From: Planctomycetes bacterium ADurb.Bin069
GTDB lineage: Bacteria; Planctomycetota; UBA8108; UBA8890; UBA8898
DNA length: 64,000 bases
Reading direction: 5' to 3'
NCBI GenBank assembly: GCA_002070955.1
Contig: MWEK01000019.1
Span: forward strand, 1-64,000
The notes below the pieces were generated by a model. The model saw only the letters and a program-made list of their open reading frames with translations, was not told the origin of the DNA and did not search any database. The translations under genes were made by a program, and so were the position numbers. Positions 1 to 64,000 of this stretch are shown piece after piece. Position 1 is the first letter of the stretch; each line of letters opens with the position of its first letter.

Positions 1-82
1 CGCTTCCCCAATCCACGAGCAATCAAGTCTAAACCCTCCGAGCCAACCTGCCTATCCTTGACCCACTGGCCGCCGTCGAGTC

Positions 83-394
83 ATGGCGGTCTCGGACCAC
101 CCTGGCCGCCGCGATGGGTCAACTCCAAACCGGCGCCATCAGGCGAGAACCTGCGGAAAGGAGAACTGCAGGTGCCAAAGGGGCGAGAAACACGTCTCCC
201 TGTACGTGTCGGCGCTGGTGGGCAAGACCCGCAAGATGATCTATGTCCCTCCCGACCTCGAAACCCAGGTCAGGGAGTGGGTGCGCGCTTACCAAGAAGC
301 CCATGAGTGCGTGGAGAAGATGTCCGGCGAGTGTGTTAAACGCCTCCAGGCCGCGAAAGAAAAGCGCACCGGACGAGGGGGTCAGCGCCCATGA
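83..394 (+). CDS. Small IS-associated protein, DUF6788-like
   Basis: A 103-aa protein with a short Cys motif (CGKENCRCQRGEKH, about residues 24-37) followed by a basic stretch and a helical segment (LETQVREWVRAYQEAHECVEKM). This layout matches the small DUF6788-type proteins that precede transposase genes in some insertion sequences; their exact role is not known to me. An in-frame stop lies at 59-61, so the ATG at 83 is the first available. Its TGA overlaps the ATG of the following truncated transposase start by 4 bases (ATGA), typical of translational coupling inside an IS. Family assignment is from remembered motif shape only. Confidence 0.6.
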   Translation: MAVSDHPGRRDGSTPNRRHQARTCGKENCRCQRGEKHVSLYVSALVGKTRKMIYVPPDLETQVREWVRAYQEAHECVEKMSGECVKRLQAAKEKRTGRGGQRP

Positions 395-534
395 TGCGGA
401 GATTCTGCGCGTACCTCGAGAAGGTCTTCGACTTCAGCCGCCACGTGTCCGGACTGGTGGTTGCGCGTCAGCGCCCGCGGATTACGGCCGCGGCCGTCTG
501 GCTCAGCGGCTTTCGCATGGCGGCGCAGCCGTAG
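391..534 (+). pseudogene. Transposase N-terminal remnant
   Basis: A 47-codon frame beginning MMRRFCAYLEKVFDFS and continuing with RPRITAAAVWLSGFRM, then stopping at 532-534. This looks like the start of the long transposase that normally follows DUF6788-type genes (several hundred residues), so the gene has lost almost all of its body. It overlaps the upstream small gene by 4 bases. No intact downstream continuation is visible in any frame up to 1065. Likely a dead IS relic. Confidence 0.5.
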
Positions 535-1065
535 CTCGGGATGTTTCGCGCCCTCGGCCGGGTTTAAGTATATGAGATTGTACTCTTCGAGGTACCGAAA
601 CAAGCTCGAGAGCGCGGATCCTTATCACGGCGCTGCGCCAGGGGATCAGGCCGTCCAGCGTGAGAAAACTCAAGGCGGCGCTCGGGGTCTCACGCTCGCG
701 CCCAGGAAGCAGGTGCTCGCCGCCATTCGCCAGAGACTCCGGCGAGAACGGCATCGTCTCAACGAGTGCCGATGGGCTCGGTTGCTCAGTACGTTTGCCG
801 ATCATGTTCTGTGCATCGTCAACAGTGCTCCCCGCCACGCCAAGGACATTGCGCGACGACTGGAGCCGCTGCTACTGGTCGAGATTCTCGACCCGCACCT
901 TCGGCGGGGGGCGGCACGCCACACCGTCTGAGATATGGAAATACAGCGTCATAAAGGCCAAGCTTGCAATACCATGCGAGGGCGTAACCGATGCCCCATG
1001 AACCGTCCAGCCTCGCTTCGCTCCGCCGAAACGAAAAGAATCAAATGACTTAAATCAACGAATGA
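535..1065. other. No intact gene; degenerate IS flank
   Basis: About 530 bases with several overlapping open frames but no convincing start, motif or codon pattern. A minus-strand stretch near 540-603 reads LEEYNLIYLNPAEGAKHPE, faintly like a tyrosine recombinase core-binding segment, but it has no supporting flanks. Probably decayed mobile DNA. Confidence 0.35.
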
Positions 1066-1821
1066 TCATGAGCCACTGCGGACGGCGCGCACAGAGTAGC
1101 CACCCTCTGTCTTATCGTTGACAAGCACGCTGCCGATGAAGAAGAGGACGCGCCACGCGTACTGCGGCTCAGCGACGCAGCTAGACGCCGACCAGTAAGA
1201 CAACGGCACCGCGCCGAACACAGGATCAATGCTCGGATTCCGCCGCCCGTAATCCACGATGCTCTGAAGCTCCCTCACGTTCGGCAAGCGCCAGTCGCTG
1301 TGGCCCGCAAGAGTCAGATTCTCGCAGTACTTGAGCGCCTGCTGCCACGTGTACCTGTCGGGCGCCGTCTCCTTCTGCCACATGAGCCCCGTACACTTGT
1401 CCGTCACCGTTCCGTCGCCGTTGTCGGTGAACCGCCCCGCGCTCGAGCAGCCCGCCTGGTAGAAACCGTCCTGACCGGGATAATCCGCGCTGCCGCGGTT
1501 GATCACCCTTCCCTTAAAGTCGTAACACTTCGTCTGCCCGGTGGCGGGCAGCGCGCACGCCCTTCCGGCATAAGGCAGTCTCGCCTTCAAGAGGGCCATG
1601 ATGTCCTCAATGGTCTTCCCGTCACCCGCCTCAGGCCGTGGCGGTTTGACCTCCTGATCTCCCGCCGCGGGTTTGGTGTTCTTGTCGATGAAATCGTAGA
1701 CATCGTTCAGCGTGTAACCCGCCGGGGCGGCCGGCCCGGCCGCAGATGAAATCGCGCACAACCACAGCACCCCGCCGCCGAGAACCAAACCAACTACGAG
1801 CCTCAGAAGAAACCACCGCAT
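1066..1821 (-). CDS. Exported DUF1566 (Lcl C-terminal-like) protein
   Basis: 251 aa from the ATG at 1821, chosen because GGAGGTGGCG lies just upstream and the protein then begins with a clean signal peptide (residues 1-28, hydrophobic LVVGLVLGGGVLW). A linker rich in charged residues leads to the DUF1566 domain: LPATGQTKCYD (91-101), FTDNGDGTVTDKCTGLMWQK (131-150), HSDWRLPNVRELQSI (174-188) and YWSASS (209-214), ending YSVRAVRSG. The family is a C-type-lectin-like surface fold of unknown ligand, common in secreted and lipoproteins. Six or more cysteines could form disulfides outside the cytoplasm. No partner gene is evident. Confidence 0.8.
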   Translation of the reverse strand: MRWFLLRLVVGLVLGGGVLWLCAISSAAGPAAPAGYTLNDVYDFIDKNTKPAAGDQEVKPPRPEAGDGKTIEDIMALLKARLPYAGRACALPATGQTKCYDFKGRVINRGSADYPGQDGFYQAGCSSAGRFTDNGDGTVTDKCTGLMWQKETAPDRYTWQQALKYCENLTLAGHSDWRLPNVRELQSIVDYGRRNPSIDPVFGAVPLSYWSASSCVAEPQYAWRVLFFIGSVLVNDKTEGGYSVRAVRSGS

Positions 1822-1950
1822 CGCCACCTCCTCTCCGCCGGGGAAACACGACCGAAAGGCCTGCAAGCGCAAGAAACCAAAGTACTGTTAATCCCGAAAA
1901 CTTTTCCGCCATCCTAATCCCATGGCAATGGCAAATCACAACGAACCCAA

Positions 1951-2364
1951 TCAGCGTTCACCGACGAACGCGTACCCCAAGGCCGCCGCGAGGTCCGCGC
2001 CGCGTTGTCCCCGAAGGCGCATCGTGAGGCGGTCGCCGCCGACGCGCTCGATCTCGATCGGGCACTCGGGGAACGGGGCGCTGGGAATTGTCGGCAACTC
2101 CACGAGCGTCGGCGCGGGCGGCGGCGCATCTTCCCGCGGCATGCCCGGGGGTGCCTCTGCGCAAAGGTGTGCGCGGAGGCGCGCGTAATTCACGTGCAGC
2201 TCCGATGAGATCCTGCTTACGCAGTATCGCTGCGCCAGTGCCGCAGCCGCCCGCCGCAGCCGCTCCGGCATCGGGCCCAAGCACGCTCTCCGCGCCCGCC
2301 AGGCGGCCACCGCATTCCGGGCCTGCTCCAGCTTGGGATCATTGATTTCGAATCGTCGCTGCAT
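1951..2364 (-). CDS. Small mobile-element-type protein
   Basis: 137 aa; GGGAGGACCGCCG precedes the ATG. The N-terminal half is helical and includes a helix-turn-helix-like segment (LAQRYCVSRISSELHVNYARLR, about 43-64); a proline-rich linker follows; the C-terminal part (CPIEIERVGGDRLTMRLRG) is a short beta unit. This arrangement resembles small hypothetical proteins often found beside transposases, but I cannot name the family firmly. Position next to the decayed IS fits an accessory-element origin. Confidence 0.5.
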   Translation of the reverse strand: MQRRFEINDPKLEQARNAVAAWRARRACLGPMPERLRRAAAALAQRYCVSRISSELHVNYARLRAHLCAEAPPGMPREDAPPPAPTLVELPTIPSAPFPECPIEIERVGGDRLTMRLRGQRGADLAAALGYAFVGER

Positions 2365-2487
2365 CGGCGGTCCTCCCTCATCTCAAAAGGTCCGCCGTAA
2401 AGGTTACAGCCTGCACGCCACCAAAACACGCGGGCTTGCCGAAAGCTTACTTACGGACGGAGTTTTCGGTAGGGACAAGGGACAACC
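2365..2487. other. Intergenic, nothing recognised
   Basis: Short spacer between two minus-strand genes; no hairpin or promoter stood out. Confidence 0.3.
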
Positions 2488-3621
2488 TTATGGCCTTCCG
2501 GTTGCCTCCGTCCCTGGGGTTGGCACCGTCGTCTCCCCGAACGTACTAACCCAGAAGACGCGCTTGAAGTCTCCGGAGAACAGGTACTCCTTTTTGGCGC
2601 CGTCGGCGCTCACCATCCATATTCCGCGATCCCAGTCGATTCCGAACATCAGCACCTGGGCCACGTCTTCCCAAGTTCGTTTAGGACGACCGAGGTAGCA
2701 GATCTCTTTGCCGTCGGGGGACCAACAGAAATCGGGAATCCGCCAGCGCTCAGAGAGCAGATGCAGGGGCGTGCTCTTCCCTTCGCTGTCAGCCACAAAC
2801 AGATGATACCCGTCCCGCAGGACCGCAACGCGTTTGCCGTCGGGGCTCCACCGCCCCGCCTGCCCCTCACACAGCGCCTTCGTTGCTCCGTCCTTCACAT
2901 GACACGTATAGACAAATTGCGGAAGTTTGCGGGAAAAGTCTGCTTTGTCTTTCAGAAGGATATTCTCAAGCGACTCTTTCCGATACCATTGTGGGTCACG
3001 AAAAGCGCAAAAGAGGACCTGTTCCCCATCCGGGGACCACGCCCCGGTGCCCCCGTGGCATGCGAGCCCGGTGATCCTCAGCTCGGGGAATTCCCGAACG
3101 TTCGCCATGTTCAAGTCTGAGATGCACAAGGTCCCCACAGTGAATCGCAACCAGGAAGACCCATCAATCTCGCCCCAATTGCCATGAATTGCGGAAATCC
3201 GCAACTCCTCCGTGTGTCCCATAAAGGCAATGGATTTCCCGTCGGGAGACCGTGAACTCTGCACTGCGAAGCGCCTATCAAGCACGGCCTCCTGTAATCC
3301 TTTACGCGGTGTGAACACAACGTGGGTCCAAAAAAGGCAGTAGGCGTTCCAGGAGAACTCGTCGGGGGGATAAAAACAAAACTCGGATCTCTGACGTCCA
3401 ACAAATCCTCGTTCAAATCCTCGTTCTCGTACGATCTCAAAAGTCTGGCGATCGCGGAGGGAGTAACTCAAGACTCGCATCGTCCATTCAGGGTCTCGGC
3501 CCTCCTCGAAGAGGAGCAGATAACCACTACGTTCGGTGACGCGATTCCCCGTTGACCACCACTCCCCCATTACAGTCGTTGCCAGAAGGCTCAGACTTAG
3601 AAGCACGCAATTACATTTCAT
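2488..3621 (-). CDS. Exported TolB/PD40-like beta-propeller protein
   Basis: 377 aa from the ATG at 3621, preceded by GAGGAG; the upstream in-frame extension lacks gene-like composition. Residues 1-20 form a signal peptide (MKCNCVLLSLSLLATTVMG). At least four propeller-blade motifs are visible: SPDGKSIAFMG, SPDGEQVLFCA, SPDGKRVAVLR and SPDGKEICYLG, the PD40/TolB pattern. Blades of this type act as protein-interaction surfaces; no enzymatic domain is attached. A 12-base tandem duplication (3404-3429 region) encodes ERGF twice. No operon partner. Confidence 0.75.
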   Translation of the reverse strand: MKCNCVLLSLSLLATTVMGEWWSTGNRVTERSGYLLLFEEGRDPEWTMRVLSYSLRDRQTFEIVRERGFERGFVGRQRSEFCFYPPDEFSWNAYCLFWTHVVFTPRKGLQEAVLDRRFAVQSSRSPDGKSIAFMGHTEELRISAIHGNWGEIDGSSWLRFTVGTLCISDLNMANVREFPELRITGLACHGGTGAWSPDGEQVLFCAFRDPQWYRKESLENILLKDKADFSRKLPQFVYTCHVKDGATKALCEGQAGRWSPDGKRVAVLRDGYHLFVADSEGKSTPLHLLSERWRIPDFCWSPDGKEICYLGRPKRTWEDVAQVLMFGIDWDRGIWMVSADGAKKEYLFSGDFKRVFWVSTFGETTVPTPGTEATGRP

Positions 3622-5142
3622 ACGACACTCCTCACCAAAGGTTAAGCGTTCTTGGCAAGCCAAAGTTGCGCGCAACTTGATCAATCTGCTCCGCCGCATT
3701 GCGTTGGGCTGAAGGCGAGCTGCCGCGTGCAACCAGCACCCCAAATGCCCTCGCGGGCACGGCGGGATTTCCGAGGCACCCGCAGGCAGCAGGCGCGGAG
3801 CCGCCAGGCCGAATGGGAACGATGATGCTGAAGAACGGCTCGAGGGAAGTGGCATCGGGCACGGCAAGCCGAGACGCGTGCTCGATACAAGCAGCTGCGA
3901 GACCTCGGCCTCGACAGGGCGGGGAAAGTGCAGGCGCGAGGGGAGCAGCTTCAACCGCTGACGGTACTCTCACAAGATCCAGCCCCGTGCTTCGCATCGC
4001 CGCGCCCTCAGCGTCTCGGCGCCACAGATGAAGCTTTGCGTTCCCTGATACTCATCGATGTTGCGATCCCGCCGAATTGCAAATGAAAAACGGCGCGAGC
4101 CGCACATTTCTTGGAAGTCAAGTTTAATCGTGCATTTCCGTCCGGTTACCATGAACACCGATCTCAGACGCGAGGCCACTACAGCATTCGTCATCGCGCC
4201 ACCGTCATGGGCTCGCCGTTTGCACGCAGGCAGGCCAGCAGGGGTCGAGTCCCGGTTGGGCCTCCTGCATGGACAATTCGCACGAGCAGCCCAGAGAGGC
4301 CAGCCTTTCTCCGATCTCATCGAGTTTCCCTTCCGCATGGCCGGCATGCAGTGCCCCACGGAGCCCATCAGACCTTGCCCCGCTTCGGAAATAGGGTGTG
4401 GGAACGGATCGCCAGAGCCTATTCCGTTTCTCTTCCACCTCAAGCAATTCCCGGGTGGTCCGGGGACCGCGCCGCGGAAGGAAGCCTTGAGTGCCACTGC
4501 GTCGCCCGAGGACACATGGCCCTACGACTGCTTGGGGCACGCGTCGTCCGTCACGCCTGCTGGCTACCAACGCGGTCAACCCCGGTTTGACACGGTCATC
4601 GCCCCAGTGATAACGTGAGGCCGCGTGTTGACGGTGGCTTACGAACTATTTCGAAAGAAAAGGAGGTTAGACGATGCCTGGAAACTGGGCAGACTACAAC
4701 GCATCAAAGCCAAGGTGTCGATTGAAAACTGTCCCCATCCCAAGCCACTTCTCCCGCGGGTGAAGGAAAATCTCCTTGACCGAGGACTCCCGTGTAACTA
4801 TTATGGCCAGCATGGTTCTTGGCCAGGCTCGGCGGAACGAACTGTTACCTCGGTTGTCCCATTTCTTTTCATTTTTGCGTCCCACATACACTAGTCTCTT
4901 GTGGTTGCGGCGAGCCCCGGGGTCTTGACTATGTGCTTCACGGTGAGCCCGAAAGGTTCGTCCGGGACGGGGCGGCAATTGTTGCTTGTCCCTGCTGTCA
5001 GAAAAAGGCGCGGCAAATGAGTGCCGAAGAGAACGAGCGCCTGGCGGCTGCTCGTGAGTTGGGAAGGTTGCTTGGCGGTGACGTTGACGGCTACGCCGGC
5101 GACCGCGAGGATTTGGGACTCACTTAAGAGGAGGGGATAGGA
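3622..5142. other. 1.5 kb without a convincing gene
   Basis: No frame here shows a recognised family or a clean start. Two fragments deserve note. An ATG at 4674 follows AAAGGAGG and reads MPGNWADYNASK before stopping after 29 codons, like a decapitated real gene start. The frame ending at 5127 contains a paired-cysteine patch (CPCCQKK) and an acidic helix (MSAEENERLAAARELGRLL) but I do not recognise it. The stretch looks like decayed accessory DNA. Confidence 0.4.
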
Positions 5143-5565
5143 ATGCTCTTTGTTAACAGAACCGCGTGTGTGCGGCCGGCTGAAAGCAGCGAAGCGTTGG
5201 CACGCGATCTGACTGGAGCAAGCTGGACTTTCCCAGAGATGTGGCGAATGTTACGGAAGCTACTTGCAGTGATGTGCTTGCTGGGATGTACGACGACAGA
5301 TGCATCGCGTCCTGCAAGATCGCCGTATGAGGCGCTTGTGGGTAAGATTGAATCTGTGCATGGAAAGGAGGCTGTGATATCCGTAGGGAAAAGAGAGGGA
5401 GTAAGCGTTGGAATGACTGCCTTCGTAACCAGGGAGGGAGGCACGTACGTAGCTGAAGGACGTGTCGTGTCTGTCCGCGAAGCATCGTCAGATGTGGAGA
5501 TCTCGTGCGTCTGTGACGAGGTTGGCCCCGTAAGAGTAGGAGACGACGTGGAACTGACCCGCTGA
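5143..5565 (+). CDS. Small lipoprotein-like protein
   Basis: 140 aa from the ATG at 5143, which has a strong AGGAGGGGA site; a second start at 5239 or 5248 would give a standard lipoprotein leader (MLRKLLAVMCLLGC) and may be the true one. The mature part contains GKIESVHGKEAVISVGKREGV followed by GMTAFV and VGDDVELTR, a small beta-barrel pattern like that found at the C-terminus of some flagellar-assembly or MreC-like proteins. Function unknown. The upstream start would place the lipobox cysteine unusually deep (about residue 49). Confidence 0.55.
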   Translation: MLFVNRTACVRPAESSEALARDLTGASWTFPEMWRMLRKLLAVMCLLGCTTTDASRPARSPYEALVGKIESVHGKEAVISVGKREGVSVGMTAFVTREGGTYVAEGRVVSVREASSDVEISCVCDEVGPVRVGDDVELTR

Positions 5566-5629
5566 AGTGTCTCCAATAACATCGTCCATGGTGAAAACGC
5601 CAACGAGAAGTCCTATGGGTCAGAACGGC

Positions 5630-5800
5630 GGCGCGGAGTACGCCGACATTCAGCCGTCGATGGACGGTGCTGCCGATGGCGAAACGGTGCTGCTCAGGCC
5701 CGGCGAGTACGTGATCACGGAGCCGGACCAATCTCAATCGCGGGCACGTCTGCAAGGATTTGACAGGAGACAACAGTTCCTCCTCAAGGAGAACCCATGA
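5630..5800 (+). pseudogene. Beta-helix gene remnant
   Basis: A short frame carries EYADIQPSMDGAADGETV followed by LLRPGEYVITEP, the usual first rung of right-handed parallel beta-helix (pectate-lyase-like) proteins, then loses similarity and stops. There is no signal peptide, and the remaining several hundred residues expected for the family are absent. It overlaps the start of the next gene by four bases. I read it as the relic of a secreted beta-helix gene. Confidence 0.45.
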
Positions 5801-7030
5801 AGGTCAAAACCGCTTCGGCCGTGCTGATAATCATTGGCGCGCTGGCTTTAGGGACAACAGTCGGATTGGCCGCGGAACAGGGCCGGATCATTGGTTGGGG
5901 AAGTAAGGTTGTCGGCGTCGATCTCAGCGGTGGATTTCGAGCGGTTGCGGCGGGGCTGGGGCACAATCTCGGCCTCAAGGCCGACGGATCGATCGTCGCG
6001 TGGGGCGATAACAAGTACGGCCAATGCGATGTGCCGCCGACGAACACGGGCTATGTTGCCATTGCGGCGGGGGCGGAGCACAGTCTCGGCCTCAAGGCCG
6101 ACGGATCGATCGTCGCGTGGGGCGATAACAACTTCGGCCAATGCAAAATGCCGGTGCCGAACACGGGCTATGTGTCCATTGCGGCGGGGTGGTTTCACAA
6201 TCTCGGCCTCAAGGCCGACGGATCGATCGTGGCGTGGGGCTATAACCAGGAGGGTCAGTGTAAAGTGCCGGCGCCAAACATGGGCTATGTGTCCATTGCG
6301 GCGGGGTGGGGGCACAGTCTCGGCCTCAAGGCCGACGGATCGATCATGGCGTGGGGCTGGAACGGCCACGGCCAATGCGATGTGCCGCCGCCGAACGCGG
6401 GCTATGTGTCCATTGCGGCGGGGGAGTCTCACAATTTCGCACTCCGAGCGACTGGCGTGGGGCGATAACGACTACGGCCAATGCAAAGCGCCGCCGCCGA
6501 ACACGGGCTATGTGGCCATTGCGGCGGGGTGGTCTCACAATCTCGCAATCCGAGCGACGACTGCCATTGACCCATTCGTCCGAATCAGCTTCGACCGCAC
6601 AGCATACACGGCCGGCGACCGGAAGGTTGCCACCATCGATTACTCCATGGAAGGGAAGCCGATCTCTACGTCCAACTGAGGTGGCCCAAGGGCACGGCCC
6701 GGTACGCGTGCTACCCGGACGGAGGCTGGAGGCCGCAGCCGAAGGTCCCCGCATTCATATCCGAGAAGGCGCCGGCACTGAGTGGGACAAGTCTGTCGAA
6801 CCAGTCCGGCCTGGTTTTCAACGATTTTCTCTTCGACGGAGAGAGCGAGGAGGGGACTTAAGCCTGGACCATCACCGCGCACTGCGGATGTTCCCCCGTC
6901 TGTCCCAGCCGACCCCGTACCCGCCTCTGATGCAGTCGGTGTACCCGTTCGGCCGCTGCTCAAGTGGGCCGCGGCCCAGTGCGCTTCCTCATACGACGTG
7001 CTCCTTTGGCCCGCTCATCGTAGCTATCCA
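5797..7030 (+). pseudogene. Broken RCC1-repeat secreted protein
   Basis: Starts well (AAGGAG before the ATG; signal peptide to about residue 26) and then has RCC1-type repeats with the core GLKADGSIVAWGDN..GQC. The repeat period is exactly 117 bases (39 aa): cores begin at 5971, 6088, 6205 and 6322. In the next unit about 11 bases are missing, shifting the frame so the first product ends at 6468. The repeat continues in another frame to about 6560, then DPFVRISFDRTAYTAGD. A second shift near 6660 leads to DLYVQLRWPKG; an in-frame TAA at 6859 follows; a third frame carries an Fn3-like piece (AVGVPVRPLLKW, ASSYDVLLWPA). Several independent lesions indicate a pseudogene. Confidence 0.75.
5935..6560 (+). 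repeat. 117-bp tandem RCC1 repeats
   Basis: Four to six head-to-tail copies of a 117-base unit, nearly identical at the nucleotide level over the GGCCTCAAGGCCGACGGATC core. The similarity suggests recent expansion or ongoing homogenisation. The fifth copy is damaged. Confidence 0.8.
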
Positions 7031-7070
7031 CTTCGTCTCGTACGGCACGTCGATCACTCAAGCGGCGTGA

Positions 7071-7434
7071 CGATCTTCATTGAACCGATGCCCGAGTTCC
7101 TTTCGGAGTTCCATCTCCTGTTTCTTACCCAGACCGTATCTGCTCTTCACAGGAAAGAGCGCCAAGTTCCGCGACCTCGCAAACGATCGCGCAGACCGGC
7201 CATGCGGGAGCGCAGGGCCGGCGGCGGAGAGGGTGCGCGCGGCGCCGGGGCGAAACGCGGGGCGCGAAGGGGATCGGGCCGGTCAGCCGGGCTCGCCCGC
7301 GGCGGTTTAGGGGCGCCTGTGCAGGAGTTCCGCTTCAGGGGGCGTGCCAAGCTCGTGAGCCGTCGCCGCGCGCGGCGGCGCCCGAGGCCGCGCCGATTGA
7401 CCGCCCCGCCCCGCGCCGGTTAGCATCGAATTCC
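7071..7434. other. Gene-free spacer
   Basis: About 360 bases between the RCC1 pseudogene and the next gene, very GC-rich from 7195 onward, with purine-rich tracts. No coding motif or clear promoter seen. The composition change here marks the boundary between the decayed region and the main gene set. Confidence 0.35.
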
Positions 7435-10137
7435 GTGAAGACCCAATTCGAACCCCTTGCGCCGGACCGCCGCGCCGCAGCGCGGATGCGGAGGTTCTGC
7501 GCGATCGCCGCCCTCCTCCTCGCGCCGGCCATGGCGGCGCCGCCGACCGAGGGGGCGCCCGGACGCTTCGAGGGCGCGTACTACGCCGGCGAAGGCGACG
7601 TCGGCTACCTCGCCCTTCTGGAGGGAGCGCGGCGGTTCTTCGAGCCCGATCCGGAGTTCCAGAACCTTTCCATGCTGTACACCCCCGTCTGGAACGGATT
7701 CGTCGAAGGGCCCACCTGGAACGCCTGGTGGATCCAGAACAGCTATGGGACGACGTACTGCGCCCTGCCCTTTTTCTTCGAGCCCCTGATCACGTTTCTG
7801 CAAAACGCCCAGGATCTCTGGTTCAACCGCATGGGCGACGGGCGCGTGCGCTGGACGTGGCACGGCGTCGATCACGGCGTCGTGCCCGACGGCCAGCTCT
7901 GCGATGCGGCCGACGACAAGGGGGCGATCTACAAGCAAGGCGACGGCCGGGTCGCCATTCACGACTGGGGCGTCGAGTTCACGGCGGCGGGCCTGCTCAT
8001 GCAGGCCGAACTGCTCCTGATCGGCCGCGACGAGGCGGCCGTCGCGCGTTATCTACCCCTGCTGGAGCGCTGCGCGGACTTTCTCGAGACGCGGCGCGAC
8101 CCGGCGAACGATCTCTTCCTGGCGGGGCCGGCGGGCAACCTCCTCGCCCCGAGCTACGCCGGCTGGAAGCGGCCCGACGGCACCTACGGCATGGCCTATC
8201 TCGCGGGGCTCTCGATCACCACCATCGCGGCGCTCGACCGGCTGATCGAATTGGAGAAGTTCGCCGGCAGGACGGCGGAGGCCGCCCGCTACGAGGCGCG
8301 GCGCGCGGCGGCGCGCCGGGGCCTGCCGCGCCTGACGGCGCCGGACGGCTGCTTCGTCAAGTCCATCGATCCCGACGGCACGGTGCACGGCTGCTTCGGG
8401 GCGCCCGTCCACGGCTACCTGGAGGCGCCCCCGAACCACGATGCGGTGTGCTTCCGCGTGGCGGACGATGCCCAGTCCCGCCGCATCCTGGCGCGGATCG
8501 CGGGCATTCCCGGTCTGCGCCCGCACGGCGTGATCCTTCCGAACTACCCGTCGCTGGACGATATGTACACGGCGCCCGAGGGGCTGTGGGCCTTCGGCAC
8601 ATGGGTCAACGGCGGGCACTGGTCGACGTGCGAGGCGCGCATGGTGATGGCGTACTACCGTCTGGGCGCCTTCGACGACGCGCGCGCGTCGCTGGCGCAC
8701 ATGCTCGGCTTCGCGCGGCGCTTCCGCATGGACAATCCGCTGGTCGCCTTCGGGAGCGCCGTCTACCAACCCGGCGAGGCCGTGAACCTTTGCTACGACA
8801 GCTTCGGCCCCCCGGCGGCCTTCATGCGCGGGCTCTTCGAATACCTGTACCGCGCCGACGGCGTGACCCTCGTTCCCCACATTCCGCCGGGAATCACGGC
8901 GCTTGAGCAGCGCTTCCCGGTGAGGTTCGGGGCGAAGCGGCTCTTCCTCGCCGCGGCGGGCTCGGGACCGGTGACGGGCGTGCGGATCGACGCGCGGGAG
9001 TGGAGGGATTTCGACGCGGAATCGGTGCGCCTGCCCTACGCGCAGGTCCCGGACGGCGCGCGCGTCCAAATCCTGCTGGGAGGCGCGGCCCCGCGGGCCC
9101 TCGGGCCGGTTCCCGCGGCGCGGCCGTTGCCTCCCGAGCCCGACGCGGCGGCCGCGGCCGCTTTGCGCGGGTGGTTCCGCGCCATCACGCCGAACGAGAT
9201 CCCGCTGCGTATCGGCGCCGACAGCCAGGCGGGCAGCCGTTTCATCGGCGCCATCGATCGGGCCTGCGTGTTCGGGCGCGCGCTCAGCGCCGAGGAAATC
9301 GCCGCCATGGCGGCGGGCAGGGATTTTCGAGGCGATGCCGCGCTCCTGGCGGACTACACCTTCGAGCGCGGGACGGGCGACGGCTTTCCCAACGAGGCGG
9401 GGACCGGGCTCCCGGCCAGGATCGTCGGGGACCTTGGCCTGGTGGATTCGCCGGGAGGCAAGGCCGTGCTCCTCGACGGCCGGGGATATCTCGAGGTCGC
9501 CCACGACGCGCGGCTCGATCTGGCCGAGGCGTGCACGCTCTGCGCGTGGATCCGCCCCGGCGCCATGCCGCCGGGCGGCGGCCGCCTGATCGACAAGACC
9601 GTTGTGGGGACCTCGAACGGCTATCTCCTCGACACGTATCCGGGGAATTCGCTGCGCCTCATCGTCGCGGCGGGCACGCTGGGGTGCGAGGGCGCGCTGG
9701 CGCCGGACGCGTGGGTCCATGTGGCGGCCGTCGCGGCGCCGTCGGGAAGGCTCGCCCTGTACGTCGACGGCAAGGAGGTTCTGGCGCGCGCGGCGGATTC
9801 GCTCGCGGCCTTGGAGGGGACGGCGGCGAAGGTCGCGCGCTTGCGCGCCTTCCACGCCCGCTGCGAGGGCGCGGGGCTCGGTGAAAGCTACGAGGCCGCG
9901 CACGCGCGCCTCGCGGTCGAGTGTTGGGCCGCCATGTGCGAGCGCGCGGCGCTGCAGGCCCGAGGCGCCCTGCCGGCCCTGCCGCCGCCGTCGCGGGACG
10001 CCGCGAATCGCTCCTATCTCGAGGCGACGCAGAGGCTGTGCAGGGGGCTTGAGCAGACCATCGCAGCCTACGCGGGCTTGCCGGATCCGCGCAAGCGCCG
10101 CGTGTGCGCCCTGTGGAAGGCGAGCGCGGAAGGGTAG
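7435..10137 (+). CDS. Secreted (alpha/alpha)-barrel glycosidase-like protein with LamG-like module
   Basis: 900 aa from a GTG; an ATG at 7486 would give a more normal signal peptide (MRRFCAIAALLLAPAMAA). Residues about 40-500 look like a six-hairpin glycosidase barrel: aromatic-rich helices, WNAWWIQNSYGTTYCALPFF near 96-115 and an aromatic/acidic cluster FGTWVNGGHWSTCEARMV near 388-405. Residues 584-630 resemble the last strands of a LamG domain (PLRIGADSQ, FIGAIDRACVFGRALSAEEI), whereas 635-785 resemble its first strands (ADYTFERGTGDG, LYVDGKEV), so the module appears circularly permuted. A helical tail ends the protein. Substrate unknown. The next gene is 12 bases downstream and of similar type. 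Confidence 0.65.
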   Translation: MKTQFEPLAPDRRAAARMRRFCAIAALLLAPAMAAPPTEGAPGRFEGAYYAGEGDVGYLALLEGARRFFEPDPEFQNLSMLYTPVWNGFVEGPTWNAWWIQNSYGTTYCALPFFFEPLITFLQNAQDLWFNRMGDGRVRWTWHGVDHGVVPDGQLCDAADDKGAIYKQGDGRVAIHDWGVEFTAAGLLMQAELLLIGRDEAAVARYLPLLERCADFLETRRDPANDLFLAGPAGNLLAPSYAGWKRPDGTYGMAYLAGLSITTIAALDRLIELEKFAGRTAEAARYEARRAAARRGLPRLTAPDGCFVKSIDPDGTVHGCFGAPVHGYLEAPPNHDAVCFRVADDAQSRRILARIAGIPGLRPHGVILPNYPSLDDMYTAPEGLWAFGTWVNGGHWSTCEARMVMAYYRLGAFDDARASLAHMLGFARRFRMDNPLVAFGSAVYQPGEAVNLCYDSFGPPAAFMRGLFEYLYRADGVTLVPHIPPGITALEQRFPVRFGAKRLFLAAAGSGPVTGVRIDAREWRDFDAESVRLPYAQVPDGARVQILLGGAAPRALGPVPAARPLPPEPDAAAAAALRGWFRAITPNEIPLRIGADSQAGSRFIGAIDRACVFGRALSAEEIAAMAAGRDFRGDAALLADYTFERGTGDGFPNEAGTGLPARIVGDLGLVDSPGGKAVLLDGRGYLEVAHDARLDLAEACTLCAWIRPGAMPPGGGRLIDKTVVGTSNGYLLDTYPGNSLRLIVAAGTLGCEGALAPDAWVHVAAVAAPSGRLALYVDGKEVLARAADSLAALEGTAAKVARLRAFHARCEGAGLGESYEAAHARLAVECWAAMCERAALQARGALPALPPPSRDAANRSYLEATQRLCRGLEQTIAAYAGLPDPRKRRVCALWKASAEG

Positions 10138-10149
10138 GAGGACACCAGG

Positions 10150-12699
10150 ATGATCGCGGTCTTCGTTCTGGCCGCCGGCCTGTCCGGCGCGGCGCCGCGG
10201 GATTTCCCGGCGCTCGGCGCGTACTACGCCCATTCGGTGCGCGAGGATGCCTTCGGCGTCATCGCGCCCTGGTACGCGGGATTGAACGGGCAGCTCGATG
10301 CCCGGGCGCGCCTGGCCGTCCAGGTCTACAAGCGCTATCCCTGGGTCGACCGGGACAAGGCGGTGATGGCCGCGCCCGACTTCATCTACAACTCGCACTG
10401 GAAGATCGCCGCCGACGGCGGCATCTCGATCCCGCCCACCAACGACTGGATGTGCGGCGACCTCGGTCAGCGCGCCTGGAGCATCGTCAAGGGCCTCACG
10501 GCCTATTACGCTTACAGCGGCGACCCCATCGCGTTCGTCTACATTCCGCTGGCCGTCGATTACATCCTCGCCCACGCCCAGACGGGCCCGGACCACTCCT
10601 GGCCGCGCTTCCCCGTGAGCACGCCGACGAAGGGCAAGGCCTACGGAACGTGCGATCCCAACGTCCGCAACCAGCTCGATCTGTGCGCCATCCTCGGCCG
10701 CGAGGTGCTGCGGGCCCACAAGCTCACGGGCGATCCGCGCTACCTCGCCGCGGCGCGGCGCTGGGGTGATGCCTTCGCGGCGCACTGCCGGCTCGACGGC
10801 GAGCAGCCGCCCTGGGATCGATACGTCGACCCGTCCGTCGTCGGCTGGTCGGACCTCCTGACGGGGAGCACGGCGCTCATCGTCGAGTTCCTCGACGCGC
10901 TGATCGACACGGGCTACCGGGGGGAGGACGGGCGCATCGCGCGGGCGCGCGACGCGGGGCGCGCCTACCTTGCGGGCGAGATGCTGCCCCAGTGGACGCG
11001 GAACGACATTTGGGGCCGCAATTACTGGGACTGGGACAACCCCGTCATGTGCGGCATCGTCTCGATGTGCGGCGACTACTTTCTTGCGCGGCGGGACGCC
11101 TTCCCCAACTGGGAGCGGGACTGCCGCAACATCCTGACCTTGATCTTCTGCCGCAACGGCGTCGATCCGAATTCGCGCGGCGACATGTACAGCGGCGCCT
11201 GGGCCTTTCCCGAGTCCTCCACCTGCTGCGGGACGAGCCTGTCATACAACCAGTACACCGCGGCGCCGACGTTTCTCAGGCTCGGGGCGGCGGCGGGCGA
11301 CCCGCTGGCGGCGGAGATCGGCCGGCGCATGATCCTGATGGCGACCTACGACAGCGACGAGAACGGCGTCGTGAAGGACGGACTTCTCGGCGAAACCGTC
11401 GCCACGGGCGAGTGGTCGAACCTGGCCCATCCCTGGCCCCTGTGCCAGATCATGGAGGCGCTGGCGTGGGCGCCGGAGACGCTCGGCCCCTGCCGGGAGA
11501 ACCATATCATGCGGAGCAGCTCCGTCGTGAACCGGGTGCGCTACGGCCGCGGCCGAATCGCGTACACGATCCACGACGCGCCCCCGGGCACCATCGACGT
11601 TCTGCGCCTGGCGTTCGTGCCGCGGAGCGTGACGGCGGACGGCGCGCCGCTGGCCCCTCGGAGCGACACGGCCGCCAACGGCTTCGTCGCCGAGGGGATC
11701 GGCGAGGGCGACTGCCTGCTCACGATCCGCCACGACGGCGCCCGCGCCGTCGTGATCGAGGGCGACGATCCCCAGGAGGAGGCGTCCTTCGAGGCGCTGA
11801 GGTACGAAGGGCCTTGGCGGACGCTCGCCGATCACGGCGTGCGCGCCGCCGCCGAGGCCGGCTGCACCGCCGCCTTCGTCTTCGAGGGCACCCAGGTTCG
11901 GATCGTCGGGCGCGTGGATCCCGAGGGCGGCCTGGCGGAAGCGTCGATCGACGGCGTCAAGGATTCGGCGCCCGTCGACTTCTGGAATCCGGCGGCGCGG
12001 GAGGCGCAGATCGTCTTCGCGCGCAGCGGCCTGCGGCCCGGCCGCCACGAGCTGGTCCTTGCCGTCGCGGGCAAGGGAAACCCCCTTTCGAAGGGTCGGG
12101 CGGTCTACGTGGGCGGAGTCCAGTGGTCGGCCGCGGAAGGGCGCTCGGACTGGGGCGCGGGCGGAGGGCCGCGCGGCGCCCAACGCATGATCTTCGGCTA
12201 CACCAAGCGCAAGGACTACATCGATACGGCGGGGCACCGCTGGCGCCCGGCGACCGAGTTCGTCCTTCGGACGGGGTACGGCACCGACGCGGTGGCGCGC
12301 GCGTGGTGGACGCTGCCCCGGAGCATGTACATCGGCAACACGCGGGATCCGGAGCTTTACCGCTACGGCGTGCACGCGCCCGAATGGTGGGTCAACGCCA
12401 CGGTGGGCCCGGGCGTCTATCGCGTGACGCTGAAGTTCGCGGAGACGCCCCTGCACGAGTTCCTCGAGCGCGACGCCCAGGGGCGCCGCATCACGCACAC
12501 GCAGAGCGTGTGGGTCAACGGCGCCGTGGCGCTGGCCGACGTGAACATCGCCGCGGCCGCGGGGGGCCTCTTCAAGGCCTTCGACGCGACGGTGCGGCGC
12601 GTGCGTCCCGAACACGGCGCGATCCGCATCGCCCTGCGCGGCGCCGGTGGCGCCGATGCGATCATGCAGGCCCTCGAAATCGCGCCCGAGGAGGAGTGA
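10150..12699 (+). CDS. Secreted (alpha/alpha)-barrel protein with malectin-like C-terminus
   Basis: 849 aa; TAGGAGGACACCAGG precedes the ATG. Short signal peptide (to about residue 14). Residues 20-440 form a helical-barrel region with conserved-looking clusters (NDWMCGDLGQRAW, DPNVRNQLDLCAILGREV, WGRNYWDWDNPVMCGIVS, FPESSTCCGTSLSYNQY). A beta region follows to about 530, then a lectin-like region (about 540-690; AFVFEGTQVRIVGRVDPEGG, ASIDGVKD). The C-terminus (about 700-849) has malectin features: AEWWVNATVGPGVYRVTL-like strand with LKFAET, and a final IMQALEIAPEE strand. Probably a secreted carbohydrate-active enzyme, family not assigned, cotranscribed with the previous gene. Confidence 0.6.
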   Translation: MIAVFVLAAGLSGAAPRDFPALGAYYAHSVREDAFGVIAPWYAGLNGQLDARARLAVQVYKRYPWVDRDKAVMAAPDFIYNSHWKIAADGGISIPPTNDWMCGDLGQRAWSIVKGLTAYYAYSGDPIAFVYIPLAVDYILAHAQTGPDHSWPRFPVSTPTKGKAYGTCDPNVRNQLDLCAILGREVLRAHKLTGDPRYLAAARRWGDAFAAHCRLDGEQPPWDRYVDPSVVGWSDLLTGSTALIVEFLDALIDTGYRGEDGRIARARDAGRAYLAGEMLPQWTRNDIWGRNYWDWDNPVMCGIVSMCGDYFLARRDAFPNWERDCRNILTLIFCRNGVDPNSRGDMYSGAWAFPESSTCCGTSLSYNQYTAAPTFLRLGAAAGDPLAAEIGRRMILMATYDSDENGVVKDGLLGETVATGEWSNLAHPWPLCQIMEALAWAPETLGPCRENHIMRSSSVVNRVRYGRGRIAYTIHDAPPGTIDVLRLAFVPRSVTADGAPLAPRSDTAANGFVAEGIGEGDCLLTIRHDGARAVVIEGDDPQEEASFEALRYEGPWRTLADHGVRAAAEAGCTAAFVFEGTQVRIVGRVDPEGGLAEASIDGVKDSAPVDFWNPAAREAQIVFARSGLRPGRHELVLAVAGKGNPLSKGRAVYVGGVQWSAAEGRSDWGAGGGPRGAQRMIFGYTKRKDYIDTAGHRWRPATEFVLRTGYGTDAVARAWWTLPRSMYIGNTRDPELYRYGVHAPEWWVNATVGPGVYRVTLKFAETPLHEFLERDAQGRRITHTQSVWVNGAVALADVNIAAAAGGLFKAFDATVRRVRPEHGAIRIALRGAGGADAIMQALEIAPEEE

Positions 12700-12712
12700 C
12701 GGAGGCCGCCTC

Positions 12713-13453
12713 CTACAGGAGCAGCTTGACGCCCCCCGCGGCGGCCAGGGCGAGGGCGATCCGAGCGAAGATCCGTTCCGGAATCCGCGTCGCCACGCCG
12801 TAGCCGAGCAGAGCGCCGGCGATGACGGCGGGGAGGAAGACGGCGCCGGCGCGCACCGTGTCCAGCGGCATGTTCCCGATGGCGCACTGGAAAGGCACCT
12901 TGATCCAGTTGATGATCATGAAGAACCAGGCGGCGCTCCCGAGAAACTCCTCCTTGGGGAGGCGCATGGCCAGCAGATAGATCGTCATCACCGGCCCGGC
13001 GGCGTTGCCCACCATCGTCGTGAAGCCGCCGACAAGCCCCATGAAGGCGGCGAAGAGCCGGCCGCGGGGAACTTGGCTCTCGCCGCGGGCGCGGCGGGAA
13101 TTGGCGACGTGCACGCCCGCCATGGTGAGCACGATGACGCCGATGATGCGCCGCACCTGCTCATCCGTCGCGAGCTTCATCGTCGCGCTCCCGATGGCGA
13201 TGCCCGCGACGGCCCACGGAAGCGGTCGCAGGAGCGTGCGCCACTGGGCATGGCGGTGGTAGAGGAGCACCGCGGCGACATCCCCGACGACGAGGAATTC
13301 GAGCAGCACCGCCGTGGACGCCTTGGCGGACAGGAGCGACGCCATCAACGGGACCGCCACGACGCCGATTCCCGGGAGGCCTCCCTTCGATATCCCCACA
13401 AGCAGGGCGCAGCCCGCGACGCCGACCCACGCGTATCCGCTGAGATCGAGCAT
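12713..13453 (-). CDS. TSUP (TauE/SafE) family permease
   Basis: 246 aa, about eight membrane segments. The opening GISKGGLPGIGVVAVPLMA and the mid-protein GGFTTMVGNAAGPVMTIYL are the two halves of the internal duplication typical of TSUP permeases, which export or import sulfur oxyanions or organosulfonates. Convergent with the preceding glycosidase-like gene (13-base gap). Substrate cannot be inferred from neighbours; the sulfur genes at 58-61 kb are far away. Confidence 0.85.
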   Translation of the reverse strand: MLDLSGYAWVGVAGCALLVGISKGGLPGIGVVAVPLMASLLSAKASTAVLLEFLVVGDVAAVLLYHRHAQWRTLLRPLPWAVAGIAIGSATMKLATDEQVRRIIGVIVLTMAGVHVANSRRARGESQVPRGRLFAAFMGLVGGFTTMVGNAAGPVMTIYLLAMRLPKEEFLGSAAWFFMIINWIKVPFQCAIGNMPLDTVRAGAVFLPAVIAGALLGYGVATRIPERIFARIALALAAAGGVKLLL

Positions 13454-13667
13454 GTTGTCCTTCCGCGTCGACCCGGGGCGCGTGGGCCGCCGCCTTCGCC
13501 GGCCTGAGCGTCGACGCGCCGAGGAGCGATAATGCCGAAAAGGCCCGGACGCGTCAAGGCCGGAAAGGCGCGCGCCGGCGTGGATTTACGGCGGCGCTCT
13601 TCCGCCTCCGCCCGCCGTCCGATAACGGCAAGGGCGGTTTCCCCCAACCGCAGCCGGAGGTGCCGCA

Positions 13668-14021
13668 ATGACTGCCGTCGGCGGAGGAATGCTTGCGAAA
13701 TCGGCGCTGATCGCGTGTTTGTGCGCGCCGATCCTCGGCGCGCCGCGCGCGTTTATCCGGGGCGATGCCACCGGCGACGGCCTGGTCGATGCGCGCGACG
13801 CCGCGGCCATTGCGCGCTACGTGCTCGGCGGCGCCGAGCACCCCTGGCGGTTCGCGCCGCCCTGTCCCGCGGCCGGAGATGTCGACGGCGACGGCGCCGT
13901 CACCATGCGCGATGTCTGCGCCCTGATGGATTTCCTGATGCGCGGGGGACCGGCGCCCGCGCCGCCCTTCCCCGAGCCCGGCCTCGACGCGGCGCCGCGC
14001 GCGCCGAACGATAAGGACTAG
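13668..14021 (+). CDS. Orphan dockerin type I protein
   Basis: 117 aa; GGAGGTGCCGCA before the ATG. A signal peptide (to about residue 25) is followed directly by a dockerin: FIRGDATGDGLVDARDAAAI and GDVDGDGAVTMRDVCAL are the two calcium-binding half repeats. The tail GGPAPAPPFPEPGLD resembles the proline-rich tails of the other dockerin proteins in this window. There is no catalytic or binding module, so the product may simply occupy a cohesin site or be a leftover C-terminal exporter tag; no cohesin is seen here. Confidence 0.8.
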   Translation: MTAVGGGMLAKSALIACLCAPILGAPRAFIRGDATGDGLVDARDAAAIARYVLGGAEHPWRFAPPCPAAGDVDGDGAVTMRDVCALMDFLMRGGPAPAPPFPEPGLDAAPRAPNDKD

Positions 14022-14073
14022 CGCGCGGGGCCGGAGGAAAGGCGCGGCGCGCCCTTGCGCCGCGGCGCCGTTC

Positions 14074-14832
14074 TCACTCGATCCTGCCGAGCGCCCGCAG
14101 GAGGCCGTCCAGAATCGTCACGGGGTGCGGCGGGCAGCCCGGGATGAAGACATCGACGGGCAGAATGTCCGCCAGCCCGGCACGCGTCTCCTCGTGGTCC
14201 GCGAAGAGGCCGCCCGAAATTGCGCAGGCGCCCACGGCGATGACGATCTTGGGGGCCGGTACGGCCTCGTAGGTCTTGCGCAGCGCCGCTTCCATGTTCA
14301 GCGTGACGGGGCCCGTGACCAGCAGGCCGTCGGCGTGGCGCGGCGAGGCCGTGAAGCGGATTCCGAAGCGGCTCAGGTCGAAGACGACCGTCGTCAAGAC
14401 GTTGGTGTCCGCCTCGCAGGCGTTGCACCCGCCGGCGCTGACCTGCCTGAGCTTGAGGGAGCGGCCGAAGAGGCGCCGCGCCGCCGCGTCGAGCGTCTGG
14501 GCCCGGGTCCGGCCCGCGGCGGTGATGACGAGCTCGTCGCGCGTCCGCGCGCACAGGCGGTGGTCGCGGCCGAACACGATTCCGCCCTCGGGACAGGCCC
14601 GTTCGCACTGGCCGCAGAAGATGCAGCGCCCCAGGTCGAGGCGCAGGCGTCCGGCGGCGTCCGTCGCCAGCGCCTCCACGGGGCACGCCTCGATGGCGGC
14701 CCGCGCATCGCCGACCTTGGCGTCATCGATCGCCGGCAGGCCGCGGAAGCGTTCGGGCAGGACGGGCGCGCGGCGCGGATAGCCCACGGTGCGGTGCTTC
14801 TGGCGAAAACGTTCCAGGAGGATCTTCCACAT
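14074..14832 (-). CDS. hyfI: Hydrogenase-4-like small subunit fused to ferredoxin domain
   Basis: 252 aa. Residues about 40-105 are ferredoxin-like with one intact CxxCxxCxxxCP motif (CIFCGQCERACP); the other cluster motif is degenerate (only CPVEA remains). Residues about 125-250 are the NuoB/HycG-type small subunit with GGCNACE, VGACAISGG and PGCPPHP, the cysteines expected for the N2-type [4Fe-4S] cluster. Last gene of the operon, 9 bases after the large subunit. It would sit on the cytoplasmic arm of the membrane complex and relay electrons toward it. Confidence 0.85.
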   Translation of the reverse strand: MWKILLERFRQKHRTVGYPRRAPVLPERFRGLPAIDDAKVGDARAAIEACPVEALATDAAGRLRLDLGRCIFCGQCERACPEGGIVFGRDHRLCARTRDELVITAAGRTRAQTLDAAARRLFGRSLKLRQVSAGGCNACEADTNVLTTVVFDLSRFGIRFTASPRHADGLLVTGPVTLNMEAALRKTYEAVPAPKIVIAVGACAISGGLFADHEETRAGLADILPVDVFIPGCPPHPVTILDGLLRALGRIE

Positions 14833-14841
14833 GCTCGCGCC

Positions 14842-16359
14842 TCACAGATCGTGGCCGCAGTAGGACAGATTGAAGCTCTTGTTGCAGAGCGGGAAATCGG
14901 AGATCTGCTGGCCGCGCAGCGCCATCGCCAAGCCCATCCAGTTGTGGAAAGAGGGGTCGACGACCTTGTAGTGGTCGATGCGGCCGTCCTCCCCGGTGAG
15001 GCACGTGTGGCAGATCTCCCCGCGCCAGCCCTCGACCAGCGCCACGGCGAGGGCGTTGGGCGCGCAGGCGCCGAAGGGCGCCAGCACGGGGCCCGGGCTC
15101 AGAGTGTCGAGCTGCGCCTTCAGAAAGGCGATGGAGCGCTGGATCTCCAGGGCGCGCACGAAGGCGCGCGCGAAGACATCGCCGCTCCCGAAGGTCGCGA
15201 CGGGGATCTGCGCGTACCGGAAGATGCCGGAAGGAAAATCGCGGCGCACGTCGCGCTCGATGCCGCAGGCGCGCGCCGCGGGGCCCACCAGGCCCAGGGC
15301 CTGGGCGGTCTCCGCCGTGATGGCGCCCGTGTCCTCGAAGCGGCCCATGACCGAGCTGCTCTGCCAGAGGAGCTCGGCCGCGCCGGTCGTGTCTTGTTCG
15401 GCGGCCCGCAGGCGGCGCTGCAGATCGCGCACGTGCTCCTCCGCCAGGTCGAAGGCCGTGCCGCCGGGGCGTACGAGGCCGCGGCCGAAGCGGTTGCCGC
15501 AGAGAACTGCGGTCATGTTGAGGAGGTCGCCGCGAATGCGCCCGCAGTACGACGCGGTGGGCAGGAAGCCGATGTCGGCGGCCAAGGCGCCCAGGTCGCC
15601 GACGTGGTTGGCGAGGCGCTCCAGTTCGAGCGCCGCGCCCCTCAGGACGTGCGCCCGCGTGGGCACGCGCGTTCCCGCGAGGGCCTCCAGCGCCTCGCAG
15701 CAGGCGAGGGCGTGGCCGATGCTCGTGTCGCCGGCGAGGGTCTCCATGTAGGGGAGCGTGCGGGCGTTCGGTCCGCCGCGGAGCCGCCGCTCGATGCCGC
15801 GGTGCTGGTAGCCCAGCGCGATCTCGAGGTGGAACACGCGCTCGCCGTGGCACTGGAACCGAAAGTGCCCCGGCTCGATGATGCCCGCGTGCACGGGGCC
15901 GACGGCGACCTCGTGAATTTCCTCGCCCTCCATGCGGAAGAAATCCGCGTCGCCGGCGGCGGGCGCCTCGGCGCGGTGCCAGGCGTCCTTGCCGTCGCGG
16001 TAGGAGGGATGGAAGCGTATGGGCTTGAGCCACGGGTGGCCGCGCGGCACGACGCCCCACTGCTCGGCGATCTCGCGCTCGAACCAGTGGGCCTGGGGGC
16101 ACTCGGGCGTGAGCGCGGTGTAGGAGTCGTACACCGTGGTCGCGGCCGCCGACAGAATGCCGGTGTACTCCTCGGACAGCACGATGAGGAGGCGCACGGC
16201 GCCCCCCGGGGCGGGCCGGCCGAAGAAAGTGGCGATGCGCGCGCCGCCGCTCACCGCGTCCAGGACATGGGCGCGGAATTCCGCGACTGCGAGTTCAGGC
16301 ACCCGGCCCAGCTCCGCGAGGCCGCCGTGTTCGAACATGAGCAAAGGGCTGCCGCTCAT
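14842..16359 (-). CDS. hyfG: Hydrogenase-4-like large subunit lacking Ni-Fe ligands
   Basis: 505 aa from the ATG at 16359, which overlaps the stop of the preceding gene (ATGA). Residues 1-155 match the NuoC-like 30-kDa domain, the rest the NuoD/HycE-like 49-kDa domain (HRGIERRL, GDTSIGHALACCEALEAL near 205-222, RIRGDLLN, ISDFPLCNKSFNLSYCGHDL at the C-terminus). A true group 4 [NiFe] hydrogenase has CxxC near the first of these sites and a C-terminal CxxC (DPCxxC). Here the first is replaced by GDTS and the last pair is spaced differently (LCNKSFNLSYC). This is the pattern of energy-converting-hydrogenase-related (Ehr) complexes, whose electron donor or acceptor is unknown. Confidence 0.85.
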   Translation of the reverse strand: MSGSPLLMFEHGGLAELGRVPELAVAEFRAHVLDAVSGGARIATFFGRPAPGGAVRLLIVLSEEYTGILSAAATTVYDSYTALTPECPQAHWFEREIAEQWGVVPRGHPWLKPIRFHPSYRDGKDAWHRAEAPAAGDADFFRMEGEEIHEVAVGPVHAGIIEPGHFRFQCHGERVFHLEIALGYQHRGIERRLRGGPNARTLPYMETLAGDTSIGHALACCEALEALAGTRVPTRAHVLRGAALELERLANHVGDLGALAADIGFLPTASYCGRIRGDLLNMTAVLCGNRFGRGLVRPGGTAFDLAEEHVRDLQRRLRAAEQDTTGAAELLWQSSSVMGRFEDTGAITAETAQALGLVGPAARACGIERDVRRDFPSGIFRYAQIPVATFGSGDVFARAFVRALEIQRSIAFLKAQLDTLSPGPVLAPFGACAPNALAVALVEGWRGEICHTCLTGEDGRIDHYKVVDPSFHNWMGLAMALRGQQISDFPLCNKSFNLSYCGHDL

Positions 16360-17843
16360 TGCGCCGCTCCCGCAAGAATGCGCGCCGCCGAGGATAGCAT
16401 GTCCTGGAACGGCTGCGGCATCCACAGTCCGAGGATGACCAGCAGCGCGAGGGGCGCGACGACGATAAGCCCCTCGATCAGGGATGCGCGCCGCGGGGCG
16501 GGCGCCGCCGGCGGCGTTCCCCATGCCATGTCGATGGCGTGCCGCAGAGCGCCGACGAAGACGATCCCGGCGCCGAGGAGGAACAGGACTAACGTTCCGT
16601 AGGCCCGCGTCTCGGCGGCGGCCTTGATGATGAGGAACTCGCTGAGAAAGATCGCGAAGGGCGCCAGGCCGATCAGGGCCAGGAAGCCGCCGAAAAGCCC
16701 CGCGCCCCAGAGCGCGTGGGCCTTGAGGGCGCCCGTGATTCGGCGCATGTCGTGGGTGCCGTAGATCTGGCCAATGCGGCCGGCGCTGAAGAACCCCAGG
16801 GCCTTGCAGACGGAGTGGTTGAGGGTGTGGAAAAGCGCCGCGAAGGATCCCAGAGGCCCCAGGCCCAGCCCCACGGCGATGATGCCGAGGTGCTCGACGC
16901 TGTGGTAGGCCAGCAGGCGCTTCAGGTCGTGCTGCGCCAGGATGAAGGCCGCGGCCAGCAGGATCGAGAAGATCCCGAAGAAGATGAGCAGCCCGCGCCC
17001 CCAGCCGTCGCCGCCGGTCGCGGTTTCCACGATGGGCAGGAAGCGCATGAGGCAGTAAAGCGCCGTGTTGAGGAGGAAGCCCGAGAAGAGCGCCGAGACG
17101 GGGGCGGGCGCCTGGCTGTGGGCGTCCGGCAGCCAACTGTGGAGCGGCGCGAGGCCGGCCTTCGTGCCGTAGCCCACGAGCAGGAAGATGAAGGCCAGCT
17201 TGATCACCTTGGGATCGAGCTGGGACGCAATGCCGTGAACATAGGTCCAATTGAGAAACTGCGCGGGCTCCAGGCCGGCCGACGCCGCCGCCGAGGCCAC
17301 CAGGAGCGTCCCCATGAAGGCGAAGGCGACCCCCACGGAGCACACGATCAGGTACTTCCACGTGGCCTCGAGGGACGCGGGCGAGACTTGCAGGCAGATC
17401 AGGAAGGCCGTGAGCAGCGTCGTCGCCTCGACGCCCACCCACATGATTGCCAGGTTGTTGGAGAGCACGACGAGGGCCATCGCGGACAGCGCCCCGTACC
17501 AGAGCGCGCCGAAGCGCCGCGCGCGCCGCCGCGAGAGCGGCGCCGCTTCGGCGCCGAAGAAGACCCGCGCGAAGATCGAGCTCAACGCGAAGACGAGCAT
17601 CATGACGGCGAGGTGGTAGGCCGAGAGCGCGTCCAGAAGAAGCCAGCGGCCGGTGGTCATGAGGGGGCCGTGGGCGAAGACGCGCCAGACGACCACGCCC
17701 GAGGCGGCGGCGATGGCGGGCACGCCCGCCGCCGTCGCGGCGAGGACCGCGCGGGATGAAGGCAGCGCCAGGCACAGGAGGCTCCCCGCGGCGGGAAGCG
17801 CGATGATGAGCCACAGGACGTCGCCGGACATGGGCGCGCTCAT
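16356..17843 (-). CDS. hyfF: Antiporter-like membrane subunit, HyfF type
   Basis: 495 aa, about 14 membrane helices. The NuoL/M/N-type core is clear: VEATTLLTAFLICLQ early, then GYGTKAGLAPLHSWLPDAH and AQHDLKRLLAYHSVEHLG. The Lys and His in these helices form the proton path of complex I antiporter-like subunits. It overlaps the genes on both sides by 4 bases, indicating tight coupling. The usual TM7-8 segment reads LFSGFLLNTALY, with Asn where other members often keep Lys. Confidence 0.85.
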   Translation of the reverse strand: MSAPMSGDVLWLIIALPAAGSLLCLALPSSRAVLAATAAGVPAIAAASGVVVWRVFAHGPLMTTGRWLLLDALSAYHLAVMMLVFALSSIFARVFFGAEAAPLSRRRARRFGALWYGALSAMALVVLSNNLAIMWVGVEATTLLTAFLICLQVSPASLEATWKYLIVCSVGVAFAFMGTLLVASAAASAGLEPAQFLNWTYVHGIASQLDPKVIKLAFIFLLVGYGTKAGLAPLHSWLPDAHSQAPAPVSALFSGFLLNTALYCLMRFLPIVETATGGDGWGRGLLIFFGIFSILLAAAFILAQHDLKRLLAYHSVEHLGIIAVGLGLGPLGSFAALFHTLNHSVCKALGFFSAGRIGQIYGTHDMRRITGALKAHALWGAGLFGGFLALIGLAPFAIFLSEFLIIKAAAETRAYGTLVLFLLGAGIVFVGALRHAIDMAWGTPPAAPAPRRASLIEGLIVVAPLALLVILGLWMPQPFQDMLSSAARILAGAAQ

Positions 17844-18484
17844 CCTTTCAGTGCGCTCAGCCGGTCCGCATCGATGTGATCGAACTCACGGCTGATGTGG
17901 TAGATGATGATCGCCATGACGAACACCGCGACGAAGACATCCAGCAGGAGGCCCAACTCCACCAGGAGCGGGACATCCGGGACGACCGCCAGGCCGAAGG
18001 CCGCAATGCCGTTCTCCAGGACGAGGTAGCCCACCACCTGCGTCACGGCCTTCTTGCGGCTCACGATCACCAAGAGGCCGATCAGGATGGTGCAGATCGC
18101 GCCGGGGACGACGAAGGCGGATTCGGGCGCCGCGGGGGGGAGCGGCAGCTTGGCCCCCAGCCAGAAGGAGATCCCGAGCAACGCCAGGCCCAAGAGCAGC
18201 GAGAATCCCCAGCCGACGTAAGGCTCGACTTCGCGCCGCACATCCGCGCCGCGCATGGCGCTTGAGAGAAGCCGGGGAAAGACGATGCCCTTGAGGGTGA
18301 TCGCCACCCCCGCCAGGATCAGGGTCCTGAGGGTCACGCCGGACGACGAAACCAGCGGCAGCAGCCCCACCAGCGCGCCCTGGGCCGCGACCAGGGTGAT
18401 GCAGAAGGTCAAGCGGCTCGTGCCCAGGACGGCGAGGTTGAGGAGAAGCATTGCCGCCATGATGTCGTCGGTCACGCCGTGCAT
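17840..18484 (-). CDS. hyfE: HyfE-type membrane subunit
   Basis: 214 aa, six or so membrane helices, with a NuoK-like core (GAICTILIGLLVIVSRKKA, VVGYLVLENGIAAFG with Glu in the helix). Complex I subunit K and HyfE contribute buried glutamates to proton transfer. Four-base overlap with the next gene, 4-base gap from the previous one. Fits the hydrogenase-4 order B-C-E-F-G. Confidence 0.85.
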   Translation of the reverse strand: MHGVTDDIMAAMLLLNLAVLGTSRLTFCITLVAAQGALVGLLPLVSSSGVTLRTLILAGVAITLKGIVFPRLLSSAMRGADVRREVEPYVGWGFSLLLGLALLGISFWLGAKLPLPPAAPESAFVVPGAICTILIGLLVIVSRKKAVTQVVGYLVLENGIAAFGLAVVPDVPLLVELGLLLDVFVAVFVMAIIIYHISREFDHIDADRLSALKG

Positions 18485-18488
18485 GCGG

Positions 18489-19403
18489 TCACCTCATGAG
18501 CAGGATCAACGCGAGCACGGAAAGGGTGCTCGCGGCGATGAGAAGCTGCGGCACGCGCACGAGGCGCAGGCGCGCCATCGACGACTCGACGACGCCCACA
18601 AGGACGGCCAGCAGAACCATGCCGGCCGCGGCCGCCGCGCCATCGATGGCCCAAACGCCGGTCCTGACGGGGATAAGCAAGGCGGCCAGCAGGGCGCCCA
18701 GCACCCACATCTTGAGGGCGGCGGCGTAGTGGATATACCCCAGGTCGGGCCCGCCGTGATCGAGCACCATGACCTCGTGGATCATGGTCAATTCCAGATG
18801 CGTCTGCGGGTCGTCCACCGGAATGCGCGCGTTTTCGGCCAGGAAGACGGTGAACCAGGCCGCGGCCGCCAAGGCCAGCGCCGGCCCTGAGGCCGCCCAC
18901 GTCCGCCCGTCGATGGCGCCCAGACACGCGCTCAGCGACTCGGCGCCGGACGCGGCGCGGGCCACCGCGATGATGCCCAGGAGGAGCGCCGGTTCGGCCA
19001 GCGCCGAGAACTGCGTCTCGCGGCTGGCGCCCATGCCCTCGAAGCTCGAGCCCGTGTCCAGCGCCGCGGCGACGGTGGCGAAGCGCGCGGCGGCCAGCAG
19101 GTAGACGACCAGAAGGAAGTCGCCGCTGAAGGGGAAGAGCGCCGGCGCGCCGCCGAAGGGTATGAAGGCCAGGGCGAGCGCCACGGCCGCGAGACCGGCG
19201 GCTGGGCCGAGGCGGAAGACCCAGGTGGTGGCGCGGCTGTAAACCGCGCCCTTGCCGAGGAGTTTGAAAATGTCGAAGTACGCCTGGAGCAGGGGCGGAC
19301 CCGTGCGGCCGGCGACGAGGGCCTTGGTGCGGTTGATGATGCCGAGAAGCAGCGGAGCGAAAACGAGCGCCGCCGCGAAGTGCACCGCCGATTCGATCCT
19401 CAT
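18489..19403 (-). CDS. hyfC: HyfC-type membrane anchor subunit (NuoH-like)
   Basis: 304 aa, eight or nine membrane helices. NuoH/HycD features: RTGPPLLQAYFDIFKLLGK near residue 33-51, SRETQF-like ASRETQFSALAEP, and the cytoplasmic loop ENARIPVDDPQTHLELTMIH. In complex I this subunit joins the peripheral arm to the antiporter-like subunits and couples redox chemistry to ion movement. Nine bases after the HyfB-type gene. Confidence 0.87.
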   Translation of the reverse strand: MRIESAVHFAAALVFAPLLLGIINRTKALVAGRTGPPLLQAYFDIFKLLGKGAVYSRATTWVFRLGPAAGLAAVALALAFIPFGGAPALFPFSGDFLLVVYLLAAARFATVAAALDTGSSFEGMGASRETQFSALAEPALLLGIIAVARAASGAESLSACLGAIDGRTWAASGPALALAAAAWFTVFLAENARIPVDDPQTHLELTMIHEVMVLDHGGPDLGYIHYAAALKMWVLGALLAALLIPVRTGVWAIDGAAAAAGMVLLAVLVGVVESSMARLRLVRVPQLLIAASTLSVLALILLMR

Positions 19404-19412
19404 GGCCGGGCC

Positions 19413-21395
19413 TCACAACGCGAACAGGAGCAGCGCGAGCAGGGTCAGGGCGATGTAGAGCACGTACACGTGGACGCGCCCCTCCTGCAGCCACCGCAGC
19501 CTGGACAAGAACAAACCGACGAGGGCGAAAATCGGCGCGAAGATGCGTTCACGGGCGGCGTCGTCGGCGTGAGTGGCGAAGGCGGCGCTCCTGGGAAAGA
19601 GCCCTTGGGGCGGCTGCGTGTCCGCCCGGACGCGCAGGAACAGGCGGAAGAGATCGAGGAGCGGCTGGGCGAAGGATGAGCCCGTGTACTGCATGCGCGC
19701 CGTGGGGGCGGCGTAGCCGCAATCCCAGGTCGCGGCCCGCGTCACCGCGCGGCCCCGCAGGAGCCGCGCGCGCAGGATCGCCGCCAGGGCGGCCGCGAGG
19801 ATGAACGCCGCGGACGCGAGTGCGATCACCAGGAGGAGGTGCCCCGCCTCGGAGAGGGGCTGCGCGAAAAGCGCGGGCGGCTTTCCGGTGATGATCCCCG
19901 CCGCGGGGGCGAGGGACGGCAACAGCGCGAAGGCGCCCAAGCCCAGGACGGCGCACGCGGCGGCGAGGGCCAGCATGGGCCACCGCATTGCCGCGGGGCC
20001 TTCGCGGGCGCCCGCGGCGTCGGCGCTTCGGCTCGCGCCGAGAAACACGACGGCGAAGGCCTTCGCGAAACACGCCGCGGCCAGACCGCCGATCAGGGCC
20101 AGCGTCGCGACGAGGGCGGCCGAGGGAACGGCCAGGCCGGCCTCGCCCAGCAGGACGCCCTTGAAGGCGCCCAGGTAGATCAGGAACTCGCCCGCGAACC
20201 CGTTCAGGGGCGGCAGGCCGCAGATCGCCGCGGCGCCCACGAAAAAAGCGGCGGTCGTGATCGGCATGCGGGCCGCCAGGCCGCCGAGGCGCTCGATCGC
20301 CCGGGTCCCCGTGGCGTGCAAAACGCTTCCCGCGCCAAGGAAAAGGAGCCCCTTGAACACCGCGTGATTGAGGACGTGGAGCAGCGCGCCGGCGAAACCG
20401 AGCGCGGTCAGCGTCCAGTTCCCGGCGCTCCACCCCAGGAGCCCCAGGCCGATCCCGAGGGCGGCGATGCCGATGTTCTCGACGCTGCTGTAGGCCAGGA
20501 GGCGCTTCAGGTCGTGCTGAGCGAGGGCGGAAACGATGCCGAACAAGCCCGAGAGGATGCCGACGCCGATGAGGAGCCAGCCCCACCACGGCTCGGGCGG
20601 GCCGACGAAGCTCAGGCTCCTGAGGAGCGCGTACAAGCCGGTCTTGATCATTGCCCCCGAGAGCAGGGCCGAAACATGGCTCGGCGCCGCGGGGTGCGCC
20701 TCGGGCAGCCACACGTGGAGCGGGAAGAAGCCGGCCTTGACGCCGAAACCGATCACGGCGAGGACGAAGATCCATGCGGCGAAGCCGCGCCCCATGCCTT
20801 CCGGGCCCGCCAGACCGCGGAAATCGAGGGATCCGGCGGCCGTGCCGAGGAGGACGAACATCGTCAGGACGAAGGCGGTGCCGACATGCGTCGCGACCAG
20901 GTAGGTCCAGGCCGCCCTTCGGACCTCCGGTTTTTCCGCCTCGTGGGCCACGAGGAAGAACGAAGACAGCGACATGACCTCCCAAGCGATCAGGAAGAGG
21001 ACGCCGTTGCGCGCCGCGACGACGAGCGCCATGCCCGCCGCGAGCACGTTGAACCAGCACCACGCAAGGCCCGTCCTGCCGCGCTCCCGCGGGAGGTAGC
21101 CGAAACCGTACAAGGCCGTCAGCGCGGCGAGGCCGAAGATGGCGAGGCAGAACACGGCGGAAAGCCCGTCCATGCCCAACGTCAGGTTTCCGAAAGGCAT
21201 CTCCCACGGAAGAGAGTACTCGCGCCCGTCGTAGAGGCGGAGGCACTCGATGGCCGAGGTCAGGCCGAGCAAGGATCCGAGGACGGCGCCGCCGGCGCCG
21301 ACAACGGCGCTCGCCGCGGGAAAGGCGCGCAGGGCCGCCGCTCCCGCGCCGCCGCAGAGCAGCACCGCACAAGCCAGCAGGAAGCGCTCCATCAT
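19413..21395 (-). CDS. hyfB: Antiporter-like membrane subunit, HyfB type
   Basis: 660 aa, about 16 membrane helices. Key antiporter-like residues are present: WEVMSLSSFFLVAHE (TM5 Glu), GVKAGFFPLHVWLPEAHPAA (Lys), GAMIKTGLYALLR (Lys) and AQHDLKRLLAYSSVENIG. Length suits HyfB/NuoL-like subunits. It overlaps the upstream regulator gene by 4 bases. Together with HyfF this gives two presumptive ion-pumping modules. Confidence 0.87.
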   Translation of the reverse strand: MMERFLLACAVLLCGGAGAAALRAFPAASAVVGAGGAVLGSLLGLTSAIECLRLYDGREYSLPWEMPFGNLTLGMDGLSAVFCLAIFGLAALTALYGFGYLPRERGRTGLAWCWFNVLAAGMALVVAARNGVLFLIAWEVMSLSSFFLVAHEAEKPEVRRAAWTYLVATHVGTAFVLTMFVLLGTAAGSLDFRGLAGPEGMGRGFAAWIFVLAVIGFGVKAGFFPLHVWLPEAHPAAPSHVSALLSGAMIKTGLYALLRSLSFVGPPEPWWGWLLIGVGILSGLFGIVSALAQHDLKRLLAYSSVENIGIAALGIGLGLLGWSAGNWTLTALGFAGALLHVLNHAVFKGLLFLGAGSVLHATGTRAIERLGGLAARMPITTAAFFVGAAAICGLPPLNGFAGEFLIYLGAFKGVLLGEAGLAVPSAALVATLALIGGLAAACFAKAFAVVFLGASRSADAAGAREGPAAMRWPMLALAAACAVLGLGAFALLPSLAPAAGIITGKPPALFAQPLSEAGHLLLVIALASAAFILAAALAAILRARLLRGRAVTRAATWDCGYAAPTARMQYTGSSFAQPLLDLFRLFLRVRADTQPPQGLFPRSAAFATHADDAARERIFAPIFALVGLFLSRLRWLQEGRVHVYVLYIALTLLALLLFAL

Positions 21396-22117
21396 AGGCC
21401 GTCGACCTCGTCGGCCCCGGCCGGACCCGCCGCGGCGCGCGCCGCGATTTCAGCCTCGATGCGGCGAATCGCGGCGGCGATCTCCTCCGGCCGGCCGCGG
21501 CGGTCGAGGAGCGCCTTGAGTTCGGCGTCCTGAAGGGCGAAACCGAGCCGCGAGAGAAGATGGAGGTGCGTGCGCACCGTCGGGCTCACGAGGGAGAAGA
21601 GCGCGAAGACAGGCTTGCCGTCGAGAGCTTGGAAGTCGATGGGCTTGGCAAGGAAGCCCAGCGTCACCTGCGGCGCCGGCACGCGCAGGACGATGGGGTT
21701 GCGCACGTGGGGCACCGCGACGCCCCCGCCCATGCCGGTGGAGCCGAGGGCCTCGCGGGCGATGAGGACGCGCAGGAGCAGCTCGCGGTCGACGTTCTCG
21801 GGGAGGGGCAGGGCGCGCACCAGGGCCTTCAGGGCCGAGGGCTTGTCGGCGCCCTCCAGGTCGTAGACGATGCCGCCCGCCGCCAGCGCCTCGCCGAGGG
21901 TCGGCAGCGCGGGCCCTCCCTCGGGCACGTTCTCCTCGAGAATCGCGTCGAGGGCGCTCACGCGGTTGGCGAGAGCCCATTCCAGGAGTTCGGTGCGGTT
22001 GAAACGGTATTCGTCGTGAACCTGGTAGGCGGGCAGCTCGCCCCGGACTACCATGCGGTAGACCGTTCGCTGCGAAAGGCCCAAGAGCCGGGCTGCCTGT
22101 CGGACGGTAAGCTCCAT
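21392..22117 (-). CDS. HTH-EIIA(Ntr)-like fusion regulator
   Basis: 241 aa from the ATG at 22117 (GGGGATGGC just upstream). Residues 3-45 are an excisionase/MerR-type helix-turn-helix (LTVRQAARLLGLSQRTVYRM). Residues about 75-225 are an EIIA(Ntr)/PtsN-like domain, with MGGGVAVPHVRNP placing the presumed phospho-histidine at H137. Such fusions could sense phosphoryl flux and regulate DNA. It is the first gene of the hydrogenase-related operon, overlapping the next gene, so it probably regulates or tunes that complex; autoregulation is possible. Confidence 0.85.
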   Translation of the reverse strand: MELTVRQAARLLGLSQRTVYRMVVRGELPAYQVHDEYRFNRTELLEWALANRVSALDAILEENVPEGGPALPTLGEALAAGGIVYDLEGADKPSALKALVRALPLPENVDRELLLRVLIAREALGSTGMGGGVAVPHVRNPIVLRVPAPQVTLGFLAKPIDFQALDGKPVFALFSLVSPTVRTHLHLLSRLGFALQDAELKALLDRRGRPEEIAAAIRRIEAEIAARAAAGPAGADEVDGL

Positions 22118-22149
22118 GCCATCCCCTAACCGAGGCCACACCGGAGAAC

Positions 22150-22178
22150 CTTATACAAGATGGGCGCGGGGGTGTCAA
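22150..22178 (-). promoter_or_regulatory. Near-consensus sigma-70 promoter for the Ehr operon
   Basis: On the minus strand TTGACA (22178-22173) is followed after 17 bases by TATAAG (22155-22150). The expected start near 22143 leaves a leader of about 26 bases before the ATG at 22117. This is the best promoter match I saw in the window. Confidence 0.75.
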
Positions 22179-22217
22179 TATAACCGGCTGCGCCGGGGCG
22201 GGGACTCGCGCGAGCCC

Positions 22218-23528
22218 TCACTCCTGGATCAAGTCCAGAAGGTCCTCGAGGATCTCGCTGGCCTCCAGCAGGGCGCGGCCGTTGTGGTAGGGGCTCTTCC
22301 AGGGTCCGGCCTTCGCGCCGCTCGGCGTCCCGTCCGGGAGGATGTCCGCGTGCCAATCGCCGCCGTCCCAGTCGACCTGCCGGGTCTCGATCCAGTCGAG
22401 CGTCTTCCGAAAGCACTCGAAATACTCCGGGTCGGCGGTCAGGCGGTACATCCACAAGGCGCTCAGCATGCCCTCGGCCTGCACCCACCAGGTCTTCTGG
22501 CGGCGGTCGGCGGGGGCGTTGAAGGGCCCCGAGTCGTAGAAGCCGCCGCGCTCCCCATCGTAGCCGTAGGCATGCGCGTAGGTGAAAAGCGCGCCGTAGA
22601 CCCGCATCAGGGGCGCGTTGGAGAGTTCGAGCGCGTTGCGCGCGGCGATGAGCAGCCATACGTTCTCAATGTCGTGCCCGTAGGACACGCGGTCGTACTC
22701 AGGCCCCGTGAGCGGCAGCCAGTCGCGCTCGAACTTGTCGGTGCACGCGCCGAGCCCGTCGCGGACGACGGTGGAGCTCTGGATCAGGACGAGCTCCTGG
22801 AGGCGCTCGCGCGCCAGGGGGTCCTTGGTGGCGGCGTAGTACGCCGTCAGCGCCTCCAGGAGGTGGAGGTGCGTGTTCATGAGCTTGAGGCCGGTCGCGA
22901 CGCCCAGGTAGTTGGGGCCGCTGGTCCGGGGCGTCCAATCCGGCGCGAAGGTCTCCAGGTAGCCGCCGAACGTGTGGTCGTAGGCGTGAGTCTCGATGAG
23001 CTCCGCGAGCTTCGCGGCCAGGGCCTTGGCCTCGGGGTCCTTGGAGGCGAGGTAGTATTCCGAAAGGGCGTACAGCCCGAAACTCTGGCCGTAAAGATGC
23101 TTGTCCGTCAGGCGCGCGTGCGCGCCGGTGGCGTCCACCGCCCAGTAGAAGCCGCCGAATTCATCGTCCCACATGCGGTCGCGGAGGAACTTGTAGCCGT
23201 GCGTCGCGGCATCGAGGTGCGCCTTCGTGCCGTAGGCCGACCGCGAGAGGCGCGCGAAGAACCACACCGTGCGGGCCTGCGTGACGAGGTGCTTGTCGGC
23301 CGGGCCCAGGTAGGCGCCCGTTACGGCGTGATTGAGCTTGTAGCCCCCGTGTTCGGTGTCGAGGACGCCGGGAAACCAGAACGGCACGACGTTCTTGGCG
23401 AGGATGCGGTCGATCCGCTGCTTGGCGGCGAGCACCGCGTCGCGCCCGGGCTGCTCGATGCGGCTCGGGGCGGCGCACGAGCACAGGAGCGACGCGGCGA
23501 AGACGGCGCAGCATAGTCTGATGGTCAT
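22218..23528 (-). CDS. Cellobiose 2-epimerase / AGE-family lipoprotein
   Basis: 436 aa from the ATG at 23528. Lipoprotein signal ending SLLCSC (Cys18). The N-acylglucosamine 2-epimerase family (alpha/alpha)6 barrel follows, with the hallmark residues of cellobiose 2-epimerases: YGHDIENVWLL, a second site WWVQAEGM and a C-terminal WKSPYHNGRALLE. These enzymes epimerise the reducing-end glucose of beta-linked disaccharides to mannose. A lipid-anchored form is less usual than the cytosolic one and fits extracytoplasmic sugar handling. An isolated gene, divergent from the next one. Confidence 0.8.
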   Translation of the reverse strand: MTIRLCCAVFAASLLCSCAAPSRIEQPGRDAVLAAKQRIDRILAKNVVPFWFPGVLDTEHGGYKLNHAVTGAYLGPADKHLVTQARTVWFFARLSRSAYGTKAHLDAATHGYKFLRDRMWDDEFGGFYWAVDATGAHARLTDKHLYGQSFGLYALSEYYLASKDPEAKALAAKLAELIETHAYDHTFGGYLETFAPDWTPRTSGPNYLGVATGLKLMNTHLHLLEALTAYYAATKDPLARERLQELVLIQSSTVVRDGLGACTDKFERDWLPLTGPEYDRVSYGHDIENVWLLIAARNALELSNAPLMRVYGALFTYAHAYGYDGERGGFYDSGPFNAPADRRQKTWWVQAEGMLSALWMYRLTADPEYFECFRKTLDWIETRQVDWDGGDWHADILPDGTPSGAKAGPWKSPYHNGRALLEASEILEDLLDLIQE

Positions 23529-23630
23529 GACGGTCCTCGCTTTTCCAGGCGATGCGGCCCCGCGGCGCATCGTCCGGCCTCAACTGTAGCCAATTCCGGC
23601 GGCGCAATCCAGGGGGCCGACGCCCGGCCT

Positions 23631-23659
23631 TTGCGATCGTCCCGGCGGTTCGTTATGAT
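23631..23659 (+). promoter_or_regulatory. Putative promoter for the RarD-like gene
   Basis: TTGCGA (23631-23636), 17-base spacer, TATGAT (23654-23659). A start near 23666 leaves about 110 bases to the GTG at 23778, which is why I prefer that downstream start. Confidence 0.5.
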
Positions 23660-23777
23660 GCACTCTGCGGGCGCGACGGCGCGCCCGCCTGCCGGCCCTT
23701 CAGTCTCTGCGGCGGTCGCGGCGCCCGCGGGCGGCGGTGCCCGGGCTCGGCCGCGCGTTGAGGGCGAGGCGATTTCC

Positions 23778-24695
23778 GTGCCCCCCGCTCACGGCCAGGT
23801 CAGAATCGGCGTCGCCGCGGCGGTGTTCGCCTTCGTCGCGTGGGGGCTCCTGCCGGTCTACTGGAAAGCCATCGCGGTGATCCCGCCGGCCGAGATTCTG
23901 GCGCATCGCATCCTCTGGACGACGCTGTTCGCCGCGGCCGCGCTGGGCGCGACGCGGCGCTTCGGCGAGGTCGCCGCCGCGTGCAGATCGCGCCGCGCCG
24001 TCGCGGCCTTCGTCGGCGCGGGACTGCTTCTGGGCGCCAACTGGTTCACGTTCATCACGGCGGTCAACAGCGACCGCGTGTTCGAGTGCAGCCTCGGGTA
24101 TTACATCAATCCTCTGGTCAACGTTGTGCTTGGCGGCCTGTTTCTGAAGGAACGCTTCCGGCCCTGGCAGCTCGCGGCGATCGTGCTCGCCGCCGCGGGC
24201 GTCGCGTACCTCACCGCGGGGGGCGGCCGATTTCCGTTCATCGCCCTCGTCCTGGCCCTGACCTTCGCGTTCTACAGCTTGGTCCGCAAGACGGCGTGCT
24301 ACGAGGCGCTGCCTGGCCTCTTTCTGGAGGCGGCGGTGCTGCTCGCGCCGGCCCTGACGTACTTGGCTTGGTTGGGCGCCGCGCCGTGGGCGGCGCCCGA
24401 GCGCGCTTCCGCGTCCGTGCCGGCGTTGCTCGCCGGAACCGGCGTCGTCACGGCGATCCCGCTCTTGACCTTCGCCTTCGGAGCGCGCAGGATCAGGCTC
24501 ACGACGGTGGGGTTCATCCAATACCTGACGCCCACCGGGATGTTTCTGCTGGGAGTGTTCGCGTACAAGGAGGAGTTCGCGGCGCGGCACCGGGTCGCGA
24601 TCGTCATGATCTGGATCGCGCTGGCGCTGTACTCGCTGGACGCCGTGCGGGCGGCGCGCGCCGGCGCGGGCGGCGGTGAAAGACGGGAGGCGTGA
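23778..24695 (+). CDS. RarD-like EamA-family transporter
   Basis: 305 aa from the GTG at 23778; the 49-residue upstream extension has no membrane or domain character. Ten membrane segments in two EamA halves. RarD-type features: WGLLPVYWKAI at the first helix, EILAHRILWT, LGANWFTFI, SLGYYINPLVNVVLG and QYLTPTGMFLLGVF. RarD-family members are drug/metabolite permeases of mostly unproven substrate. The next gene follows by only 3 bases. Confidence 0.8.
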   Translation: MPPAHGQVRIGVAAAVFAFVAWGLLPVYWKAIAVIPPAEILAHRILWTTLFAAAALGATRRFGEVAAACRSRRAVAAFVGAGLLLGANWFTFITAVNSDRVFECSLGYYINPLVNVVLGGLFLKERFRPWQLAAIVLAAAGVAYLTAGGGRFPFIALVLALTFAFYSLVRKTACYEALPGLFLEAAVLLAPALTYLAWLGAAPWAAPERASASVPALLAGTGVVTAIPLLTFAFGARRIRLTTVGFIQYLTPTGMFLLGVFAYKEEFAARHRVAIVMIWIALALYSLDAVRAARAGAGGGERREA

Positions 24696-24698
24696 CGG

Positions 24699-25469
24699 GT
24701 GGCCGAAGGCGCGGGCGGAGAACGAAACGGCCCGGAGGGCAAGGGGCGCGGCCTCGGGCCCGTCATTCTGTTCGCGGTTATCGCGGCGGCGCTGCTTGCC
24801 GCGGCGTTCCTGACCCCTCTCGGCGAGTACTGTTCCAAGGAGAGGGTGCAAGCCCTCGCCGAGGAGCTCGGCGTTTGGGGCCCCGTGGTGATCCTCGCCG
24901 CGGGCCTGTTCACGCCGCTTATCTTCCTGCCCAGATGGCCCATCGCCTTCGTCGCGGGGCTCCTGTACGGCATTCTCGCGGGGACGGCGCTTTCGACCGT
25001 CGCCTCCACGCTGGGCGCCTGGCTCAACTTCTGGCTCGCGCGAACGCTGCTGGCGCCCGCCGCCGCCCGCCTCCGGCGCCGCCCGCGGTTCGCGCGCCTG
25101 AACGTCCCGCCCGACAAGGAATTCATCGTGATCTTTCTTCTGCGCGCCTTCCCGTTCTCCAATTTCGCCATCACCAATCTGCTGGCGGGCGCCCTCAACC
25201 TGCGCACGGGGAGCTACCTCTTGGCCACCTTCCTCGGCATGATCCCCATGTCGCTCATGTACGCCGCCTGGGGCAAGCTCCTCCAGAAGCCCTCCGCGGA
25301 GTTCTACTGGATCGCGGCGTTCACCCTGGTCCTGATCCTGGCCGGCACCTGGTGGGCGAAGAAACGGGTGCCGGCCTGGTTCAGGCGGTGGGGCGCGAAA
25401 GCGGCGCCCAAGGAGGGCGGGGACGGCGCGCCCGCTCCCGGCGGCGGCGCGGCGGGCGATCGCGGGTGA
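24699..25469 (+). CDS. TVP38/TMEM64 (VTT/DedA-like) membrane protein
   Basis: 256 aa from a GTG with GGGAGG upstream. Membrane segments near 20-40, 63-105, 145-200 and 210-225. The VTT domain is marked by WPIAFVAGLLYGILAGTALS and FLLRAFPFSNFAITNLLAGA. Relatives act as lipid scramblases or flippases or in membrane homeostasis; no specific substrate can be given. Likely cotranscribed with the RarD-like gene. Confidence 0.8.
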   Translation: MAEGAGGERNGPEGKGRGLGPVILFAVIAAALLAAAFLTPLGEYCSKERVQALAEELGVWGPVVILAAGLFTPLIFLPRWPIAFVAGLLYGILAGTALSTVASTLGAWLNFWLARTLLAPAAARLRRRPRFARLNVPPDKEFIVIFLLRAFPFSNFAITNLLAGALNLRTGSYLLATFLGMIPMSLMYAAWGKLLQKPSAEFYWIAAFTLVLILAGTWWAKKRVPAWFRRWGAKAAPKEGGDGAPAPGGGAAGDRG

Positions 25470-25476
25470 AGGCGCC

Positions 25477-26061
25477 CTAGATGCGCGGCGCGCTCTCGAG
25501 GGCCCGGAGAAGGAACGCCATGTTGTCGGCGATGTCGTCCATGGTCTGCATGCCCTCGGCATCGCCGGCGGCCTCGCCCGGGTGCAGGCCGAAGGCGAAA
25601 TTCCAGTAGGAGCTGCCCACCATGAAGAAGTGGTTGATGGCGAAGAACGACATGATCTGGTTGTAGACCTGAACCGCGCCGCCGCGCCGGGCCGCGATGA
25701 CCGGCGTGCCGGCCTTGTGCTTGAAGAGATGGTCGTTCATGCGCGCCACGAACCCGGCGCGGTCGATGAGGTTCTTGACCCAGGACGTGACCGATCCGAA
25801 CCACGTGGGTGAACCGATGATGATGCCGCCGGCGGCCAGCATCTTCGCCAGCAGACCGTTCAGGTCATCCTCCTGAACGCAGCGGCGCTTCCCGCGGCAG
25901 CCGCCGCAGCCGGTGCAGGGTTCGACGCGCAACTCCGCCAGCGGCACGATTTCGGCGGCAATGGCCGCGCGTTCGAGGCGTTCCTGAATGCGCCGCAGAC
26001 ACAGGGCTGTGTTGCCGTTCGGTCGGGGCGAGCCGTTGAACATGATGACTGAGAGCGACAT
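25477..26061 (-). CDS. Iron-sulfur flavoprotein / NADPH-dependent FMN reductase family
   Basis: 194 aa from the ATG at 26061 (GGAGG upstream). Flavodoxin-like fold: FNGSPRPNGNTAL binds the FMN phosphate; SPTWFGSVTSWVKNLIDR is the second FMN loop. Four cysteines, C49, C52, C55 and C61, are spaced C-x2-C-x2-C-x5-C, the compact [4Fe-4S] motif of archaeal-type iron-sulfur flavoproteins. Probably an electron-transfer or oxygen/peroxide-reducing protein; physiological partner unknown. Confidence 0.75.
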   Translation of the reverse strand: MSLSVIMFNGSPRPNGNTALCLRRIQERLERAAIAAEIVPLAELRVEPCTGCGGCRGKRRCVQEDDLNGLLAKMLAAGGIIIGSPTWFGSVTSWVKNLIDRAGFVARMNDHLFKHKAGTPVIAARRGGAVQVYNQIMSFFAINHFFMVGSSYWNFAFGLHPGEAAGDAEGMQTMDDIADNMAFLLRALESAPRI

Positions 26062-26279
26062 TAGTCCTCCATGGCGTTCGGCGCCGCGCTTATAACTTTG
26101 GCAGGCGGTCCGCGGGCTGTCAAGCGCCACGGCGGGGCGAGGTGACACCCTTTGTTACGGCGGCGCCGGCTCCAGGATATGATGGACTCGTGCCGATAAC
26201 GGATATGTCGAAGAACATCGCGGGCCGCGGCCGCCGCGCGGCGGAAGCGGCCCCGACCACCGCTTCGAGAGGCGTTCAG

Positions 26280-26732
26280 ATGCGACGGATCACCCTGATT
26301 GTCTGCGCCGCCGCCCTCGCGGGCGGCTCGGGCTGTTTTCTCCAGAAGGACCGCACGCGCGTGCCGCTTAGCCGCGCGGCGATCGCGGAGATCAAACCCG
26401 GCGAGACGATGATCGCCGACGTGGCGCGGCTGCTGGGATCGCCCAACGAAATCATCTGGTCCAACGGAGTCACGGCGCCGCTGGATGCCGGCATCGGCGC
26501 CGGCATCATCAACACGTACGTGACGGGCGGCGAGGAGCTGTTCGTCCGCGCCTACCACTACCGCCACACGGTGACCAAAACATCCGGCTTCACCGTGATC
26601 GTGTTCAGCCTGGTTTCCCACGACACGAAGCACGACGATCTCTTCGTTTTCTTCGACGAAGCCGGTCGTGTGACCAACGTGGGCGCGTCGCTCGACGCCG
26701 AGCAGGCGAGCTACAGCCCGTTTGGATCCTAA
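26280..26732 (+). CDS. Small BamE-like lipoprotein
   Basis: 150 aa from the ATG at 26280, giving a lipoprotein signal ending GGSGC (Cys19). AAIAEIKPGETMIADVARLLGSP is the SmpA/BamE-like pattern (helix then GxP turn), followed by beta strands, and the final FFDEAGRVTNVGAS strand is typical of the fold. Could be an outer-membrane assembly accessory; the similarity is weak and BamE itself is shorter. A second small lipoprotein follows by 2 bases. Confidence 0.55.
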   Translation: MRRITLIVCAAALAGGSGCFLQKDRTRVPLSRAAIAEIKPGETMIADVARLLGSPNEIIWSNGVTAPLDAGIGAGIINTYVTGGEELFVRAYHYRHTVTKTSGFTVIVFSLVSHDTKHDDLFVFFDEAGRVTNVGASLDAEQASYSPFGS

Positions 26733-26734
26733 CC

Positions 26735-27244
26735 GTGTCCGCCGGCTGCTCCGCCGCGCTCCTGCGCATCGCGCTCGTCGGTCTCCTGCCGGCGTCGACG
26801 GGCTGCGTCAGCTTCTTCAGCCTCTACGACCACGGCGTCAATCGCTCGCTGGCCTACCGGAGCCCCGTGGGCATCCGCGTCGACATCACCCGCTGCGGCA
26901 CGCCGGTCCGGGCCGAGGAGCTCGCGGGGCTCGTCCCCGGATCTTCGGATCTCGGCGACGCGCTTGCGGCGCTCGGGGCGCCGCACCGGCTTCGCCGCGC
27001 GCCGGCCGAGGAAGCGCTGGAGTATTATTACGTGTACGACAGAAAAACGCACTTGCTGGTGAAGCCGCTTTTTTTCATGACCTACGGCGGCATGGCCAGC
27101 TATAATTATCGGGGAAGCGAGGCGGGAACCGACGTCATCGCCCTCGTCTTCGACCACGAGGGCCGGCTTCTGCGCAAGGAGTTCAGAAGCGCGGCGCCCG
27201 AGCAGTCGGCCGGCGCCGTGCTCGAGCAAGTATTCGTCCCGTAG
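26735..27244 (+). CDS. Small lipoprotein, unknown function
   Basis: 169 aa from a GTG. Signal ending LPASTGC (Cys24). Then a charged domain with GDALAALGAPHRLRR and EALEYYYVYDRKTHLL and a final strand ALVFDHEGRLLRKEF, the same helix-plus-sheet plan as the preceding BamE-like protein. The two are probably paralogues acting at the outer membrane. A translationally adjacent pair. Confidence 0.55.
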   Translation: MSAGCSAALLRIALVGLLPASTGCVSFFSLYDHGVNRSLAYRSPVGIRVDITRCGTPVRAEELAGLVPGSSDLGDALAALGAPHRLRRAPAEEALEYYYVYDRKTHLLVKPLFFMTYGGMASYNYRGSEAGTDVIALVFDHEGRLLRKEFRSAAPEQSAGAVLEQVFVP

Positions 27245-27289
27245 CGCCGCGGCCGCGCAGGCCGCCTGCAGGGGAGAAACCGAAGGCTC

Positions 27290-28207
27290 ATGACCGCGCA
27301 CATTGAAGGGCTCATCGCCGCGCCGCTGACCGCGCTCGGCCCCGACGGCAGCCCGGATCTCGACAAGATCCCGGCGCAGGTCGCGATGCTGGCGCGCGAC
27401 GGCGTCAAGGGCGCTTTCGTCTGCGGCACCACCGGCGAGAGCCTCTCACTCACGACCGGCGAGCGCAAAGCCATCGCTCAAGCCTGGGTCGAGACCGCGC
27501 CGCCCGGCTTCGCCGTGATCGTGCACGTGGGCCACAACAGCATCGAAACGAGCGTGCATCTCGCCCAGCACGCCGAGAAGATCGGCGCGCACGCCGTGGG
27601 AGCCATGGCGCCGTCTTTCTTCAAGCCGGACGGCATCGATACCCTCGTCGAGTTCTGCGCGCGGGTGGCGGCGGGTGCGCCGACCAAGCCCTTCTACTAC
27701 TACCATATCCCGAGCCTGACGGGAGTCGCCTTTCCGATGGTCCAATTCCTCGGCGCGGCGGCGGACCGCATTCCCACTCTCGCCGGCCTGAAGTTCACGG
27801 ACGAGGATCTGATGGACTTCGAACGCTGCCGGCGCCTGGAAGACGGCCGTTTCGACGTGCTCTTCGGCCGCGACGAGATCCTGCTGTGCGCCCTGGCGCT
27901 CGGAGCGCGCGGCGCGGTGGGGAGCACGTACAACTTTGCGGCGCCGCTCTACCTCAAGCTCATCGCGGCGTTCGACGAAGGCGACCTCGCCGAGGCGCGG
28001 CGGCTTCAGTTCCTGGCCATGGAGGCGGTGGCCGTGATGCAGCGCGCGCGCTGTTCGTTCTTCGCCGCCGCCAAGGCGATCATGCGCCTGCGCGGCCTCG
28101 ATCTGGGCCCCGTGCGGGCGCCGCTCAGGGACGTTTCGCCGGCGCAGCACGCCGAGCTGGCGCGGGCGCTGGACCGGATCGGGTTCCTGGCGTACTGCGG
28201 GGCATAG
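27290..28207 (+). CDS. nanA: N-acetylneuraminate lyase / DapA-family aldolase
   Basis: 305 aa, TIM-barrel class I aldolase. CGTTGESLSL (45-54) matches the carboxylate-binding motif; YYYHIPSLTGV (136-146) with the tyrosine near 138 and AGLKFTDED (165-173) with Schiff-base Lys168 are the catalytic signatures. YxxHIPS with a T after the lysine favours N-acetylneuraminate lyase over dihydrodipicolinate synthase, but other 2-keto-acid aldolases of the family remain possible. Followed after 17 bases by a DUF401 permease, suggesting uptake plus cleavage. Confidence 0.8.
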   Translation: MTAHIEGLIAAPLTALGPDGSPDLDKIPAQVAMLARDGVKGAFVCGTTGESLSLTTGERKAIAQAWVETAPPGFAVIVHVGHNSIETSVHLAQHAEKIGAHAVGAMAPSFFKPDGIDTLVEFCARVAAGAPTKPFYYYHIPSLTGVAFPMVQFLGAAADRIPTLAGLKFTDEDLMDFERCRRLEDGRFDVLFGRDEILLCALALGARGAVGSTYNFAAPLYLKLIAAFDEGDLAEARRLQFLAMEAVAVMQRARCSFFAAAKAIMRLRGLDLGPVRAPLRDVSPAQHAELARALDRIGFLAYCGA

Positions 28208-28224
28208 CCCGCAGGCCGGCCGCG

Positions 28225-29535
28225 ATGCCCGCCGTCTTCAAGATCCTCACCGTCTTCGCGGGCATGCTGTTCCTGGCGCGGGTGCGCGTGCCGCTGGGCT
28301 TGGCGCTGGCGGCCGGCGGCGTGGGCCTGGAGCTTTGGGCGGGGATTCCGCCGTGGGGGACCGCGGAGGCGCGGGGCGTCGCGGGCAACTTGGGGGCCGC
28401 GTTCCTCCAGGCGGATTTGTGGCTGTTCCTCGTCATGACGGCGCTCATCATCGAGCTGGGTCGTTTCATGAGCGAGGGCGACAACGCCGAGGCCGTCATC
28501 GGCGCGGCGCGCCGGTGGGGCGGCCGGTACGGCGAGGCGGCGGCGCTCATCGCCCCGCCGGCGGTCATCGGACTCATTCCCATGCCGGCCGGCGCGGTGT
28601 TTTCCGCGCCCTTCGTCGAGCAGGCCGCCGCGCGCTTCGGCGGCGGCCCGGAATGGAAGGCGAGCGTGAACTACTGGTTCCGGCACCTGTGGGAGTACTG
28701 GTGGCCGCTGTATCCCGGCGTGATCGTCGCCATGTCGGTGTTCCGGCTGGAAGCCTGGCGTTTCATCGCCGCCCAAATCCTCTTCACGCCGGTCGCCCTC
28801 GGCATCGGCTACCTCGTGCTCATCCGGCGGCGCGTCAGGCGCGGGGCCGGGCAAGCCGCGCCGGGGGACCGCGGCTCCAATCGGCGCGCGCTCTTCCTGC
28901 TGTCGCCGATCATCGTCCTCGTCGCGGCGCTCTTTCCCTGCCAGTATGTCCTGGAGGCGTTGTTTCCCGCCGCGGCGTCCGAGGTGCACCGCCTCGGGGC
29001 GCTGCTCCTGGGGCTTGCCGCGGCGCTCGCGATCATCTACGCCGATGAGCTGCGGCGCGGGAAGCTGCGCCCTCTGAAGGCGGTCCTCACCCGCAAGGCG
29101 CTCGCGATTCAGCTCACGCTCGCGGGAGTGCTCGTCTTCAAGTTCATGCTGGATCGTTCCGGCCTCCTGCCCTTGGCGTCCGACGAGTTCAAGGCGAGCG
29201 GCGTGCCGGTCCAGATCGCCGTGGCCGGCTTGCCGTGCCTCGCGGGGCTGGTCACGGGCGTGGCTTTCGGGTTCACGGGGGTGTCGTTTCCGCTGGTCGT
29301 GGGCATCATGCACGTCCCCGGCTCGGGGCTCACGCCGCTGGCCACCTTGGTTCTCGCCTACGGGTTCGGCTACATCGGCATGATGTATTCGCCGGTGCAC
29401 CTGTGCCTGTTGGTGACGAACCAGTACTTCGGGGCTTCCCTGCGCGGCGTGCTTCGCATGCTGCTTCCCTGCGCCGCGGTCACGCTCGCATACGCGGCGG
29501 CGGCGCACGCGCTGCTCGCGGCGCTCGGGTGGTGA
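28225..29535 (+). CDS. DUF401 family permease
   Basis: 436 aa from the ATG at 28225; about 12 membrane segments. LWLFLVMTALIIELGRFM, PPAVIGLIPMPAGAVFSAP and FGYIGMMYSPVHLCLLVTNQ are the motifs of DUF401, a permease-like family with a GxPxPxG re-entrant-type loop. Downstream of and close to the lyase gene, so it is a good candidate transporter for the sialic-acid-like substrate; this is inference from context. Confidence 0.75.
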   Translation: MPAVFKILTVFAGMLFLARVRVPLGLALAAGGVGLELWAGIPPWGTAEARGVAGNLGAAFLQADLWLFLVMTALIIELGRFMSEGDNAEAVIGAARRWGGRYGEAAALIAPPAVIGLIPMPAGAVFSAPFVEQAAARFGGGPEWKASVNYWFRHLWEYWWPLYPGVIVAMSVFRLEAWRFIAAQILFTPVALGIGYLVLIRRRVRRGAGQAAPGDRGSNRRALFLLSPIIVLVAALFPCQYVLEALFPAAASEVHRLGALLLGLAAALAIIYADELRRGKLRPLKAVLTRKALAIQLTLAGVLVFKFMLDRSGLLPLASDEFKASGVPVQIAVAGLPCLAGLVTGVAFGFTGVSFPLVVGIMHVPGSGLTPLATLVLAYGFGYIGMMYSPVHLCLLVTNQYFGASLRGVLRMLLPCAAVTLAYAAAAHALLAALGW

Positions 29536-29638
29536 GCCGTTCCCTTGCCCGGCCGCCTTGCGCGCGAGTAGAATGGCGGAAGCGGTCGTGATTCCGAAGG
29601 AGGGCCGGATTTCCCGCCGAGCGAGAAAGGAGCTTCCC

Positions 29639-31402
29639 ATGCGCAACCGTTTCACGATGGCAGGCGCCGCTTGCGCGCTTGCGGGTTGGGCGACCTTGGC
29701 CGCCTTGGGGGCCGCCGAACCGGGCCCGGATCCCTACGCGGGGGAAACCAAGGAACAGCGCGACGCGCGCATGGCTTGGTGGCGCGAGGCGCGCTTCGGG
29801 CTCTTCATCCACTGGGGCGTCTATGCGGTGCCCGCGGGGGTCTACAAGGACCGGAAGATCAACGGCGCCGGCGAGTGGATCATGTACGACGGCAGGATCC
29901 CCGTGGCGGAGTACCGCGCGTTCGCGAAGAGCTTCAATCCCGTCAAATACGACGCCGATGCGTGGGTGCGCCTGGCGAAGGAGGCGGGCATGAAGTACAT
30001 CGTGATCACCTCGAAGCACCACGACGGCTTCGCCCTTTTCAAGTCCAAGGCATCGGCGTGGAACGTCGTCGACGCCTCGCCGTACGGGCAAGACCTGTTG
30101 AAGCCGCTGGCCGAGGCCTGCCGCAAACACGGCCTGCGGCTCGGGTTCTATTACTCGCAGGCCCAGGATTGGAACAACCCCGGCGGCGCCGCCTACGGCG
30201 GCCATTGGGACTCGGCCCAGGACGGCAGCATGGACGACTACCTGCGCGATGTCGCCGTGCCGCAGGTCAAGGAAATCCTCACCAACTACGGCCCGCTCGC
30301 GATTCTCTGGTGGGACACGCCGTGCGACATGACCAAGGAGCGCGCCGACCTGCTCGTTCCCCTTCTCAGGCTCCAGCCCGGGATCATTCACAACAACCGC
30401 CTGGGCATCTACCCCGGCGACACGGAAACGCCCGAGCAGCACATCCCGGCCACCGGCTACGGCGACCGCGACTGGGAGACCTGCATGACGATGAACGACA
30501 CCTGGGGCTACAAGCTCCACGACCACAACTGGAAAAGCACGGAAACGCTCGTGCGGAACCTCATCGACATCGTTTCCAAGGGCGGCAACTACCTGCTCAA
30601 TGTCGGGCCCACTGCGGAGGGGTTGATCCCCGCGCCCTCGATCGAGCGCCTGAAGGCCGTCGGCGCCTGGATGAAGATCAACGGCGAGGCCATTTACGCC
30701 ACTTCCGCAAGCCCCTTCAAGAAGCTGCCGTGGGGCCGGTGCACGAAGAAGCTCTCCCCGGGCGGCGCGACGCTCTACCTGCACGTGTTCGACTGGCCCG
30801 CCGACGGCATACTCCTCGTCCCCGGCCTGAAAAACGCCGTGGACGCGGCGTACCTGCTCGCCGATCCGTCGCGCAAGACGCTGCGGGCGTCGGCGGCGCC
30901 CGACGGCGTCGTCATCGAAACGCCCCCGGAGGCGCCGGATGCGATCTCGACCACCGTCGTCCTCGAAATCCGCGGCGCCGTCGAGGTCGAGCCCCTCTGG
31001 CTCACCCAGAAGGCGGACGGCGCCATCGCGCTGCCGGCCTGCGAGGCGACGCTTCACGGAAGCGGCCTGAAGTACGAGTCGGGCCCCGAGCGCGACAACA
31101 TCGGTTACTGGCTGGATCCCCGAGAGTGGGCCTCCTGGGATTTCATGGTGACGGCGCCCGGCGTCTTCAAGGTGTCGATGCAAGTTGCGGCCGTCCAGAA
31201 GAGCGCCCTCACGATCATTCTCGGCGATCGAGAAATAAAGGTGCCCGTGCCCGCGACCGGCGACTACGGGAGGTTCACCGCCGTCCCGGTGGGGACGCTC
31301 GGGATCGGCGCGGCGGGCAAGACCACCCTGGCGGTGAAACCGGTGGTCGAGGGGTGGCAGCCGGTCAACCTGAAATCCATCGATTTCACCCCGGCGAAGT
31401 AA
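29639..31402 (+). CDS. Secreted GH29 alpha-L-fucosidase-like enzyme
   Basis: 587 aa from the ATG at 29639, which has AAAGGAG upstream; signal peptide to about residue 27. The GH29 barrel is clear: FGLFIHWGVYAVP (53-65), SKHHDGFALF (125-134), GFYYSQAQDW (169-178) and ILWWDTP with the presumed nucleophile Asp226. The acid/base residue is variable in this family and not assigned. A C-terminal beta region (about 420-587) may bind glycan. It releases terminal fucose from algal or host-type glycans. Relatives nearby: GH172, GH116 and an aldose epimerase. Confidence 0.85.
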   Translation: MRNRFTMAGAACALAGWATLAALGAAEPGPDPYAGETKEQRDARMAWWREARFGLFIHWGVYAVPAGVYKDRKINGAGEWIMYDGRIPVAEYRAFAKSFNPVKYDADAWVRLAKEAGMKYIVITSKHHDGFALFKSKASAWNVVDASPYGQDLLKPLAEACRKHGLRLGFYYSQAQDWNNPGGAAYGGHWDSAQDGSMDDYLRDVAVPQVKEILTNYGPLAILWWDTPCDMTKERADLLVPLLRLQPGIIHNNRLGIYPGDTETPEQHIPATGYGDRDWETCMTMNDTWGYKLHDHNWKSTETLVRNLIDIVSKGGNYLLNVGPTAEGLIPAPSIERLKAVGAWMKINGEAIYATSASPFKKLPWGRCTKKLSPGGATLYLHVFDWPADGILLVPGLKNAVDAAYLLADPSRKTLRASAAPDGVVIETPPEAPDAISTTVVLEIRGAVEVEPLWLTQKADGAIALPACEATLHGSGLKYESGPERDNIGYWLDPREWASWDFMVTAPGVFKVSMQVAAVQKSALTIILGDREIKVPVPATGDYGRFTAVPVGTLGIGAAGKTTLAVKPVVEGWQPVNLKSIDFTPAK

Positions 31403-31778
31403 CGGCGTCCCTCGGCAAGCGTCGAGAAGGCTCCGGCCGGTGTCGCAAGCCGCCGGCCGCTCCGGCCGCCGCCGAGGCATGTATTCGGCCGCGGCGCGGG
31501 TGTATAATGGATGCCATGGGCTGACGCGACGGACATTTTCGCCTCGAGAGGGCAGGGGGGCGGCATCGTTTCGTCGGCGAATTGTATTGTGCGGCACTGA
31601 GCCTGGCGCGATGTGCTCCGTTGCGAGGAGGGCCGTGCGACAAGCTCGAGGGTGGGAACACCGGGGTGACAAGGGCGGGAGCCGCGGCCGCGCCGCCGAG
31701 GACGGCGTACGTGCGTCGATCTCGTTGCGCGCGGCGCGCCGGGCGTTTCTGGCCCCCGGTCAAGAAAGGAGCGTGGTC
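31403..31778. other. Gene-free spacer with a promoter-like site
   Basis: A 376-base spacer, strongly GC-rich. A perfect TATAAT lies at 31503-31508 with only a weak -35 (TGTATT near 31480). No coding motif. The following gene starts at 31779, so its leader would be about 265 bases, long enough for regulation, although I saw no recognisable riboswitch. Confidence 0.4.
31503..31508 (+). promoter_or_regulatory. Perfect -10 hexamer upstream of a dockerin protein gene
   Basis: TATAAT at this position in an otherwise GC-rich stretch. The -35 is poor. Probable promoter for the gene starting at 31779. Confidence 0.4.
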
Positions 31779-34031
31779 ATGAAACGGGTGTCTTTGGTCT
31801 GCTGCGCCTTCGCGGGGGTCTTGTCCGCGGCGGTGGTTCAGGTCGATCTTTCGGCGGTGTTCGACCGCGATACGGTGCTTGCGCCCGGCGAACCGCTTGT
31901 GGGAACCAGCGGAGACTTCGACGGGCTGGACTCCAACCTTGGAGTCGGATACGCCCTTGTGGCCGAGGGATGGGACGGCCACCAGTACAATCCCGCGGCG
32001 AACGGTCCTCCCGAGGATGGCGTCATCGCGGACTATCAGCTCGGGCCGTTGGACGGCCTCAACGCCATCAACATCTCGACGGACAACATCGGCACCCCGA
32101 TCGATATCCCCGTTCCGGCGGGCAGGTACGGCCAGGTCCGCTTTCTCGTGTCCGCCGGCGACGGCGACTGCAACATTCCGATCACGTTCCACTATGCCAC
32201 CGGTCGCCCGGTCGACGCGCTCCTCATGGCCGATGACTGGTTCGATGACTTTCCGAGTCAGGGCGCCGGCGGCACGCTGCGTCCCCAGCTTGCCACGGTC
32301 GCCAACGGCTGGGACCGGTTCTGGTTCCCGTCCACTTTCGAGGATTCGAACGACCCCGGGCTCTTCGCCCACACGATGGAACTCGACCCCACGCGCGACT
32401 TGCAGTCGATCGAGCTTAGGCCGGGGGATCCCGGCACGTGGTTTGAGCGGCCGAACCAAGCCTCGCCGACGGCGATGAACATCTTCGCGATCAACCTGGA
32501 CAAGGCTCGCAACACGGTGCCCGAGGCGGTGGTGACCTCGGATCCGTCCGATCCGGACGAGCTCGTCGTGGGCGTGGGGCTGCTGGAAGTGACCCTGACG
32601 TGCACGGCCACGGACGCCGACCATGGCCCCATGCCCCTGAGTTACTCCTGGGCCTTGACCAGCGCCCCCGAAGGGGCGGTCGTCGTGTTCGTGCCGGCTC
32701 TCCCCGTGACGGAGCCCGAGGTGGTCGTTCTGCTCGATATTGTGGGCACGTACGTTTTCACCTGCCGCGTCAGCGATGGAGCCGACACCGTCGAGGCGCG
32801 GATCACGCTGACGACGCGGTGTCCGAACCTTCCTCCGGAGATCAGCCTGACGCTCAGCGCCACGGCCGTCCCCCCGCGCGGGCAGGTGACCGCCGATGCG
32901 TCGGCCACCGTCGATCCCGACGACGGGCCGTCGCCGATCGCTTTCTCTTGGGAGTACGTCACGGGGCCGCTCATCCGTGTCGACCTTTCGGATTACTTCA
33001 ACGCCGATGGCGTTTTCGAGCCGGGCGGCAATTGCGCCGAGAGCGGCATCGATCAGGGCGGCATGGAGTTCCTCGTGGAAGGCTTCGACGGCGTCAACGA
33101 AGATCAGCCCCATGTCCAGGGGCTTCCCGCCGACGGGCTGATCGGACCGTACCAACTCGGCCCCTACGATGGCCTCAACATTATTCAGCTCCACAACGCG
33201 AGTCCCGAGGTCGTGATCGAGCTCGACACCCCGCTCGAGGGCACGAAGCTCGTCTATTTGGTGACGAACGGCAACGGGGATTCCGACATTTTCGTCGAAA
33301 TCGGCTACGCGGACGGCTCGGTCTCCGATGGGATCATCTACTCCGATGACTGGTTTGATGACGCCGCGGACGGAACGCTGCGGGTGGAACACCTGACGCC
33401 GGTCATAAACGGGCTGGATCGCGCCACCTCGGCCTGTACCCTTGAGGACTCCAACGACCCGGCGATCTTCCGCGGAGCGATCGAACTCGAAGGCGCGCCG
33501 GTCAAGTCGATCACGCTGCGTCCCACGGATGCGCTCAGCCGATTCGATTCGGCGGTCACGCGCTTCAACCTGTTCGGTTTCTGGCTCGAGAGCGGAGGCG
33601 TCGCCATCGAAGCGGCGCACGCGGCGAGGACGAAGATCACCTTCGGCGCCGAGCGGGGCGAGTACCTCTTCCGGCTCACCGTCGATGACGGCGATCTGTG
33701 CACGGGTCCCCAGACGAAGGAGTTCACGATCACCGTGGAAGGCGGCACGGCCGAGCTCTTCAAGCGCGGCGACGTGAACGTCGACGGCAAGCTCGACATT
33801 GCCGACGCGGTGGCGCTCCTCGGGCATCTTTTCTCCGGCAAGCCCATGCCCCTGTGTCCGGATGCGGCGGATGCCAACGATGACGGCAAGCTCGACATCG
33901 CCGATTCGATCCGAATCCTGGCGCATCTCTTCGCCTCGTCGGGGCCGCTTCCCCCGCCCTTCGCGGCGTGCGGGGAGGATCCGTCATCCGACCCATTGCC
34001 GCCCTGTGTTTACCCGCCGTGTGGAGGATAG
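31779..34031 (+). CDS. Secreted dockerin protein with two copies of a new domain and PKD repeats
   Basis: 750 aa from the ATG at 31779 (AAGGAGCGTGGTC upstream); signal peptide to about residue 18. Residues 21-244 hold the first copy of an unrecognised domain (VDLSAVFDRDTV..., DYQLGPLDGLNAINI, MADDWFDDFPS, FEDSNDPGLF). A PKD domain spans 247-347; a second PKD runs 349-395 and resumes at 605-655, interrupted by a second copy of the new domain (399-604, VDLSDYFNADGVFEPG..., YSDDWFDD, LEDSNDPAIF). Residues 661-720 are a dockerin (GDVNVDGKLDIADAVALL; DANDDGKLDIADSI) and then a proline-rich tail. Probably a surface glycan-binding or scaffold-attached protein; no catalytic domain. Confidence 0.7.
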   Translation: MKRVSLVCCAFAGVLSAAVVQVDLSAVFDRDTVLAPGEPLVGTSGDFDGLDSNLGVGYALVAEGWDGHQYNPAANGPPEDGVIADYQLGPLDGLNAINISTDNIGTPIDIPVPAGRYGQVRFLVSAGDGDCNIPITFHYATGRPVDALLMADDWFDDFPSQGAGGTLRPQLATVANGWDRFWFPSTFEDSNDPGLFAHTMELDPTRDLQSIELRPGDPGTWFERPNQASPTAMNIFAINLDKARNTVPEAVVTSDPSDPDELVVGVGLLEVTLTCTATDADHGPMPLSYSWALTSAPEGAVVVFVPALPVTEPEVVVLLDIVGTYVFTCRVSDGADTVEARITLTTRCPNLPPEISLTLSATAVPPRGQVTADASATVDPDDGPSPIAFSWEYVTGPLIRVDLSDYFNADGVFEPGGNCAESGIDQGGMEFLVEGFDGVNEDQPHVQGLPADGLIGPYQLGPYDGLNIIQLHNASPEVVIELDTPLEGTKLVYLVTNGNGDSDIFVEIGYADGSVSDGIIYSDDWFDDAADGTLRVEHLTPVINGLDRATSACTLEDSNDPAIFRGAIELEGAPVKSITLRPTDALSRFDSAVTRFNLFGFWLESGGVAIEAAHAARTKITFGAERGEYLFRLTVDDGDLCTGPQTKEFTITVEGGTAELFKRGDVNVDGKLDIADAVALLGHLFSGKPMPLCPDAADANDDGKLDIADSIRILAHLFASSGPLPPPFAACGEDPSSDPLPPCVYPPCGG

Positions 34032-34070
34032 GCCGATTAGCGTGAAATCGAGGACTTGAGATTGCATGTA

Positions 34071-37000
34071 ATGCGTATCCTCGCGTTCTTGCTCGCGACG
34101 GCGTGCGGCGCGGTGTTCGCCGCCGCGCCGCGCGTCGTCATCAACGAGATCATGTACCACCCGACGGACGCGGAGGGCGCGGCGGAGTTCATCGAGCTCT
34201 TCAACGCCGAGAACCGCGCGGCGGACCTCTCGGGCTGGCGGTTCACGCGGGGCATCGAGTACGTGTTCGCCGAGGGGACGATCCTCGAGGCGCAGGGATA
34301 TCTCGTCCTTTGCCGGGATGCCGCCGCGTTTGCCGCCGCCTACGGCGCGGGGATTCCCCCGGCGGGCGTTTACGCCAGAGGGCTCAGCAATTCCGGCGAG
34401 AGGATCACGCTGGTGGACGCGGGCGGCGCGGCGGTTCAGGACATCGACTACCTGGACGAGCCGCCGTGGCCGCCCGAGGCCGACGGCGGCGGCGCAAGCC
34501 TGGAGTTGATCGCCGCCGATCTCGACACGGACGATCCCTATAGCTGGCGGGCGAGCGTGGGAGGACCGACGCCCGGGCGGCAAAACTCGGTGGCGGGCCT
34601 CAAGCGTCCCGTGAGCATGGCCGGTGCGCGCCACTTTCCCGAGCAGCCGGCGCCGAGGGAGACGGTCGAAGTGCAGGTGCGCGTCAACCACATTGCTCCC
34701 CTCCGCGGGGTGACGCTCAATTACGAATTCCTCGGGCGGAACGACAATGCCGCCGTGACGGGTCAGGTTGCCATGCGCGACGACGGCGTCGCCCCCGACG
34801 CGGTCGCCGGCGACGATATTTGGACCTGCCGGCTCAGCGGCCGCCAGGCGATGACGCTGGTCAGGTATTTCTTCACCGCCGAGGATGTGGAAAGCCGGGC
34901 GGCGCGGTTTCCCGAGGCCGAGGCGGCGACGCCCAACCGCGCCTATTTCGTGGCCGAGCCGATCTCCTCGTCCCTCGGCGTCTGGTGGCTCGTGATGACG
35001 CCGCAGGCCTATACCGCCCTCCAGTCCCACGTTTTCACCGACGATCTTGAACCGGCGGCCTTCGTCTCGGACACCGGCAAGGTGTACGACCGCATCGGGG
35101 TGCGCTACCGCGGCGCGCGCGCGCGCTACGCGAACAAGAAATCGTGGAAGCTCGTCTTCAACGGCGACCGGCTCTTCCGAGGCCGCAAGCGCCTCAACCT
35201 GAACGCGGAGGTGTTCGATCCCGCGCTGATCCGCGAGAAGCTCGCTTACGAGATGTTCGAGGATCTGGGCGCGCTGTGGCTGGAGACCGAGCTGGTCCGC
35301 GTCCAGTTCACCCGGGACACCGGCGCGCTTAGCCCGTTTCTCGGGCTCTTCACGGCGGTGGAGCATGCCGGGTCGCGCTGGGTCCGGAGAATGGGCCGCG
35401 ACGATGCCGCCGTCTACAAGTCCTTCAGCCGGAGCAACCAAGGCGACGAACGTTACGCGTCCTCCGCCGCGGCGTACCTCGAGCACTACGACAAGGAGAC
35501 TCGCAAGGACGAGCCGTGGGATGACTTCATCGGCATGACCAGGGATGTGAACGCGCTCTTCCGGGCCCCCGAGGCCGCGATCCAGGCCTACTTCGAGGAG
35601 CGGGTGAACCTGGAGACTTTCTACGGGTACATGACGGCCAACGCCTGCATGCAGAACTGGGATCAGTTCAACAAGAACCACTACATGCTGCTCGACGTCG
35701 AAGGCTCGGGGCTTTGGGAGATGGCGCCGTGGGATGTGGACCGGGTTCTCGGCGACCACTGGGACGGCAGCTTTACGTACTATACGCTGAGCCCCTATCT
35801 GGGCCGGCAGGCCGATCCCGGCATCACCGGCTGGAACCGGGTCATGGATCGATTCCTGGCCGTGACCGCTTTCCGCGAGGAGTACATGCGCCGCCTCAAA
35901 AGCGCGCTCCAGACCAGGTTTCTAGAGGCGCGCTGGTGGCCCCGCATCGATGAACTCGCCGCGCTCGCGGAGGCGACCGCGGACCTGGACAACCAGAAAT
36001 GGGGCGGCAACTGGCGCAACGCCATCGTTGACGTGAAGAGCTTCATCACGAATCGCCGGATGTGGCTGCTTCAGACCTACTTCCCGGGCGTGCCGCCGGC
36101 GGCGCCCGCAAACCTGACCCCCGCGGACGGGACCGTCGTCCCGCAGCTTCCCTTCACTCTCCGCGCCTCGCCCTTCGCGCACGAAGAGCCTGATGTGCTG
36201 CACGCGTCAAGCCATTGGCAGATCGTGCGCGACGGCGACCCGTGGGAGCGCGCCGTCGTCGACGTCGTGTCGGCGACGGCGCTCGAGAGCCTCGTCGTCT
36301 CGCAGTCGACCTTCGAGGCCCCGGCGGTGTACCGCTGGCGCGTGGCCTACAGCGGCACCAATGCGGGTGTCTCCGGCTGGTCGGCGCCGACGGCCTTCAC
36401 GCTGGCCGACCTGGGCTACATCGCCGCTCCGGTGGATCTTGGGCCGTATTTCACCCACGATGTGGTGGTCAATGCCGGCGACCGCTCCAACAGCCCCTTC
36501 GATGCCGGCGACTGCTCCCTGATCGAGGATGGGTACCAGGACGGCGTGGGGTTGCCGCCCGACGGACAGGTGGGCGGGTTCCTCCTGGGCGACTACAACG
36601 ACCTCAACTCGATTCAGTTGGGCATGCATTCCCCTCCCGTGTCCATCGAACTGCCGCCCGGCCGCTACCTGGGGCTCGACTTCCTGGCGGGCTGCGGCAA
36701 CGGCGATGCCGACATCCACCTCGACGTGCGCTACGAGGACGGCGGCGTGGAAGCGGCGATCCTTCGTTCGGATGATTGGTACAACGACCGCCCGGCGGAT
36801 GGCGTGGGCGGCGCGCTGCGCGACGGCTTGACGGCGGCGATCGACGACATGGACCGCGTCTGCGGCGACAACATGCAGTACTCGCGCGATCCGGGGCTTT
36901 TCATTTGGCACGTGGAGCTCGACCCGCGGCGGACGGCGGTGCGGCTCGAGCTCGATCCCGGCGGAGCGCGGAGCTGGTACTCGGCGAACAACACGCTCTG

Positions 37001-37298
37001 CAACGTGATGGCCCTCACCACGGCGGCGCTGAGCGCGACCGGCTTCGTGCGCGGCGATGCCAACGAGGACGGGCGCGTCGACCTCTCGGATGCCGTGGCG
37101 ATTCTCGCTTATCTCTTCCGCGGCGCGGCGTCGCCGCCCTGCGTCGACCGCTTGGACGTGAACGACAGCGGCAAGATCGATGTGGCCGACTCGGTCTACC
37201 TGCTGGGCTATCTCTTTACGGGGGGGCCGCCCCCGCCGCCGCCCTTCCCCGACGCGGGGCCTGATCCGACGCCCGACGACCTTGAGTGCCTGCCCTAG
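34071..37298 (+). CDS. Secreted LTD/CotH/dockerin protein with the same new domain
   Basis: 1075 aa from the ATG at 34071 (a TTG at 34056 is a weaker alternative). Signal peptide to about residue 18; lamin-tail domain 20-180 (VVINEIMYHPTDAEGAAEFI, DLSGWRF); CotH-kinase-like domain about 345-570 (YRGARARYANKKSWK, RLNLNAEVFD, GLFTAVEH, YMTANACMQNWDQFNKNHY, WEMAPWDVDRVLGDHW); an Fn3-like region 660-780; third copy of the new domain 788-985 (VDLGPYFTHDVVV, LLGDYNDLNSIQL, RSDDWYNDRPADGVGG, YSRDPGLF); dockerin about 991-1050 (GDANEDGRVDLSDAVAILAY). CotH-type kinases phosphorylate proteins in other systems; the substrate here is unknown. Confidence 0.75.
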   Translation: MRILAFLLATACGAVFAAAPRVVINEIMYHPTDAEGAAEFIELFNAENRAADLSGWRFTRGIEYVFAEGTILEAQGYLVLCRDAAAFAAAYGAGIPPAGVYARGLSNSGERITLVDAGGAAVQDIDYLDEPPWPPEADGGGASLELIAADLDTDDPYSWRASVGGPTPGRQNSVAGLKRPVSMAGARHFPEQPAPRETVEVQVRVNHIAPLRGVTLNYEFLGRNDNAAVTGQVAMRDDGVAPDAVAGDDIWTCRLSGRQAMTLVRYFFTAEDVESRAARFPEAEAATPNRAYFVAEPISSSLGVWWLVMTPQAYTALQSHVFTDDLEPAAFVSDTGKVYDRIGVRYRGARARYANKKSWKLVFNGDRLFRGRKRLNLNAEVFDPALIREKLAYEMFEDLGALWLETELVRVQFTRDTGALSPFLGLFTAVEHAGSRWVRRMGRDDAAVYKSFSRSNQGDERYASSAAAYLEHYDKETRKDEPWDDFIGMTRDVNALFRAPEAAIQAYFEERVNLETFYGYMTANACMQNWDQFNKNHYMLLDVEGSGLWEMAPWDVDRVLGDHWDGSFTYYTLSPYLGRQADPGITGWNRVMDRFLAVTAFREEYMRRLKSALQTRFLEARWWPRIDELAALAEATADLDNQKWGGNWRNAIVDVKSFITNRRMWLLQTYFPGVPPAAPANLTPADGTVVPQLPFTLRASPFAHEEPDVLHASSHWQIVRDGDPWERAVVDVVSATALESLVVSQSTFEAPAVYRWRVAYSGTNAGVSGWSAPTAFTLADLGYIAAPVDLGPYFTHDVVVNAGDRSNSPFDAGDCSLIEDGYQDGVGLPPDGQVGGFLLGDYNDLNSIQLGMHSPPVSIELPPGRYLGLDFLAGCGNGDADIHLDVRYEDGGVEAAILRSDDWYNDRPADGVGGALRDGLTAAIDDMDRVCGDNMQYSRDPGLFIWHVELDPRRTAVRLELDPGGARSWYSANNTLCNVMALTTAALSATGFVRGDANEDGRVDLSDAVAILAYLFRGAASPPCVDRLDVNDSGKIDVADSVYLLGYLFTGGPPPPPPFPDAGPDPTPDDLECLP

Positions 37299-37335
37299 GG
37301 CTCTGATTCCCGCGGGGCCGCTCGAGAACGCCGCG

Positions 37336-37385
37336 GCGCTCTATCCGCCGGCGGCCGCCAACGGAACCGCCGGCGGATAGAGCGC
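37336..37385. terminator. Perfect 19-bp hairpin between convergent genes
   Basis: GCGCTCTATCCGCCGGCGG (37336-37354) pairs perfectly with 37367-37385 around a 12-base loop. It lies between the stop at 37298 (plus) and the stop at 37410 (minus). No U-tract follows on either side, so it may work as a Rho-assisted or stabilising end, or in both directions. Confidence 0.6.
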
Positions 37386-37409
37386 GATCGCCCCGACCGG
37401 AACCGCCGC

Positions 37410-38570
37410 TCAGTCGATCTTCAACGCGTCCCTTCCCGGCAGGGGCGGGAACTTCTTGTGGGGCTCGGTCTGGTACCAGAAGGCGACCGAGGAAATGTCG
37501 TCTTCCAGCGGCAGGTAGCGGCCGCCTGACTGCCAGCCGAGGGCCTGGATCGTCACCTTGAGGTCCTGCTTGAACCTGATGGGATCGAGAACGTGCCAGC
37601 GGTACAGGCCGAAGCGCTGCCCGACCTCGTAGATCTTGTCGGGCGGCAGAACCTGCGGGAGGCCGGCGTAGGGCGTCGAGAATTGCTGGTAGCGCTTGGT
37701 CTCCCGGTTCTCGAAGTTGTACGACCCGCAGAAATAGTCTTCGGTGCCCGTCCCGCAGATCGTGGGGAACTCCTTGTCGCCGTCCATGAAGAACTTGATT
37801 TCACCCTCGCCCCACCAACCCGGGCTGTGGACCTCCCAGGCCATGTAGGTGCCCACGTACTGGCCCTTGCCCTCGATGCCGTCGACGATGGTGTAGGTGC
37901 CTTTCTGCGCCAGGGGATCCTCGCGGCGGAACTGGGCGTGCAGATAGGCGGCGTCTTGTGGAATTTCGGTCAGGACGTAGTTGATCTGGTAGTACAGGAC
38001 CATGTCCTTGGCGTCGATGTTCTCCATGGTGATGCGCGCCTTCTTCCTGAAGGGCATCTGCCAGTAGCAGTTGAAGGCGCTCCCGGGGTTGACGCACACC
38101 GCCAGGGAGTTGATCTGGCAGTACTTGCCCCAGCCGCAGGCGAAGAAATCGCCCACCGGGCATTCGATGGAGGGGTCGGGCTCGTCATCCCAAAAGAAGC
38201 GGACGATCGAGGCGCGCCAGTTGCCCGTGGGCGTCATCCAGATCTGCTGGATGCAGCCCGGCCCCGCGATCTCGGCCAGCGTGAAGGTCGTTCCCGCCTT
38301 GATGACCACGGAGGGGGAGACTTTCCAGGTTCGGCCGAGTTCGCGGGCGGCGTTCTGGCCCGTGCCCTCGACGGCCATGCCGGCCATGCCCTTCTCGCCG
38401 GTGAAGTTCTCCGGGCAGATCGAGCGCGTCTCGGCCTTCGAGGTGCGGTACAGGTTGCCCATGCCCAGATCGAGCCCGGCAAAGGAAGCTTCGCGCCCGG
38501 CAGGGCACACCGCCGCACAGCCCGCGAGCGCGACCGCGCAGCCCAGCATCAGAAAACGCGCCAACGCCAT
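37410..38570 (-). CDS. GH172 / DUF2961 lipoprotein
   Basis: 386 aa from the ATG at 38570 (GGAGGAATCGTC upstream). Lipoprotein signal (LMLGCAVALAGC). DUF2961 hallmarks: GPGCIQQIWMTPTG early, FRKKARITMEN and GTGTEDYFCGSYNF, whose acidic residues carry catalysis in this family. GH172 members act on alpha-fructofuranosides/difructose anhydrides or D-arabinofuranosides. Lipid-anchored, thus extracytoplasmic. Upstream on the same strand lies a GH116-like gene. Confidence 0.8.
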   Translation of the reverse strand: MALARFLMLGCAVALAGCAAVCPAGREASFAGLDLGMGNLYRTSKAETRSICPENFTGEKGMAGMAVEGTGQNAARELGRTWKVSPSVVIKAGTTFTLAEIAGPGCIQQIWMTPTGNWRASIVRFFWDDEPDPSIECPVGDFFACGWGKYCQINSLAVCVNPGSAFNCYWQMPFRKKARITMENIDAKDMVLYYQINYVLTEIPQDAAYLHAQFRREDPLAQKGTYTIVDGIEGKGQYVGTYMAWEVHSPGWWGEGEIKFFMDGDKEFPTICGTGTEDYFCGSYNFENRETKRYQQFSTPYAGLPQVLPPDKIYEVGQRFGLYRWHVLDPIRFKQDLKVTIQALGWQSGGRYLPLEDDISSVAFWYQTEPHKKFPPLPGRDALKID

Positions 38571-38723
38571 GACGATTCCTCCCGCGCAAAAAAGTTGATG
38601 GCTTGCCGAAACCGCCCCGCGCGGTTTGGCGAAGGAGATGCTACGGCCCGCGGCTTTCGGGAGCAAGGGGGCGCCGCGGCCTCCCGCGCGGCGCCCCCTC
38701 CCCCGCTTTCGGCGCGCGGATCC

Positions 38724-41240
38724 TCACGCCTTCGGCGCGTACCGCATCTCCTTGACGTCGATGACGCCGGACTTGACCCGCAGGAAGGGCTTGCCGTCCT
38801 TGACGCCGACGGTGCCGTAGCCCGTGGCGCAGGCGAAGAACGAGTGGAAGTCGCCCTTGATCGAGGGCGCCAGATAGAAGATTTTATCCACCGCATCGTA
38901 GCGCGCGCCCGTCAGGCCTTGGAGAAGGCCGTAGGACGCCAGCGCGCGCGCGTACCAGTGCCCGCACTCGTACTCGTTGAAGGGGTTGCGGACGCGGCCG
39001 TCGTACCGGTCGCGGCAGACCCGGACGATGTCCAGGCCCTTCTCGACGGCGCCCATGAGCATCAAGTGCGACGCCACTTGGTACTCGATGCCGGTCCAGA
39101 CCTCGTCGCTGTAGACGAAGGGCAGGGAGAGCTTTCCGCCCTTGGGCCAGGTGCAAAGCAGCAGCCCCCCTTCGCCGCCGCAGGCGAACGACGGCCGCTG
39201 CGGGTTGGCGTGGGCCGCGAGGTCGCGCTTCAGGTTGTGCCTGTGGACCGCGTCCAGGTGCGCCGCGACCTTGCCGGCGTCGAGGAAGGCATCGATGCCG
39301 CACATGGCGGCGATCCACGCCCCCAGGACGCCGTCCGAAAGACAGCCCGCCCCGTACTGATACTTGGGCCCCTCCTTCTTGAGCAGCTCCAGAGCCTCGG
39401 GCGAGTAGCCGGCGTGGAACATGGGCACGTCGAGCGGGCTCCCGGCCCGGAGGTTCTCCCATTCGATCTTTTGGATGAAGTACTCGCCGTTGAAGAGCTC
39501 GGACTCCATGTACGCCGCGCCCTTCCGGAGGAGCGAAGCATAGCGGGACACATCGTCTCCGAGGGCCGTGCCCATGGCGACGGCGGCCTTGAGCGCGCCG
39601 AGGTAGAAGCTCGTGCACATCCCGTCCGGCCCCCAGAACTCGATGTCGTAGGTGTTGTGGTGAGGCTCCCTGAGGAAGCCGAGTTCGTCGGGATCCCACG
39701 TTCGTTGGCAATAGTCCAGGCTCGCCTTGACCTTGGGCCACAGGCGCGCGAGCCAGGCGCTGTCGCCGCTCACGCGCCATTCGCGGTGGACCTTCATGAT
39801 GCCGCCGAGCTGCCCGTCGGCCGCGGCGTGGAAATCGTGCACGGTCGGCCTGATGGGGAGCGAGGTCCGGAATACCTGATGACCCTCCGCGTTTTGGGAG
39901 ACCTCGAACTCGGTCTCCCGCAGGGTGCGCTCGAGCGCCGGGAAAAGGTGCGGAAGCGCCTGGGCGTAGTTCCACACGTGGGTGCAGGATCCGTAGCAGC
40001 AGCCCCGGCTGTCCGAGCAGCCCTCGAAGCACCACAGCCGGCCGTCGGCCTGGCGGAGCACCGTCGGGGACTTGAGGATCGTGAGGTTGGCGGCAACGGC
40101 TTCGATGACCTCGGGCGGCAGGCTCGAGTCGTAAAACGTGTCGCTGAACGCCCGGCTCTTCCGGCGCAGTTCGCGGTAGTTCGCGCGCCAGTAGTCGGCG
40201 ACGGCGTCGACGTTCGCGAACTTGCCGGCGTACCAAGGCACGTGCGTGGTTTTCGGCGCGTCTTCAGCGGTCTCCGGGTCCTTGCCGAGCCTGAGGCCGC
40301 TTGCGCCCGTGTACCACGCGAGCCTGACCTCGATCGTCTTGGTCTTGTGGGCTCCGAGGGTGAAGGGCACGAAGATCGTCGCTCCCGGCGCGCCCCGATC
40401 GATGGGCGCGCGCTCGTAGCACGCGCCGGCGGCGATATCGTTCCACGCCATCGTGAGCGGGTCCCACCACCCGCCGCGGAACCAGACGCAGTTGACCTTG
40501 GCCTGGTCGTCGGAGACGGTGAAGCTGAACTCGGTCTTGTCGGCGGGTTTGTCGGCGGAGCCTTCCTCCCAGAGCACGAACCCGCCGGGCACGGCGCGGA
40601 TGCCGTGGCTGTCCTTGCCGGCGGCGATGAAGTTGCGCGCGTTGAAGGAGAAGACGCATTCCGCATCAGCGCCGCCGTTGTTGGTGAAGCGGTACTCCAG
40701 GGCCGCCGCGGGGAGGCTCGAGTTGTCGGCATCGCCCGGAATGAACGGGCTCCAGCCCTCGATCTGGACGCCCACGGGAAGCGCCCGGTCGGCGAACTTG
40801 ATGCGCCCGAAGGGAAAGCGGGCCGTGAAGGACGGATTGGCGAGGCGCGGCAGGCCGTAGCTCTTCCCCGCGGCGCCGTTGCCGGTCCCCGGATTGCCGA
40901 AGATTTTCCACGCGGGCACGGGGCCCTCCAGGATCCGTGCCACGGGAGATGCGCCCTTGACGGCTAGGGCCGCGAAAACGCAAGGCTCGTTGAAAACTTC
41001 GGGCGCGTGACGGACGGAGAGGTGCGACAGGGCGCCCGTTCCCTCCAGACAGACCATGCCGGCGCCGATGCCCCCCAAGGGGAAGGCGACGCGAGTGAGG
41101 CGGTCGCCCGCGTACGAACCGTTGTACTTGCGCGTGAAGCGTGCGGGACGCGCCGACGCGGCGGCGGCCAGGTCGGCGGCGCCGAAGAGCACGGCGAGGG
41201 CCAGCGCGGCCAGGCGGATAGGACGGGCATGGACGAACAT
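38724..41240 (-). CDS. Secreted GH116 (DUF608, GBA2-like) glycosidase
   Basis: 838 aa; signal peptide to about residue 27. N-terminal GBA2-type beta domain (AFPLGGIGAGMVCLEG, WSPFIPGDADNSSLPAAALE) and C-terminal (alpha/alpha)6 barrel with WCFEGCSDSRGCCYGSCTH, GCLSDGVLGAWIA and NPFNEYECGHWYARALASYG, the conserved clusters of GH116 beta-glucosidase/xylosidase/glucosylceramidase-type enzymes. Family members use Glu/Asp catalysis; I do not assign the exact residues. Probably acts with the adjacent GH172 on a shared glycan; gap 153 bases. Confidence 0.82.
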   Translation of the reverse strand: MFVHARPIRLAALALAVLFGAADLAAAASARPARFTRKYNGSYAGDRLTRVAFPLGGIGAGMVCLEGTGALSHLSVRHAPEVFNEPCVFAALAVKGASPVARILEGPVPAWKIFGNPGTGNGAAGKSYGLPRLANPSFTARFPFGRIKFADRALPVGVQIEGWSPFIPGDADNSSLPAAALEYRFTNNGGADAECVFSFNARNFIAAGKDSHGIRAVPGGFVLWEEGSADKPADKTEFSFTVSDDQAKVNCVWFRGGWWDPLTMAWNDIAAGACYERAPIDRGAPGATIFVPFTLGAHKTKTIEVRLAWYTGASGLRLGKDPETAEDAPKTTHVPWYAGKFANVDAVADYWRANYRELRRKSRAFSDTFYDSSLPPEVIEAVAANLTILKSPTVLRQADGRLWCFEGCSDSRGCCYGSCTHVWNYAQALPHLFPALERTLRETEFEVSQNAEGHQVFRTSLPIRPTVHDFHAAADGQLGGIMKVHREWRVSGDSAWLARLWPKVKASLDYCQRTWDPDELGFLREPHHNTYDIEFWGPDGMCTSFYLGALKAAVAMGTALGDDVSRYASLLRKGAAYMESELFNGEYFIQKIEWENLRAGSPLDVPMFHAGYSPEALELLKKEGPKYQYGAGCLSDGVLGAWIAAMCGIDAFLDAGKVAAHLDAVHRHNLKRDLAAHANPQRPSFACGGEGGLLLCTWPKGGKLSLPFVYSDEVWTGIEYQVASHLMLMGAVEKGLDIVRVCRDRYDGRVRNPFNEYECGHWYARALASYGLLQGLTGARYDAVDKIFYLAPSIKGDFHSFFACATGYGTVGVKDGKPFLRVKSGVIDVKEMRYAPKA

Positions 41241-41415
41241 GAGTACCTCCTTGGATCCACGGACTCAACCGGAAGCCGGCGTCTCTCGCCGGCCTGATCC
41301 TTTATCGTAAGCCGGGACGGCCGGCCGCGTCCATTACGGCGTTGACGGGGCGCGTATGTAGACATTTTCACCCATTCGGCCTTCGGTCGACGGGCGCGAC
41401 CGGGGAGAATATTTC

Positions 41416-41443
41416 TTGAGGCCCCGCCGGAATGTGCTATCAT
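41416..41443 (+). promoter_or_regulatory. Putative promoter for the methyltransferase gene
   Basis: TTGAGG (41416-41421), 16-base spacer, TATCAT (41438-41443). Expected start near 41450, about 50 bases before the ATG at 41499. Confidence 0.45.
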
Positions 41444-41498
41444 TCCGCGCAAAGCCGCGGCGGAGGATGCCGCGCTTAGGTCGGAACGAGTTCCGTTT

Positions 41499-42239
41499 AT
41501 GTCCCTCAGAGGGTTGCTTTGCTCCCAGGGCGAGTGGATGTTCAAGCAGCGGAGTTGGCTTCCGCTCCTGCTTGTACCCTTTGCCGCGTTGGCGTTCACG
41601 CAGTACTCCTACCTGGGCGGCAGCCGCGTGCTCGATGGCCTCTGGTCCCTCGGCTGCGTGCTCGTGTGCCTGGCCGGGCTGGCGATTCGCGCGGCCACGA
41701 CGGGCACGACGCCGCGGCGCACCTCGGGGCGCAACACGAAGGGGCAAGTCGCCGACGAGCTCAACACCACCGGCATGTATTCGATCGTCAGGAACCCGCT
41801 CTACCTCGGGAACTTCCTCATGGGGCTCGGGCCGGCGCTCTTTTTCCACTCGTGGTGGCTGCCCACGTTGTACACCGTCGTCTTCTGGGCGTATTACGGG
41901 TGCATCGTTTTGGCCGAGGAGAAGTTCCTGCGCGAGAAGTTCGGCGCCGCCTACATCGAGTATACGAAAAAGACGCCGGCGTTTCTGCCGCGCCTGCGGG
42001 GCTGGCGTCCGCCCGCCCTGCCCTTTTCCTTCAGAACGGTCCTGAAGCGCGAGTATCAGACCGCCTTCGGCGCGGCGATGATTTTTTGCTGCTTGGACGT
42101 GGCGGGGGACAGCGTCCAGGCGCGCGCGCTCGTCATCGACGTGCCCTGCATCGCGGCGCTCTGCGCCAGCGTCATGGCCTACGGGGTGTTGCGGTTCCTG
42201 CGGAAGAATACGCGGGTTCTGCACGTCGCGGGGCGCTGA
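41499..42239 (+). CDS. ICMT/PEMT-like membrane methyltransferase
   Basis: 246 aa, about five membrane segments. The isoprenylcysteine/phospholipid-methyltransferase pattern is clear: LNTTGMYSIVRNPLYLGNFL (SAM-binding RHPxY-like) followed by EEKFLREKFGAAYIEYTKKTP. SRVLDGLWSLGCVLVCLAGLAIR precedes. Relatives methylate lipids, for example lipid A phosphate in Leptospira (LmtA); the target here is uncertain. Confidence 0.75.
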   Translation: MSLRGLLCSQGEWMFKQRSWLPLLLVPFAALAFTQYSYLGGSRVLDGLWSLGCVLVCLAGLAIRAATTGTTPRRTSGRNTKGQVADELNTTGMYSIVRNPLYLGNFLMGLGPALFFHSWWLPTLYTVVFWAYYGCIVLAEEKFLREKFGAAYIEYTKKTPAFLPRLRGWRPPALPFSFRTVLKREYQTAFGAAMIFCCLDVAGDSVQARALVIDVPCIAALCASVMAYGVLRFLRKNTRVLHVAGR

Positions 42240-42395
42240 GCGGCCGCCGGCCGGAACTTCCGCGGAGACGCCGACAAGAAAAAGGACCGCGCGGACTCCG
42301 CCTCCCGCGCGGCGATGCCGGCGGCGTCGCGGCGGCCCGTGCGGTCCGGGGCCGGCTTTCCCTCGGGGCGTTGCGAAGACCGAGGGTCGGCCGGG

Positions 42396-43526
42396 TCAAC
42401 GCGTCGAGAACTTGTGCACGGTGACGTGCGTGTACCGCTCGCCCGGCCTCAGGATGACCGAGGGGAAAGCGGGCTTGTTGGGCGCGTCCGGGAAATGCTG
42501 CGTTTCCAGGCAGAAGCCGTAGTGTTTCTGGTAGCGCTTCCCGCCCTTCCCGACAACGGAGCCGTTCAGGAAGTTCCCGGAGTAGAACTGGATGCCGGGC
42601 TCGGTCGTCGAGATCTCCATGACGCGGCCGCTCGTCGGCTCGTAGACGCGCGCCGCCAGGCTGAGCTTCCCGCCGCCGCTCGTCAGGACGTAGTTGTGGT
42701 CGTAACCGCCCGGCACCTGGTCGATGCGGGCGCCGATCGCCGTCGCCGTCGTGAAATCCATGGGCGTGCCCTTGACGGGCGCCAGTTCGCCCGTCGGGAT
42801 CAGGCCCGCGTCGACGGGCGTGTAGCGGTCCGCGGCCAGCATGAGCTCGTGCCCCAGGACGTCGCCGGCGCCCTGGCCCGCCAAGTTGAAGTAGCTGTGG
42901 TGGGTGAGGTTGATGGGCGTCGCCTTGTCGGTGGTGGCGCCGTAGGAGATCGACAACTCTCCCGCATCGGTGAGCATGTACGTCACGGTGCAGGCCAGGT
43001 TGCCGGGGTAGCCTTCCTCGCCGTCCTTGCTCAGGTACGAAAACTCCACTCCGCGCGCGCCGGGCGTGGTCACGGGCTTGGCCTTCCACACGACTTTATT
43101 GAAGCCCTTGACGCCGCCGTGGAGGTGATTCTCGCCATCGTTGGCCGCCAGGACGTACTCCTTGCCGTCGAGGGTGAACTTGGCCTTCGCGATGCGGTTG
43201 CCGCAGCGGCCCACCGTGGCGCCGAAATAGGACGAGTCCTTGACCCAGCCCTCCAGCGTGTCGTAGCCGAGGGTGATGTCCGCCGCGGCGCCTTTCCTGT
43301 CGGGCACCTCCAGCGCCACGAGGATGGCGCCGAAGTCGGTGAGCACCGCCTTGACGCCTTGCGCGTTCACGAGGGTGTACAACGAGCACTTGGTTCCATC
43401 GGGAGCCGTTCCGTAGGGCGAGATCTTGACGGCCATTGCATCGCCTCCGGGTGTGCAGGAAGTGAGGAGAACCAACAACGCCGCCGCGGCCAGCGGCGGG
43501 AAAACGCCGAGTCCTCTCGATGCCAT
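42396..43526 (-). CDS. Aldose 1-epimerase (galactose mutarotase) lipoprotein
   Basis: 376 aa from the ATG at 43526 (AAAGGAGTTTGCG upstream). Signal ending LLTSC (Cys24), so lipid-anchored rather than cytosolic. Mutarotase hallmarks: GRCGNRIAKAKF, ENHLHGGVKGFNK, LTHHSYFNLAG (His) and GFCLETQHFPDAPN (Glu). It interconverts alpha and beta anomers of sugars released by the nearby glycosidases. A single-gene unit. Confidence 0.85.
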   Translation of the reverse strand: MASRGLGVFPPLAAAALLVLLTSCTPGGDAMAVKISPYGTAPDGTKCSLYTLVNAQGVKAVLTDFGAILVALEVPDRKGAAADITLGYDTLEGWVKDSSYFGATVGRCGNRIAKAKFTLDGKEYVLAANDGENHLHGGVKGFNKVVWKAKPVTTPGARGVEFSYLSKDGEEGYPGNLACTVTYMLTDAGELSISYGATTDKATPINLTHHSYFNLAGQGAGDVLGHELMLAADRYTPVDAGLIPTGELAPVKGTPMDFTTATAIGARIDQVPGGYDHNYVLTSGGGKLSLAARVYEPTSGRVMEISTTEPGIQFYSGNFLNGSVVGKGGKRYQKHYGFCLETQHFPDAPNKPAFPSVILRPGERYTHVTVHKFSTR

Positions 43527-43629
43527 CGCAAACTCCTTTGCTGCGGGTTGAGCGGGCCCGCGCCGGGCGGCGCCCTTCGCGGACGACATGATACGCGCTC
43601 CGGCGTCCGGGGACAAGAGGGTGCGGCAT

Positions 43630-44829
43630 TCAGCGCCGGCGTTTCCCGAGCTCCTGGACGAACGCGGCCATCCGGCGCGTGGCTTCCTTGATCGCCTCGA
43701 TGTCCGTGGCGTAGGAGCAGCGCAGGAAGCCCTCGCCCGAGGGGCCGAAGGCGCTTCCGGGGATGCAGGCCACGTTCTGCTCATCGAGCAGCCGCAGCGC
43801 GAAATCCTTCGAGCTCAGGCCGCGGCCGCCGATGTAGGGAAAGACGTAGAACGCGCCGTTCGGCGTCGGGCACGGGAGGTTCATGGCGTTGAGCTCGGCG
43901 CAGATGAAATTGCGGCGCTGCGCATACGAGGCGCGCATCGCTTCGGTGTCGGAGGGGCTCTTCAAGGCTTCGATGGCGGCCTTCTGGCTCAGGATCGGCG
44001 CGCACATCATGGTGTACTGGTGGATCTTCATCATGGCTTCGCTCAGGTCGGGCGGCGCGCAGGCGTACCCCAGCCTGAAGCCGGTCATGGCCCAGCCCTT
44101 GGAGAAGCCATGGAGGAAGATCGTCCGCTCCTTCATGCCGGGCTCCGCGGCGATGCTCGCGCGCTCGCCCGCATAGGTGAGCTCGGAGTAGATTTCGTCG
44201 GTGATGAGGAGCAGGTCGCGTTCCTTGACGAACGCGGCGATCTCGCGCGCATCGGCGGCCGTGAGCGTCGCGCCGGTCGGGTTGGTCGGGAAGTTGACGA
44301 GGAGCGCCTTGGTCCGCGGCGTGGCGTGCTTCCTGAGCAGGGCGCCCGTGAGTCTGAAGCCGTTCTCGGGCGATGTCGGCACGGCCCGGGGCACGCCGTG
44401 CGCCATGACGATCTCCGGGGCGTAGCTGACGAAGCACGGTTCGTGGTACAGGATCTCGTCGCCGGGCTCGATCACGGCCCTGAGGGCGAGGTCCAGCGCC
44501 TCGCTGACGCCCACGGTGACGAGGATCTCGGTCTCGGGGTCGTAGCGGACGCCGAAGGCGCGGCCGATATAGTCGGCGATGGCGCGCCTGAGGCCCGGCA
44601 GTCCGCGGTTCGAGGTGTACGTCGTGGCGCCGCGGTCCAGGGCGTAGATCGAGGACTCTCGAATCCTCCAGGGCGTGACGAAGTCCGGTTCGCCGATGCC
44701 GAGGCTGATGACGCCGGCGCGGGCGCTCACGATATCGAAGAAATCCCGGATTCCGGAACGGGGGAGGCCCCGAATGTGCCTCGCGACGCGATCAGGAGAC
44801 CTGGAGCCGCTCATCCTTGTGGTCCGCAT
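43630..44829 (-). CDS. PLP-dependent class I/II aminotransferase
   Basis: 399 aa; the ATG at 44814 is also possible. AspC-type fold I: LGIGEPDF, YTSNRGLPGLRRAIADY, NFPTNPTG (179-186), TDEIYSEL (210-217) and FLHGFSKGWAMTGFRLGY with PLP Lys244. Similar proteins are annotated aspartate/aromatic aminotransferases; substrate not assignable. The 5' end overlaps the upstream Lrp-type gene by 38 bases (or 23), so the two are translationally linked. Confidence 0.85.
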   Translation of the reverse strand: MRTTRMSGSRSPDRVARHIRGLPRSGIRDFFDIVSARAGVISLGIGEPDFVTPWRIRESSIYALDRGATTYTSNRGLPGLRRAIADYIGRAFGVRYDPETEILVTVGVSEALDLALRAVIEPGDEILYHEPCFVSYAPEIVMAHGVPRAVPTSPENGFRLTGALLRKHATPRTKALLVNFPTNPTGATLTAADAREIAAFVKERDLLLITDEIYSELTYAGERASIAAEPGMKERTIFLHGFSKGWAMTGFRLGYACAPPDLSEAMMKIHQYTMMCAPILSQKAAIEALKSPSDTEAMRASYAQRRNFICAELNAMNLPCPTPNGAFYVFPYIGGRGLSSKDFALRLLDEQNVACIPGSAFGPSGEGFLRCSYATDIEAIKEATRRMAAFVQELGKRRR

Positions 44830-45268
44830 GCATGAGGACGCCCTGGTCCTTGTAGACCTTGAGCATGAAATGCGTCGAGGTGGAGAGGACGCCCTCGATG
44901 GTCGCGAGTTTCTCGCTGACGAAGAGCGCCACGTCCTTCAGGTTCTCGCCCTTGACGAAGGCGAGCAGGTCGTAGGAGCCCGACATCAGGAACAGCGAGT
45001 CGACCTCGGGGAACTTGCTGATCCGGGTGGCGATGCGGTCGAAGCCCCCCTCCCGCTCGGGCGTGATCTTGACCTCGATCACGGCGCGGACGCGGTCCAG
45101 GTCCAGGTCGTCCTCGTTGACGATGGCCTGGTAGCCGCGGATGATGCCCTTCTTCTCGTAGGCGGCGATGCGGTCCTTGACCTCCTTCTCCGAGATGCCG
45201 AGCATCTTGGCGAGATTTTTCGGCGACTCGAGCGCGTTCTTGCGGAGCAGCTTCAAGAGTTCATCCAT
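44792..45268 (-). CDS. Lrp/AsnC family regulator
   Basis: 158 aa from the ATG at 45268 (GGGAG upstream). N-terminal helix-turn-helix (NLAKMLGISEKEVKDRIAAYEKKGIIRGY) and C-terminal RAM ligand domain (VIEVKITPEREGGFDRIATRI, SGSYDLLAFV, STSTHFMLKVYKDQG). Paired with an aminotransferase, a combination often conserved, it probably senses an amino acid handled by that enzyme. A palindrome lies upstream (45310-45325). Confidence 0.85.
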   Translation of the reverse strand: MDELLKLLRKNALESPKNLAKMLGISEKEVKDRIAAYEKKGIIRGYQAIVNEDDLDLDRVRAVIEVKITPEREGGFDRIATRISKFPEVDSLFLMSGSYDLLAFVKGENLKDVALFVSEKLATIEGVLSTSTHFMLKVYKDQGVLMHADHKDERLQVS

Positions 45269-45309
45269 GGCCGTTCTCCCGGGTAGGGGACCGAAGGCTA
45301 TCGTTTGTA

Positions 45310-45325
45310 CCGGTTCCGGAACCGG
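45310..45325. promoter_or_regulatory. 16-bp perfect palindrome upstream of the Lrp-type gene
   Basis: CCGGTTCCGGAACCGG, perfectly symmetric, 42 to 57 bases before the Lrp-type start. Lrp-family regulators often control their own gene through a palindrome at this distance. The GC-rich background makes chance a possibility. Confidence 0.4.
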
Positions 45326-45556
45326 GGCGCAACAGGGCGCGCGGACCGGGCCGGGTGCGCGTCCGCCCGCCCGGCTTTCACCACCGTTCAGCGCGGCGCA
45401 CCGCCGCGGACCCCGGTGGGGCTGGTTTCGGCCGCGCTCGTCGCCCGCGGAAAATCCCGCCGCGGCCGTTGACGCCGGGCGCTTCAAGCGCCGAACGGCC
45501 CGGAGTTCCGCGGCGCCTGACCGGCCGAACGTTGCGCTCCTGTGGCGCGGCCCCGA

Positions 45557-47446
45557 TCAAGCCGGCGGGTTTTCCGCCGGGCGGCGCTCGGCGCGCCACG
45601 CCGTCAGGTGGGCGCGGAAGATCGCGCCGTATTCGGCGTTCTTGCGCTCGCCGATGCCGTGGATGGCCAGGAAGTCCTCGGGCGTCTCCGGCTTGAGGCG
45701 CGCCAGCTCGCGCAGAGTCGCGTCCCCGAAGACCATGTAAGGCGGGATGTCGCGCGCCTTGGCGAGGGAAAGGCGCAGGGCGCGCAGCGACTCGAAGAGC
45801 TCGCGGTCGACTCCGTCCCAGGAGCGCAGCGCGGCCGCGGCGCGTTTCGCCTTCGGGGCCGCGGCGGCGGGCGGCGCGATGAGCCGCGGCGCCGCCTGGC
45901 CGCGGATCACGCGCCAGCCCAGGGGCGTGACCTTGAGCGTGCCCCATTCCTCGTCCTTCTCCAGACAGCCCTGAGAGACGAGCTGGTCGATCCAGAGCCG
46001 CACCTGTTTCTCCTCATGCTCCTTGAGAAGCCCGTGCGTGCTGAGGCGGTCATGGCCGTTGGCGGCGATCTTCGCTTCGCGCGCCCCCGTGAGCACCGCG
46101 GCGGTGTACTGGGCGCCGAAACGTTCCTGCAAGCGGACGACGCAGCAGAGGATCTTCTGCCCCGTGACCAGGGCGTCCTCCATGAGGACGATCTCGCCCA
46201 GGCACGCATCGCAGGCGCCGCAGTCGTCGCCCGCGAGCGTCTGGCCGAAGTACTCCGAGAGCAGCCGGTGGCGGCACGCGACGCCCGTCGCGTAGGCGTA
46301 CATGTCGGCGAGCTTGCGGCGCTGCGTCCGGGCGGACTCGCCGTCACCGTCGCCCAGGATCAGGAGCCAGGTGGCGTAGTCGCCGCCGCCGTAGAACACG
46401 GTGCACTCGGCCTCCAGGCCGTCGCGGCCGGCGCGGCCGCTCTCCTGCTGGTAGCATTCCAGCGACTTGGGAAGCCCCGTGTGAATCACGAACCGCACGT
46501 CCGGCTTGTCGATGCCCATGCCGAAGGCCACGGTCGCGACGATGATGTCGATCTCGTCGTTGCTGAAGGCGTCCTGGTTGCGGTGGCGGACGTCGTCGTC
46601 CAGGCCGGCATGATAGGGCCGGACGCGAAAGCCGCGCTTGGCGAGCGCCGCGCAGACGGACTCGACCTCCTTGCGGGTGATGCAGTAAACGATGCCGGAC
46701 CGGCCGCGGTGTCGCGCGAGCGCCTCCTCCAGTTGCGCGAACCGCGCCGCGCCGCGTTCCCGCGGGCGCACGCGGTACAAGAGATTGGGCCGATCGAAGG
46801 TGCCCACCAGGACGGACGGATCCCTCAGGGCGAGCTCGGACACAATGTCGTCCCTGACGCGCGGCGTGGCCGTGGCGGTGTAGGCGTGGACCCCCGCGCG
46901 CGGGAAGCGCTCCTTGAGCAGGCGCAGGGCCCGGTATTCCGGGCGGAAGTCGTGGCCCCAGTGGCTGATGCAATGCGCCTCGTCGATGGCGAAGAAGGCC
47001 ACGCGCGCCGCGGCGAGGAACTCGAGGAAGCTCGGCATGACGAGCCGCTCGGGCGCGGCGTAGAGGAGCTTGAGTTCTCCGCGGCGCGCCCGCGCGACGA
47101 CCTCGTGATGTTCTTCCGGAGCCTGGGCGCTGTGGAGGCAGCCGGCCGGGACGCCGTTCGCGGCCAGGGCGTCGACCTGATCCTTCATGAGCGAAATCAG
47201 GGGCGAGACGACGACGGCCGTGCCGTCCATGAGGAGCGCCGGCGCTTGGAAGCAGAGCGACTTGCCGCCGCCCGTCGGGAGGACGACGAGGGAGTCGCGG
47301 CCCGCGAGAACGCTCGCCATGGCCTCGCGCTGGAGCGGCAGGAAATCCTCGTAGCCCCAGTAGCGCGCGAGGACTTCGCGCAGGGGGGCCTCCGGCGCGG
47401 CGCTCCGGCGGGCGGCGGCGTTGTCGCACGCAACCTCATTTCTCAT
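45557..47446 (-). CDS. recQ: RecQ-type DNA helicase
   Basis: 629 aa. Walker A LPTGGGKS (56-63), DEAH (155-158), SF2 motifs ATATPRVRDD, FGMGIDKPDVRFVIH and QQESGRAGRDG. Zinc-binding cysteines about 395-420 (CRHR...CGACDAC), a winged-helix region about 430-530, and an HRDC domain at about 545-625 (LAKARDIPPYMVFGDATL). A 3'-to-5' helicase in recombination and replication restart. Divergent from proS. Confidence 0.95.
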   Translation of the reverse strand: MRNEVACDNAAARRSAAPEAPLREVLARYWGYEDFLPLQREAMASVLAGRDSLVVLPTGGGKSLCFQAPALLMDGTAVVVSPLISLMKDQVDALAANGVPAGCLHSAQAPEEHHEVVARARRGELKLLYAAPERLVMPSFLEFLAAARVAFFAIDEAHCISHWGHDFRPEYRALRLLKERFPRAGVHAYTATATPRVRDDIVSELALRDPSVLVGTFDRPNLLYRVRPRERGAARFAQLEEALARHRGRSGIVYCITRKEVESVCAALAKRGFRVRPYHAGLDDDVRHRNQDAFSNDEIDIIVATVAFGMGIDKPDVRFVIHTGLPKSLECYQQESGRAGRDGLEAECTVFYGGGDYATWLLILGDGDGESARTQRRKLADMYAYATGVACRHRLLSEYFGQTLAGDDCGACDACLGEIVLMEDALVTGQKILCCVVRLQERFGAQYTAAVLTGAREAKIAANGHDRLSTHGLLKEHEEKQVRLWIDQLVSQGCLEKDEEWGTLKVTPLGWRVIRGQAAPRLIAPPAAAAPKAKRAAAALRSWDGVDRELFESLRALRLSLAKARDIPPYMVFGDATLRELARLKPETPEDFLAIHGIGERKNAEYGAIFRAHLTAWRAERRPAENPPA

Positions 47447-47551
47447 GGCAGACGATCAGCAAGCTCCATGCCGGCGTACGGCCCGCTATTGTGGAGACTC
47501 GATCCCGGTCTTGCAAGCCGGCGCCCCGGCGGGCGGCGCGGCCGGGCCGGA

Positions 47552-47580
47552 TTGACTTTTAAGCCCCGCAACGCTACGTT
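47552..47580 (+). promoter_or_regulatory. Putative proS promoter
   Basis: TTGACT (47552-47557), 17-base spacer, TACGTT (47575-47580). The -10 is weak (three of six). Leader of about 60 bases before the TTG at 47647. Confidence 0.35.
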
Positions 47581-47646
47581 TGCGTAACACGCCTCCCGGA
47601 CGCCCTCGGGGAGGCGGGGTCCCCGTTGCTTCGGAAGGAGCCGCCC

Positions 47647-49173
47647 TTGGCACAGCAAGACAAGCACGCGATCAGCCCTCGCCGCGACGAGGATTACCCG
47701 GAGTGGTACCAGCAGGTGGTCGGCGCCGCCGAGCTCGCCGAGCCGAGCTCGGTGCGCGGCTGCATGGTCATCAAGCCGTGGGGCTACAGCTTGTGGGAGC
47801 GCATTCAGGCGGGCCTCGACGCGATGTTCAAGGCCACGGGGCATGTCAACGCCTACTTCCCCCTCTTCATTCCCCTGAGTTACCTGGAGAAGGAAGCCGA
47901 GCACGTCGAGGGTTTCGCCAAGGAATGCGCGGTCGTAACGCACCACCGCCTCGAGGCCGGCCCTGACGGCAAGCTCGTGCCCGCGGGCAAGCTCGATGAG
48001 CCGCTCATCGTCAGGCCGACGTCGGAGACCATCATCGGCGCCGCGTACGCCAAATGGGTCCAGAGCTACCGCGACCTGCCGATCCTCATCAACCAGTGGG
48101 CCAACGTCGTCAGGTGGGAGCTGCGCACGCGCCTCTTCCTGAGGACGGCGGAGTTTCTCTGGCAGGAGGGCCACACCGCCCACGAGACCAGCGACGAGGC
48201 CTGGGTCGAAACCCGCAAGATTCTGGACGTGTACAAGACCTTCGCCGAGGAGCACCTGGCCATGCCGGTCCTGGCCGGCGAAAAAACGCCGGGCCAGCGT
48301 TTCCCCGGCGCCGTCAGCACCCTCTGCATCGAGGCCATGATGCAGGACCGCAAGGCGCTCCAGGCCGGAACGAGCCACTTCCTGGGCCAGAACTTCGCCA
48401 AGGCGTCGGGCATCGTGTACCAGACGCGGGAGGGCGGCCGGGAGTTTGCCTGGACGACTTCCTGGGGCGTATCGACGCGCCTGATCGGCGGCCTGGTGAT
48501 GGTGCACGGCGATGACGACGGCATGGTGGTGCCGCCCCGCGTGGCGCCGAGCCACGTGGTCCTGCTCCCCATCGTCCGCAAGGAGCAGGAGCGCGCTCCG
48601 ATCATGAACTACTGCGAAAGCCTCGCCGCGGCGCTGCGGGCCCGGTCCTACCACGGCGCGCCCGTCGGCGTCGTCATCGACGGCCGCGACATGAATGCGG
48701 GCGAAAAGGGCTGGCAATGGATCAAGCGGGGCATCCCGCTTCGTGTGGAGGTCGGTCCCCGCGACATGGAGAAGGGGGCCGTATTCGCCGGCCGGCGCGA
48801 CAAGGGGCCGCGCGAGAAAGCCAGTCAGTCCAGGGAGGCCTTCGTCGCCGGCATCGCGGCGACGCTGGACGAGATCCAGCAGAACTTGCGCGAGCGCGCC
48901 GCCGCGTTCCAAGCGGCCCACACCCGCGCCATCGACGCCTGGGACGATTTCGCCGCCTTCTTCACCCCCGCCAACGCCGAGAAGCCCGAGATTCACGGCG
49001 GTTTCGCCATGGCGCACTGGTGCGATGGCGCGGCGTGCGAGGGGAAGATCGCCGACCAGCTCACCGTCACGATCCGTTGCGTGCCCCTTGACCGCGGGCA
49101 GGGAGGGCCGGGAAAGTGCATCGTGTGCGGCAAGGCTAGCAGCGGGCGGGTGGTCTTCGCGAAGGCGTATTGA
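47647..49173 (+). CDS. proS: Prolyl-tRNA synthetase, archaeal/eukaryal-like type
   Basis: 508 aa from the TTG at 47647, chosen because GGAAGGAG sits 6 bases upstream; a TTG at 47626 has no such site. Class II motifs: WGYSLWERIQAGLD, RPTSETII, RWELRTRLFLRTAEFLWQEG, and TTSWGVSTRLIGGLVMVHGD. Anticodon domain about 310-410. The C-terminal zinc-binding domain has CDGAACEGK and CIVCGK and ends with AKAY. It lacks the editing insertion of the bacterial-type enzyme. Charges tRNA-Pro. Confidence 0.95.
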   Translation: MAQQDKHAISPRRDEDYPEWYQQVVGAAELAEPSSVRGCMVIKPWGYSLWERIQAGLDAMFKATGHVNAYFPLFIPLSYLEKEAEHVEGFAKECAVVTHHRLEAGPDGKLVPAGKLDEPLIVRPTSETIIGAAYAKWVQSYRDLPILINQWANVVRWELRTRLFLRTAEFLWQEGHTAHETSDEAWVETRKILDVYKTFAEEHLAMPVLAGEKTPGQRFPGAVSTLCIEAMMQDRKALQAGTSHFLGQNFAKASGIVYQTREGGREFAWTTSWGVSTRLIGGLVMVHGDDDGMVVPPRVAPSHVVLLPIVRKEQERAPIMNYCESLAAALRARSYHGAPVGVVIDGRDMNAGEKGWQWIKRGIPLRVEVGPRDMEKGAVFAGRRDKGPREKASQSREAFVAGIAATLDEIQQNLRERAAAFQAAHTRAIDAWDDFAAFFTPANAEKPEIHGGFAMAHWCDGAACEGKIADQLTVTIRCVPLDRGQGGPGKCIVCGKASSGRVVFAKAY

Positions 49174-49253
49174 GGCGGTCGGGCTAGGGCCGTTCGCGGA
49201 AACCGCCGCGGGTCCCCGCGCTTCGCAGCTTTCTTCCGATACGGATGATTGTA

Positions 49254-49259
49254 TATAAT
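49254..49259 (+). promoter_or_regulatory. TATAAT -10 before the FG-GAP operon
   Basis: A perfect TATAAT; the -35 region (near 49231) is weak (TTCTTC). Expected start near 49266, then GGAGAGGAGG and the ATG at 49290. Confidence 0.5.
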
Positions 49260-49289
49260 GTACCTACGCTCTGAAGGAGAGGAGGATCC

Positions 49290-51575
49290 ATGGGTTTTGC
49301 ATGCGCCAGTTTTCTGTGGGGGACCCTGTGTCTTCACGGCGGCGGGATGCCCCCTTTCGGCTTCGCGGGCCTGGAAATCTTCAAGGTCGGCCAGCGCGCC
49401 GCCCAGTTTGAAATCTCCGAGCTCAACGACGACGCCCTCGCCGACCTGGTCTTCATCGACAACGCGAAAGGCTCGGTCGCGTTCCTGCTCCAGCGCGCCC
49501 CGGGCGAGGCCGCCCAGTCCGACGCGACGGAGATCAACGATGTGGCCTCCGACAGGCGTTTCCGCCGCGCCGACAACTTGACCGAGAAGCGAATTCACGC
49601 CCTGGCGCTCGCCGACATGGACGGCGATGGCAAGCCCGATATCGCCTTCCACGGCGAGCCCGAGGGCCTCGAAATCCACTGGGGTGGCAAGAAGTGGGAC
49701 CAGGACCCCAAGATCTTTCCCGTGCATGACCCCCTGGCGAGCCCCCACTCGCTCAAGGCCGCCGATCTGGACGGCGACGGCCGCCCCGAACTCCTGCTCC
49801 TCACCAAGCGGGGCTATCGGATCTTTTCTCAGGCGCAGGGGATCGCCGCCGAGCGGCTCGTTCCGCTGGAGGGCAAGACGCTCCAACAGGCGTTCCTGGC
49901 CGACCTGGACGGCGACGGCCGCATCGACCTCCTCTACACCGCCCCGGGCGAACAGCAGGTCAGGATCAGGCTGGGAGAAGGCGCGGACTTCGGCCCGGAG
50001 CATGCCTTCCGCATCGGCTCGTTGAGCTTCCTGACCACCGGCGATGTGTCCGATGCGCCCGGCGAGGAGATCCTGGCCGTGCAGCAGAACCCCCTCAGGG
50101 TGAGCGTATTCGGGCTGGCGAAGCGCAAGAGCACCGGCGCTCTCGGTCGCATTCTGGCCTACGCGCTCCCCGGCGGCGCCGAGAGCGAGATCAAGGCCCT
50201 CGCCGTGGGCGACATCGACGGCGACGGCCTTCCCGACCTTTGCGTGGCGCTGGCCGACGGCGCCGACATCGGCGTCTTCCGCGGCGGGCCGGGCGGCGCC
50301 TTCGGCGCGCTCCAGCGCTGGCCGACGCTCGCCGAGGTCGAGGCGCTGATCTTCGCGGATGTCGAAGGGAAGCCCGCGCTCATCGTCATGAGCGCGCAGG
50401 AGAAAAGCCTCGGCGTCATGCGGTGGGACGGGCAGCGGCTCGCCTTCCCGCGCATCATCGGGCTGCCCGAGGCCCCGACCTGCTGCGTCAAGGTGCGCGG
50501 CGCGGAGGGGCGGGAGCTGCTCGCCGTCGGCATGAGCGGCGGGTCGAAAAACCATGTGCTCGCCCTAGGCGCCATCGAGGGGGATGCCTTCAAGGAAGAA
50601 GCCCGGCTGACCTTCGGCGGCCGCGTGAAGGGCGCGCTCGCCGGCGACTTCAACGGTTGCGGCCGCGAGGAACTGCTCGTCTTCCCCGCCTTCGCCGCGC
50701 CCGAGATCGTCGTCTGGGACGAACAGGGCGCGCCGCGAAAGCTCGATCCCACCCAGAGCGGCTCCAAGAGCCTGCTGGAGAAGGCCGAGGCGATCCAGGT
50801 GAGCGCGGGCGCCCTCTCCGGCAGCCCCGGCGCGGAGCTGCTCTTCGTCCAGAAGAACTTCATCCGCGTCATGCGCCTCGATGCCGGCGGCAAACTCGCT
50901 GTCGTCGATCAATACGACGCCGTGAGCGGCGCCGCGCTCGCCCAGGCCGTGGTCGCCGACACCGACGGCGATGGCCGGGCGGAGATTCTCGCCTACGACG
51001 GCGCGAGCAAGAAGCTTTTCCTCTTCAAGAAGGACGCCGACGGCCTCATGAAGCCCGTCGAGAGCCGGGAGCTTCCGGGACTCGGCGCCCAGCGGCTTAT
51101 CGCCGCCGACCTGAACGGCGACGGACGGCCGGAAATCGTGTGCGCGCGGCGCGGCGACGTGGCGATCCTCGTGAAATCCGACGAAGAACTCGCGCTCAGA
51201 AGCATCGCCTCGGCCGAGGTCAAGGAGCTGCGCCTGGCGCAGTTGGAGAGCGATGAACCCCGCGGCCGCGGTCAGGAAGGGCAGAACGTGTCGGTCCTGG
51301 AGGCGGGCGATCTGAACGGCGACGGCCGCAAAGACATCGCCTTCGTGACGACGAAGGACCTCAGGCTGCACGTTCTCGTTCTGGATGGCGACACGCTCAA
51401 GGAGGTCTTGGACTTCCCCCTGGTCGAGAAGAAGGCCGAGGGCTTCGGAAGGGCCGGGACCGTGCGACAGCTTCGCATCGGCGACGTGACGGGCGACGGG
51501 CTGGCGGATCTCATGGTGCTCCTCAACGATCGCCTGCTTCTCTATCCCCAGGACGCGCTACAGGGAGACATGTGA
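49290..51575 (+). CDS. Secreted FG-GAP/VCBS-repeat protein
   Basis: 761 aa. A weak signal-like N-terminus precedes eight calcium-binding loops of the DxDGDG type: DMDGDGKPD, DLDGDGRPE, DLDGDGRID, DIDGDGLPD, DTDGDGRAE, DLNGDGRPE, DLNGDGRKD and DVTGDGLAD, each between beta strands, making an integrin-alpha-like propeller. Possibly an adhesion or scaffold protein outside the cytoplasm. Next gene starts 1 base after its stop. First gene of a compact five-gene run. Confidence 0.8.
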   Translation: MGFACASFLWGTLCLHGGGMPPFGFAGLEIFKVGQRAAQFEISELNDDALADLVFIDNAKGSVAFLLQRAPGEAAQSDATEINDVASDRRFRRADNLTEKRIHALALADMDGDGKPDIAFHGEPEGLEIHWGGKKWDQDPKIFPVHDPLASPHSLKAADLDGDGRPELLLLTKRGYRIFSQAQGIAAERLVPLEGKTLQQAFLADLDGDGRIDLLYTAPGEQQVRIRLGEGADFGPEHAFRIGSLSFLTTGDVSDAPGEEILAVQQNPLRVSVFGLAKRKSTGALGRILAYALPGGAESEIKALAVGDIDGDGLPDLCVALADGADIGVFRGGPGGAFGALQRWPTLAEVEALIFADVEGKPALIVMSAQEKSLGVMRWDGQRLAFPRIIGLPEAPTCCVKVRGAEGRELLAVGMSGGSKNHVLALGAIEGDAFKEEARLTFGGRVKGALAGDFNGCGREELLVFPAFAAPEIVVWDEQGAPRKLDPTQSGSKSLLEKAEAIQVSAGALSGSPGAELLFVQKNFIRVMRLDAGGKLAVVDQYDAVSGAALAQAVVADTDGDGRAEILAYDGASKKLFLFKKDADGLMKPVESRELPGLGAQRLIAADLNGDGRPEIVCARRGDVAILVKSDEELALRSIASAEVKELRLAQLESDEPRGRGQEGQNVSVLEAGDLNGDGRKDIAFVTTKDLRLHVLVLDGDTLKEVLDFPLVEKKAEGFGRAGTVRQLRIGDVTGDGLADLMVLLNDRLLLYPQDALQGDM

Positions 51576-51576
51576 C

Positions 51577-52548
51577 ATGCGGCGGCTTCAAGCGGCGGCA
51601 ATGGCGGCGGCAATGGCGGCGGCCCTCGGACTGCGGGCGGCGGAGAGCGGCGCGCCGGAGCGCGTCGAGGTCAAGCTTCGCGGCGGCTGCACGGTGGTCG
51701 CGGACATCATCAAGGAGAGCGCCGAAACGCTCTACCTGGACCTCGGGTTCACGGTGCTGGCCGTGCCGCGCAAGGAGGTGCTCCAGGCGAGCGTCGGCGA
51801 GGAAGCCGCCGCCGCGACGGTGCGCAAGGACATTTACTTCGTCGGCACTCTCGCCCCGGGGCCGATCAAGCGCAAGGCCGAGGAATTCGGTGAAGCGGTG
51901 GTGCGGGTGGGCACGCCGCAGGGCCAGGGCTCGGGTTTCATCATCGATCCTGAGGGCGGTTACGTCGTCACGAACCACCACGTCATTGCCGAGGAGCGCA
52001 AGATCCACGTCACCGTGTTCCGCCGCGACGGCCAGGAACTGGCGCGGGAGACCATCGGCGATGTGGAGATCGCGGCGCTCAACGAGACGTTGGACCTCGC
52101 GCTCCTCAGGCTGCCCGCGGACAAGCGCGCCGGCCTGAAGCACGTCTACCTCGGCGACAGCGCGCAAACGGCGGTCGGCGATGCCGTGTTCGCCATCGGG
52201 AGCCCCCTCGGCCTGGAGCGCTCGGTGAGCGAGGGCATCATCAGCATGCGGAACCGGCCGTTCGACGGTCTGGTCTACCTGCAGACCACGGCCGCGATCA
52301 ATCCGGGCAACAGCGGGGGTCCGCTTTTCAACGAGCGCGGCGAGGTGATCGGCATCACCAACATGAAAGTCATGTACGGGGAGGGGCTCGGTTTCGCCAT
52401 CCCCGTTGATTACTTGAAGGACTTCCTGCAGAATCGCGATGCCTTTGTGTTTGACAAGGACAACCCCAACACCGGGTGGCGCTACCTGCCGCCGCCCCCC
52501 AAGCCCAAGGCCGCCGCGCCGGCGCAAGCAAAGGAGGACGTGAAATGA
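51577..52548 (+). CDS. Secreted trypsin-like serine protease (HtrA-like core, no PDZ)
   Basis: 323 aa with signal peptide to about residue 22. Residues 30-85 are a small beta region. The S1C protease core has His135 (TNHHV), Asp173 (TLDLALL) and Ser246 (NPGNSGGPL). HtrA proteins normally carry one or two PDZ domains after the core; here there is only a proline/lysine-rich tail. It sits after the FG-GAP gene and overlaps the next by 4 bases. Confidence 0.87.
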   Translation: MRRLQAAAMAAAMAAALGLRAAESGAPERVEVKLRGGCTVVADIIKESAETLYLDLGFTVLAVPRKEVLQASVGEEAAAATVRKDIYFVGTLAPGPIKRKAEEFGEAVVRVGTPQGQGSGFIIDPEGGYVVTNHHVIAEERKIHVTVFRRDGQELARETIGDVEIAALNETLDLALLRLPADKRAGLKHVYLGDSAQTAVGDAVFAIGSPLGLERSVSEGIISMRNRPFDGLVYLQTTAAINPGNSGGPLFNERGEVIGITNMKVMYGEGLGFAIPVDYLKDFLQNRDAFVFDKDNPNTGWRYLPPPPKPKAAAPAQAKEDVK

Positions 52549-54455
52549 AGCCGACCCTTCCCGCCCGAGCGGTTCTGGTCGTTGCCGTCCTGTCATTGGC
52601 GTTTCCGGCGGCGGCCGCCGACGCGGCGCCCAGCGTGCCGCTGGCCGCCATCGCCCCGCGGGGGACGCTGGCGCTCGTGGAGATGCCGGCCCTCAAGGTC
52701 CTGTGGGAGGAATTCCAGGCCTACACGGCGCCCGCCTTCGCCGATGACGACTTGCGGAAGGCTTGGGCGAAACTCTGGGAGGGGAAATGGGAACGCGACG
52801 CGCGCGAGATTTTCGGAATGCAGCCCCTCGATCTTCTGCTCGCCTATCCAACGCGGCTCGGCTGTATTCTCGGCGACCTGACGCCGGTTATCGAGGCTAA
52901 GATGGAGGACGAGACACCGTCTCCGAATGATCTTGAGATCGGGTTCTGCATCGAAGCGGGGAAGGGCAAGGAGGAGTTCGCCAAGGCGTTCGAGCAGTTC
53001 CTCGAGGCGGTCGTCAAGCACGCCGCCGGCAAGGGCCGTGAGTTCTCCCTGCGCCGCGAAAAATACCACGACGCGCCTTATTTCATCGCGACCGTCCCCC
53101 CCGACGCCGCAGACGCCGGGAAGAATGACGAGAGCGAACAGATAAACCTCTATGCGGGGTGGGCCGGCGCGTGGCTCGTCCTGACGCCGTCCAAGCGCAT
53201 GCTGGAAAAGATATTCGATGTCCACGAGGGCGCGCCGGCGCTGAGAGCGTGCGATGGCTACCGCGCCGCCGAGGAGGCGCTGGGCTGGAAGAGCGGCGAG
53301 GTCGCCCTCTACGCCGATGTGCGTGGGTTCCTGGGCCTTCTCAAAAACCTGATGACCGCGAAGATGCCCAAGACAGGGGACCGGCCCACCGCGGAGGGTC
53401 GGACGGTCCTAGACATTCTGGATCTTTTCTTCGGCGAGATCACGACCGCGGCGTTCCGGCTCGGCTTCGCGGACAAGACGCTGGTTTCAGAGTATTTCGT
53501 CGGCTGCGATCGCGCCGCGGAGCCCGGCTTGCTGCATATCCTCGGCCGCAAGGAAGGCCTGAGCTTTCCGGGCTGGACGTGGAGCGGCGATGGAGCCGGG
53601 CAGGCCTGCCTCGCGGTGGATGCCAAGCACCTGCAGAAGCTTGTGCCCAAGCTGCTCTCGAAGATCTACGCCGTGCAGTTCGACCCATCGATGGCCGATG
53701 CCTGGCGCGGGCAGTTTTCGGCGTTCTTCATGGGCCTTGACCTGGAAAAGGATCTGCTGGGCACCATCGGCGAACGGTTGACCTTGATCACGGGCTCCAA
53801 GCAGACCGCCAAGGCGGGCGCGGAGGAGCGCGACGATGACGCCTTCGAGTTTGACGTCGGCGCGGGCCTTAACGATTTCCTGATCGCCCTCGAGCTCCAG
53901 AAGACCGAACCGTGGGAGACAATGCTCGGGCAGATGACCAGCACCATAACCGGCGGCACGATCAAGAAGTCCGAGTACATGGAGCGCACGTTCTTCGTCT
54001 TCGTCGATTCGCCTTCCAAGCAGCTCCTGGGCGGCGTCAGCGACGGCATGCTGCTCGTCGGCACGCGGGACATGATCGAGCAGGCCGTGCGGCGCTTCGG
54101 CAAGGACCTGCCCGGACTGAACGACAATGCGGGCCTGAAGGAGCTTGCGGCCGGCGCGCCCGGGCCGAACGCCTGGGTGGGATACCAGGCGCAAGGATCC
54201 CTCGGTGTCGAAGAGATCCGGGCTTTGGGCGGTCTCGTTGAAGAGAACTTCGCGAACGAGGTCCCGGACATCGAAGACGTCGTCGGGAAGGAACTGGCGG
54301 AGAGCGTTCTCGGCCTCGTGCGCGAGGTGCTCAAGGAGAAGCGCTGGTCGGATTTCGCGCCGCGCAGCTTCTCCACGGCCTCCTGGGAGGCCGGCGGGCT
54401 GCGTGTTCACACCATCGAGCGTGGGACCAAGCCGAAGGCGGCAGGCAGCTTCTGA
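52545..54455 (+). CDS. Large secreted protein, unknown function
   Basis: 636 aa from the ATG at 52545; AAAGGAGGACG precedes and the start overlaps the protease stop (ATGA). Signal peptide to about residue 26. The body alternates short strands and helices with repeated motifs like VALYADVRGFLGLL, FGEITTAAFRLGF and SPSKQLLGGVSDGMLLVG; two or three copies of an alpha-beta layout seem present, reminiscent of DUF3352-type secreted proteins. I do not recognise it firmly. May be a substrate or partner of the upstream protease. Confidence 0.5.
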   Translation: MKPTLPARAVLVVAVLSLAFPAAAADAAPSVPLAAIAPRGTLALVEMPALKVLWEEFQAYTAPAFADDDLRKAWAKLWEGKWERDAREIFGMQPLDLLLAYPTRLGCILGDLTPVIEAKMEDETPSPNDLEIGFCIEAGKGKEEFAKAFEQFLEAVVKHAAGKGREFSLRREKYHDAPYFIATVPPDAADAGKNDESEQINLYAGWAGAWLVLTPSKRMLEKIFDVHEGAPALRACDGYRAAEEALGWKSGEVALYADVRGFLGLLKNLMTAKMPKTGDRPTAEGRTVLDILDLFFGEITTAAFRLGFADKTLVSEYFVGCDRAAEPGLLHILGRKEGLSFPGWTWSGDGAGQACLAVDAKHLQKLVPKLLSKIYAVQFDPSMADAWRGQFSAFFMGLDLEKDLLGTIGERLTLITGSKQTAKAGAEERDDDAFEFDVGAGLNDFLIALELQKTEPWETMLGQMTSTITGGTIKKSEYMERTFFVFVDSPSKQLLGGVSDGMLLVGTRDMIEQAVRRFGKDLPGLNDNAGLKELAAGAPGPNAWVGYQAQGSLGVEEIRALGGLVEENFANEVPDIEDVVGKELAESVLGLVREVLKEKRWSDFAPRSFSTASWEAGGLRVHTIERGTKPKAAGSF

Positions 54456-54495
54456 GCCAGCCGGCGCGGCACATCGGACGGCAGGGGATTCGGCT

Positions 54496-56430
54496 ATGCG
54501 CAAGGACAAGATTCTATCCGAGCTTCAAGAGTCGGCGTTTCGCAAGTTCGAGCTCCTCAGGGAAGGGCTCGTCGCCAACGATCGAGCGAAATACTATTTC
54601 GCCCTCCTGGGCCTCGCCCAGGCCCACGCCTTTGACCCGTCGGCGCCCGTGGACGGCCTGGAAAGCGAACGCCAGAAGGCCGGCATCGAGGATGCGTGGC
54701 TGGACGAAGTGGCGGCGCTCGCCGCGGCCGACGGCGACGACGTGGTGGTGCCGCGGGGCAAGGAGGTGCTCCAGCGCGCGGCGCAGGAAACGAAGATCAT
54801 GGTGGAAGCCGTGAGCGCCTGCGGCGCGCCGGAGGCCGGGCAGTTCGGGCATCGGCTGCGGCTGATCGAGGAGGAAATCGCGCGCGCCAAGGAAGATCGA
54901 CTCGGGGCCGCGCTCATCGGGCGTATGCTCTCCGGCGAGCGCGGGCGCGCCGATGGGCTGCACCTCCTCGTCATGGATGCGCACAAGGCCCTCAACCGCC
55001 TGGGCGTGGAGTTGGCCGAGGAGAAGATCGACGGCGCCGCGGTCTTCGGCATCGATCCGGAGGACCGGGAGCTGGTGGCGGCCTTCATGCGCGGCGTCAA
55101 CCGCACCTCGCCGCTTCGCTTCGATCACCCGGGCCTGGACACCACGGCGACGCGGCTCAAGACGCAGCTTCTCATCCAGAACGACATCGGCGAGACGGAT
55201 GCGCACGTTTTCCTGTGCGCCGTCCGGTCGGGCGCCGTCGAGGTCACGTACACCGACGTGCACGAGAAGCGGGCCGATTTCTTCCAGAAGTCCCTGGCGC
55301 CCCTTTCGCCGCGCTGGCAGGCCCGGTCGATCAAGCAGGCCAAGGACCTGCCCGAGTCGTCGGACTACTACCTCGTGCGGGGGACGATCCCGTGGAGCGA
55401 CCGCGGGGAGCTTTGCCACGCCCTGACCGAGATCGGGGCCAAGCTTGCCTTCCTCATCGACTGGAACAAGGCGCGCAAGGCTCTGCGCACCTTCATCAAG
55501 GGCGGCGACGCGGTCAGGATGCTGGCCTGGTCCACGCAGGAGGAGATCGGCCACATGGCCTTCCTCAAGCTCGGCGGGCGGGATCTCATCTACGAGGTGC
55601 TCGAGCTCCTGGAGCCGGGGATGATCAGGCCGGGCGAGCCGCTCAAGTCCGTCCTGGGCGACGAGGCCACTCTCGCCTTCCTGCGCGACACCCTCAAGAT
55701 CGCGTCGCTCGGGCTGCGCGGCAACGAATCGGAGCTTCTCGTCCGCGACCGGGTCAAGGCCGCCTTCGTGCGCTACTTCCAGACGCTCGCGCGCGGTCCG
55801 CTCATGAACTGCCGCGACTTGCTGGGGCTGGTGGTGGAGGGCGCGCTCACGGTGCGCGACATGCTCCGGGCCCTGGCGCGGGGCGATCGCGGTTTCATCA
55901 CGCGCAGCGTGCGGCGCCTGTGCGCCTGGGAGGAGGAAAGCGATCGCATCGTCAACCGGATTCGCAAGACCGGCGGCCCTCGGCCGGGGGCGACGGACGC
56001 GCTGACCCCGGCGGTGCTGGCCGACGACGCGCAGGACGCCTTGGAGGAGGCCGCGCACCTCATCGGTCTGATCGCGCCCGAGAAGCTGCCCGAGCAGCTC
56101 CGGTTCGGCCTGGAGGAGGCGGGCGATCTCTGCGTGCGCGCGGCGCAGGAGGGGTACAAGGCCGTCGCTTCCGCCGAGGAGGCGTTCAACGAGGCGACGG
56201 CGCTCGACGATTTCAGCCGCAGCATCGATCGGCTGGACGGTTTTTCGCACCGGGCCGAGGAACTCAGGCGCGAGTTCCGGCGCCTGCTGCTGGCGGGGCC
56301 GGAGCTGGGCTCGGCCTTTGCAATTTTGGTCAAGGACTGCGCCGGCGAGTTGACCACGGCCACCGAGAGCCTGGCGCGGGCCGGATTCGCGCTGCACCGC
56401 ACCGTGTTCGACCGATCCACGAAGAGGTGA
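54496..56430 (+). CDS. Unknown 644-aa helical protein paired with PPDK-like gene
   Basis: 644 aa from the ATG at 54496 (AGGGGA upstream). No signal peptide, so cytoplasmic. Helical throughout. The N-terminal third is all-helical; the middle includes HVFLCAVRSGAVEVTYTDVH and LRTFIKGGDAVRMLAW; the C-terminal third (about 450-644) has regularly spaced acidic/aliphatic heptads such as LCAWEEESDRIVNRIRKTGG and SRSIDRLDGFSHRAEELRRE, reminiscent of PhoU/DUF47 helical bundles. I cannot name a family. Four bases separate it from the next gene, implying a joint function. Confidence 0.5.
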   Translation: MRKDKILSELQESAFRKFELLREGLVANDRAKYYFALLGLAQAHAFDPSAPVDGLESERQKAGIEDAWLDEVAALAAADGDDVVVPRGKEVLQRAAQETKIMVEAVSACGAPEAGQFGHRLRLIEEEIARAKEDRLGAALIGRMLSGERGRADGLHLLVMDAHKALNRLGVELAEEKIDGAAVFGIDPEDRELVAAFMRGVNRTSPLRFDHPGLDTTATRLKTQLLIQNDIGETDAHVFLCAVRSGAVEVTYTDVHEKRADFFQKSLAPLSPRWQARSIKQAKDLPESSDYYLVRGTIPWSDRGELCHALTEIGAKLAFLIDWNKARKALRTFIKGGDAVRMLAWSTQEEIGHMAFLKLGGRDLIYEVLELLEPGMIRPGEPLKSVLGDEATLAFLRDTLKIASLGLRGNESELLVRDRVKAAFVRYFQTLARGPLMNCRDLLGLVVEGALTVRDMLRALARGDRGFITRSVRRLCAWEEESDRIVNRIRKTGGPRPGATDALTPAVLADDAQDALEEAAHLIGLIAPEKLPEQLRFGLEEAGDLCVRAAQEGYKAVASAEEAFNEATALDDFSRSIDRLDGFSHRAEELRREFRRLLLAGPELGSAFAILVKDCAGELTTATESLARAGFALHRTVFDRSTKR

Positions 56431-56434
56431 ATCC

Positions 56435-58066
56435 ATGAGCGATAACGGGCGCTGGCTGTACCTTTTCAGTCCGGGCCGCGCGGAGATCCCGCCGGAGGGC
56501 GGCGAGGTGCTCGGGCGCAAGGGCATGAATCTGGCGGCGATGTGCCGCCTCGGCTTCCCGGTGCCGCCGGGGTTCACCATCTCGGCGCGCCTGTGCCGGC
56601 GGTACCTGGCCGACGGCACCCTGCCCGCCGATTTCGACGCGGAGCTCCGGCGCGGCGTCGCGGAGCTGGAGCGCGCCACGGGCAGGCAGTTCGGGGCGCG
56701 GCACCGGCCGCTCCTCGTGTCGGCGCGCAGCGGCGCGGCGGTGTCGATGCCGGGCATGATGGAGACGGTCCTCAACCTGGGGCTGAACGAAGACTCGGTC
56801 GAGGGGCTCATGCGCCTCTCGGGGAACCCGCGCTTCGCGTGGGACAGTTGGAGGCGTCTCATCGCCATGTTCGGCGACGTCGTCTGCGGCGTGCCGCGCC
56901 ACGACTTCGAGACCTTGCTCACGAAGGCCAAGGAGAAAGCCGAGGTGATCGAGGACTACGAGCTCGACGCCAAGAGCTTGAAGCTGGTCGCGCGCCGGTC
57001 GCTGGACATCTTCGAGCGCCGCACCAAGCGGTCGTTCCCGCAGGACCACTTCGCGCAGCTCAGGGAGGCGGTCGAGGCGGTGTTCCGGTCGTGGGAGAGT
57101 CCGCGGGCGCGCGAGTACCGGCGCCTGCACAACCTCGACGGCCTGGCGGGCACGGCGGTGACGATCCAGGCGATGGTGTTCGGCAACTCGGGGGGCAATT
57201 CGGGCACCGGCGTGGCCTTCACGCGCGACCCGGTGTCGGGCCGGCCGGCCCTGTACGTCGATTTTCTGTACAACGCCCAGGGCGAGGACCTGGTGGCGGG
57301 CATCCGGAACCCGGAGACCGGCGAGACCTTCTCCAAGGAGATGCCCGAGGTTTACGAGCAGCTCCAGGACATCCGCGCCAGGCTCGAGAACGCCATGCGG
57401 GACATGCAGGACATCGAGTTCACCGTGGAGGACGGCGCGCTGTATCTGCTGCAGACGCGGTCGGGGAAGCGTTCGGCGCGGGCGGCGGTGAAGATCGCGG
57501 TGGACATGGTCGCCGAGGGGCGGGTCACCCGCAAGGAGGCCATCGAGCGCCTGCGGGAGGTCGACCCGCGGCGGCTGGCGCTGCACGCCTTCGCGCACGA
57601 CCCCGAGCGGCGGGCGCTGGCTTCCGCGTTTCCCGCCTCGGCGGGCGTGGCCGTGGGACGGATCGCGCTGACCTCGGAGCGCGCGGTCGAGGTGGCCCAG
57701 GGGGGCGACCCCGTGATTCTCGTGCGCGAGGAGACCAGCGCCGACGACATTGCGGGCATGGCGGCGGCCCGGGGCATCCTCACCTCGCGCGGCGGCCGGA
57801 CCTCGCACGCGGCGGTCGTCGCGCGCCAGATGGGGATCACGTGCCTGGTGGGCTGCCGCGATCTCGGGATCGACCTGGAGGCCCGGGCGGTGAAGCTCCA
57901 CAACGAATCCTTCGCCGAGGGCGAGTGGCTCAGCCTGGACGGCGCGTCGGGCCGCGTCTTCGCGGGCCGGGTGCCGACCGAGGTCCAGAGCGACATCCCG
58001 GAATTGGCCGAGGCGCGCCGCTGGCTGGTGGAGGAGGGGATCACGGAGCACCCGCTGGCGGAGTGA
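56435..58066 (+). CDS. Truncated pyruvate-phosphate-dikinase-like protein
   Basis: 543 aa. The ATP-grasp domain (about 1-345; ARSGAAVSMPGMMETVLNLG, FGNSGGNSGTGVAFTRDP) and the swivelling phosphohistidine domain (about 385-500; GRTSHAAVVARQMGITCL, His458) correspond to the first two domains of PPDK. The C-terminal PEP/pyruvate barrel, needed for the full PPDK reaction and present in the usual 870-900 aa enzyme, is absent and the gene ends cleanly. It could pass phosphate from ATP to the paired 644-aa protein or to a small molecule. Alternative: an inactive relic, but the catalytic histidine and nucleotide loop are intact. Confidence 0.7.
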   Translation: MSDNGRWLYLFSPGRAEIPPEGGEVLGRKGMNLAAMCRLGFPVPPGFTISARLCRRYLADGTLPADFDAELRRGVAELERATGRQFGARHRPLLVSARSGAAVSMPGMMETVLNLGLNEDSVEGLMRLSGNPRFAWDSWRRLIAMFGDVVCGVPRHDFETLLTKAKEKAEVIEDYELDAKSLKLVARRSLDIFERRTKRSFPQDHFAQLREAVEAVFRSWESPRAREYRRLHNLDGLAGTAVTIQAMVFGNSGGNSGTGVAFTRDPVSGRPALYVDFLYNAQGEDLVAGIRNPETGETFSKEMPEVYEQLQDIRARLENAMRDMQDIEFTVEDGALYLLQTRSGKRSARAAVKIAVDMVAEGRVTRKEAIERLREVDPRRLALHAFAHDPERRALASAFPASAGVAVGRIALTSERAVEVAQGGDPVILVREETSADDIAGMAAARGILTSRGGRTSHAAVVARQMGITCLVGCRDLGIDLEARAVKLHNESFAEGEWLSLDGASGRVFAGRVPTEVQSDIPELAEARRWLVEEGITEHPLAE

Positions 58067-58103
58067 GAAGGCCGGAGCGCGGCCGCGCCCTTCCGCGCGG
58101 GTG

Positions 58104-59051
58104 CTAGGACTCGAACAAGGGCGTCGAGAGGTATCTTTCGCCCGAATCGGGCAGAATCGTCACGATGGTCTTGTCCGCCAGGTCGTGCTGGCGGGCCAGG
58201 CGGGCCGCGACGGCCGCCGCGGCGCCGCAGGAGATGCCCGACAGGATACCCTCCTCGCGGGCGAGGCGCCGGGCGTACTCCATGGCCTCCTCGTTGCTCA
58301 CGGTTTCGACGCGATCGACGAGGGCAAGGTCGAGCACGGCGGGGATGAAACCGGCGCCGATGCCCTGAATCAAGTGGCCGCCGGGCTTGATCTCCTGGCC
58401 GGCGAGCGCCTGGGTGATCACGGGGCTGTCGTGGGGCTCCACCGCCACGGCGATGATCTTTTTGCCGCGCGTGCGCTTGATGTAGCGGGCGATGCCCGTG
58501 AGGGTGCCGCCGGTGCCCACGCCGGCGATGAGCACATCGACGGCGCCGTCGGTGTCGTTCCAGATCTCGGGGCCGGTCGTTTGCTCGTGAACGGCGGGGT
58601 TGGCGGGGTTCGTGAACTGCTGCGGCATGAAGTAGCGGTCGGGCTCGCGCGCCATCATCTCCTCCGCCAGGGCGATGGCGCCGGGCATGCGCGCGGAGCC
58701 CGGGGACAGGACGACGTTGGCGCCGAAGGCTTTGAGGACCTTGCGCCGCTCGACGCTCATCGTTTCGGGCATGACCAGGGTCACCTTGTAGCCGCGGCTC
58801 GCGCCGACGAAAGCGAGGGCGATGCCGGTGTTGCCGCTGGTCGGCTCGAGGATTTCCTTGCCGGGGGTGAGGACGCCGCGCCGCTCGGCGTCCCAGATCA
58901 TGCTCGCGCCGATGCGGCACTTGACCGAGTTGGCGGGGTTCCGGCCCTCGATCTTGGCCAGGACGGTGGCCCCCCCGTCGCCGATGATCCTCTTGAGCCG
59001 CACGAGGGGGGTGTTGCCGATGGAAAGCGAGTTGTCGTCGAAGAACTTCAT
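58104..59051 (-). CDS. cysK: Cysteine synthase A
   Basis: 315 aa. O-acetylserine sulfhydrylase fold: NSVKCRIG with PLP Lys44, PTSGNTGIA (70-78) for the substrate loop, [10 protein letters not shown] for the phosphate cup and SGISCGAA near the C-terminus. Converts O-acetylserine and sulfide to cysteine. Divergent from the Rrf2-type regulator, with the shared promoter region carrying a palindrome (59129-59151). Confidence 0.93.
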
Positions 59052-59115
59052 GGGCGGTCCTTTCGTTGCCGTTTTTTCGCCGCAGGGGGGCTTGCCGCCC
59101 GCCGGCGCGGATGTT

Positions 59116-59144
59116 AGTATACACGATTTACATGATCATGTTAA
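59116..59144 (-). promoter_or_regulatory. cysK promoter
   Basis: On the minus strand TTAACA (59144-59139), 17-base spacer, TATACT (59121-59116). The -35 sits inside the palindrome, so a bound repressor would block it. Confidence 0.6.
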
Positions 59145-59151
59145 TCATGTA
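59129..59151. promoter_or_regulatory. Inverted repeat, likely Rrf2-type operator
   Basis: TACATGAT (59129-59136) and ATCATGTA (59144-59151) are perfect inverted copies around a 7-base centre, in an AT-rich patch of a GC-rich genome. It overlaps the cysK promoter and lies 16 bases before the Rrf2-type start. Most likely bound by that regulator. Confidence 0.6.
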
Positions 59152-59166
59152 TTTGTAAGGCTTGAT

Positions 59167-59607
59167 GTGATCAGAATATCGACAAAAGGGCGTTATGCGA
59201 CGCGGATAATGATCTGCCTGGCGCGGTTCGGCGTCAAGGCGCCGGCGCGCAAGCAGGACATCGCCCGCGCGGAAGACATTTCCGCCGACTATGTCGAGCA
59301 GATTCTGATGAAGCTCAAGGCGGCAGGGCTCGTCCGGAGCCACCGCGGGACGCGCGGCGGTTTCTCACTGGCGCGCGACCCGGCGGAGATCAGCGTGAGC
59401 GCGGTGCTCGCGGCGGTCGAGGGGCCTTTCGAGCTTGCCCCCTGCGCCTCCGCGGAATGCGCCCGGGCCTCGGTTTGCGTCACGCGCGGCTTGTGGCGCC
59501 GGGGGAGCGAGGCGCTCGAGGCCGTCTTCGGGAGCGCGACCGTCGCCGCGCTGGCGGAAGAGGCGCGGGCCGCCGACGCGGCCCAAGGACACATGTTCGA
59601 GATCTAG
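59167..59607 (+). CDS. Rrf2-family regulator (CymR/IscR-like)
   Basis: 146 aa from the GTG at 59167 (AAGG upstream), the usual Rrf2 length. The winged helix is clear: RISTKGRYATRIMICLAR, APARKQDIARAEDISADYVE, ILMKLKAAGLVRSHRGTRGG. CASAECARASVC gives three cysteines spaced C-x4-C-x5-C in the region where IscR binds its cluster, so iron-sulfur or thiol sensing is possible. It lies between cysK and metY, so CymR-like control of sulfur assimilation is the simplest role. Confidence 0.8.
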   Translation: MIRISTKGRYATRIMICLARFGVKAPARKQDIARAEDISADYVEQILMKLKAAGLVRSHRGTRGGFSLARDPAEISVSAVLAAVEGPFELAPCASAECARASVCVTRGLWRRGSEALEAVFGSATVAALAEEARAADAAQGHMFEI

Positions 59608-60936
<1,329 letters not shown>

Positions 60937-61044
60937 CGGCTCTTGGAAACCGAGGCACGAGCCGATAATGAATAGACACGAAGAAGGTGCGCGCCGCGCG
61001 GGCGGCGCCGTGGAAACAGGCTGCATCCGTGGAGAGGAGCACAA

Positions 61045-62688
61045 ATGGTTGAGTATTCAGTGAGCCCCGCCGGGGAGAAATTCCCGCTGCCTGCCAAGGA
61101 GGAATACGCGGCCGAGTACGAGCGCCTCGAGCGCCTCGCCGCCGCGGCGCGCAAGGAAGGCAAGGAAGTCGTCGTCGTCATGGGCATCGGTTTCGTGGGC
61201 GCGGTCATGGCCGCCATTGTCGCGGATTCCACCGACAAGAAGGGGCGCCCCAACAAGCTGGTCATCGGCTGCCAGCGGCCCAGCACGCGCAGCTACTGGA
61301 AGACGCCGCTTCTCCGGCGCGGAGTCTCGCCGGTCAAGGCCGAGGATCCCGAAGTCGACCCCATGATCGCGCGCTGCGTCCTGGAGAAGAAAACCCTCAC
61401 GGCGACCTACAACAGCGACTGCCTGAAGCTCGCCGACTGCGTGGTCGTCGACGTTCAGTGCGACTACACCAAGCAGGACCTGGGCAACATGCGCACGGGG
61501 GAGACCGACATGGCCGCGCTGGAGGCCACGCTCAAGACGATCGGCGAGCGCATCGGGGAGCAGTGCCTCGTCCTTATCGAGACCACCGTGGCGCCGGGGA
61601 CCACCGAGTTCGTCGCCTGGCCCATCCTGAAGAAGGCCTTCGCGGCGCGCGGGCTGGAGAGCCCGCCGCTCCTGGCCCACAGCTTTGAGCGCGTCATGCC
61701 GGGCAGGGAGTACGTGGCCAGCATCCGCGATTTCTGGCGCGTGTGCAGCGGGTGCACGCCCGAGGCGCGAGCGCGCGTCGAGAAGTTCCTGCGGGAGGTT
61801 CTCAACACCGAGCAGTACGAGCTGACGGTCATGGACCGGCCGATCGAGTCGGAGACGACGAAGATCGTCGAGAACTCGTACCGCGCCACCATTCTCGCCT
61901 TCCTCCACGAGTGGAGCTTGTTCGCGGAGCGCAACGGGGTCGATCTTATCAAGGTGATCGCGGCGATCAAAAAGCGGCCGACGCACAGCAATATCATCTT
62001 CCCGGGGCCCGGCATCGGCGGCTACTGCCTGCCGAAGGACGGCGGGCTGGGCTATTGGGCCTACGAGCACATTCTGGGCTTCGAGGACGGCGATCATGTC
62101 TTCAAGATGAGCACCGCCGCCATCGACATCAACGACACCCGCGGCCTGCACGTGGCCACCCTGGTGCGCGACGCGCTCAGAAACATGGGCCGGTATATCG
62201 CGGGCGCCGATGTGCTCATCTGCGGGGCGAGCTACCGCCAGGACGTCGGCGACACCCGTTACAGCGGTTCGGAGATCGTCGTGCGCAAGCTGACGGAGAT
62301 GGGCGCCGAGATGCGCGTCCACGACCCCTACGTGGAGCACTGGTACGAGTTCGAGGCGCAGGACACGTACCCCGCGCCGGGCCAGTCCTGGGCGCGGTTC
62401 TTCCGGAACCAGGAGCATCTCACCGAGCTGCGCGTCCAGAAGGATCTCCCGGCGGCGATGAAGGACGTGGAGGCCCTGATCCTGGCCGTGCCGCACGCGC
62501 CCTACCTCGCGCTGGAGCCCGAGGACGTCGTCGCCTGGGCGGGCAAGCCCATCGCCGTCGTCGATTGCTTCGGGATGCTCAGCGACGCGAAGATCCGCCG
62601 GTACTTCGAGCTCGGCTGCGAGGTGAAGGGCCTCGGCCGCGGGCACATTCAGCGCATCAAGGAAGAAGTGCGGGCGCGCCGGAAGTGA
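61045..62688 (+). CDS. UDP-glucose/GDP-mannose dehydrogenase family
   Basis: 547 aa. GIGFVG (47-52) is the NAD-binding turn, preceded by an extra 40-residue helical N-terminus. GPGIGGYCLPKDGG holds the catalytic cysteine (about Cys328); ESETTKIVENSYRAT and SYRQDVGDTRYSGS are the family's second and third domain motifs. Somewhat longer than typical members (about 430-450), with insertions. Probably makes a nucleotide-sugar uronic acid for a surface polysaccharide, fitting the partial gene downstream. Confidence 0.8.
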   Translation: MVEYSVSPAGEKFPLPAKEEYAAEYERLERLAAAARKEGKEVVVVMGIGFVGAVMAAIVADSTDKKGRPNKLVIGCQRPSTRSYWKTPLLRRGVSPVKAEDPEVDPMIARCVLEKKTLTATYNSDCLKLADCVVVDVQCDYTKQDLGNMRTGETDMAALEATLKTIGERIGEQCLVLIETTVAPGTTEFVAWPILKKAFAARGLESPPLLAHSFERVMPGREYVASIRDFWRVCSGCTPEARARVEKFLREVLNTEQYELTVMDRPIESETTKIVENSYRATILAFLHEWSLFAERNGVDLIKVIAAIKKRPTHSNIIFPGPGIGGYCLPKDGGLGYWAYEHILGFEDGDHVFKMSTAAIDINDTRGLHVATLVRDALRNMGRYIAGADVLICGASYRQDVGDTRYSGSEIVVRKLTEMGAEMRVHDPYVEHWYEFEAQDTYPAPGQSWARFFRNQEHLTELRVQKDLPAAMKDVEALILAVPHAPYLALEPEDVVAWAGKPIAVVDCFGMLSDAKIRRYFELGCEVKGLGRGHIQRIKEEVRARRK

Positions 62689-62785
62689 CCGGCGCGGAAC
62701 GCGGCAGACGTTAGGCGAGAGCTGCAAACCAGGACAGCTCCTCGTTAACGCTTCGCGCCGCACGGGAAGGGAGGCAATACCCGAC
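62689..62785. other. Short spacer before the last gene
   Basis: Includes GGGAAGGGAGG upstream of the final ATG. No clear promoter. Confidence 0.3.
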
Positions 62786-64000
62786 ATGTACCTGAAGATC
62801 GGGAGCACCCTAGAACCAGGCCGCTATGGCAATAAGACGTGTAACGATCGTTTTGAGCTCTACTGGGAAGGGATTCTTTTTCTGCCTGGGGTCAATGCCG
62901 GAGAAGAATCCGCACGACGGCTCTTAGAGGATCTTTGCGCCCAAGAGGGTCCCCATGCTATTGTCGAGAATATACTGCGGCTGCGCGGCAACTGGACTCT
63001 GTTTCTCCGTATTCTCGCCAACGATACCTGGATTGCCTGCGCCGATCACAGCCACCAAAGCCACCTTTACTACTCGACCGCAGGCGTCTCGTCGAGTTTC
63101 TTAAGGATCAGAGAGGAAATAGCGGACAAGACCCGCCTGTCTTATCCGGCACTGCTACACTTTCTCTGTGCCGGCGTATGCCATGACCACCGCACGCCGT
63201 ACGACGAAATCGCCATCCTCGATTATCGCGATTACATTCTCATTTCCCATGGAAAGATCGAGGTGCTCCCAAAAGGCTTGCCTGATTTTCTGGCCCACAA
63301 GGGAGTACAACACAGCTTCCTGGATGGCGTCGACAGGCTTTTTGGATCGCTTCGCGGCGAAAGCCTCTGCGTCGACCTCACCGCCGGCGCGGACTCGCGC
63401 TCTTTTGCCATAGCACTTCACCATCTGGGCTACGACTTCGACGTTGCCACGGACGGTGATAAAGACTTCACCGAGGTGCAAACGGCCCGGCAAGTGGCAG
63501 CGCTCTTGGGGAAGGAGTTCAAACAGAGAGATGTGTGCGCGGACGAACTTCCTTCAACGTTCCCACGCGACGCCTGGTATGCCGGGGACGGACTTGACTT
63601 TCAGCCATTCTCCTATGCATTCGAGAGCTGGCGCGAGCGCCTTGGCTACTCCTGCGTGGTCTCTTGTATCGCCGGCGAACTGTATAAGGACGCGGGGTGG
63701 TATCGGCCCGCGTTGCGGAGCCTGCTTTCCACCGCGCCGGTCGCCCGACTCATCAAGCGGATGGTTGCGACGGGAACGGTGTTAATCTGGGATTCAACTC
63801 CGCAACTCGAGCTCCTTTCCATGTTGTCTTCCCGATTGCGGCCCGATGTCGAGACATGGTTGCAAGAGACGACAATGCGGCTGACATCCGTTTACGAACG
63901 GTATCCCGTTTTGGAGGCCGCCGACCGGCTTTTCTTCGACTTCGGCACTAACCGACCCGCCGGCACGAAAAATCTCAGGATGCCAAGGTACTGCCCCTTG
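62786..64000 (+). CDS. Asparagine-synthetase-like protein, 3' end missing
   Basis: An open frame of 405 codons from the ATG at 62786 (GGGAGG upstream) that runs off the window with no stop, so its end is not seen. The N-terminal part has an Ntn-hydrolase-like layout without the usual N-terminal catalytic Cys2 (begins MYLKIG). SLCVDLTAGADSRSFAIAL corresponds to the synthetase ATP-binding loop of asparagine synthetases (usually SGGxDS), here with TAGADSR. Similar proteins occur in polysaccharide and peptide-modification clusters. Codon and base use look less GC-rich than upstream. Confidence 0.6.
   Translation, partial: MYLKIGSTLEPGRYGNKTCNDRFELYWEGILFLPGVNAGEESARRLLEDLCAQEGPHAIVENILRLRGNWTLFLRILANDTWIACADHSHQSHLYYSTAGVSSSFLRIREEIADKTRLSYPALLHFLCAGVCHDHRTPYDEIAILDYRDYILISHGKIEVLPKGLPDFLAHKGVQHSFLDGVDRLFGSLRGESLCVDLTAGADSRSFAIALHHLGYDFDVATDGDKDFTEVQTARQVAALLGKEFKQRDVCADELPSTFPRDAWYAGDGLDFQPFSYAFESWRERLGYSCVVSCIAGELYKDAGWYRPALRSLLSTAPVARLIKRMVATGTVLIWDSTPQLELLSMLSSRLRPDVETWLQETTMRLTSVYERYPVLEAADRLFFDFGTNRPAGTKNLRMPRYCPL

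Follow-up and report, generated by a model that had tools for sequence, protein, structure and literature searches.

What can a pyruvate phosphate dikinase do once it has lost the barrel that binds PEP and pyruvate? The question is raised by two adjacent genes in the window, a 64,000-nucleotide stretch of contig MWEK01000019.1 from Planctomycetes bacterium ADurb.Bin069; all features below lie on the + strand. Gene A (54496..56430; defined by its ORF, homologues and an AlphaFold2 model) encodes a partner protein of 644 amino acids. Gene B (56435..58066; ORF, Pfam, TIGR01828 and structure alignment) encodes a barrel-less pyruvate phosphate dikinase (PPDK) of 543 amino acids. An earlier note on this DNA had read the two ORFs at these positions, 4 nt apart, and we find them so. 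Our preferred reading, which we put at a probability of about 50%, is that A and B would be the two subunits of a dikinase, with A supplying a putative acceptor site.

Gene B retains the PPDK active site and ends before the barrel

Gene A opens with an ATG that has the purine-rich AGGGG 8 nt upstream, and gene B with an ATG 4 nt past the gene A stop, with GAGG just 5′ of that stop; a ribosome-binding-like sequence thus precedes both starts. Protein B matches the Pfam families PPDK_N and PEP-utilizers, and it aligns to solved PPDKs over residues 6-519. Against the PPDK model TIGR01828 it scores 641.9 bits (1.4e-192), below the equivalog cut-off of 843.45 bits, and covers only model positions 2-509 of 865. 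All PPDK ATP-grasp and swivel elements are retained, and the protein terminates before the barrel, at about 509-519 of a full-length PPDK. These three lines of evidence (Pfam, TIGR01828 and the PPDK alignment) agree with the earlier description of a PPDK-like protein that has its ATP-grasp and His458 domains and no barrel.

The ATP-grasp region (residues 1-350; 56435..57484) has its catalytic residues intact, with a mean column identity of 0.61 and 51 of 350 residues invariant. By alignment, Lys22, Arg92, Asp321, Glu323, Gln335 and Arg337 of Clostridium symbiosum PPDK correspond to Lys29, Arg98, Asp326, Glu328, Gln340 and Arg342 of B. The swivel, or phosphohistidine, domain spans residues about 396-515 (57620..57979; Pfam and PPDK alignment) and holds His458, the predicted phosphohistidine (codon 57806..57808; alignment and conservation), within GGRTSHAAVVAR. 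The C. symbiosum counterparts of these seven B residues are the ATP-site residues and the catalytic His of that enzyme. Among 30 pair-type B proteins, Lys29, Arg98, Glu328, Gln340, Arg342 and His458 are invariant, and Asp326 is conserved in 87%.

Where, then, is the barrel? The earlier note had raised the prospect of a separate barrel gene nearby. No barrel coding sequence was found near any pair locus, by a search that does detect barrels in control PPDK loci, and we reject supply of the missing domain by a neighbouring gene. A relative whose A is 87% identical shows this gene layout too; taken with the lack of a nearby barrel, this indicates that the short B is no artefact of assembly or frameshift. 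Because the barrel is absent, the pair alone should not make or use PEP.

Protein A joins a conserved central domain to a PhoU-like domain

The AlphaFold2 model of full-length A (pLDDT 87.4, pTM 0.61) consists of a helical N-terminus, a conserved central alpha/beta domain and a C-terminal PhoU-like domain. The earlier note had called A a helical protein. This holds for the N-terminus and the PhoU-like bundle, and a purely helical A is rejected, since the model has an alpha/beta region at residues 133-412.

That central domain (54892..55731) is delimited by conservation and the model, and has no Pfam family. Modelled alone it reaches pLDDT 86.0 and pTM 0.84; the central region is predicted as four consecutive strands, then a helix, two strands and further helices. 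Across 32 homologues, 41 of its 280 residues are invariant and the mean column identity is 0.63, compared with 0.50 for the N-terminus (7/132 invariant) and 0.48 for the PhoU-like part (5/232). It is the most conserved portion of A, comparable to the ATP-grasp region of B. Of the 41 invariant residues, 22 are polar or aromatic, five His among them.

Five motifs stand out. The first, H156-x4-D161-x-H163 (54961..54984), is invariant. The others are H211-P-G-L-x-T216 (55126..55143), in the loop preceding strand 1 of the predicted sheet; Q228-N-D-I-G-E-T-D-A-H237 (55177..55206), in the loop joining strands 2 and 3; Y252-T-D254-V-H256-x-x-R259 (55249..55272), at the end of strand 4; and D322-W-N324-x-x-R327-K328 (55459..55479), at a helix start. 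H211, Q228-D230, T234-H237 and Y252-R259 are invariant in the domain. If the strands form a simple meander, the order we infer, then H211-T216, Q228-H237 and Y252-R259 would share one edge of the sheet. Structure searches against the PDB and viral folds give no match to the domain at E<=0.001, and a Pfam-type domain search finds no recognised kinase or phosphatase domain in A. Weak structure hits, below significance, include YbjN/AmyR, the SpcU chaperone and Arp2/3. These have in common the SCOP secretion-chaperone-like fold; we would assign it to the central domain with low confidence, and nothing below depends on it.

The PhoU-like (DUF47/PhoU_div) domain occupies residues 413-644 (55732..56427; Pfam, sequence profile and Foldseek). 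It shares the fold of the DUF47 proteins 2iiu, 2olt and 3l39 in the PDB (Foldseek TMt about 0.8), and its sequence profile match has an E value of 1.2e-7. The sole Pfam match of A is a weak one to DUF47/PhoU_div, at 20.1 bits under a gathering score of 24.4; this family matches 19 of 32 A homologues at E<=0.1. Of its two stretches that resemble E(D)xxxD metal motifs, E479xxxD483 is invariant, and in the second, D510xxxD514, D514 is invariant and D510 occurs in 50% of homologues. DUF47 proteins of solved structure measure about 210 amino acids, and A has 412 more residues on the N-terminal side.

The two genes stay together in scattered hosts

When genome contigs were scanned with A, 39 loci came up, of which 35 have sufficient downstream sequence; in the other four the contig ends inside A or within about 260 bases of it. 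B lies directly 3′ of A, on the same strand, in 35 of these 35. A further 22 pairs come from 2 plasmids, 6 alphaproteobacterial genomes, a second Roseiarcus pair and 13 archaeal or acidobacterial genomes. Adjacency, with identical order and strand, is found in 58 of 58 informative loci, the window included, so the loss of adjacency that the earlier note had allowed for was nowhere seen. In two actinobacterial genomes, both Solirubrobacteraceae (L021 and L019), A and B form one ORF of 1193 (L021:5001-8579) or 1222 amino acids with a proline-rich linker. Conversely, a search of 494 genomes from Archaea and Acidobacteriota at E<=0.01 detected no A central domain that lacks B.

The hosts include Planctomycetota, Acidobacteriota, Actinomycetota, Alpha- and Betaproteobacteria, Methanobacteriota and Thermoplasmatota, and the pair occurs on chromosomes and plasmids. 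Full A is present in 2 of 294 genomes of the window's phylum, both of the window's genus. It is likewise found in 7 of 240 genomes of one alphaproteobacterial sample and 14 of 295 of one archaeal sample, as well as in 2 of 199 Acidobacteriota and 1 of 247 Actinomycetota; each sample counts its starting genome and is named for the named loci at its centre. The module is therefore rare and patchy in both Bacteria and Archaea.

It is tempting to read a function from the gene neighbourhood, and we gave this up, as no theme emerged among 103 neighbours: they match 149 families, none in more than 4. No third gene recurs near the pair, nor does a transporter or regulator gene. Since no third gene recurs, the two proteins should suffice.

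Pair-type B is distinct from the resident PPDK

Could B simply be the organism's own PPDK? We reject this, because the window's genome carries a full-length PPDK elsewhere, at C5:167736-170426. The same is true of most carriers: 27 of 35 genomes, this one included, have a match to the PPDK model above its curated cut-off outside the pair, which argues that the pair is no split PPDK awaiting a barrel. Several archaeal carriers show the short protein only, and no full-length PPDK match is seen in, for example, L002, L003, L009, L010 and L013.

We placed 61 proteins in a tree. Every pair-type B falls in a single group (100/99), whose only other member is a B at a contig end, with any A beyond view. 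Full-length PPDKs form a separate group (92/96), with the short VadK-type proteins placed outside both. The tree is unrooted and thus does not indicate which form is ancestral; its VadK-type rows were picked for their NF004531 score or their shortness rather than by name, and do not include Rv1127c itself. B thus resembles PPDK in keeping all ATP-site residues, and differs from it in its clade as well as in its missing barrel and sub-equivalog score. A decaying PPDK, with the pair a passenger that has no specific joint function, would account for the missing barrel, but is hardly credible: the active-site residues do not vary between Bacteria and Archaea, pair-type B forms one clade, and the two genes are strictly linked and in two genomes fused.

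The evolutionary distances of A and B are correlated (0.92 over 37 loci). Where a genome also has a full-length PPDK (13 cases), A tracks B (r 0.90) more closely than it tracks that PPDK (r 0.68), and among the divergent pairs the values are 0.55 and 0.01, respectively. Such linkage and correlation indicate that the two genes are inherited together; they do not show that the proteins touch.

These comparisons bear on one further role for A. PPDKs have a dedicated regulatory protein, which acts on the Thr adjoining the catalytic His. By analogy, A may regulate or help to assemble either B or the resident full-length PPDK, with B modifying something else. The equivalent Thr, Thr456 beside the catalytic His of B, is invariant in the pair family, and most carriers do have a full-length PPDK to regulate. 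However, A has none of the kinase or phosphatase domains mentioned above, the five loci just listed have no full-length PPDK match, and A distances follow B and not the full-length enzyme. We consider this role quite unlikely.

Relation to known barrel-less and two-component systems

Barrel-less PPDKs and two-component dikinases are already known. VadK (Rv1127c) of Mycobacterium tuberculosis is a barrel-less PPDK that autophosphorylates His422 and functions as a regulatory histidine kinase; its reported partners are methylcitrate-cycle enzymes, and a dedicated neighbour is not described (PMC13400623). B is like VadK in having a PPDK ATP-grasp and swivel His domain and no PEP barrel. However, VadK-type proteins belong to another clade, split from pair-type B by starred branches, and their loci sampled here have no A gene. 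The NF004531 model might suggest that B is a VadK orthologue, as B passes its cut-off (474.6 bits vs 456). We reject this assignment: ordinary full-length PPDKs also pass, and the tree separates pair-type B from VadK-type proteins. A clear VadK-type member scores 890 bits on this model.

The main rival to our preferred reading is a signalling phosphorelay. B would act as a histidine kinase in the manner of VadK, with A as the protein that it targets or as the output, and no metabolite would be phosphorylated. The phosphate or PhoU-metal state of A would be sensed, and transport or metabolism regulated. The only characterised barrel-less PPDK is such a kinase (PMC13400623), a PhoU-like domain with conserved ExxxD/DxxxD motifs sits at the end of A, and in L059 a relative from the VadK clade carries a fused LuxR-type DNA-binding domain. 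However, pair-type B lies outside the VadK clade, the conservation of A peaks in the central domain and not in PhoU, and the 22 invariant polar or aromatic residues exceed the need of one phospho-acceptor. Nor does any transporter or regulator gene recur near the pair. We therefore regard signalling through A as unlikely.

The two-component dikinases HpeHI, PpsAB and CreHI require both subunits; the swivel is on the acceptor subunit, the ATP-grasp stands alone and the acceptor fold is RPH-like (PMC12167813). They resemble the putative A-B dikinase in having two separate genes and a phosphohistidine swivel. They differ in that ATP-grasp and swivel are here both on B, which is PPDK-type, and in that A combines a PhoU domain with a central domain of unmatched fold. 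Rifampin phosphotransferase (RPH), whose swivel His passes phosphate to another acceptor domain (PMC4844700), bears out the earlier note's precedent for acceptors other than PEP. RPH is like the proposed pair in using an ATP-grasp and swivel His for a non-PEP acceptor domain, and unlike it in being a single chain with a C-terminal swivel and a rifampin-binding domain. No RPH appears among the 50 best PDB matches, whether the query is A or its central domain.

The pair thus differs from VadK, HpeHI/PpsAB/CreHI and RPH in domain division and partner identity. A search of mostly open-access literature found no published description of a PhoU-PPDK pair or of its split of domains. Within that literature, the earlier note's claim of novelty stands for the pair itself, and is narrowed by these published systems of a related kind.

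A candidate mechanism for the pair

How might the two proteins work together? The most likely mechanism, as read from the sequences, passes phosphate from ATP to His458 of B and on to an acceptor on A. In the first step, the ATP-grasp region of B would bind Mg-ATP and phosphorylate its own His458, as suggested by its intact PPDK active-site residues and by VadK autophosphorylation. This would release AMP and PPi (PPDK-like, Pi-dependent) or Pi; the PPDK ancestry of B points to the Pi-dependent chemistry. In the second step, the swivel domain of B, which has no PEP/pyruvate barrel to turn to, would dock on A, as linkage, fusion and the predicted conserved pocket suggest. The acceptor would be held by the central domain of A: a small molecule in the putative pocket of invariant His/Asp/Arg, or else one of A's own residues. 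The PhoU-like C-terminus probably serves dimerisation, metal or phosphate sensing, or docking.

The earlier proposal of a phosphotransfer pair with A as acceptor thus gains from adjacency in 58 of 58 loci, two fusions and an invariant polar cluster, and has to compete with a signalling or regulatory role of A. Three points speak against an acceptor subunit: no enzyme fold can be recognised in the central domain, which lacks a PDB match at E<=0.001; PhoU domains usually have regulatory roles, which would suit an A that regulates or is the target of a signal; and known two-component dikinases put the swivel on the acceptor, not the ATP-grasp, subunit (PMC12167813).

Alternatively, A may be an enzyme in its own right, such as a hydrolase or transferase that depends on a metal. 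It would then consume AMP/PPi or something else that B produces, with B alone serving a diffusible acceptor. The invariant His/Asp pattern of the central domain could form a metal site. However, natural fusions and strict linkage suggest a partnership closer than a common pathway, and no further pathway gene recurs; we find this distinctly improbable.

If A and B do act as subunits, they may represent an undescribed class of two-component dikinase in Bacteria and Archaea, a suggestion we rate at slightly less than even odds. Its donor would be a barrel-less, PPDK-derived protein, and the new domain of A with its PhoU-like module would form the acceptor site, possibly coupling phosphate or energy sensing to metabolite phosphorylation. 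The two genes make up a mobile module that brings in a new conserved domain. The pair also extends the findings on VadK (2026) and HpeHI (2025), in which swivel-histidine machinery is repeatedly detached from central metabolism.

Database names

Both database labels would mislead metabolic models. B appears as "pyruvate, phosphate dikinase" or "PEP/pyruvate-binding protein," and A as "DUF47 family protein" or "phosphate transport regulator."

Related dikinases and gene neighborhood

The NCBIfam model for short proteins resembling pyruvate phosphate dikinase (PPDK), NF004531 (PRK05878; model length, 534 amino acids), has a cut-off of 456 bits. Because ordinary full-length PPDKs score about 460 to 550 bits on this model and thus exceed the cut-off, while a clear short member reaches about 890 bits, NF004531 may assign wrong labels to proteins.

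The Roseiarcus genome has two pairs of the partner gene (A) and the barrel-less PPDK gene (B), at loci L012 and L101, as well as a full PPDK (L094) and two further PPDK-like proteins (L100:1938-4586, minus strand; L102:1883-3664, plus strand). In one of these two extra proteins (883 amino acids), the ∼330 C-terminal residues have no match to the Pfam family PEP-utilizers_C. In the VadK-type clade, one barrel-less PPDK from an actinobacterium (L059:631-3102, minus strand; 824-amino-acid ORF) carries a C-terminal LuxR-type (GerE) DNA-binding domain, and this dikinase is apparently tied to transcription.

In the window, the ORF directly upstream of A (52545-54452; 636 amino acids, counted from the start that we chose) matched no Pfam family at an E value of ≤0.001. 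A sulfur cluster adjoins the A-B pair downstream (58104-60936), comprising a minus-strand cysteine-synthase-like gene of the PALP family, an Rrf2 family regulator, and a PLP enzyme of the Cys/Met-metabolism type.
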